Of a DNA stretch of 35,873 nucleotides, positions 1 to 35,873 are shown in pieces (the stretch's first letter is position 1; each line of letters starts with the position of its first letter). Under the pieces are notes generated by a model that was given only the letters and a program-made list of their open reading frames with translations, searched no databases and was not told the DNA's origin. Made by a program: the position numbers and the translations under genes. Source of the stretch: Opitutus sp. GAS368 (GTDB lineage Bacteria; Verrucomicrobiota; Verrucomicrobiia; Opitutales; UBA953); NCBI GenBank assembly GCA_943330755.2, contig CALQIY020000008.1, positions 1 to 35,873 on the forward strand, in the 5' to 3' direction.

Positions 1-2
1 AC

Positions 3-212
3 CTGCTGGCGCAGCCGGGTAATGATGACCTGGAGGTGGTCGTCTTCGGCACGGCCCATCCGGCCAAGTTCCCAGACATCCTGGAGGCCGCCTTTGGCGA
101 CAGCCGCGCCGCGACCTTCCCCTACGAGCTACCCAAGCCGGCACCGCTGAGCATCGGCAACGATTACGAGGCCGTGCGCCGCGTCATCGATTCGACGCAA
201 GGCTTCGCCTAA
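3..212 (+). CDS. thrC: Threonine synthase, C-terminal fragment (5' end outside window)
   Basis: Frame 3 translates to LLAQPGNDDLEVVVFGTAHPAKFPDILEAAFGDSRAATFPYELPKPAPLSIGNDYEAVRRVIDSTQGFA*; the GTAHPAKF segment is typical of threonine synthase C-termini. Confidence 0.8.
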   Translation: MLAQPGNDDLEVVVFGTAHPAKFPDILEAAFGDSRAATFPYELPKPAPLSIGNDYEAVRRVIDSTQGFA

Positions 213-229
213 GCGGACGCGGGCGGGCG

Positions 230-355
230 TTACTTGGCTTCGGACTTCGCGGCCGGAGCCGGGGCGTCCTTCTTTTCCTTGGCCTGCTCGATGACGATGA
301 TGCAGCCGGAGAGACCGAGGCTGAGGAGGAGCAGGAGGACGGTGGTGACTTTCAT
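230..355 (-). CDS. Small putative lipoprotein (41 aa), absent from supplied ORF track
   Basis: Reverse complement translates to MKVTTVLLLLLSLGLSGCIIVIEQAKEKKDAPAPAAKSEAK*; short charged N-terminus, hydrophobic core, lipobox LSGC, then Lys/Ala/Pro-rich tail. Confidence 0.7.
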   Translation of the reverse strand: MKVTTVLLLLLSLGLSGCIIVIEQAKEKKDAPAPAAKSEAK

Positions 356-403
356 ATTTCCCATCAAAAGGCCATCGGCGGGCTTGGCAAGTCCGCCCAA
401 TAA

Positions 404-429
404 AAAGGCCGCCTGAAAAGGCGGCCTTT
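404..429 (-). terminator. Rho-independent terminator of the ExbB/ExbD operon
   Basis: Perfect 10-bp stem aaaggccgcc-tgaaaa-ggcggccttt; on the minus strand it is followed by a T-rich run (TTTTATT), just after the exbD stop at 448. Confidence 0.85.
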
Positions 430-447
430 CGTCGACGAGGCGTCGGC

Positions 448-891
448 TTATTCCGGCTCCGCGACCGCGAAGGTCACGTTGGTGATGTCGGCGCGGGCCA
501 GCACATCGAGGACGTTGATCACCCGCTCGTACTTGGCCGCTTCCTCGGCTTGCACCGTGATGAGCAACTTCGTCTTCGATTGTTTGGCCGCCGTCGCCAT
601 CTTCGACATCTCGTTGTAGAGGTTGTCCAAGGTCTTGTCGTTGGGCTGGCCGACGGGGTCCTCGTTGATGGTGATGGTGCCGTTCTCCGAAACGCCGATG
701 GTGATTTCATCGGGCATCTCGGTTTCCTTGGCCGTCTCGGCATTGCCGGGGAGGGTGGTCTTCAGTTCGTGCTCCACCTTCACGGCACCGGCCATCACCA
801 TGAAGAAGAGCATGATCACGAAGACCACGTCGATCATCGGGGCGATCTGGAAGCCGGCGTCGGACGGCATTTCTTGGGGGGCTTGTTTCAT
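448..891 (-). CDS. ExbD/TolR-family biopolymer transport protein (second paralog)
   Basis: Single N-terminal TM with conserved Asp: GFQIAPMIDVVFVIMLFFMVMAGAVKVEHELKTTLP; 147 aa. Confidence 0.88.
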   Translation of the reverse strand: MKQAPQEMPSDAGFQIAPMIDVVFVIMLFFMVMAGAVKVEHELKTTLPGNAETAKETEMPDEITIGVSENGTITINEDPVGQPNDKTLDNLYNEMSKMATAAKQSKTKLLITVQAEEAAKYERVINVLDVLARADITNVTFAVAEPE

Positions 892-894
892 GGC

Positions 895-1335
895 TTATTC
901 CTCGCGGTTGAGGCCAGAGAAGGCGATGTTGTCGATCCCCGCTTCGGCGCCCCATTCGAGGGCCTTGGAGATGTACTTGGCGTGGCACTGGCGATCGGCG
1001 CGGATGAGCAGGCGGAACTTCTCGTTCGTGCCCTTGCGGGCCGCCAATTCCTTGGCGATGCCATCCTTGTCGTTGATGTCCAGCTCGCGGTCGTCGAGTT
1101 TGTACTTCGCCTGGCCGGTGTTCTTGTCCCAGGAGATGTTGATCAGGCCGGCGGCGGCCTTGTCGTCGCGCTTCACGCCGTGCGAAGCCACGGGCAGCGC
1201 GATGTTCTTGTCGACCTTGAGCACCTGGGCCGAGGTGATCGACATGAAGAAGATCAGCAGCACCAGGAGGACGTCGATCATCGGCGCCACCTGGAACTCG
1301 GGTTCCCCGTCTCCGCCTCCGCCTCCGCCTGCCAT
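895..1335 (-). CDS. ExbD/TolR-family biopolymer transport protein (first paralog)
   Basis: EFQVAPMIDVLLVLLIFFMSITSAQVLKVDKNIALPVA with conserved TM Asp; 3 nt upstream of the second exbD; 146 aa. Confidence 0.88.
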   Translation of the reverse strand: MAGGGGGGDGEPEFQVAPMIDVLLVLLIFFMSITSAQVLKVDKNIALPVASHGVKRDDKAAAGLINISWDKNTGQAKYKLDDRELDINDKDGIAKELAARKGTNEKFRLLIRADRQCHAKYISKALEWGAEAGIDNIAFSGLNREE

Positions 1336-1369
1336 GGTTCGTGTGTGGGTTTAAGGGGTGGAGGGAACC

Positions 1370-2167
1370 TTAGGCCTTGGGGGCTTCAGGGGCGACTTCC
1401 GCCGGGGCGGCATTCCAGTCGGGCTTCGCCGCGTAGATCACTTCATCGCCGATGGCGTGGCCAGCGACTTCGTCGTAGGGGAAGGCGCGGAAGAGGCCGG
1501 TGACGATCTCTTGGATGTCATGGATGCCCTTGGTGATGCGGTTGCGGAGGAGGTAGTAGCAGATGAACGCCGGGATCGCGATGAACAGACCCGAAGCGGT
1601 GGCCACGAGCACTTCGCCGATGGCGCCGGCGAGCTGGGACGGGTCACCCACGCCGGAGGAGCCGAGCTTGTCGAACGCCTTCATCATGCCCGTCACCGTG
1701 CCGGTGAGGCCGATCATCGGGGTGCAGACGCCGATGACGGAGAGGTAGGACGCGCGGCCCATGAGCTCGCCTTGGATGCGCGTGACTTCGGAGATGATGG
1801 CCTCTTCGGTCATCACCTTGCCATCTGGAGTGAAGGCGACGCCGGCGCGGACGACTTCGGCGACCGGGGAGCCCGCGTTCTTGGCGAAGTTGTAGGCGCC
1901 CGGGTAGTCGCCGCGCTGGAAGAGCTCGCGGAGCTGGGTGACGTGGCCGGCCGGGTAGAGCTTCTTTTCGCTCGTGCGGATCCAGCCGTCGACGATGAAC
2001 CAGATCATGGCCACGGAGGCGATGGTGATCGGGTACATGACCCAACCGCCTTCTTCGAAGAGGTCGAGGAGGGTCTTTTCCTTGACGCCGCCTTCGGCCG
2101 CGGAGGCGACGACGGTCATGAGGCCGAGGAGGCCCAAGGTGAATAGGGAGGAGCGGAGTTTCTTCAT
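1370..2167 (-). CDS. MotA/TolQ/ExbB proton-channel family protein with N-terminal signal-like extension
   Basis: Likely start MKKLRSSLFTLGLLGLMTVVASAAEGG (cat 2165-2167) inside ORF 1370..2227; YLSVIGVCTPMIGLTGTVTGMMKAFDKLG and VLVATASGLFIAIPAFICYYLLRNR are typical ExbB/TolQ segments. Confidence 0.9.
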   Translation of the reverse strand: MKKLRSSLFTLGLLGLMTVVASAAEGGVKEKTLLDLFEEGGWVMYPITIASVAMIWFIVDGWIRTSEKKLYPAGHVTQLRELFQRGDYPGAYNFAKNAGSPVAEVVRAGVAFTPDGKVMTEEAIISEVTRIQGELMGRASYLSVIGVCTPMIGLTGTVTGMMKAFDKLGSSGVGDPSQLAGAIGEVLVATASGLFIAIPAFICYYLLRNRITKGIHDIQEIVTGLFRAFPYDEVAGHAIGDEVIYAAKPDWNAAPAEVAPEAPKA

Positions 2168-2223
2168 GGGAACGCTGCGGGTGTGGGGATGGTTTAGTTT
2201 GGGATTAGAAAAGGAGCAAGGTC

Positions 2224-3252
2224 TCACTTGTTGCCCTCGTTGCTGTTGGCGTTGTCGGCCTTCGGGGCATCGGGCTTGGCCGTCGCGTCGGGGATGACGG
2301 CGGCATCTTTGATCTTGGCGGCATCGGCTTCGGCCGCGAGGCGGTCTTCCTTGGGGAGGAGCTTCTTCGCTTCCTCGGCTTCTTTCGAGACCGGGAACGT
2401 GGCGATCAGGTCGCGGAGGTAGCGGTTGGAGATCTCTTCCAGGCGCTGCTCCTTGGTGGCGGGGCTATCCATGCCGCGGAAGGCCCGGGCGGCCCCGAGC
2501 AACGCCTTGGGGAGGTGCTCGGCCTGCGCGCCGTAGAAGACCGGCACGCGGAGGTAGGTATTCATGGCCGCCTCGTATTTCTTGGTGGCGAGGAGCGAAC
2601 CGCCTTTGACGATGTGCAGGCGGGCGAGGACGTCCGGATCATCCAGTTTGGAGATGAGGTCCGCGGCCTCGGTGATGACCGCGTCATGCTCGCCGCGGCG
2701 GGCGCGTTGCATGAGGCGGGCCAACTTGATCTTGCTCTGCAATTCGGGGTTGGAGCCGTCGTCGTTCTTTTCGAGGTTATCGAGGAAGGCGCCGATGACC
2801 GCGTCGTTTTCGAGGCGATCCAGCGCATCCAGCTTCACCATCGAGGCCTTCAGCCAGAGGGAGCCGGGGGTCTTCTTGAACGCATCGAAGAACTTGATGA
2901 TGGGTTCGACGCTATCGAGGGCCTTGCTCGGCTCGCCGCGGCTGACGAAGAGCTGGGCCTCCGTGAGCTTGTCGACGGTGGGCCAGATGATGCGTTCGAC
3001 TTCGGCGAGTTTGCGGGTCGACTCGATGTCGGTGCCGCCGGAATTGACGGTGCGGACCACGGTGCCCTTGAGGCTGCTGATCGTGCCCTTCTTGGGGTCG
3101 ACCACCTGCTTGGGCGGCACGGAATTGTCCAACTTGAAGGGGTCGTTCACTTCCCAGCGTTCGCCCCCCTTGAAGATGAGGGTTTGGCCAAAGGTCTGGG
3201 AGGCCGCGCAGAGAAGCGCGACGGTCAGGAAGGAGCGGACGGCGGGACGCAT
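2224..3252 (-). CDS. Exported TPR-like helical repeat protein (342 aa)
   Basis: Signal peptide MRPAVRSFLTVALLCAASQTFGQ; Ala/Leu-rich helical repeats; in line with the exbB/exbD genes. Confidence 0.7.
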   Translation of the reverse strand: MRPAVRSFLTVALLCAASQTFGQTLIFKGGERWEVNDPFKLDNSVPPKQVVDPKKGTISSLKGTVVRTVNSGGTDIESTRKLAEVERIIWPTVDKLTEAQLFVSRGEPSKALDSVEPIIKFFDAFKKTPGSLWLKASMVKLDALDRLENDAVIGAFLDNLEKNDDGSNPELQSKIKLARLMQRARRGEHDAVITEAADLISKLDDPDVLARLHIVKGGSLLATKKYEAAMNTYLRVPVFYGAQAEHLPKALLGAARAFRGMDSPATKEQRLEEISNRYLRDLIATFPVSKEAEEAKKLLPKEDRLAAEADAAKIKDAAVIPDATAKPDAPKADNANSNEGNK

Positions 3253-3258
3253 GGTCGA

Positions 3259-6200
3259 TTAGAGTTTGGTCGAAAGGATGCGGGCCTCGCTGGCCTCTGG
3301 GGTGTCCTTGATGCGGTCCTTGGAAAGCATCTCGTTGATGATTTCCTTCGCGTCCTTCTTTTGGTCGAGCTTGGTGGCGAAGAGACGGGCGGCGCCCAAG
3401 TAGGCCTTGGCCGACCAAACCTCGTACTTCTTCCAGGCTTGGTAGGTGCGGCGGTAGTAGGCGACGGCTTCGGCATGGTTGCCTTGGCGTTCTTCCATGA
3501 GGCCCAGCCAGTAGAGGCAACCGGCGGTGGTCTCACCCTTCCATTCCTTGGTCTTGGCAATTTCTTCGAACTCGGCCTTGGCCTCGGCGTACTTCTGGGT
3601 TTCCGCGAGGGCGCGGGCCTTGATGAAGCGGATGTCCTTCTCCTTCGACATCACGACGTTGTTGTCGATGGCTTCGGCGCAGAGTTCGAGGGCTTCCTTG
3701 TACTTCTTCTGGGTCAGGCGGATTTCCGCCAGGCCGGCGAAGCCATAGTCGGCGTATTCCGAGGAGCGGTGGTGCTCCATGATGTACTGGAAGTAGCCCT
3801 CGGAGTTCTTGGTCTCACCCTTGCCGAGCATGTGGTCGCCGACGATCGCGAGGATGGTGGGGCTGAGCTCCTCCGCCTTGTAGTTCGCGGAGATCTTCTT
3901 GAAGTAGGTGTCCGCCTTGGCCGGATCGCGCAGGAAGGTCGCCAACTGGCCCTTCGCGAAGAAGCCACGGGCCTGGGCGATGAGCGAGTCCTTGTTTTCC
4001 TCGAGGCGCAGCAGCTTCGTGATTTCGTCCTCGGCGTTGGCCGCGGTGTAGGCATTCGGGTCGACCACCGCCCCCGGCTTCACGCGCTTCACCTTGCGGG
4101 CGAGCTTTTCGGCCAGGAAGAGGATGAGTTTCTCGGAACCCTCCTGCTTGCGGTCGTTGATGGATTCGGCAACCGCGCCGGAAAGGATGCCGAGGGCTTC
4201 CGTCTTGGAGGCGAGGATGCTGGCTTGGCGGGCCTTCTCGACGACGTCGAGTTCGGCCGCGAGTTCGGTGGAGAGCTTGGCCACGGCGGCCTTGGCGGCG
4301 GCGACCGCATCGGGCGTACCGTCGGACTTCACGAGCTCATCGACCTTCTTGCGGGCGGCGGCGAGCTGGGCGCTGAAGCGCTTCTGCACGGCGTCGGACT
4401 GCTGGGCGAACTCGGGTTTGTCGCCCATGCGTTCGGTGGCCTTGATGACTTCGTAGAGGTAGTTGAGCGACTTCGGGTCGGCATGGTCCCAATCGTAGAC
4501 TTCCTTGTAGAGGTCGCGCATGCGCGCGTGTTCGCCGCGGCCGGGGAGGAGTTTGCCGAGTTCGCGGAGGACGAAGTCCAGGGCGTTGGGGTTGGTCCGG
4601 CCCGAACGGGCGGCCGCGATGTAGGCCTCGATGGCCTTGACGGTTTGGGTTTCCTTTTCCTTCTCCAGGCGCTCCTTCTCGGCCTTGTACTTGGCCTTCA
4701 GGGCGGGCTCGGCGTTCGTGCGCAGGTTCTTGTCCGCCGTCGAGATGTCCTTGTCCAATTCCGTCGCGATGCGGATCGCCGCATCCCCGATGAGGGTGTG
4801 GACCTCGGGCACCTGGTTGACGATGCTTTCGACCTTGCTGACGCCGTAGTCCCGGAGCCACTCGTTGCAGAGGGCGATGGTCGCTTCGATTTCGGGCGGG
4901 TTGACGCCGAACTTGACGATGGCTTGGCGGTAGCGGACGTCCGCGAGGTACTCACCTTTGGGGTAGGCCTTTTGGTACTCGTCGAAGCCGACCTTGGTTT
5001 CCTTGTACTTGCCTTGGTAGAACCAGCACAGGGCGCGCATGTACATCGCCTGTTCCTTGGCGAAGGAGCGCTGGTACTTGTTCAGGAACTCGTCCAGGGC
5101 GATGCGGGCCTTATCCCAATCCACATGGGCGAAGTGGCAGCAGGCGATGCGGAAGTCGATTTCCTCCAGGGTGGAGGGGTCCATCTTCTTCACGTTCGTC
5201 TTCGCCCAGTTGTAGTGGCCGATGGCTTCTTCGAACTCTTCCCGATCCTGGGAGATGGAGCCGAGGATGACGGCCACCATGGAGACTTCTTCGGCGTCCG
5301 GGTACTTGGAGAGGAACTCCTTGCACTTGGCCTGAGCCTCGCTGTTGCGGCCGATTTCGCGGAGGGCGAGGATGTAGTAGTAGTAGGCGCCGGAGACCTT
5401 GGAGAACCCAGGGTTGTTCTCGAAGATGTCGCGGAAGGCGACGAACGCTTCCCACGGGCGCTTGAGCTCGAGGAGGCAGAGGCCGATGCGGTACGAGATG
5501 AAGGCGTCGTAGTCCTTGTTCTTCTCGAAGTCGCTCTGGATGGTCTTGAAGCTTTCCAGCTCCGCGCGGGCCTTTTCGATCTTCTCGGTGGCCTCCGGCG
5601 TCGGCTTGGGGTTGTCCTTCACGATCTTGTCCAAGTCCACCTGCTTCATCTCGACGGCCTTGGTGACCGAGCGATTGACGGTGGCGCGGCGCAGGGCGCC
5701 TTGGTAGCTGGCGAGCGCCTGGCGGTAGAGTTCTTCCTTGGCCTTCGCTTCGGAGGCGTTTTCGCCCGCCTCGAAGCGGGCGTCGCCGATTTCGATGCGC
5801 TGGAAGTTCGAGCGGACGATTTCCGCCGGCGAACCCGTCCCCTTGGCGTCGATTTCAGCCTTCAGCTGTTCGGCTTCCTTCACGAGGCCGAGTTTGGTGT
5901 AGACCTCGACCAAGCGCATGCCGCCTTCGCGGGCTTCCGGGGTGCCCAAGCCGCCGGCGGTCGCCTGCTTGAGCAGGCCCACGGCCTGCCCGAGGGCTTG
6001 CTTCTTCTCCTCCTCGGAGCCGCTCTTCGACTTTTCTTCGACGACGCGGGCGGAAAGGGTGTAGGCGTTGACGCGATCCTTGGGCTGCACCAGCGGGTTG
6101 GTGCGGAGCATCTTGAGCAGGTCGAGGGCCGGGTCCCACTTGGACTGGTTGGCGTACACTTCGACGAGCGTCAGCTGCGCGACGCCGCGCATGTTGTCGT

Positions 6201-6576
6201 TTTCGTCGATGATCCTGCCCGTGCCTTCGGGGTATTTCGTCAGGAAGGTGTTGATCTCGGTGTCGGCCTTGACCCAGTCCTTCATCAGGTAATAGGTGCG
6301 GGCGCGATGGAAGCAGACGGTCGCCTGCATGGCGGGGCCCATGTTCGCGACTTTCTTGTCGAGGTCCTCGAGGTTCTTCAGGGCGGCGGTGAACTGCTTC
6401 TTGTCGATCTCCCCCATCGTCTTGTTGTACTGCGCGGTCAACGGGTCCTCTTGGGGCTTGGCCGCGGCAGGGGCTCCCTGGGCACGAAGGGCGGTCGTTG
6501 CCGGGAGGACGGCGATAAGGACGGCAAGGATGGCAGCTTTGGCCAACTTGTAGGTGCGAGACTCTTGGGTAACCAT
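3259..6576 (-). CDS. Large exported tetratricopeptide-repeat protein (1105 aa)
   Basis: Signal peptide MVTQESRTYKLAKAAILAVLIAVLPATTALRAQG; many TPR-like segments (e.g. YAEAKAEFEEIAKTKEW, YKEALELCAEAIDNN, HAEAVAYYRRTYQAW). Confidence 0.8.
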   Translation of the reverse strand: MVTQESRTYKLAKAAILAVLIAVLPATTALRAQGAPAAAKPQEDPLTAQYNKTMGEIDKKQFTAALKNLEDLDKKVANMGPAMQATVCFHRARTYYLMKDWVKADTEINTFLTKYPEGTGRIIDENDNMRGVAQLTLVEVYANQSKWDPALDLLKMLRTNPLVQPKDRVNAYTLSARVVEEKSKSGSEEEKKQALGQAVGLLKQATAGGLGTPEAREGGMRLVEVYTKLGLVKEAEQLKAEIDAKGTGSPAEIVRSNFQRIEIGDARFEAGENASEAKAKEELYRQALASYQGALRRATVNRSVTKAVEMKQVDLDKIVKDNPKPTPEATEKIEKARAELESFKTIQSDFEKNKDYDAFISYRIGLCLLELKRPWEAFVAFRDIFENNPGFSKVSGAYYYYILALREIGRNSEAQAKCKEFLSKYPDAEEVSMVAVILGSISQDREEFEEAIGHYNWAKTNVKKMDPSTLEEIDFRIACCHFAHVDWDKARIALDEFLNKYQRSFAKEQAMYMRALCWFYQGKYKETKVGFDEYQKAYPKGEYLADVRYRQAIVKFGVNPPEIEATIALCNEWLRDYGVSKVESIVNQVPEVHTLIGDAAIRIATELDKDISTADKNLRTNAEPALKAKYKAEKERLEKEKETQTVKAIEAYIAAARSGRTNPNALDFVLRELGKLLPGRGEHARMRDLYKEVYDWDHADPKSLNYLYEVIKATERMGDKPEFAQQSDAVQKRFSAQLAAARKKVDELVKSDGTPDAVAAAKAAVAKLSTELAAELDVVEKARQASILASKTEALGILSGAVAESINDRKQEGSEKLILFLAEKLARKVKRVKPGAVVDPNAYTAANAEDEITKLLRLEENKDSLIAQARGFFAKGQLATFLRDPAKADTYFKKISANYKAEELSPTILAIVGDHMLGKGETKNSEGYFQYIMEHHRSSEYADYGFAGLAEIRLTQKKYKEALELCAEAIDNNVVMSKEKDIRFIKARALAETQKYAEAKAEFEEIAKTKEWKGETTAGCLYWLGLMEERQGNHAEAVAYYRRTYQAWKKYEVWSAKAYLGAARLFATKLDQKKDAKEIINEMLSKDRIKDTPEASEARILSTKL

Positions 6577-6620
6577 CGGAGATTAGGTGAGGCGGGGAGG
6601 CCTCAATGGGGGAGGGACTA

Positions 6621-6650
6621 AAAATAGCCCTTTGGGGCGGATACTGCCAA
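6621..6650 (-). promoter_or_regulatory. Candidate sigma70-like promoter for the TPR-ExbBD operon
   Basis: On the minus strand TTGGCA-N18-TATTTT (plus-strand tgccaa 6645-6650 and aaaata 6621-6626), about 45 nt upstream of the 1105-aa ORF start. Confidence 0.4.
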
Positions 6651-6719
6651 GCACTATCCCCCCGATTTTATTCCCAACTTGGTCCTTAATGGCACCTACC
6701 TAGTACTGAGACTAAATAA

Positions 6720-7688
6720 TCAGCGGTTAGGCTTCAACGCGCTGCCAAGGAGGGTTTCAAAATGAGGCTCTTGGACCTCCTTCGCGACGACCCGGACCTC
6801 GGAGTGCGTAAAGCCTGCTTCCTCGATCCAGTCGTGCAGGTCGTTTTCCTTAAAGCCCAGCCATCGGTCGGCATAGAGCTCGCGCGCTTTCTCAAAACGG
6901 TGGGCCCGAAGGTCTAAAATGAGCAGCCGACCTCCAGGTTTCAGGATACGGAAAGCCTCCGATAGGGCTTTGCGGGGATTTTCCGCATGGTGGAGGGCCT
7001 GGCTGAGGAGGGCGAGGTCAACGCTGCGGTCCTTAAGGGGCACTTTTTCGATGTCACCAAGGACGTAGTCTACGTTCTTAAGTTCTTCTTTATCAGCGAG
7101 TTCCCTTCCAAGCGCGACCATCTTGGGCGAGTTATCGACGCAATGGACGAATTCGGCCTGCCGGGCCAGCAGTCGGGAAACGGTGCCGTCGCCCGCACCG
7201 AGGTCAGCGATGCGGACCTTAGGGGCCAGGAGGAGGAGCATCTGGCCAATCGACTCCCAGGAGCGGCCTGGGCAGTAGTTCCGTCCCAATCGATCGGCCA
7301 CGAGGTTGAAGTGCTGCTCCGATTTGCGGCGGCGTTTCTCGGCGAGTCGTTTGAAGGCCCGTTGGTCCGCTGAGGTCGTGGGGTCCTTGGCCGTCGCGGC
7401 GAGCGCCGCCTCCAGGATTTGGTTCACGCCACTCGGTAAGTTCGGCGTGAGGGCATAGTAGGAGTGCTTCCCGTCGCGGCGATCGGCGGCCAAGCCAGCC
7501 TTGCGGAGCAACGATAGGTGCGTGGAGATCCGCGACTGGCGCATGCCGAGGATTTCCTGCAGTTCGCCGACGGACAGTTCGCCCTTGGCCAGGAGGAAAA
7601 GAATCCGCGCCCGGGTAGGGTCGGCGAGCAGGCGCAGGGATTCCCAAGGGTCGGGCATGGGCACACCTTGGAGGCCCTTCGCGTCCAT
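6720..7688 (-). CDS. ArsR-type HTH regulator fused to SAM-dependent methyltransferase domain (322 aa)
   Basis: N-terminal winged HTH (LRLLADPTRARILFLLAKGELSVGELQEILGMRQSRISTHLSLLRKAGL) plus class I MTase motif IADLGAGDGTVSRLLA and ALHHAENPRKALSEAFRILKPGGRLLILDL. Confidence 0.85.
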   Translation of the reverse strand: MDAKGLQGVPMPDPWESLRLLADPTRARILFLLAKGELSVGELQEILGMRQSRISTHLSLLRKAGLAADRRDGKHSYYALTPNLPSGVNQILEAALAATAKDPTTSADQRAFKRLAEKRRRKSEQHFNLVADRLGRNYCPGRSWESIGQMLLLLAPKVRIADLGAGDGTVSRLLARQAEFVHCVDNSPKMVALGRELADKEELKNVDYVLGDIEKVPLKDRSVDLALLSQALHHAENPRKALSEAFRILKPGGRLLILDLRAHRFEKARELYADRWLGFKENDLHDWIEEAGFTHSEVRVVAKEVQEPHFETLLGSALKPNR

Positions 7689-7698
7689 GTCAAAAGAG

Positions 7699-7722
7699 GA
7701 AGCCCCGGAAAACCGGGGCTTC
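7699..7722 (-). terminator. Terminator-like hairpin downstream of greA
   Basis: Perfect 10-bp stem gaagccccgg-aaaa-ccggggcttc; minus-strand continuation TCCTCTTTTG is a modest U tract. Confidence 0.65.
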
Positions 7723-7743
7723 GTCGGGGCGCTCAGCGGGAGC

Positions 7744-9708
7744 TTACTTCTTCTCCACCCAGCGGCGGATCGAGAGGACTTTCCAGTTCTCGGTCTTGCC
7801 GTTGATGTTGGTCGTGAAGGACTCGTCCGGCTTGCGGTTGAGGAACTGCTTGGCCAGCGGCGAGACGTAGGCCAAGATGTTGACCTCCGGTTGGCCGTCC
7901 CAAGCTCCGAGGATATCGTAGGTCACCTCGGTCTTGTCCGATTCGCGCAGCAGCTTGACGGTCGAGCCGATGGAAACGAGCGCGGTGGTGGCTTCGGTGA
8001 AGTCGGTCACGCGGGCCTTCTTGAGCATCGCATCGAGCTCGGCGCGGCGACCGGAAAGGGTGTCATGGTCCTGGCGGGCCATCTTGTACTCGGAGTTCTC
8101 GCGCAAGTCGCCGTGTTCCTTGGCGATCTGGATCGCTTCCTTCACGGCCGGCAGTTTGACCTGCACGATGTCGGTGAGTTCGGCTTCGCGGGCTTCCTTG
8201 CTGTGCTTCGAGACCACCAGTTCCTTTTCGACGGTGGAATCATCCTGACGGGACTGGACGAGGCGCTGGACGTGCGGCTCGATCTTGGCGAGGCGCGCGA
8301 GGAGCGAGTTCTTCGTCATCTTGTCGAAGCCTTGGTTGCGCAGCATGATGCGAGCCAGGTCGAAGATGGTTTCGCTGTCGGCCTGCTTGCCGCCGGCCGG
8401 GGCGATGATGTCGGAGATGAGGGCCTTGTCCTTGATGAGCTCGTTGGCCAGCGGGATGCGGGCGGTCGAGTTCGATTCCAGGGCTTCGGTGTCGATGCTC
8501 GCCAGGATGGAACCGAGGAAGCTCGGGACGATGAGCGGGGCGACGATTTCGGCGTACTTCTTGGAGTCGCGGTTCTTGATGACCCAGATGATGACCGGCG
8601 GACGGAGTTCGCGGGTTTCGAGCCACTGCGCGAAGCGCTGGCCGACGTGGGCGCTGAGGCCGGCGTCGCAGAGGTAGGAGATGCACTCCGAGACGAGCTT
8701 GGCGGAGCCGCTCTTGGTGCCGCCGATGTCGCGGTTGCGGAGGAGGTCGAAGGCGCGGTCGGACCAGTTGTCGCCGTGGTGCGCGCGGACGAGGTCGAGG
8801 AGGCTGCGGATCTTCTCGGTCGTGTGCGGGATGCTCAGGGCCACGTGCGCGAGGTCGTTTTCGTCGCAGAGGGCGATGATGTCCGAGGCCGTCGGGCTGA
8901 AGGTTTCGACGGTTTCCACCGCGGTGCGGAAGAACTTGTCGCGGTTCCAGATGGCGCTGAGCACCTTCGGGAGGTTGGCCGAGCGGCGCGAACCGGTCAG
9001 GCCAGCGACGGCCTTGGCGAGGTCGCTCGACACTTTGGCGAGGTTGGCTTCGGTAGCCGCCGAGCGGGTCTCGGCGGAAGAGCTCTCGGCGAGTTCTTCG
9101 AGGAGGGCCAGCTTGCGCTCGAAATTGGGGGCCAGTTCGTACTGGGCGAAGAGGTCTTCGCCGAGGTCGACCGGGGCTTCGAGGAGGGCGTAGTTGCCGC
9201 CCTTGCGCTCAGGGATGAGGATGGCGCGGTCCTTGCGGAGGGCGGCGCGACCCTTGGTCCACCAGGCCTTGAAGGCGGCGGCGCGATCCTTGCCGGAGGC
9301 GAGGGAAGCGAAGTGGACGCGTTCGAGGTTGGCTTCGAGGGCGTAAGAGGAGCATTCCCCCGTCGGGAGTTCGGCGAGGAGGGCCTTCACGAGACCGGCG
9401 GGATCGTCGGAGACAAGGGCAGCCACCTTGGCCTTGCCTTCATCGGAGTAAGCCTGGGCGATCAGGGAGGTGGAGTCGATGATGTCGATCTTGCCGGCGA
9501 AGAACGCGGCATCGATGACATGGCCTTTCTTGGCCTGTTCGGGGAAGTCGACGGTGAAGCGGTTGGTCGCGGCGTCGAAGGCGCGGATGACGCCGATGCC
9601 CCAAGCTTGATGGAGGCAGAATCCGGTCTGTCCTTCGGATACCTTGGTCTTGGTATTCTCCAGAGCGTTGATTTTTCCACCTTGTGGGTTGGGGGCCTTG
9701 TTGCTCAT
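7744..9708 (-). CDS. greA: GreA-family transcription elongation factor with ~500-aa N-terminal extension
   Basis: C-terminal part EIQIAKEHGDLRENSEYKMARQDHDTLSGRRAELDAMLKKARV and GSTVKLLRESDKTEVTYDILG...ISPLAKQFLNRKPDE-type Gre domain; likely start MSNKAPNPQGG at 9708 within ORF 7744..9807. Confidence 0.82.
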   Translation of the reverse strand: MSNKAPNPQGGKINALENTKTKVSEGQTGFCLHQAWGIGVIRAFDAATNRFTVDFPEQAKKGHVIDAAFFAGKIDIIDSTSLIAQAYSDEGKAKVAALVSDDPAGLVKALLAELPTGECSSYALEANLERVHFASLASGKDRAAAFKAWWTKGRAALRKDRAILIPERKGGNYALLEAPVDLGEDLFAQYELAPNFERKLALLEELAESSSAETRSAATEANLAKVSSDLAKAVAGLTGSRRSANLPKVLSAIWNRDKFFRTAVETVETFSPTASDIIALCDENDLAHVALSIPHTTEKIRSLLDLVRAHHGDNWSDRAFDLLRNRDIGGTKSGSAKLVSECISYLCDAGLSAHVGQRFAQWLETRELRPPVIIWVIKNRDSKKYAEIVAPLIVPSFLGSILASIDTEALESNSTARIPLANELIKDKALISDIIAPAGGKQADSETIFDLARIMLRNQGFDKMTKNSLLARLAKIEPHVQRLVQSRQDDSTVEKELVVSKHSKEAREAELTDIVQVKLPAVKEAIQIAKEHGDLRENSEYKMARQDHDTLSGRRAELDAMLKKARVTDFTEATTALVSIGSTVKLLRESDKTEVTYDILGAWDGQPEVNILAYVSPLAKQFLNRKPDESFTTNINGKTENWKVLSIRRWVEKK

Positions 9709-9758
9709 TGCAAAAAGTGGTTTTGGGCATAACAAATCGCACTTGCAAGCAGGAAGGC

Positions 9759-9775
9759 GGGTCCGTCTCGGACCC
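9759..9775. repeat. Perfect inverted repeat between divergent greA and rlmN
   Basis: GGGTCCG-tct-CGGACCC, 7-bp arms, 35 nt upstream of the rlmN ATG. Confidence 0.5.
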
Positions 9776-9809
9776 TGCCCGATCGCCAGCCACTCCGACG
9801 CGCTCAATC

Positions 9810-10943
9810 ATGGCTTTTAAGCCCGAAAAACCCTCCATTCATGGGGAGACGCCCGATAGCCTCGGTGCCCGCCTCGCCGAGGCTGGCCACCCTCGCTACC
9901 GGGCTGGTCAGGTCTTTGCCTGGCTCTACCCTAAGCGGGCCGAAAGCGCCGAGGTCATGACTAACCTGCCAGCCAACTTAAGGTCTTGGCTGACAGATAA
10001 TTACGACTTTTCTGGCACGGAGGTATTGGGCAAGAAAACGGCCTCGGACGTCACCCAGAAGCTCCTCCAGCGTCTCCGCGACGGGTCCCTCATCGAGACC
10101 GTCATCATCCGGGCCCCGATGGAGGGGGTGGGGCAAGACAAGTCCCGTCGGACGATCTGTATTTCGACCCAAGTGGGCTGTGCCTACGGCTGCAAGTTCT
10201 GCGCTTCCGGCCTCGAGGGCTGGAAACGCGACCTGTCCGTCGGCGAAATCGTCTCCCAGTTGGTCCAGGTCTGCCGCATCGAGGACCAAGCCGACCCGGC
10301 CCGGGCCGCCGAGGGGTTGGCGTCTTTCGATAACATCGTGGTCATGGGCATGGGTGAGCCGCTCGCCAACTACGATAACCTGCTGGCCGCGCTCAAGACG
10401 GTGAATGCGGCTTGGGGCTTCGGCTTCGGTGCCCGTCGGGTGACCATCTCCACTTCGGGGGTTGTCCCCAAGATCCTGAAGCTCGCCGAAGAGGACCTTG
10501 GCTTCCGCCTCGCCATCAGCCTCCACGGCGCGACCAACGAGGTGCGCGAACAGATCATGCCGGTGAACCGCAAGTATCCGCTCGAGCAGCTCATTCCCGC
10601 CGCCAAGATTTTCGCCCGCACCCATGGGCGCATGCTCACGTTGGAGTTCATCTTGATCGAGGACATCAATGATTCGCTCGATCAAGCCCGCAAGTTGGCG
10701 GCCATCGCCCGCGAACTCCACGCCCACGTGAACCTCATTCCCTACAATACCGTGCAGGGCTTGCCGTGGGTCCGTCCATCCATCACCCGCCAAGACCGGT
10801 TCGTGAAGGAGCTCCGTGCGCTGGGCGTCACCGCGACGCTGCGTCGGGAGAAGGGCCACGACATCGATGCGGCCTGCGGTCAGCTGCGCCTGCAGAAGGA
10901 AAAGGCCTTGGGCGCGGATCCCTCGCCGCCCGCCGCCGCTTAA
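9810..10943 (+). CDS. rlmN: 23S rRNA (adenine2503-C2)-methyltransferase (dual-specificity RlmN)
   Basis: Radical SAM CAYGCKFC motif, VVMGMGEPLANYDN, ISTSGVVPKI, terminal DIDAACGQLR conserved Cys; start MAFKPEKPSIHG at 9810. Confidence 0.95.
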   Translation: MAFKPEKPSIHGETPDSLGARLAEAGHPRYRAGQVFAWLYPKRAESAEVMTNLPANLRSWLTDNYDFSGTEVLGKKTASDVTQKLLQRLRDGSLIETVIIRAPMEGVGQDKSRRTICISTQVGCAYGCKFCASGLEGWKRDLSVGEIVSQLVQVCRIEDQADPARAAEGLASFDNIVVMGMGEPLANYDNLLAALKTVNAAWGFGFGARRVTISTSGVVPKILKLAEEDLGFRLAISLHGATNEVREQIMPVNRKYPLEQLIPAAKIFARTHGRMLTLEFILIEDINDSLDQARKLAAIARELHAHVNLIPYNTVQGLPWVRPSITRQDRFVKELRALGVTATLRREKGHDIDAACGQLRLQKEKALGADPSPPAAA

Positions 10944-11590
10944 GCGGTCAGCCCGGCGACGAAGGCCTTGCGGTCCGGCGCCTTGAAGAACGCGGTGCCC
11001 GCCACGAGCGTATCCGCACCCGCGGCACGGCAAAGGAGACCGGTCTCGGCGTTCACGCCCCCATCCACCTCCAGACGGAAGTCCAGACCGCGCGCGTGCC
11101 GTTCGGCCGCGAGGAAGCGGATGCTGTCGAGGACGCTCGGGATGAAGGCCTGGCCGCCGAAGCCGGGGAAGACGGTCATGCAAAGCACGAGGTCGACGGA
11201 TGCGAGGTAGGGCAGGAGGCGTCGCGGATCGCCGTCGGGATTCATGGCGATGCCGGCCTTGAGTCCGGCTGCTTTGATCGCCGCCAGCGTTTGCCCCATG
11301 TCATGCGCGGCTTCGATGTGCACGGTGAGGCGCTCGGCGCCGGCTTGGGCGAAGGCGGTGACGAAGCGGTCCGGATGCGTGAGCATCAGGTGCACGTCGA
11401 AATGAAGTTTGGACCGGGGCCGGAGATCGGCGACGACCTGCGGACCGAAGCTGATGTTGGGCACGAAATGCCCATCCATGATGTCGAGGTGGACCCAGGT
11501 CAGCCCGGCCTCTTCGATCGCGCGCAGGCCCGCGATGAATTCCCCGTGGTTGGCGGCGAGGAGGGAGGGAGCGACGACCGGGGTGGGCAT
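10940..11590 (-). CDS. rpe: Ribulose-phosphate 3-epimerase
   Basis: MPTPVVAPSLLAANHGEF...VHLDIMDGHFVPNISFGPQVV...HFDVHLM...MTVFPGFGGQAFI...LEVDGGVNAETG. Confidence 0.95.
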   Translation of the reverse strand: MPTPVVAPSLLAANHGEFIAGLRAIEEAGLTWVHLDIMDGHFVPNISFGPQVVADLRPRSKLHFDVHLMLTHPDRFVTAFAQAGAERLTVHIEAAHDMGQTLAAIKAAGLKAGIAMNPDGDPRRLLPYLASVDLVLCMTVFPGFGGQAFIPSVLDSIRFLAAERHARGLDFRLEVDGGVNAETGLLCRAAGADTLVAGTAFFKAPDRKAFVAGLTA

Positions 11591-11591
11591 G

Positions 11592-12074
11592 TTACCAAGC
11601 GGTGGTGGCGGCTTCGCGAATCTGCGCGGCGAGATCGCCCAGCAGTCCGGGCGCGAGGCTGCGCTCCTCGGAAGCGGCATCGCCGGTGATTTGGAGCGTC
11701 GTCACCGCGGTGAAGTGGCGGTCCTTGAACAGGACCTTCTGGCCGGCGTCGGTGGTGAGCGTGCAGCGCGCGACCACCGTCACGCGGTAGCTCGAATAGC
11801 TGTAAGCATCGGTCGACTTCGTCGTCAGGCCTTCCCGGCGGTAGGTGACGACTTCGACGTCGAGCTTGGCGCCACCGGTGCCGACCTTGATGCGCGGGTC
11901 GCGGCCGAGGTCTTCGACGAGTTTTTCCCGGAAGATGGCCTGCAGCCCGGGGCGCGCCGTGGTGTTGCGGATCGGCAGCACCTCGATCCGGGAGAAGGCC
12001 GGCTTCGGCCCGCCGAGTTGGTATGCGGAGCAACCCGTCAGGACGGCGGCGGTGAGGAGGGCGAGGAGGCGCAT
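11592..12074 (-). CDS. Putative LptE-like outer-membrane LPS-assembly lipoprotein
   Basis: Lipobox signal MRLLALLTAAVLTGCSAYQLGG followed by LptE-like pattern (FSRIEVLPIRNTTARPGLQAIFREKLVEDLGRDPRIKV). Confidence 0.65.
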   Translation of the reverse strand: MRLLALLTAAVLTGCSAYQLGGPKPAFSRIEVLPIRNTTARPGLQAIFREKLVEDLGRDPRIKVGTGGAKLDVEVVTYRREGLTTKSTDAYSYSSYRVTVVARCTLTTDAGQKVLFKDRHFTAVTTLQITGDAASEERSLAPGLLGDLAAQIREAATTAW

Positions 12075-13195
12075 CAGCGGCGTTCGGTTTCGGTGGCAGG
12101 TTTGGTCGCTTCCTTGCGGAAACCGAGCGCATCGAGTTCGTCGCCGACGGCCGTGGGCTTGGCGTCGGTGTTCGTGCGCGGACGCGGATAGACGCCGAGC
12201 AGGCGGTCGGCGACGGTCTTCGGCGGCGTGGGGTTCGCTTGGATTTCGGCGAGCAAGGTTTCCGCCTCCTTGGCGGCTTCCGATTCCGGCGCCAGGCTGC
12301 GGCACGCGTTGGCCATCAACTTGGCGGCTTCCGGGTTGTTGCGCTTGAACCAATAGAACTTTCCGAGGTTGAGGCGACCGCGGGCCGCGCGGTCGCGGAG
12401 TTCCTTGATCTGTTCGGCGGATTGTTGGGCGCGCCGGTTCCCGGGGAATTGATCCGCCAGCGTGCGCCAGTGGTCGGCGGATTCCAGCGTGGAGGCTTGG
12501 TCGAAGTCCGGTCCCAGCGACTCGGAGCCGCGCAGCTTGGCGAGGCGCTCCAACGCTTCCGGGGCATACTTCGAGGTGGCGTAGTCGCTCACGATGCGCT
12601 CCAACATCTCATTGTAGATTTCCTTGCGGTCTTCGCGCTCGGCCAGGCGGGCCGCTTTGATGAGGCTCTCTTCGGCGACGGGCCCGTTGGGCGCGACTTT
12701 CAGGATCTTGTCGTAGATGCTCAGGGCGTGGAGGGGATCCTTGAACCACGGAAACCAGCCACCGAGGTAGCGCCGTTCGCCGCGTTCGTATTGACCGGCC
12801 AAGTCGAAGGCGAGCTGGACGGCCAAGCCGAAGCCGGAAAAGTTCGCATGGCTCTTGAAGAGGGTGTCGAGGTCGGCCTCCGCGTTGTCGAACTGGCCCG
12901 ACTTCGCATAGAGGCGCGCGCGTCCGAGGAGGGCGACCGCTTCGGCGTCGGTGCCGGCTTCCGCTTCGATCAGCCGGTTCCAGAGCGTGAGGGCCGCGCG
13001 GTCTTCGCGCATGATCGCCAAGTTCTCCGCTTGGTCGATCGTCTTGAGGACGGCCTCCGTGCGGCTCGTGGGCCGGGTATCCGAGGCGCTCCCGGGCTTG
13101 AGGACCCAGCCGCCGTTTTGATGGATGAGTTCGGCTGAAACCGAAAGGCTCAGCAGGCAGCAGGCTGCGAGGAAAGGTTTAGCGACGAGGTTCAT
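12074..13195 (-). CDS. Exported TPR/BamD (YfiO)-like protein (373 aa)
   Basis: Signal peptide MNLVAKPFLAACCLLSLSVSAE; TPR-type repeats with BamD-like spacing (YDKILKVAPNGPVAEESLIKAARLAEREDRKEIYNEMLERIVSDYATSKYAPEALERLA). Confidence 0.6.
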   Translation of the reverse strand: MNLVAKPFLAACCLLSLSVSAELIHQNGGWVLKPGSASDTRPTSRTEAVLKTIDQAENLAIMREDRAALTLWNRLIEAEAGTDAEAVALLGRARLYAKSGQFDNAEADLDTLFKSHANFSGFGLAVQLAFDLAGQYERGERRYLGGWFPWFKDPLHALSIYDKILKVAPNGPVAEESLIKAARLAEREDRKEIYNEMLERIVSDYATSKYAPEALERLAKLRGSESLGPDFDQASTLESADHWRTLADQFPGNRRAQQSAEQIKELRDRAARGRLNLGKFYWFKRNNPEAAKLMANACRSLAPESEAAKEAETLLAEIQANPTPPKTVADRLLGVYPRPRTNTDAKPTAVGDELDALGFRKEATKPATETERR

Positions 13196-14192
13196 GCCAG
13201 CGGAGAAGGGTTGCGCCCCAAGTGAGGCCGGAGCCGAACGCGACCAGCAGGACGAGGTCGCCGTGCTTGATCTTGCCGTTGCGCCATGCCTCTTCGAGGG
13301 CGAGCGGGATCGAGGCGGCGGAGGTGTTGCCGTAGCGATCGAGGTTCGAGGGGAAGCGATCGAGTCCCACGTTCAGTTGGCTCGCGACGGCTTCCAAGAT
13401 GCGGTAATTGGCTTGGTGCGGGATGAACCACGCGACTTCGTCGGAGCTCACGCCGCACTGCGCGAGCACGCGTTGGCAGGATTCCGACATCACCCGGACG
13501 GCGAGCTTGAAGACTTCCTTGCCGTTCATGCGGAGGCAGTGCTCGCGGTCGGCCATGGTCTGGGCGGTGGCCGGCTTGGCGGAACCGCCGGCCACGCAGT
13601 GGATGAGCTCGGCATTGACGCCGTCGGAGCCCAGCAGGTTGCCGAGGATGCCGACCCCCGGCGTCTCCGTGGCCTCAATGACCGCCGCCCCCGCCCCGTC
13701 CCCGAAAAGCACGCACGTGGTGCGGTCTTGCCAGTCGATGACGTTGGAAAGTTTTTCCGCGCCGACGACGAGCGCGCGGCGGTAACGTCCCGAGCGCAAC
13801 ATGTCGGTGCCGACCTGCAGGGCGAAGACGAAGCCCGAACATGCGGCGGAGACGTCGAAGGCGGGGATGTCGCGGCGGAGCCCCAGCTTCGCCTGCAGGA
13901 GGCATGCCGTGGAAGGGAAGGGGACGTCCGGCGTCATCGTCGCCACGATGAGCAGGTCGATGTCCGCGGGATTCAGGCCCGCGTTCTGCAAGGCATGCGC
14001 CGCGGCCTTGGCACCCATGTCCGAGGGGTTTTCGTTCGGCCCAGCGATGCGGCGTTCGGATATCCCCGAGCGGGTCTTGATCCACTCGTCGTTGGTATCG
14101 ACGATTTTGGACAAATCATCGTTGGTCAGCTTCCGCTCGGGAGCATGGACTCCGACGGAGCGGATGAAGACTGATAGCGCGGCAGTGCTCAT
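13179..14192 (-). CDS. fabH: 3-oxoacyl-[acyl-carrier-protein] synthase III
   Basis: Catalytic triad contexts visible: AACSGFVFAL (Cys), WFIPHQANYRI (His), YGNTSAASIP (Asn). Confidence 0.95.
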   Translation of the reverse strand: MSTAALSVFIRSVGVHAPERKLTNDDLSKIVDTNDEWIKTRSGISERRIAGPNENPSDMGAKAAAHALQNAGLNPADIDLLIVATMTPDVPFPSTACLLQAKLGLRRDIPAFDVSAACSGFVFALQVGTDMLRSGRYRRALVVGAEKLSNVIDWQDRTTCVLFGDGAGAAVIEATETPGVGILGNLLGSDGVNAELIHCVAGGSAKPATAQTMADREHCLRMNGKEVFKLAVRVMSESCQRVLAQCGVSSDEVAWFIPHQANYRILEAVASQLNVGLDRFPSNLDRYGNTSAASIPLALEEAWRNGKIKHGDLVLLVAFGSGLTWGATLLRWHEPRR

Positions 14193-14242
14193 CAAGGCCT
14201 GTGAGAAAAGACCCCCCGGGGCGGGAAGGGAACACTAAAACC

Positions 14243-15313
14243 TTAGACGACCTCGGGGTTGGCCGAAATCACCGCGTTTGCCTCGGCTAACCCTGCCTGC
14301 ATGCGGTGGCCCGTGCCGTGGCCCAGGGCTTCAAAGCCCAAGCGGATGGCGCTGGAGATGCCTTGGCGATTGCTGGAGCCGTGCGCCTTCATGACGAGGC
14401 CGCCCAAGCCGAGCAGGGGGGCTCCGCCGTACCGTTCGGGCTTGAGCTTACCCTTCAGGTCGCGGAGCAAGGGGAACATCGCGATGCCGCCGGCCAGGTA
14501 GACCGGGTTGCGCTTCACTTTGCTGCCGATCAGGTCCCGGACCATGTAAACCAAGCCTTCCAAGGTCTTGAGGATGACGTTGCCCGTGAAGCCATCGGTG
14601 ACGACGACGTCGCAGGCATCGCCAAAGACGTCGAAGCCTTCGACGGGGCCGATGTAATTGATCTTATCACCCATCGCCTTCAGTAGGGCATGGGTGCGGT
14701 TGATGCGGGCGCCACCTTTGCCTTCTTCGGTCCCGACGGTCAGGAGGCCGACGCGCGGGCTGGCGATGCCGAGGGCGCTCTGCGCATAGATGGAGCCGAG
14801 CACGGCGTTGTGCAGGAGGTGCTCAGGCTTGGCTTCAGGGTTGGCCCCGACGTCGAGCAGGACGAAGTGGCCTTCGCGTCGTGGCATGATCGCCGCGAGC
14901 GCCGGACGTTCGGCCCCTTCCATCGGGCGAACCTTGATGGTGCCGGCGGCGACGAGGGCCTTGGTATTGCCGGTCGAAACGACCGCTTCGACTTCGCCCG
15001 CCTTCAACATTTCCAAGGCAATCACCATCGAGGAGTCGCGCTTGGACTTGATCACCGTCATCGCCGCATCGTCGGGATTGACGACGCCAGGCGCGTGACG
15101 GAATTGGATGCGCTTATGGTTGAGGATGCGGTTATCCATCGCCAACAGGCGCAGGTTGTCTTCATGCCCGACGAGGATGAGCGTGTCCTCCGGCCCGACG
15201 ATGCCTTCGCGAATAGCCAAGGCCGCCGCAGCGACGGCTTCGGCGGGACCGAGGTCACCGCCCATGCAGTCTAAGGCAATCTTATGGCCGACAGGCGGGG
15301 TGACTTCGCTCAT
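14243..15313 (-). CDS. plsX: Phosphate acyltransferase PlsX
   Basis: KIALDCMGGDLGPAEAVAAA, VSTGNTKALVAAG, LLDVGANPEAKPEHL, VVTDGFTGNVILKTLEG; rpmF-plsX-fabH order. Confidence 0.95.
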   Translation of the reverse strand: MSEVTPPVGHKIALDCMGGDLGPAEAVAAAALAIREGIVGPEDTLILVGHEDNLRLLAMDNRILNHKRIQFRHAPGVVNPDDAAMTVIKSKRDSSMVIALEMLKAGEVEAVVSTGNTKALVAAGTIKVRPMEGAERPALAAIMPRREGHFVLLDVGANPEAKPEHLLHNAVLGSIYAQSALGIASPRVGLLTVGTEEGKGGARINRTHALLKAMGDKINYIGPVEGFDVFGDACDVVVTDGFTGNVILKTLEGLVYMVRDLIGSKVKRNPVYLAGGIAMFPLLRDLKGKLKPERYGGAPLLGLGGLVMKAHGSSNRQGISSAIRLGFEALGHGTGHRMQAGLAEANAVISANPEVV

Positions 15314-15343
15314 GTGCTACGGGCGTGAGCCCGGAAAAGAGGC

Positions 15344-15523
15344 TTAGGCCTCGGTGTCGAGGACCTGACGACCGCGGTACTTCCCCGTGGTGGGGTCGAC
15401 GCGGTGGGAGCGGCGGAGAGCGCCGGATTCAGCGTCACGCACGAGCTTGGGAGCGCGGAACTGGTTGGCGCCACGACGGAGGCGGCTGCGACGCTTGGAC
15501 TGTTTACGTTTCGGATTTGCCAT
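15344..15523 (-). CDS. rpmF: 50S ribosomal protein L32 (59 aa), absent from supplied ORF track
   Basis: Reverse complement translates to MANPKRKQSKRRSRLRRGANQFRAPKLVRDAESGALRRSHRVDPTTGKYRGRQVLDTEA*; immediately upstream of plsX, the conserved rpmF-plsX-fabH arrangement. Confidence 0.93.
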   Translation of the reverse strand: MANPKRKQSKRRSRLRRGANQFRAPKLVRDAESGALRRSHRVDPTTGKYRGRQVLDTEA

Positions 15524-15625
15524 GGTTCTACGCTGGGATGAGGGTCGGTTCTACTCCTCCACCCCCCTCGGTCAAGCCCCCTTTCATGGGCTTGCACCCA
15601 GACTAGGGTGGGATTGGCTCTTTTC

Positions 15626-16174
15626 ATGGCTTTAGCCCCTGCGCTTTTTCTCGATCGGGACGGAAATCTCATCGTGGATCACCATCACACCTGTGAGGTC
15701 CACCAAATCACCCCAATTTCGGGGGTCAAAGAGGCTTTGGAGGCCTGTTTGCAGGCAGGGTATCGTCTCTTTGTGCTGACGAACCAGAGCGGGATTAATC
15801 GGGGGAAGTTCACTTGGGCCCAATACCACGCCTGTAACCGCCGGATGCTGGAGCTACTGGATTTGCCGACGCCAGGTATTTTGGAAATCAAGGCCGCCCC
15901 CGAGCGCCCCGACGAGCCTTCCGTCTACCGTAAGCCCAGCCCGCAGTTTATCCGGGAGATGGTCGCCAAGTATCAGCTAGACCCAGCCCGCTGCTGGATG
16001 ATCGGCGATCGTATCACCGATTGGGATGCCGGTAAGAACGCGGGCATTCGGTCTTGCGCGGTGCGCAGTGGGGCGGGTCGTCCCGAGGATTTCGCCTACG
16101 CCGAGAGTCAGGGATTCGCGATTCGGGCGGACTTCCCTGAATTCGTCCGGCTGGATCTGGGTTTGAAGTGCTGA
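15626..16174 (+). CDS. HAD-family phosphatase, GmhB/HisB-N-like (D,D-heptose bisphosphate phosphatase-like)
   Basis: LFLDRDGNLIVD, VLTNQSGINRGKFT, RKPSPQFIREM, CWMIGDRITDWDAGKNAGI are HAD motifs in the GmhB subfamily pattern. Confidence 0.8.
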   Translation: MALAPALFLDRDGNLIVDHHHTCEVHQITPISGVKEALEACLQAGYRLFVLTNQSGINRGKFTWAQYHACNRRMLELLDLPTPGILEIKAAPERPDEPSVYRKPSPQFIREMVAKYQLDPARCWMIGDRITDWDAGKNAGIRSCAVRSGAGRPEDFAYAESQGFAIRADFPEFVRLDLGLKC

Positions 16175-16180
16175 AAACAA

Positions 16181-16210
16181 AAAAGGACGAACCCGAAGGT
16201 TCGTCCTTTT
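16181..16210. terminator. Bidirectional rho-independent terminator
   Basis: aaaaggacgaacc-cgaa-ggttcgtcctttt between convergent genes ending at 16174 (+) and 16230 (-); A/T runs on both flanks. Confidence 0.88.
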
Positions 16211-16229
16211 GTTGAATTCCCTAAGGAAA

Positions 16230-16589
16230 TTAGGCCTTAGGCTTTTCGGAAGGGCAGGGGCACTTTTCGCCGTCCTTCTTGGCCGGGGCATCTTCCGCGG
16301 TGGCAGGAGCAGCCGGAGCGTCCTTCTTATCCTTGTCACACTTCTTGGGGCACTCGTCGGCACAGACGAGGGCGGTGGGCTTGGGCTTTTCGGAAGGGCA
16401 CTTGTCGCAATCCTTCTTGGCCGGGGCGTCTTCGGAGACGATCAGGGCCTTAGGTGCAGGAGCATCAGGGCAGCCAGGGCACTTCTTTTCGCCGTCCTTC
16501 TTGGCAGGTTCTTCCGCGAAGGAAACAACGGTAGCGAGCGCAAGGACGCTGGCCGAGGTGAGGATGAGCTTGAGGAACTTGGAGTTCAT
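16230..16589 (-). CDS. Exported Cys/Lys/Pro-rich repeat protein (119 aa), unknown function
   Basis: Signal peptide MNSKFLKLILTSASVLALATVVSFAEE; repeats AEEPAKKDGEKKCPGCPD / SEDAPAKKDCDKCPSEKPKP / AEDAPAKKDGEKCPCPSEKPKA; 9 Cys. Confidence 0.75.
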   Translation of the reverse strand: MNSKFLKLILTSASVLALATVVSFAEEPAKKDGEKKCPGCPDAPAPKALIVSEDAPAKKDCDKCPSEKPKPTALVCADECPKKCDKDKKDAPAAPATAEDAPAKKDGEKCPCPSEKPKA

Positions 16590-16658
16590 AGGAGAGACCT
16601 TTAAAATGGAAGGTTCCTGGCAACTGTCAATGACCGCACGGCAAATTAACCCCCTAGT

Positions 16659-17459
16659 CTATGGGAGGCTTTTGTGTAGTTCGGCTAGTTTCTCGGCGGC
16701 CAGAATTAGGCCGGTCCCGGGTAGCCAATGGCTCCCGCTGGTCGTGCCGTAGACTTGTGAGGCCTTGATGCACTTAAGTTCTTTTACTACAACGATTTCT
16801 GATAACTCTTTGCGGCGGTTTTGCGCTGGGGCTATCGGGGTGTTCTCTGGCTTGGACTCAACCCAAAGGATGGCATCGGGGTTAGCCTGTACCAAGATTT
16901 CCCAGTCGAGTTTGACCCACGTGCCCGCCTGGAGCGGGGATTTAAAGCCCGCCTGCCGGAGCGCCGAGGCCGTGTAGGCATCTGGACCCGCCATCATGCC
17001 GTCCCAGATGACCAAGAGGGTCCTCGGTCTAATTGCGGCCACTCGACTCAACTGACTCCTCAAGGCCTTCGCTTTGGCCTGCTGCTGGGTGGCTTCTCCG
17101 AGGCGCTCGAGGTCGCGTACGATGGAGTCCGGGCCTTCGGCGCTTAGGACCAACACTTTCAAGCCAGCTCGGCTGCAGCGTTCGGCCCATAACGGATTCG
17201 CCAAGCGCGGCACGATGACCAAATCAGGTTTGGTCTGTAGCAAGGTTTCCAGGTCAGGGTTGAAGGCATCGCAGTTCCGGACGGCGGGATGCGTGGGCGG
17301 GAGCGGACACCACCGCGTCGCCGCGACCAACTGCGGCCCGCAACCGAGATCCCAGAGGGTCTGCGTCGCCCCGGGGCTATAGCTGGCGATGCGTTGCGGC
17401 GGTTCCGCCCCGCTCACCACCGCGCAGTAACCGCAACACAAGAACCAGAGCCAGCGCAT
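16659..17459 (-). CDS. Periplasmic binding protein of the BtuF/TroA-like (cobalamin/siderophore/hemin-type) family
   Basis: RIASYSPGATQTLWDLGCGPQLVAATRWC, NPDLETLLQTKPDLVIV, VLVLSAEGPDSIVRDLERLGEAT, DWEILVQANPDAILWV. Confidence 0.75.
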   Translation of the reverse strand: MRWLWFLCCGYCAVVSGAEPPQRIASYSPGATQTLWDLGCGPQLVAATRWCPLPPTHPAVRNCDAFNPDLETLLQTKPDLVIVPRLANPLWAERCSRAGLKVLVLSAEGPDSIVRDLERLGEATQQQAKAKALRSQLSRVAAIRPRTLLVIWDGMMAGPDAYTASALRQAGFKSPLQAGTWVKLDWEILVQANPDAILWVESKPENTPIAPAQNRRKELSEIVVVKELKCIKASQVYGTTSGSHWLPGTGLILAAEKLAELHKSLP

Positions 17460-18361
17460 CAGGCGATCAAGGCGAAGGCCAGGCGTATGGCCGCGTCGAA
17501 GCTCCCGCGATCGGCGATCCCCTGACCCGCCAAACCGTAGGCCGTGCCGTGGTCGGGGCTCGTGCGGATGTGGCGGAGGCCCAGCGATAGGTTCGCGGCC
17601 GTGCTGAAATCCACGGTCTTCAACGGCGCCAAGCCTTGGTCATGGTAGATCGCGGCGACGGCATCGAACTCCCCTTGGAGGTGCCGATGGAAAACGGTAT
17701 CGCCCGGCAGCGGCCCGGTGACGTCGTGCCCTTCCGCCCGCAGGCGTTCCACGGCGGGCTTGATGACCGCGTCGTCTTCGGTGCCGAGTAGGCCACCTTC
17801 GCCGGCGTGCGGGTTGAGGCCGCAGACCGCGATCCGCGGACGGGCGTCGCCGAGCTTCTTCCGCAGGTCAACCAAGGCGAGGACCGTCCGGCGGACGTCT
17901 TCGCCGGTGAGCGTGGCGGCGACCGTCCGTAAGGGAATGTGCCAGGTGACGAGTCCGACCGTGAGGTGTCCCCCGGCGAACGCCATGACGGGCGCGCCGC
18001 CCCAGCGATGCGCGAAGAACTCGGTCTGCCCCGGGAAGGTGTACCCGACGTCGGCCAGGCCTTTCTTGTTGATGGGCCCAGTCACGACTCCGCTGAAGCG
18101 TCCGCCGGTGGTACCGCGCGCGGCGAGTTCCATGGCTTCGAGGGCGATGAGCTGCCCGGTTTCATCGGGCTGCCCTGGGTGCGCTTCGTAATCCGCCGGG
18201 CCGACGGCTTGGCCTTGGCCGAGGCCGGCGATCCATTTCGCCGGACCGATGGGTGTGACCGTGGCGGCAAGCTCCGGGTGGGCGCGCAGCCACGACGCGA
18301 TGAGCTCCGGGCCCACGCCCGCGGGATCACCACACGTCAGGGCTAGGGGCAAACGGCTCAT
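17459..18361 (-). CDS. pdxA: 4-hydroxythreonine-4-phosphate dehydrogenase
   Basis: LPLALTCGDPAGVGPELI, VTGPINKKGL, TEFFAHRWGG, CGLNPHAGEGGLLGTEDD, PGDTVFHR, YHDQGLAPLK; start at 18361. Confidence 0.93.
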   Translation of the reverse strand: MSRLPLALTCGDPAGVGPELIASWLRAHPELAATVTPIGPAKWIAGLGQGQAVGPADYEAHPGQPDETGQLIALEAMELAARGTTGGRFSGVVTGPINKKGLADVGYTFPGQTEFFAHRWGGAPVMAFAGGHLTVGLVTWHIPLRTVAATLTGEDVRRTVLALVDLRKKLGDARPRIAVCGLNPHAGEGGLLGTEDDAVIKPAVERLRAEGHDVTGPLPGDTVFHRHLQGEFDAVAAIYHDQGLAPLKTVDFSTAANLSLGLRHIRTSPDHGTAYGLAGQGIADRGSFDAAIRLAFALIA

Positions 18362-19137
18362 GCGGGTTGGATGAAACGGCCGCGTCGGCCGCCGAGGAAA
18401 AAGTTCAGGAACGCCAGGGCCTCGGCGCTGTGGTACTCGCCGCTCGTCACGCCCGCTTGCGCGAGGGCCGCGCAATTGCCGCCGGCGGTGTAGACCAGGT
18501 GATAGGCTTTCTTGAGTTCGGCGATGGTCTCCACGGGTAAACCGCGGCGGCGGAGGCCGATGAGATTGAGGCCGGCGCAATCGTTGCGCCCGTAAGCCAA
18601 GGCGTTGGGCGGGACGTCTTCCGTGATGACCGCGTTGCCCGAGGTGAGCGAGCCGCCCCCGATGCGGCAGAACTGATGCACGGCCACGCCGCCGCTGATG
18701 AAGGCGCGGTCGCCGACCAGCACGTGCCCGCCCAACATGCAGCCATTCGCGAGGATCACGTGGTCGCCGAGCACGCAGTCGTGGGCGACGTGCGCCCCCG
18801 CCATGAGCAAGCCGTCCGCTCCGATGATCGTGTCGACGCCGGCTTTCGTGGCCCGGTGCACGGTGACGTGTTCGCGGAACACCGTGCGGTCACCGACGCG
18901 TACGCCGGAAACGAGGGCGCGGTCGAAAGAGAGGTCCTGCGGGTCGCCGCCGATGACCGCAAAGTGGTCGACGCGGACCTGATGGCCGAGGATGGCCCCG
19001 GTCTTGATGATGGCGTGCGCGGCGATGACGCACCCGGCCCCGACCCGCGCGCCGGCCTCAATGATCGCAAACGGGCCGACCTCGACGTCCGGGGCGAGCT
19101 GGGCGGTGGGATGGACTTGGGCGCTGGAGTGAATCAC
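18358..19137 (-). CDS. lpxA: Acyl-ACP--UDP-N-acetylglucosamine O-acyltransferase
   Basis: MIHSSAQVHPTAQLAPDVEVGPFAIIEAGARVGAGCVI, GGDPQDLSF, FREHVTVHRAT, hexapeptide repeats; GTG start at 19137 overlapping upstream stop. Confidence 0.95.
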   Translation of the reverse strand: MIHSSAQVHPTAQLAPDVEVGPFAIIEAGARVGAGCVIAAHAIIKTGAILGHQVRVDHFAVIGGDPQDLSFDRALVSGVRVGDRTVFREHVTVHRATKAGVDTIIGADGLLMAGAHVAHDCVLGDHVILANGCMLGGHVLVGDRAFISGGVAVHQFCRIGGGSLTSGNAVITEDVPPNALAYGRNDCAGLNLIGLRRRGLPVETIAELKKAYHLVYTAGGNCAALAQAGVTSGEYHSAEALAFLNFFLGGRRGRFIQPA

Positions 19138-19745
19138 CGGGAGGAAGAGGAGGAGCCACCGAAGAGTTCCAGTTGGGTGGTGCGCACCATATCGTAGACC
19201 CGGAGCAGGCGAAGCAAGGCCAAGGTCGGCGACTCGCGGCTGGTGGGGGTCTCCGCATGTTGCACGAGGTTTTCGACGATGGTGCGAAGGGAGATGACGT
19301 GGTCCACGCCCGCTTCCTTGAGGAGTCGGATGCTTTCCGAGCGGGCAGGCTCCTGGGAGGGCAGGCCGGGCAGGATGAGAATCTTGATCAGCGCCGCCGC
19401 CTCGCCCTCGGGGAGGGTCGCCCAGGCTTCTTGCGCCGTCTCGCAGGCATCTTTCCGGATGAAGTCGAGGAAGTCCCCGCGCCGGATGGTGGTGGCCGTT
19501 ACCGCCTTCTGGCCATGCCAGTCGCGGACGACGGCCACGCCATCGCCCAACCCGACCAAATCCGCGCCAAAGAGTTGGAACGCCCGTTCGCCCGGCGTCG
19601 CGGTCCTGGGATTATGGAAAAACACTTCGCCCTCCGCTTCCGGGCGCTTGCGTTTTCCGGCCATAGGGGCCTTGCGCGATTGGCGTACGAAGAAGCCGTT
19701 CACCTCGAAGAACTCGCGGACCAGACTGTCGTCGAAACCCGCCAT
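19134..19745 (-). CDS. Hypothetical protein (203 aa)
   Basis: Intact ORF overlapping lpxA start (GTGA); MAGFDDSLVREFFEVNGFFVRQSRK...; no family recognised with confidence. Confidence 0.65.
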   Translation of the reverse strand: MAGFDDSLVREFFEVNGFFVRQSRKAPMAGKRKRPEAEGEVFFHNPRTATPGERAFQLFGADLVGLGDGVAVVRDWHGQKAVTATTIRRGDFLDFIRKDACETAQEAWATLPEGEAAALIKILILPGLPSQEPARSESIRLLKEAGVDHVISLRTIVENLVQHAETPTSRESPTLALLRLLRVYDMVRTTQLELFGGSSSSSR

Positions 19746-19794
19746 GGCCGCTAGGATGCGGCCGGAGGGCTAGGTAGGTCAACCCGCTATGCGG

Positions 19795-20523
19795 TCACAG
19801 CGTGAAGCCCGCGGGCGCGATGGCCACGGTGAACTCGCCTTTGAGCGAGCCGGCCTTCAGCGCCGGGACGAGCTCGGCCAAGGGCGCCGTGCGGATCGTC
19901 TCGTGCAGCTTGGTCAATTCGCGGCCGATGCAGACGACCCGATCGGGCCCGAGGATCTCCAACATCTCATCGGCAAAGTCGCCGATGCGGTGGCAGGATT
20001 CATGCAGCACGATGGTTTCGTCGGCGGTCTTGGCGCCCTCGAGGAAACGGCGGCGGGCCGCGGTTTTCGGCGCCAGGAAGCCGACGAAACGGAAGGCATT
20101 GGTCGGCAGGCCGGACGCGGAGAGGAGCGTGACGATGGCGCACGGACCAGGCAGGGGTGTTACGATGAGCTTGCGGCGGCGGCATTCACGCGTGACGCGG
20201 AAGCCCGGGTCGCTGATGCCGGGCGTGCCCGCATCGGTGATGAGGGCGACGACGGCGCCACGCTCGATCTTGTCGGCAAGTTCGACCGCGACTTCCTTTT
20301 CGTTGTGCTCGTGGTAGGCCAGCATCGGCTTGTTGAGGCCGAGGTGCCGGAGCAGTCCGCCCGTGACGCGCGTGTCCTCGCAAGCGACGAGGTCGCACGC
20401 CGCCAACTCCACCTTGGCGCGCTCGGTGATGTCACCGAGGTTGCCGAGCGGAGTCGCCACGACCCAAAGCCTGCCGGACGCTCCACGAGGCGACCCGTGT
20501 GCGTCTGCGGAGGCCGAAGGCAT
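19795..20523 (-). CDS. rsmI: 16S rRNA (cytidine1402-2'-O)-methyltransferase
   Basis: LWVVATPLGNLGDITERA, ACEDTRVTGGLLRHLG, YHEHNEKE, ALITDAGTPGISDPGF, PLPGPCAIVTLLSASGLPT. Confidence 0.95.
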   Translation of the reverse strand: MPSASADAHGSPRGASGRLWVVATPLGNLGDITERAKVELAACDLVACEDTRVTGGLLRHLGLNKPMLAYHEHNEKEVAVELADKIERGAVVALITDAGTPGISDPGFRVTRECRRRKLIVTPLPGPCAIVTLLSASGLPTNAFRFVGFLAPKTAARRRFLEGAKTADETIVLHESCHRIGDFADEMLEILGPDRVVCIGRELTKLHETIRTAPLAELVPALKAGSLKGEFTVAIAPAGFTL

Positions 20524-20524
20524 C

Positions 20525-20689
20525 TTAGCGGAAACCCGAGCCGCCCCCGGCATTCAGGCCGGGGAGGCCACCTTGCCAGGAGGCCGGTTGGGCTTGGGGC
20601 AAGGTCGAGTCGATGGGCTTCTCCGTGGTCTCGCAACCTACCAGGCCCAAGAGGGCGACGGCAGCGGCGAAAACAGGGAGCAGGCGCAT
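20525..20689 (-). CDS. Small putative lipoprotein (54 aa), absent from supplied ORF track
   Basis: Reverse complement translates to MRLLPVFAAAVALLGLVGCETTEKPIDSTLPQAQPASWQGGLPGLNAGGGSGFR*; lipobox LVGC; stop is 1 nt from the rsmI start at 20523. Confidence 0.75.
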   Translation of the reverse strand: MRLLPVFAAAVALLGLVGCETTEKPIDSTLPQAQPASWQGGLPGLNAGGGSGFR

Positions 20690-20696
20690 GGACGGC

Positions 20697-21611
20697 TTAG
20701 TTGTTGGCGATCTTACCGGTGAAAGGCACCAAGGTCACCACGCCACCGCGGGTGAACTGGTCGAGCTTCGCACCAGGCAGGATCTGCGCGGTGGAGAGGG
20801 CGGCCTGGACGGCTTCGACGCGGATCGTGCCGACGTTCTCGTTGTTGATGCGAACGTAGAAACCAGCCTGGGGCTTGATGCCGTTGAGTTCGCCGACGGA
20901 GAAGGAGACGAGGCCCTTGGAAGGGTCGATGACCACGATGCGGGTCTTGATGGTTTCCGGACCGAACTCGATCTGGACGGTGTCAGCCTTTTCTTCGAGG
21001 AGAGGGTCGCGGGGGTACGGAGGCTTGTTGCCGGTGGTGGCCACGGTCCAGTTGTAGAGCTGGACGTACTTCTGGGTGGCGGTGTTGCGGTTTTCTTCAG
21101 CCTTGTTGGCCTTGGCGATTTCGCCGTCGAGCTGTTCCTTGGTGAAGAGGGAAGCGATCTTCTCCTTGTCCTTGGCGAGTTCTTCCTTGGCGGAGTTCAG
21201 TTCAGCGGTGAGGGAGTCCTTCTTGCTGTTGGCTTCGGTGAGCTGGGCGTTGAGCTCGTCGCGCTTGCGGGTGAGCTCGGCGCGTTCGCCTTCGAGGGTG
21301 GTGACGTTGGCGGTGAGGCCTTCGATCTTCTGCTTCTTGTCGGCGACGTCGGCGTTGAGGTCCTTCACGTTACCTTCGAGCTCGGTGATCTTGGTGCGCT
21401 TGGCTTCCAAGAGGCTCTTGGCCTTGGTGTTGATGTCGACCATGCGGAGGTCGAACTGCTTGTTCGCCAAGATTTCGGTGTCGGTCGTGGTCCAAGCGGT
21501 GTTCGCCATAGCGGTGTCGACCTTGCCCTTGAGCAGGTAGGCGAAGACGCAGGCAGCAATCGCGGCGATGACGCCGACGATGCGGAGGACCAGATTTGCA
21601 GACTTATTCAT
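20697..21611 (-). CDS. Membrane-anchored coiled-coil protein with small C-terminal beta-rich domain (304 aa)
   Basis: N-terminal TM (LVLRIVGVIAAIAACVFAYLL), heptad-rich LEGNVKDLNADVADKKQKIEGLTANVTTLEGERAELTRKRDELNAQLTEANSKKDSLTAELNSAKEEL, then KGLVSFSVGELNGIKPQAGFYVRINNENVGTIRVEAVQAALSTAQIL. Confidence 0.7.
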   Translation of the reverse strand: MNKSANLVLRIVGVIAAIAACVFAYLLKGKVDTAMANTAWTTTDTEILANKQFDLRMVDINTKAKSLLEAKRTKITELEGNVKDLNADVADKKQKIEGLTANVTTLEGERAELTRKRDELNAQLTEANSKKDSLTAELNSAKEELAKDKEKIASLFTKEQLDGEIAKANKAEENRNTATQKYVQLYNWTVATTGNKPPYPRDPLLEEKADTVQIEFGPETIKTRIVVIDPSKGLVSFSVGELNGIKPQAGFYVRINNENVGTIRVEAVQAALSTAQILPGAKLDQFTRGGVVTLVPFTGKIANN

Positions 21612-21635
21612 GGGGATTTTGGGGGAGTAAAGGGG

Positions 21636-23213
21636 TTAGGAATGGCTAAACGTCGTTTTCTCGGGGTCCCCCGCTTCCTGTCGTTTAACAGGTCCTGGGT
21701 TGGAGGAAACGTGCAGGAGAACTTTGAACACCAGTTCTTCTGACCCGACAAGTCCAATTTGCTCGCAGAGCTGGGTTGTCGTTAGCCATTTACCGGGTGC
21801 CTTCGCCAAGCCAGCGAGGGCCTGAGCGCGAATCTTAAGGGTTTCGGAGGCGGCTTTCTTACCCGCCTCAACGCCAGGTTGGTGGTAAGCGTTGATAGAC
21901 AACAGGTTAGCGTAAAGTCCTACCGCCCGTTCGAAGAGCGCAATCAGCATGCCGACCGAGTGGGCGTCGATCTTTTCGATGGTGATGGTGAGGTTGGCAC
22001 GGCCGCTGCCCGAGAGGGCTTCGCGGGAGCCCAGGAGAAAGGCTTGGAGGTAATCCCCCGAGGTGACGCCGGGTTCGACTTCCGGAGACGGGCCCCGGCG
22101 GTCTTGAAGCACTTCGATGAAAACGGCGAAGAAGTTGTTTACGCCATCGCGCAGCTGTTGGACATAGGCGTGTTGGTCGGTGGAGCCTTTGTTGCCGTAC
22201 ACGGTGAGGCCCTGGAAGACCTGCCGACCCGCAAGGTCGTGTTCCTTGCCCAGCGACTCCATGACGAGTTGCTGCAGGTAGCGGGAGAAGAGGAGGAGGC
22301 GGTCTTTGTACGGTAAAACCACCATGGCCTTGGTGCCACGGCCTTCGGTGAGGTGATGCCAAGCCAGCGCCAGTTGGGCGGCGGGATTCTTGGCCGCCTC
22401 TGGATTGCGCGTGAGCACATCCATGGCCTTGGCCCCCGCCAAGAGGCCGTCGATGTCGAGGCCTTGTAATGCGGCAGGCAGAAGCCCGACGGGTCCGAGT
22501 TCGCTGGTGCGGCCGCCGACCCAATCCCACATCGGGAAGCGGGCGAGCCACTGGTCGGCGACGGCGACCTTGTCCAGCTGGCTGCCTTCACCGGTGACGG
22601 CGACCGCGTGGGCCGCGAAGGATAGGCCCGCCTGCTTCCAGCGCAGGGCTGCTTCGATCTGGCCGTTGCGCGGTTCGGGCGTGCTGCCCGACTTCGAGGT
22701 GACCAGGACGAGGGTGCTGCCAAGGCGCTGGCCGAGGGCATCAAAGACCCGATCAATCCCGTCGGGGTCCGTGTTGTCGATGAAGTGCACGCGCAAGGCG
22801 TCCTGCGCGGTGCCGAGGGCATCCGCCACGAATTGCGGGCCGAGGGCCGAGCCACCGATGCCGATGCAGAGGAGGTCGGTGAACTTGCCGGCCTGACCGC
22901 GGACTTCGCCCGCGTGTACTTTGCGGGCAAAGGCGTGGATGGCTTGCACGGCCGCTTGGATCTCGGCGGTGAGCGCGGCGTTCGGGGCCAACTCCGGCGC
23001 GCGCAGCCAGTAGTGTCCGACCATCCGCTTTTCGTCCGGATTCGCGATCGCCCCTTTTTCGAGGGCCGCCATGTCCGCCAAGGCTTGGCGCATCGCGGGC
23101 GCGAGGCGTTCCGCGAAACCAGCCGGAGCCGGCGCGCGGCTCAAGTCGAGGGCGAAGCCCAACTCAGGGTAGTGGATGAGTTGGCTGCAGTAAGCGGCGA
23201 AGGTGGAGGCCAT
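21636..23213 (-). CDS. pgi: Glucose-6-phosphate isomerase
   Basis: [73 protein letters not shown] ([10 protein letters not shown]) at 23213 preferred over TTG at 23249. Confidence 0.93.
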
Positions 23214-23263
23214 CGCCCCGTTGATGTCCGCTTCAGGGGCGGGAGGCAATCCCGTTCCCCCGC

Positions 23264-24472
23264 TTACGGGCGTGGCGACAGGATGTGGACGCCTTTTTTG
23301 TTGGCCGTCACGATTTCGGCGCGGCCATCGCCATTCAGGTCCGCGACGGCAAATTGCGTGCCGATGCCGGAGTCGTCATCCGCGACTTGCGGTGTGAAGA
23401 CGATCTTGCCGGCGGCGTCCTTCGCCCAGGTCAGGCCGATCACCAAGGGCGCGGCGAGGGGATTGGCATCCCCTTTCGGTCCGTGCGCCCAATAACGCTT
23501 GCCGGTGAAGAGGATCGGGCGCCCATCCGCGGCTTGCTTGCTCAGCACCAAGGCATGCATCTGGCCCAAGGCCAAGCCACCGACGGAGTTCGCCGGTTTG
23601 TCGTCGAGGATGCGGTGCTCGATGAAGGTGCGGTCGCCGTTCGGTCCGCGGCGTTGCTGGAACCAGGAGAGGCCGAAGCGGTGCGCGTCGAGCGAGGTGA
23701 GCACGTCGGCCAAGCCGTCGCCATCGACGTCCGTGACGATCATCTGGGCGCCGCCATTACGGCCCGCCGAAAAGGCGACGGGGTGAAAGGTCCAAAGCGT
23801 CCCGGCGGGGACTTTCTGGCCGGGGTTTTCCCACCAGCCGTTGCGTTCCAGGATATCCAGTTGGCCGTCGTCGTTCAGGTCACCCACACCGAGGCCATGC
23901 GTGAAACGCGCATATTTCTTGGGGTCGGCGGCGCTGATCGCCGTGAACTTCGCGGGCTGCGTGGGGTCGGCGGCGAGCTTGACGAAGCCGACGGCGCCCT
24001 CGGACATGCAGACGAGCTCGAGTTTGCCGTCGCCATCGAGGTCGCTGAGGTGCGGGGACTCGTTGTCGGTCTTGGCGAGGAAGAGATGGCGCTTCCAGGG
24101 AGTCGTCGTTTTTACCCCCGGGTTCTCGTACCAATAAGTTTCCTTCCCGGGGAAGCCGACGGTGATGACGTCGGGTTTGCCGTCGCCATTGAGGTCGCCG
24201 ACGAGCTGCACGAAAGATTCCGAGTAGCCAAGGGGGTCATAGGGACGGCCCGGGTTTTCCGCCAAGGTGTGGCGGACGCGGAAGTCGGGTCCTTCGAACC
24301 AATGCGGGCCGGCCACGATGTCCGGCTGGCCGTCACCGTTGAGGTCACCAACCGCGCAGCCTTCGGTGAAGAAGTCCGTGGTCAGGGTGCGCCGCGCGAA
24401 ATTCGGTTCCGTGGCGGCGCTGAGGACGCCCGCGCCGAGGCAGGCAAGGACGAGCAGGGTGGGGCGGGGCAT
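23264..24472 (-). CDS. Exported FG-GAP/VCBS-repeat protein (402 aa)
   Basis: Signal peptide [19 protein letters not shown]; repeated Ca-binding-like motifs [54 protein letters not shown]. Confidence 0.88.
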
Positions 24473-24512
24473 GCGGTCAGGTTGCCGCGTCGCCGAGGTT
24501 AGGCAAAAACAA

Positions 24513-24540
24513 AGCAGGCGAGGCCGGAGCCTCGCCTGCT
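24513..24540 (-). terminator. Rho-independent terminator of ilvD
   Basis: 12-bp stem agcaggcgaggc-cgga-gcctcgcctgct, followed on the minus strand by TTGTTTTTG. Confidence 0.85.
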
Positions 24541-24560
24541 GGCTGGCCTGTTCCCGGCGC

Positions 24561-26249
<1,689 letters not shown>

Positions 26250-26277
26250 GAGGGTGTGAAAAGTCTGCGGTTGTCAG

Positions 26278-26294
26278 TAGGGGGGACCCCCCTA
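26278..26294. repeat. Perfect 17-bp inverted repeat between divergent ilvD and scpB
   Basis: TAGGGGGG-a-CCCCCCTA, 29 bp upstream of the ilvD start. Confidence 0.6.
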
Positions 26295-26364
26295 ATAAGT
26301 GGGAAGGGCCGACTCTGCCGTCCGCCTCCTTTTCCGACAATCCAATTTTACGTCCCCCTTTCCC

Positions 26365-27159
26365 GTGGAATTCAACCTTAAGAAAATCATCAAGGCGCTC
26401 CTGCTTTCGACCTCCGAGGCCGTCTCCATCAAGGACATCCAAAAGGTCGTCCAGCGTTACCATGCCCAGGCGGCCTCCGAGACGACGGAAGAGCGTCCCG
26501 CTTCCGAACCGGGCACCGAGCCCGCCCCGGCCGTCGCTCAGCCCGTGCAAGAGGTGATCCAGGATATCATCGATCAGGTGCCGACGTTGCTGACCGCGAC
26601 GCAGATCCGCGAGGCGGTCGATGCGCTCGAAGTCGAGATGCGCGACGCCAACGATTCCTGCCGCATCCTCCAAGGGCCGGAGGGTTTCCGCTTGGTGATT
26701 TCACCGGTCTACGCCGATTGGGTCCGTTTGCTCCGCGGCGAGCCCCGTCCGCAACGCCTCAGCCCCGCCGCCCTCGAAACGCTTTCCATCGTTGCCTACC
26801 GCCAGCCCGTCACGCGTCCGGAAATGGAAGCCATCCGCGGCGTTTCCGTCGACAGCGCCTTGAACCGTTTGATGGAACTCGAGCTCGTCGCCGTCACCGG
26901 CCGCGCCGACCTGCCGGGCCGCCCGATCCAATATGGGACGACCGACAAGTTCCTCGATTTCACGGGCCTGCGCACCCTGGGCGAGCTGCCTGCTTCCGAC
27001 GTCCTGTCGCCGGCCCAGATTTCCGAGTGGATCGCGCGCGCCACGACGCCCGTGGCCGTCACCGATGCCGACATGGGCCTGCCGGCCGCGGATACTTCCG
27101 CCAACGTCGCGCTCGAAACCCCGCCGGCCGACGCCGCGTCTTCCGAACCGACCGCATGA
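26365..27159 (+). CDS. scpB: Segregation and condensation protein B, likely GTG start
   Basis: VEFNLKKIIKALLLSTSEAVSIKDIQKVV... GFRLVISPVYADWVRLL...RLSPAALETLSIVAYRQPVTRPEMEAIRGVSVDSALNRLMELELVAVTGRADLPGRPIQYGTTDKFLDFTGLRTLGELP. Confidence 0.93.
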   Translation: MEFNLKKIIKALLLSTSEAVSIKDIQKVVQRYHAQAASETTEERPASEPGTEPAPAVAQPVQEVIQDIIDQVPTLLTATQIREAVDALEVEMRDANDSCRILQGPEGFRLVISPVYADWVRLLRGEPRPQRLSPAALETLSIVAYRQPVTRPEMEAIRGVSVDSALNRLMELELVAVTGRADLPGRPIQYGTTDKFLDFTGLRTLGELPASDVLSPAQISEWIARATTPVAVTDADMGLPAADTSANVALETPPADAASSEPTA

Positions 27160-28223
27160 GCCTCGACCAACATCGCCGCGAGGTTGACCGTATCGACCGC
27201 GAGATCCTGCGCCTGCTGGGCGAGCGCCTCGAGGTCGCCCGGGCGATCGGCGAAGCCAAATTGAAGACGGGCGCTCCCGTCTACGCGCCGCAGCGTGAAG
27301 AGCAGGTCCTGAGTTCCCTCGTCGAGGCCGCCCCGAATATCCCGGCCTCCGGTGTCCGTTCGGTCTTCCGCGAGGTGATCTCGCTCTCGATCGGCGCCCA
27401 GATGGCCAAGCCGGTCGCTTACCTCGGCCCCGAAGGTTCCTTCACGCAACAGGCCCAGCTGCGGGCCTTCGGCTCGAGCGTGCCGTCCCTGCCGCTGCGT
27501 TCGATCGGCGATGTCTTCGCCGCCGTCGAATCGGGCGAGGCTTCCTACGGCGTCGTCCCGGTCGAGAATTCCACCGAGGGCGTGGTGAGCCACTCGCTCG
27601 ACTTGCTCGCCGAATCCGAACTCAAGGTCGTCGCCCAGGTGACGTTGTCCGTCGAGCAATGCCTCGTGGGCTTCGGCACCCTCGATGCCGTGACGCGCGT
27701 CCTGTCCAAGGACATCGCCCTCGCCCAGTGCCGCGGCTGGTTGTCGCGCCATGCGCCCAACGCCGCCCTCGTCGAGACCGACAGCACCGCGGCCGCCGTC
27801 GAACAGGTGGCCCGTGAACCGCAAGGGGCCGCGGCCGTCGCTTCCGCCACGGCGGCCGAATCCCGCGGCGTCCCCATCCTCGCCCGCGGCATCCAGGATC
27901 GCCGCGACAACGCCACGCGGTTCTTCGTCATCGGCCTCACGGCCAACGCCACCGGCGCGAAGGAAGAGGTGACGAGCGTCGTCCTCACGTTGAAGCATGA
28001 GCCCGGCGCCCTCCAGGCCGCCCTCAGTTCCTTTTCCGACCGCGGGATCAACTTGATCCGCATCGAGTCGCGCCCGAGCCGCCGTCGGGCTTGGGAGTAC
28101 CTCTTCTTCATCGATTTCCCGGGCCACTGGGACACGCCTGCCGTCCAAGAGGCCGTCGCCGCGCTCAAGGGGCGCTGCGAAATCGTCAAGTGGTTGGGCA
28201 GCTACCCGCAGTCCGCCGGATGA
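27156..28223 (+). CDS. pheA: Bifunctional chorismate mutase/prephenate dehydratase (P-protein)
   Basis: N-terminal CM (MSLDQHRREVDRIDREILRLLGERLEVARAIGEAK), PDT (VAYLGPEGSFTQQAQ, VVPVENSTEGVV), ACT (RIESRPSRRRAWEYLFFIDF); ATGA overlap with scpB. Confidence 0.95.
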   Translation: MSLDQHRREVDRIDREILRLLGERLEVARAIGEAKLKTGAPVYAPQREEQVLSSLVEAAPNIPASGVRSVFREVISLSIGAQMAKPVAYLGPEGSFTQQAQLRAFGSSVPSLPLRSIGDVFAAVESGEASYGVVPVENSTEGVVSHSLDLLAESELKVVAQVTLSVEQCLVGFGTLDAVTRVLSKDIALAQCRGWLSRHAPNAALVETDSTAAAVEQVAREPQGAAAVASATAAESRGVPILARGIQDRRDNATRFFVIGLTANATGAKEEVTSVVLTLKHEPGALQAALSSFSDRGINLIRIESRPSRRRAWEYLFFIDFPGHWDTPAVQEAVAALKGRCEIVKWLGSYPQSAG

Positions 28224-29155
28224 GCCGTCGCGCCCTGGGCGGCGTGTTGCTCGCCGTCCTCGTGGTGACGGGCGGCGGTGCGCTTTGGTCTTGGTGGCGG
28301 GCTTGGAATGCCCCGTTGGTACGCGTGGTTTTCCGGCCCGCCTTCTCGGTGCACGGCATCTCGACCGGCACGCCCGTGCGCGTCCAGGGCGTGGTGGTCG
28401 GGCAAGTCACCGCCATCGGACTCTTCGTGGATCCGGACCAGCGCTTGCGTCCGGAGGTCGTCCTCAGCCTCGACCCCGATACGTTGGAGGATCGGGGTTT
28501 CGCCGACCGCCTGCGTGGGGCGCGGCTGCAGGAAGAGGTGGAACGCGGCTTGCGGGCCCACCTCGTCGCGGTGAGTCCGGCATCGGGGATGCTCCAGGTC
28601 GAACTGTTCTGGGACGCGCAAGACCCGCTCCCCGCCAAGCTGGACCGCGATGAGATTCCGGCCTCCGGGGTCACGACCCAGCGCGCCATCGAGCGCGTGG
28701 TGAAGGAACTCGAGCGGGCCACGAACCGTGACTTGGCTTTGATCGCCCAAGAACTCGAAGCGGACCTCGACAAGTATTACGCGAAGACCGACCCCACCCA
28801 CGCCGCGGCTTTCTCGGCGCGGCTCGCGGCCTCGACCGCCGCGTTCGCCGAGGTGACCTCGCCCGACAACCTCGGGGCGAAGGCCCGCCGGCTGACGGAG
28901 AGTTGCGCCGCCTTGCGCACCGCCGCCGAAGCCGCCGACCGTCGGTTGGACGGCGAAACCATCGGTCAGCTGCAGGTGCGCCTCGCCGATGCCCGGGCCG
29001 CCCTCGAGGCCTTCACGGTTTCCATGGAAGGCACCGAGGCCAAGATGAACGGCACCGCCGCCGAGGTCGCGGAACTGTTCAAGGCGGTGTCCGCCGCCGC
29101 CCGCACTTGGACCAAGAAAGCGCGTGGTTTGACGACCGAACCCCAGCCTCGCTGA
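28220..29155 (+). CDS. MlaD/MCE-domain family membrane-anchored protein
   Basis: N-terminal TM then MCE-like [58 protein letters not shown] overlap with pheA. Confidence 0.75.
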
Positions 29156-29211
29156 GGGAAGAGGCTTGCGGGGCTGCCGTCCCAAGGGGTAAGCAAAGGT
29201 TTTACCCGACC

Positions 29212-30714
29212 ATGGCCGACCCGACCGACAAGATGGAAAACATCATCAACCTGTGCAAGCGCCGCGGGTTCGTCTTCCCTTCCTCCGATATCTACGGCGG
29301 TTTCAACGGCTTCTTCGACTACGGCCCCCTCGGCGTCGAGCTGAAGAACAACATCAAGCAGGCTTGGTGGCAGGACTTCGTCCACCGCCGCGACGACATC
29401 GTGGGCCTGGATTCTTCGATCATCCACCACCCGACGACCTGGAAGGCTTCGGGCCACATCGACAACTTCACCGATCCGCTGGTCGACTGCAAGGAGTCCA
29501 AGATGCGCTACCGCGCCGACCAGCTGTTCTTCGCCCCGGTCCGCGTGGCCGGCGAGACCATCGGTTATGTTTCCGTCCTCGAAGACGAGACGATGCAGGC
29601 CAAGGCCGAGGAGATGGCCAATGAGATGAAGCGCAAGCAGGCCAAGCAGGGTGCGCTCGAGCCGCTGACGCTCAAGGACTACACCGAAGCGAAGCCCGAG
29701 GAGCACGCCCTCATCCCGTCGCCGGCCACCGGCAAGCCGGGCTCCCTGACGCCTCCGCGTTCGTTCAACATGATGTTCCAGACCTACGTGGGCGCCATGC
29801 AGGACGCTTCCGCGACGGCCTACCTCCGCCCCGAAACGGCGCAGGGCATCTTCATCAACTTCAAGAACGTCGTCGACACGGGCCGCGTGAAGCTGCCCTT
29901 CGGCATCGCCCAGGTCGGCAAGGCCTTCCGCAACGAGATCAACCCGCGCAACTTCATCTTCCGCTCCCGCGAGTTCGAGCAGATGGAGATCGAATACTTC
30001 ATCGCCCCGTCCGCCGATTGGCAGACCGCCCACCAAGGCTGGATCGAGGGTTGCCTCGCCTGGTTCGAGTCCATCGGCATCCCGCGCGCCAAGCTCTCGC
30101 TCTACCCGCACCCGACCGAAAAGCTCGCCCACTACTCCAAGGGCACCACGGACATCATGTTCGAGTTCCCCTTCGGCGTCCAGGAACTGCAGGGTGTCGC
30201 CGCCCGCGGCGACTTCGACCTCACGCAGCACAGCGATGTGTCCGGCACCAAGCTCGATTGGTTCGACGAGGCCGCCAAGGCCCGCTTCATCCCGCACGTC
30301 ATCGAGCCGTCCGTCGGCGTCGACCGCGTGTTCCTCGCCTTGCTCACCACGGCCTACCATGAGGACGAGGTCGAAGGCGAAAAGCGCGTCGTCCTGCGCC
30401 TGCCGGCCCGCGTGGCCCCGTTCAAGGCCGCGGTCTTCCCGCTGCTGAAGAACAAGCCCGCCCTCGTGGAGCGGGCCGAAGCCCTCTATCGCCGCCTCAA
30501 GAAGCGCTTCAACGTCTTCTACGACGAGTCCGGCAACATCGGCCGCCGCTACCGTCGCCAGGACGAAATCGGCACGCCCTTCGGCATCACCATCGACTTC
30601 GACACGATCGAGAAGGACGCCGGCGTGACGGTCCGCAACCGCGATACGCTGGAGCAGGTCCGGATGACGGAGGACGAGGTCGTCCGCTTCCTCGACGAGC
30701 AGGTCAACGGCTGA
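29212..30714 (+). CDS. glyS: Glycyl-tRNA synthetase (alpha2 type)
   Basis: [97 protein letters not shown]. Confidence 0.95.
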
Positions 30715-32389
30715 CCGCCGTCGCGCCCGCGAGTTCTTCCGCAAGCCGCGCGATGCGTCGCTTCCCGCAGAGGGAGGCGGCGATCGTGAGGTTGCGGAGG
30801 CCTTGCGGCAGGTGCGCGAGGAAGTCCGCCCGGCCTTGCTTGCGGCCGAGGAAGGCGTAGGCGCCGCAGGCCTGCAGGAGCCGCTGGGTCGCGGCGATGT
30901 GCAGGAGGTGCGAGAACTCGTCGAGCGAGCCCTTCCAGTCGGCGACTTCGCGGGCGTGGTCTTCGATTTCGATGCGCCAGAGGTCCATGTCCTTGCAGGT
31001 CAGGTACGGGTCGAAGGCGAGCGAGGCGTAGTCGTAGAATGCGCAACCGAGGCGGGCGCCTTGGAAGTCGATCAGGTAGGTCTGGCCGTCCCGGACGAGG
31101 AGGTTCTGGGATTGGAAGTCGCGGTGCACGAGCACCGGCGGTCGGGCGTTCAGTTCCTTGGCGAGCGTGGCCATTTCATTCTGGAGGTCGCGGTCGGGCT
31201 TACGGCCGGCGAGGACGTTGTCCGTGAAGTACTGGCGCTCCCACGCGTAGAGTTTGTCGCCAAACGGCTCCATCAAGGGCACGCCCGCGGTCTGCACGGC
31301 TTCGGCGCCGAGGCGATGGAGATGGGCGACCTGTTCCAAGGCGGAAGCGACGGCGGGCCAAGGGAAGGTGGGCTGCTGGGAGAGCGACCAGAGGTCGGTG
31401 TCACCGAGGTCTTCCATCACGAGGACGCCCGCGTCGGTATCTTCGGCGAGGACCTGCGGGACGTGGATGCCGGCGGCAAAGAGCGTGTGGCCGAGGCGGC
31501 CGTAGCCGAGGTTCTCCGGGCGGGCGTCATCGTAGATGCAGAGCATGGCCGTGCTACCGTCGGGCTTCGCCACGCGATGGAAGCGTCGGCCCGAGCCACC
31601 TTTGAGCGGGGCTTCGCCGGCCGTGAGGGTGTAACCAAAGAGCTTGGCGGCGTCGGCCGTGGCGATCGCCCCGCGGACGGGCTTTTCGATTTCGGCCTTC
31701 ACCTGTTGGTATTCTTCCACGGTCCCGAGGTCGTGCCAATGGGTCGAGGTGTCGAGGTAACCCTGCACGGAACCAGGCGTGGCTTGCACGCGGGTGAGGA
31801 AGTGTTCGACGAGCGAGACGCTCGCCGGCGGGACGCCGGCCGCGAAGGCGCGGGTGACGAAGCAGATGCCGGTGTACTGATAGGAGGGGTCGGTCTTGCC
31901 GAGGCGGTCGCGGAGGTCGGTCACGAAGCCGTCGTCGGTGATGCGGACGTTGGCGTTCGGGCCTTTTTCGCGCACGACGAGCGTGGCTTCGGCCCCGTTG
32001 GTGGTATGGTGCGCATACGCCTCGGCCAGGTTGACGCCCGCGAGGATGTCGCCGTTCCAGACGACGAGGTGCGCATCGTCGGCGCCCAGGAACTGCGTGA
32101 TGTTCGCCAAGCCGCCGCCGGTTTCGAGGAGGACAGGTTCGTGCACGAACTGGATTTCGGCATCCTGCCAGCGGCCCGTCGGGAACGCCTGCGTCCAGGC
32201 TTCCGGACAGTGGTGCGTGTTGATCAGGAAACGGCGCGTGCCGGCGGCGTACAGTTGGGCGATCGCGCGCTCCACCATCGGCTTGCCGCCCAGCGGGAGC
32301 AGGGGTTTCGGGCAATGCTCCGTCAGCGGACGCAGGCGCGTGCCGAGGCCGGCACCGAGGATGAAAGCAGTCTTGGGAAAATCAGGCAT
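30704..32389 (-). CDS. Two-domain protein: MurU-like sugar-1-phosphate nucleotidyltransferase fused to AmgK-like amino-sugar kinase (561 aa)
   Basis: N-terminal [37 protein letters not shown]...[35 protein letters not shown]-terminal APH/AmgK fold: [24 protein letters not shown]...[44 protein letters not shown]. Confidence 0.82.
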
Positions 32390-32864
32390 GGGAAGGGGTC
32401 TTGGTGGAGCAGGTCGGGCAGATGCCGTAGATCTCCATGATGTGGGTCAGGTCGGAAAAGCCTTTGCCGCGGGCCGCGGCTTCGAGGCGACTGGTGTCGC
32501 ACCCGGGGAGGCGTTCGATGCTGCCGCAGCGGCGACAGATCACGTGGTGGTGATGATGGCCCGGGGCCACGAGGGCGTAGAGGCTGCGGCCGCGCTCCAG
32601 CGGGTGCCGTTGCACGATGCCGGCCTCGTCCAAGGCGCCGAGGCTCCGGTAGACGGTGACGAGGTCCAAGGCGCCATCGCCGGCGGCGGCATGGATCTCC
32701 TCGGCGCTCAGGGGCCGGGTGGCTCCCGCCAAGATGTTCAGCATCGCCAAACGGGGGGCGGTGACCCGGAGGGCGCGCTCCTTCATCCGGACGATGGCCG
32801 CTTCGACCCGGGGCAGGGGGCTGCCCCCGCAACATTGGTCGTCGTGTCGATGTCCCTGGGCCAT
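32382..32864 (-). CDS. Fur-family metal-responsive transcriptional regulator
   Basis: LRVTAPRLAMLNILAGATRPLSAEEIHAA, LDLVTVYRSLGALDEAGIVQRH, HHHHHVICRRCGSIERLPGC, ICPTC. Confidence 0.9.
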   Translation of the reverse strand: MAQGHRHDDQCCGGSPLPRVEAAIVRMKERALRVTAPRLAMLNILAGATRPLSAEEIHAAAGDGALDLVTVYRSLGALDEAGIVQRHPLERGRSLYALVAPGHHHHHVICRRCGSIERLPGCDTSRLEAAARGKGFSDLTHIMEIYGICPTCSTKTPSHA

Positions 32865-32891
32865 GGGGGTAGTTTGCTGAGCCTTATGACG

Positions 32892-32917
32892 TGGCAACAC
32901 CGAATGGCCACTTGCCA
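32892..32917. repeat. Inverted repeat between divergent fur-family gene and metX
   Basis: TGGCAA-N14-TTGCCA in the 85-bp intergenic region. Confidence 0.5.
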
Positions 32918-32940
32918 GCCGTCCCGGTCTGGTTTCTCTC

Positions 32941-34074
32941 GTGTCACGCATGTCCGACCGTTCGGTCCAGTCTGCGGCCCCGCGTGAGCTCGGCCCTACG
33001 TCCTTTCAGGACTTCGTTTCGACCGAGCCCTTTCCGCTCGAGCTGGGGGGCGAACTGCCGGGCCTGACGCTCCGCTACGAGACCTACGGGAAACTGCTCC
33101 CCGATAAGTCGAATGCCATCCTGGTGCCGCACGCGCTGAGCGGTGACCACCATTTGGCCGGACGGTATGCGCCCACGGACCCCAAGGCGGGTTGGTGGGA
33201 TCATTTCGTCGGTCCCGGTAAGGCCATCGACACCGACCGTTTCTTCGTCATCGGCGTCAATTGCATCGGTGGTTGCCGCGGCTCCACGGGCCCCCTCTCC
33301 ATCGACCCTCGCACCGGCCAACGCTTCGGCGGCTATTTTCCGGAGATCACGCTGGGGGACATCGTCCGCGGGCAACGCATGGTGGTCCGCCATCTCGGCA
33401 TCACCAAACTCCACGCGGTCGTCGGCGGCTCCATGGGCGGCATGCAGGCTTTGCTTTGGTCCGGCGACTATCCGACCGAGGTCGGCCGCATCGCGATCTT
33501 GGCCGCCGGGCTGAGTCAGTCGCCGATGGCGATCGCGCTCAACGCCGCCTCCCGGGCTTGCGTGGAGACGGACCCCAATTTCCGCGGTGGCCATTATACC
33601 CCCGGCGAAGGGCCGGATTCCGGCTTGGCCGTCGGCCGCATGATCAGCCACATCAGTTACCTGTCGTCCGCGGCGTTCGACCAGAAGTTCGGCCGCACCC
33701 GCGTCCCCGGCGCCCAGCCCAAGGACCCCGTCTTCTGGCAGGTCGAGAGTTACCTGAACCATCAAGGGCAGGCTTTCGTGAAGCGCTTCGATGCCAACAG
33801 CTGGCTGCGCATCACGCGCGCCGTCGACCGTTTCGACCTGACCGCCCGCGCGGCCGCGGGCCGCTTGTTCCAGCAAGATGGCCCCGAGGTCCTCGCCGTC
33901 GGCTTCTCCAGTGATTGGCTCTACCCCACGAGCGAGCTGCGCATGGTGGTCGCGGCGGCGACCGCGGTGGGCGTCAATGCAGCCTACTTGGAAGTGGTCA
34001 CCGATGCGGGCCATGACGGCTTCCTGCTCCCCGATACGGGCTTGAGCGTTCGCCTGCACGCCTTCTTGGGCTGA
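32941..34074 (+). CDS. metX: Homoserine O-acyltransferase (MetX family); alternative ATG at 32950
   Basis: TLRYETYGKLLPDKSNAILVPHALSGDHHLAGRY, NCIGGCRGSTGPLSIDP, AVVGGSMGGMQALLW, terminal VTDAGHDGFLL. Confidence 0.94.
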   Translation: MSRMSDRSVQSAAPRELGPTSFQDFVSTEPFPLELGGELPGLTLRYETYGKLLPDKSNAILVPHALSGDHHLAGRYAPTDPKAGWWDHFVGPGKAIDTDRFFVIGVNCIGGCRGSTGPLSIDPRTGQRFGGYFPEITLGDIVRGQRMVVRHLGITKLHAVVGGSMGGMQALLWSGDYPTEVGRIAILAAGLSQSPMAIALNAASRACVETDPNFRGGHYTPGEGPDSGLAVGRMISHISYLSSAAFDQKFGRTRVPGAQPKDPVFWQVESYLNHQGQAFVKRFDANSWLRITRAVDRFDLTARAAAGRLFQQDGPEVLAVGFSSDWLYPTSELRMVVAAATAVGVNAAYLEVVTDAGHDGFLLPDTGLSVRLHAFLG

Positions 34075-34075
34075 G

Positions 34076-35461
34076 TCAAAGCAGCGGGGCCAAGGTCTTC
34101 GAGATGGCTTCGGTCATGCGGCCTCTCCACGTGCGGCTGCGTCGGTAGAGGTCTTCCGAATACGGGGAAGACTCGGCCTCCAGGCTCGTCACGAACCCTT
34201 TCACCGCGGTCAAGGCCGCGGGGTCGCGCACGACGGCCGCGATCTCGTAGTTCAGGAAGAGCGAACGCATGTCGAGGTTCGCGGAGCCGATGACGAGGCT
34301 CTCGTCGTCGGCGATGAAGAGCTTGGCGTGCAGGACGTCGGGCTTGAAGAAGAGGATCTCCGCCCCGGCTTCCTTGAGCTGCCGCAGGTACCAGCGGCGC
34401 GCGAAGTCGAGCAGGCGATGGTCGGAGCGGCGCGGGACCAGCACGCGGACGCGCCGGCCTTTGGCGGCGGCGGCGACGAGTAGGCGGAAGAGCGCTTTAT
34501 CAGGCACGAAGTAGGGCGTCACGATCGTGAGCGAGACGCGCGCGTTCTCGATCAACGCGACGTATTTCTCCCAGAGCGGGTCGTTCACGCAGTCGGGGCC
34601 CGAGGCGATGACGTCGACGTCGGCTTCGCCTTGGGGGGCGGGTCGGTTGTGGAGGAGGTCCGCGAACGTCGCCGGGTCGGTGTCGGTGGCTTGGCACCAA
34701 TCCGCGATGAAGACTTGTTCGAGCGCCGCCGCGGCGGGCCCGGCCAAGCGGAACGAGCAGTCGCGGAAGCGTCGGTTGGAAGGCTCGCGACCCATGTAGG
34801 CGAGCCCGAGGTTCTGTCCGCCGATGATGGCGACCTGGCCATCGAAGACCGCGATCTTGCGGTGGTTGCGCCAGTTCGCCGAGCCCTTACCCTGCATCGG
34901 CAGCACGGGGTTGAAGCGCGCCACCTGCCCGCCGGCCTTGACCAGCGTGCGCCCGAGGCGCATCGGCGTACCCCAGCTGCCGACGGCGTCCACCAGTAAA
35001 CGGACCTCGATGCCTTCCCGGGCGCGGCGCACGAGGAGGCTCCTGATTTCGCGACCGACGGCGTCCGGGGAGAGGATGTACGTGGAGATATGAATGCGGT
35101 GCCGGGCGGCGAGGATCTCCGCCTCCAGCGCTTCCAAGGTGTCGCGCCCGGCCCGGTCGCCCAGCATGCGGAACGCGTTGCCCGCCGGCGTCACCGGGCC
35201 CGCCAGCCGCCGGGCCGAGGCCATGATGCCTTGCTTGGCTTTCGCCAAGGCGCTGTGCTTGCGGCCGCCGAAGAGGAAAATCACCGCGGCGGTGATGAGC
35301 GGGAAGAAGAGCACCGCCGGTACCCAGAGCAAGGCGTAGCTCAGCGTGACGCGCGCGCGGACGACCCTGATGATGACAAACAGGCCGGCGACCAGACGCA
35401 GTCCCAGCCAGACGTGCTCGGCCTCGAGCGCGAAGGGCAGGGGATTGGTCCAGGCCAACAT
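34076..35461 (-). CDS. Cardiolipin synthase (phospholipase D family)
   Basis: N-terminal TM segments and two HKD motifs: WRNHRKIAVFDGQVAIIGGQNLG and LHAKLFIADDESLVIGSANLDMRS. Confidence 0.9.
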   Translation of the reverse strand: MLAWTNPLPFALEAEHVWLGLRLVAGLFVIIRVVRARVTLSYALLWVPAVLFFPLITAAVIFLFGGRKHSALAKAKQGIMASARRLAGPVTPAGNAFRMLGDRAGRDTLEALEAEILAARHRIHISTYILSPDAVGREIRSLLVRRAREGIEVRLLVDAVGSWGTPMRLGRTLVKAGGQVARFNPVLPMQGKGSANWRNHRKIAVFDGQVAIIGGQNLGLAYMGREPSNRRFRDCSFRLAGPAAAALEQVFIADWCQATDTDPATFADLLHNRPAPQGEADVDVIASGPDCVNDPLWEKYVALIENARVSLTIVTPYFVPDKALFRLLVAAAAKGRRVRVLVPRRSDHRLLDFARRWYLRQLKEAGAEILFFKPDVLHAKLFIADDESLVIGSANLDMRSLFLNYEIAAVVRDPAALTAVKGFVTSLEAESSPYSEDLYRRSRTWRGRMTEAISKTLAPLL

Positions 35462-35502
35462 GACGCCAACTTAATGGCCGCCGCGGGCTTTGGGCACAAA
35501 AA

Positions 35503-35526
35503 AAGACCCCGGTTGCCCGGGGTCTT
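35503..35526 (-). terminator. Rho-independent terminator of rpsA
   Basis: 10-bp stem aagaccccgg-ttgc-ccggggtctt followed on the minus strand by a T-run (TTTTGTG beyond the stem). Confidence 0.88.
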
Positions 35527-35546
35527 GTTGGGAGCGCGGTGAGCGC

Positions 35547-35873
35547 TTAGTTGCCGGCCTTGTCGAGGAGGTCGCCGAGGCTGTTGAAGTCGCCGCTGCC
35601 CGAGGAGGACGAGGACGAACCGCCAGCCGACGGAGCCGGAGCGCCGCCCGTGGACGGGCCCTTGATGCGCTCGTAGGAGCTGATTTCGGCCTGCAGGCGC
35701 TCGGGGTCGTAGTTCGCGGCCTTGATCGAGAGACCGATGCGACGGTCTTCCTTGTCGATCTTGATGACGCGAGCCGTGACTTCCTGGCCGACCTTGACGA
35801 TGTCCTTGACGTTCTCAACGCGCTGTTCGGCGAGCTGGGAAACGTGCACGAGGCCATCGATTTCGTCGGAGAG
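35547..35873 (-). CDS. rpsA: 30S ribosomal protein S1, C-terminal fragment (5' end outside window)
   Basis: Reverse complement from 35873: LSDEIDGLVHVSQLAEQRVENVKDIVKVGQEVTARVIKIDKEDRRIGLSIKAA (S1 domain), Ser/Gly-rich tail and terminal SLGDLLDKAGN. Confidence 0.85.
   Translation of the reverse strand, partial: LSDEIDGLVHVSQLAEQRVENVKDIVKVGQEVTARVIKIDKEDRRIGLSIKAANYDPERLQAEISSYERIKGPSTGGAPAPSAGGSSSSSSGSGDFNSLGDLLDKAGN

Follow-up and report, generated by a model that had tools for sequence, protein, structure and literature searches.

A TPR-associated ExbB/ExbD-type motor operon conserved across Verrucomicrobiota and related to the Akkermansia mucin-uptake locus

What does a motor of the ExbB/ExbD type drive when two large exported proteins, and no TonB or TolA, are encoded beside it? 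The question is raised by five co-directional genes in the window, the whole 35,873-nucleotide stretch of Opitutus sp. GAS368 DNA analysed here; the source genome is a freshwater MAG, 81% complete. Reading of the open reading frames confirmed the block on the minus strand, in the order TPR1-TPR2-ExbB-ExbD1-ExbD2 with intergenic gaps of 6, 56, 34 and 3 nt (Table 1), in agreement with a preliminary description that had put all gaps at 56 nt or less. Signal-peptide-like N termini were read from the sequences of TPR1, TPR2 and ExbB, as that description had proposed; the ExbB gene has an ATG start at 2167, with an alternative GTG start open at 2227. The strong terminator described earlier is a perfect inverted repeat, and no transducer gene lies between ExbD2 and this terminator. 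By contrast, the promoter proposed upstream of TPR1 was rejected, since shuffled sequences average 0.9 matches of the same quality, which is chance level. Searches for TonB_C, OmpA/Pal and TolB_N gave no match on the window's contig, consistent with the earlier statement that TonB, TolA, TolB and Pal are absent from the window.

Table 1. Coordinates of the operon features in the window
Feature	Position	Strand	Length	Basis
TPR1	3259..6576	-	1105 aa	ORF, Pfam TPR
TPR2	2224..3252	-	342 aa	ORF, NCBIfam, hhalign, AF2 model
ExbB/TolQ-like proton-channel subunit	1370..2167	-	265 aa	Pfam MotA_ExbB, residues, tree clade
ExbD1/TolR-like subunit	895..1335	-	146 aa	Pfam ExbD, alignment
ExbD2/TolR-like subunit	448..891	-	147 aa	Pfam ExbD, alignment, linkage in relatives
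Rho-independent terminator, operon end	404..429	-		dG -21.9 kcal/mol, z-score -4.4
Non-significant promoter-like match 5' of TPR1	6621..6650	-		9/12 bases

ExbB matched Pfam MotA_ExbB (1.4e-24), and ExbD1 and ExbD2 matched Pfam ExbD (1.5e-15 and 5.4e-21, respectively). By alignment, T157, E185 and T190 of the window ExbB correspond to T148, E176 and T181 of E. coli ExbB, all of which are kept, and the transmembrane Asp previously noticed in both ExbDs is D21 in each. Judged by family, ExbB and the two different ExbDs form a proton-motive-force motor, in which an ExbB pentamer would enclose an ExbD1/ExbD2 heterodimer. As products of the five genes, a proton-driven motor of the inner membrane and two large periplasmic scaffold proteins are well supported. 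In a phylogenetic tree, the ExbBs of TPR-associated blocks, including that of Akkermansia, form a single supported clade (97/88), separate from the three other ExbBs of the source genome and from E. coli. The block could in principle be a second Ton system that energises TonB-dependent transporters through the TonB_C proteins of contigs C45 (5.6e-18) or C33 (5.1e-5). However, the window ExbB scores 49.9 bits against the 206-bit cut-off of the exbB equivalog, the only TonB plug receptor found is of BtuB type, and a conventional ExbB-ExbD-TonB/TolA-like trio is already encoded on C21, so we consider a second Ton system very unlikely. The window ExbDs similarly reach 32-34 bits against 153 for the ExbD_1 equivalog.

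TPR1 matched Pfam TPR_6 (1.9e-18), and its AF2 model is an all-alpha solenoid of ~50 helices with a mean pLDDT of 85; we conclude that TPR1 is an exported periplasmic scaffold, a TPR solenoid. For TPR2, the TPR call of the preliminary description did not hold at the sequence level, where no TPR family matched, but a helical-repeat solenoid does follow a small beta domain (residues 24-89) in its AF2 model (mean pLDDT 81.6). In sequence and model alike, TPR1 and TPR2 lack both an S-x3-H membrane motif and any membrane helix that would be retained. Fold searches were uninformative for TPR1, returning only generic eukaryotic TPR solenoids with TM-scores of ~0.2, and gave nothing below 1e-3 for TPR2; sequence searches of solved structures with TPR2 and Mul1B gave zero matches. 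An iterated TPR1 profile run without a control drifted onto all TPR proteins and was superseded by a controlled profile comparison. In that comparison, TPR1 aligned end to end with the large Akkermansia TPR protein that adjoins Mul1B (Prob 100, E 4.9e-38), against E 6.4e-7 for a control TPR protein from C92. We take the large Akkermansia protein to be Mul1A, and genome G167 to be that of A. muciniphila; the mucin utilisation locus MUL1 (Mul1A/Mul1B) of that species was reportedly described by Davey et al. in 2023. TPR2 matched the NCBIfam family mucin_mul1B_fam (NF052542) at E 8.1e-5 and 22 bits, below the 75-bit cut-off, and aligned with Mul1B by hhalign (98.2%, E 3.6e-13), indicating remote homology only. 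The small TPR protein of the permuted Akkermansia block is Mul1B.

Among 44 named freshwater Opitutae records, all contigs long enough to show it carry the whole block, so it is not a chance arrangement. The synteny survey, which the preliminary description had suggested, also found it complete in 19 of 20 TPR1 loci sampled from other families. An end-to-end TPR1 homologue occurs in at least 85 of 289 sampled genomes of the phylum. The same five-gene order is found across the phylum and is permuted in Akkermansia; TPR/Mul1B-family pairs, several with motor genes, occur in non-Akkermansia genera of Akkermansiaceae. The possibility that the TPR genes are non-conserved neighbours had been raised; they stay with the motor genes, supporting the view that the two are inseparable. 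We conclude that this machine is found phylum-wide in Verrucomicrobiota and is a relative of the Akkermansia mucin-uptake locus; the evidence supports a conserved ExbB/ExbD-type machine, of the proton-motive-force kind and separate from Ton and Tol.

The motor and TPR proteins might instead substitute for Tol-Pal, keeping outer-membrane attachment and constriction rather than serving import. Among curated models, TPR1 scores best with YbgF (1.2e-19) and BamD (1.6e-17), the ExbDs score highest with TolR, TolB_N was not found in the genome, and the presence of TPR1 in all 37 genus genomes searched suggests a housekeeping role. However, all of these scores fall short of the model cut-offs (tolR 52 and 69 bits against 127; tolQ likewise, 66 against 221), a separate TolQ-TolR-TolA-like trio is found on C21 and a Pal-like lipoprotein on C15, and in none of the loci read was a TolB or Pal seen alongside the block. 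Moreover, two reports connect the Akkermansia homologue with the use of mucin (PMC12418764, PMC12928651). Overall, we regard a Tol-Pal substitute as unlikely, though with an appreciable residual chance.

Related loci suggest what the motor drives. In 25 of them, ExbD2 is followed directly, often with translational overlap, by a gene for a transducer of TonB/TolA topology; this includes 15 of the 19 complete loci from other families. The transducers have a membrane helix, usually with the S-x3-H of TolA, that a linker joins to a head of vWA, PA14 or cyclase-like type. The membrane helix has [S/T]-x3-H in 19 of the 25 loci and the His in 23, and the E. coli TolA helix likewise carries S-x3-H. 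Six-gene operons with a PA14-type transducer occur in two families (f25, locus L084; f14, L155), and the exact TPR-TolQ-TolR-TolR-vWA arrangement occurs in several loci (e.g. L097, L100, L103, L107). The preliminary description had proposed that the TPR proteins are themselves the mechanical load in place of a TonB/TolA-like arm. Consistent with this, a linked transducer is absent from the operon throughout the window genus, in Akkermansia, in sister genus L223 and at loci L216, L218 and L221. Nevertheless, the 25 loci with a transducer behind ExbD2, the unlinked members of the same family in 37 of the 38 genus genomes searched, and the lack of a retained membrane helix in TPR1 and TPR2 make a direct TPR load improbable, and we did not retain that proposal.

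At least six members of this transducer family, three PA14-type and three vWA-like, are found elsewhere in the source genome, away from the window's contig (two on C64, one on C120, two on C47 and one on C164, the vWA-type being the C47 pair and that on C164), all with S-x3-H. PA14 was matched in 9 of the 12 members of the PA14-type alignment, and S60 and H64 are invariant in the A4 alignment. Pfam assignment of the A4 heads to vWA was not significant (VWA_CoxE 0.21); the vWA label rests on profile likeness to the A1 proteins (hhalign 96.7%, the alignment covering helix, linker and the beginning of the head) and on a DxSGSM-like motif. In 14 genus genomes a vWA-type gene lies 22-24 kb from the block, which may reflect general gene-order conservation only and is not counted as evidence of coupling. 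What would tie the unlinked transducers to this motor is linkage in relatives rather than within the genus, and those of the source genome could instead work with the motor of C21 or of C92. The C64 pair has RbsD/FucU and L-fuconolactonase-like genes as neighbours, and so has its counterpart pair in G156.

We favour, at a probability of roughly 0.55, a TPR-scaffolded envelope machine for glycan capture and import in which one motor serves several unlinked transducers; its architecture is well supported, and its function we infer. The force arm to the outer membrane would be a transducer of a separate family with TonB/TolA topology (S-x3-H membrane helix, Gly/Pro-rich linker, globular head) rather than a TPR protein. 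In the window genus its gene would have moved from the slot 3' of ExbD2 and multiplied into PA14- and vWA-headed versions, which probably share the one motor, and the TPR solenoids most likely tether the motor to the transducer heads and to outer-membrane partners. Given a single TonB receptor of BtuB type in the source genome, no SusD in a SusD_RagB search, and mucin import by the nearest characterised relative, the most likely job would be capture of large glycans and import into the periplasm, as MUL1 does for mucin. This role is carried over from Akkermansia, where the module lies on another branch and has its genes in a different order, and where the PA14-type proteins examined lack the His. 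Alternatively, the vWA and PA14 heads, which are adhesion-type domains, might grip surface polymers in an Agl/Glt-like gliding or adhesion motor, and one paper suggests gliding for vWA transducers (PMC12204202). Akkermansia carries the module, however, and is described as non-motile (PMC12418764), and we give a gliding motor hardly any weight.

The favoured reading brings the Akkermansia mucin-uptake locus and the uncharacterised PVC TPR-TolQR-vWA clusters, observed separately, into one machine family, and it names candidate force-transmitting parts. If it is correct, the way in which Verrucomicrobiota lacking SusCD move large polysaccharides across the outer membrane becomes testable, and the finding that aquatic Akkermansiaceae have no MUL1 synteny (PMC13174399) would need revising, because TPR/Mul1B-family pairs occur in non-Akkermansia genera of that family. 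More tentatively, this machine could represent a third kind of energy transduction across the envelope, beside Ton and Tol, in which a single TPR-scaffolded ExbB/ExbD1/ExbD2 motor drives interchangeable transducers (a common TonB-like helix and linker with PA14, vWA or cyclase-like heads) and replaces SusCD/TonB in Verrucomicrobiota for periplasmic ("selfish") uptake of complex glycans, the Akkermansia mucin machine being one branch.

Compared with E. coli Ton and Tol-Pal, this system has a homologous motor with the ExbB Thr/Glu and ExbD Asp residues kept and a TolA-like S-x3-H transducer helix, but differs in its two different ExbDs, its TPR scaffolds and the lack of a TonB_C/TolA head. Low equivalog scores set it apart from both systems, as do TonB_C on C45 and C33 only for Ton, and, for Tol-Pal, the missing TolB_N and a Pal-like protein on C15 only. 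The Campylobacter flagellar periplasmic scaffold (PDB 9hmf) is also a helical-repeat scaffold of a stator-driven motor; its weak fold matches (TPR1 2.5e-7, TPR2 0.011) have low TM-scores and many unrelated TPR proteins score better, making this an analogy only. A 2025 paper describes TPR-TolQ-TolR-TolR-vWA clusters in the PVC superphylum whose vWA transducers carry the TonB/TolA His, with no function reported and no PA14-type or cyclase-like heads described in the vWA slot (PMC12204202). The window shares the TPR gene, the TolQ-like gene, two different TolR-like genes and, in all six transducers of its genome, the motor-binding His; it differs in having a terminator after ExbD2 in place of a linked vWA transducer, and in its genus the transducer is unlinked and multiplied. 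These clusters and the homologous MUL1 mean that the preliminary label "uncharacterised" does not fully hold, whereas a conserved proton-motive-force machine separate from Ton and Tol does. MUL1, with Mul1A and Mul1B, is cited in four reports as a mucin utilisation locus of Akkermansia (PMC13174399, PMC12418764, PMC12928651, PMC11790493). The Akkermansia locus differs in its motor-first order and in having no S-x3-H transducer found, and window TPR2 falls far under the Mul1B family cut-off. Nevertheless, the two loci agree in all five of their components (ExbB, two ExbDs, a TPR protein of ~1000-1100 aa beside them, and Mul1B or its homologue), the TPR1/TPR2 pair is homologous by profile to the Akkermansia TPR/Mul1B pair well above the control TPR protein, and the two ExbBs fall in one clade.

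Five-gene structure was confirmed for the TPR1-TPR2-ExbB-ExbD1-ExbD2 block: all genes are in place as in the preliminary description, with intergenic gaps of 6, 56, 34 and 3 nt, and family searches recognised a TPR protein, ExbB and two ExbDs. The active-site residues established in E. coli are kept, as T157, E185 and T190 in ExbB and as Asp21 in both ExbDs. The proposal of a proton-driven machine was right. The strong terminator also held up; the proposed promoter matched at chance level only. The window, contig C8, belongs to a genome of 2.32 Mb in 203 contigs, estimated to be 81% complete, which contains three other ExbB-type genes (see table).

We found TPR1 in 37 of 37 same-genus genomes searched, and a TPR2 scan of named genomes returned 44 records, chiefly lake Opitutae MAGs, with the block complete in each of their contigs long enough to contain it. 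Across the phylum sample, a TPR1 homologue was present end to end in at least 85 of 289 genomes. In the kind of synteny survey proposed earlier, the order TPR1, TPR2 slot, ExbB, ExbD, ExbD was kept in 19 of 20 TPR1 loci from other families, the exception (L206) being without ExbD. So constant an association indicates that the TPR genes do not sit beside the motor by chance. In an ExbB tree, four of the five ExbD-less trios that we encountered formed their own sub-branch. Opitutae-type blocks (~60% identity) also occurred under the names 'Akkermansia muciniphila' (L184) and 'Polynucleobacter meluiroseus' (L181); both are probably mislabelled MAGs.

The preliminary description inferred that the TPR proteins could be the load of the motor in place of TonB/TolA. 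That they need be the arm proved wrong. A transducer, a protein of TonB/TolA topology, lies directly 3' of ExbD2 in 25 of the loci read (one small gene intervenes in two), with [S/T]-x3-H in the membrane helix of 19 and a His there in 23. In family f25 (L084), and in f14 (L155), another family of that taxonomic order, a PA14-type gene in this position completes a six-gene operon; Pfam backs the PA14 assignment in 9 of 12 aligned members. The TPR-TolQ-TolR-TolR-vWA type of arrangement (PMC12204202) was also seen directly in related loci here. The sister genus (L223) has no linked transducer copy. A profile built from linked transducers led to genes outside C8 in the window genome, which has at least six transducers in all, with S-x3-H, a motif shared with E. 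coli TolA, in the membrane helix of six of six. Thus, whereas relatives have a linked slot, the window genome has unlinked copies, and in this genus the arm seems to have split off from the motor operon and multiplied. Structure prediction gives TPR1 as an all-alpha solenoid of ~50 helices (pLDDT 85) and TPR2 as a helical-repeat solenoid preceded by a small beta domain (pLDDT 81.6), and fold searches with both gave generic TPR matches only. A retained membrane helix is missing from both proteins, as would suit a scaffold better than a TonB-like arm.

Locations of the block, motor genes, transducers and other features (C, contigs of the window genome; L, loci read)
Feature	Location	Remarks
Five-gene block	window 448-6576 (-)	
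GreA/GreB-domain protein, 655-687 aa	window 7744-9711 (-)	domains C-terminal; long N-terminal extension with no family assigned
BamD/YfiO-like TPR protein, 373 aa	window 12074-13195 (-)	unrelated to block as far as tested
ExbB-ExbD-TonB/TolA-like trio	C21	
ExbB-ExbD pair	C23	
TPR (985 aa)-ExbB-ExbD operon	L007:3755-7819 (C92)	ExbB outside block clade; ExbD weak match
PA14-type transducers, two	C64	
PA14-type transducer, one	C120	
vWA-type transducers, two	C47	
vWA-type transducer, one	C164	
PA14 transducer pairs	L119:350-6358, L120:3633-9688	convergent with RbsD/FucU and L-fuconolactonase-like genes; conserved in two species
Transducer after ExbD2, squalene-hopene-cyclase-like head	L088:5479-7314	f27
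TPR1-TPR2-ExbB trios	L098:6174-10840, L099:4598-9306, L101:6941-11466, L104:6871-12034, L206:9749-14660	no adjacent ExbD found
TPR1-Mul1B pairs	L080:9864-13744, L081:6507-10613, L083:9793-12140	no motor genes nearby; non-Akkermansia f23 members
Helix-linker-PA14 protein	L150:7433-8680	A. muciniphila-like genome; resembles transducers, without His

The label 'uncharacterised' was incomplete: the block is related to MUL1, the mucin-utilisation locus of Akkermansia muciniphila. With the curated model 'Mul1B family putative transporter subunit', TPR2 gives a weak hit; in this sample the model's cut-off is exceeded only in genome family f23, which we take to be Akkermansiaceae (G167 presumably being A. 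muciniphila). There, the Mul1B-family gene adjoins a gene for a TPR protein of ~1000-1100 aa, and ExbB-ExbD-ExbD precede the pair in most f23 loci read. Profile comparison aligned TPR1 end to end with the large TPR proteins of Akkermansia (Prob 100, E 4.9e-38; a control TPR protein of the window genome gave 6.4e-7, out of register) and TPR2 with Mul1B (98.2%, E 3.6e-13). One ExbB clade (97/88) holds all block-associated ExbBs and excludes the window genome's other ExbBs, E. coli ExbB and TolQ; inside it, f25 and f27 join the window genus in one group, with Akkermansia on a branch of its own.

The incomplete window genome has one TonB plug receptor, BtuB-like by sequence, and no SusD_RagB, and therefore, as far as it is assembled, is not equipped for polysaccharide import of the SusCD type. 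The transducer pair on C64 neighbours an RbsD/FucU gene, a zinc dehydrogenase and an L-fuconolactonase-like gene, all of which, together with an aldo/keto reductase, recur beside the counterpart pair in genome G156. These genomic features, taken with the homology to MUL1, point to glycan capture and import as the probable function of the block machine. The main rival reading is a Tol-Pal-like housekeeping role. In Akkermansia, according to published summaries (PMC12418764, PMC12928651), mucin accumulation requires the MUL genes, whose products are pili and a periplasmic protein complex.
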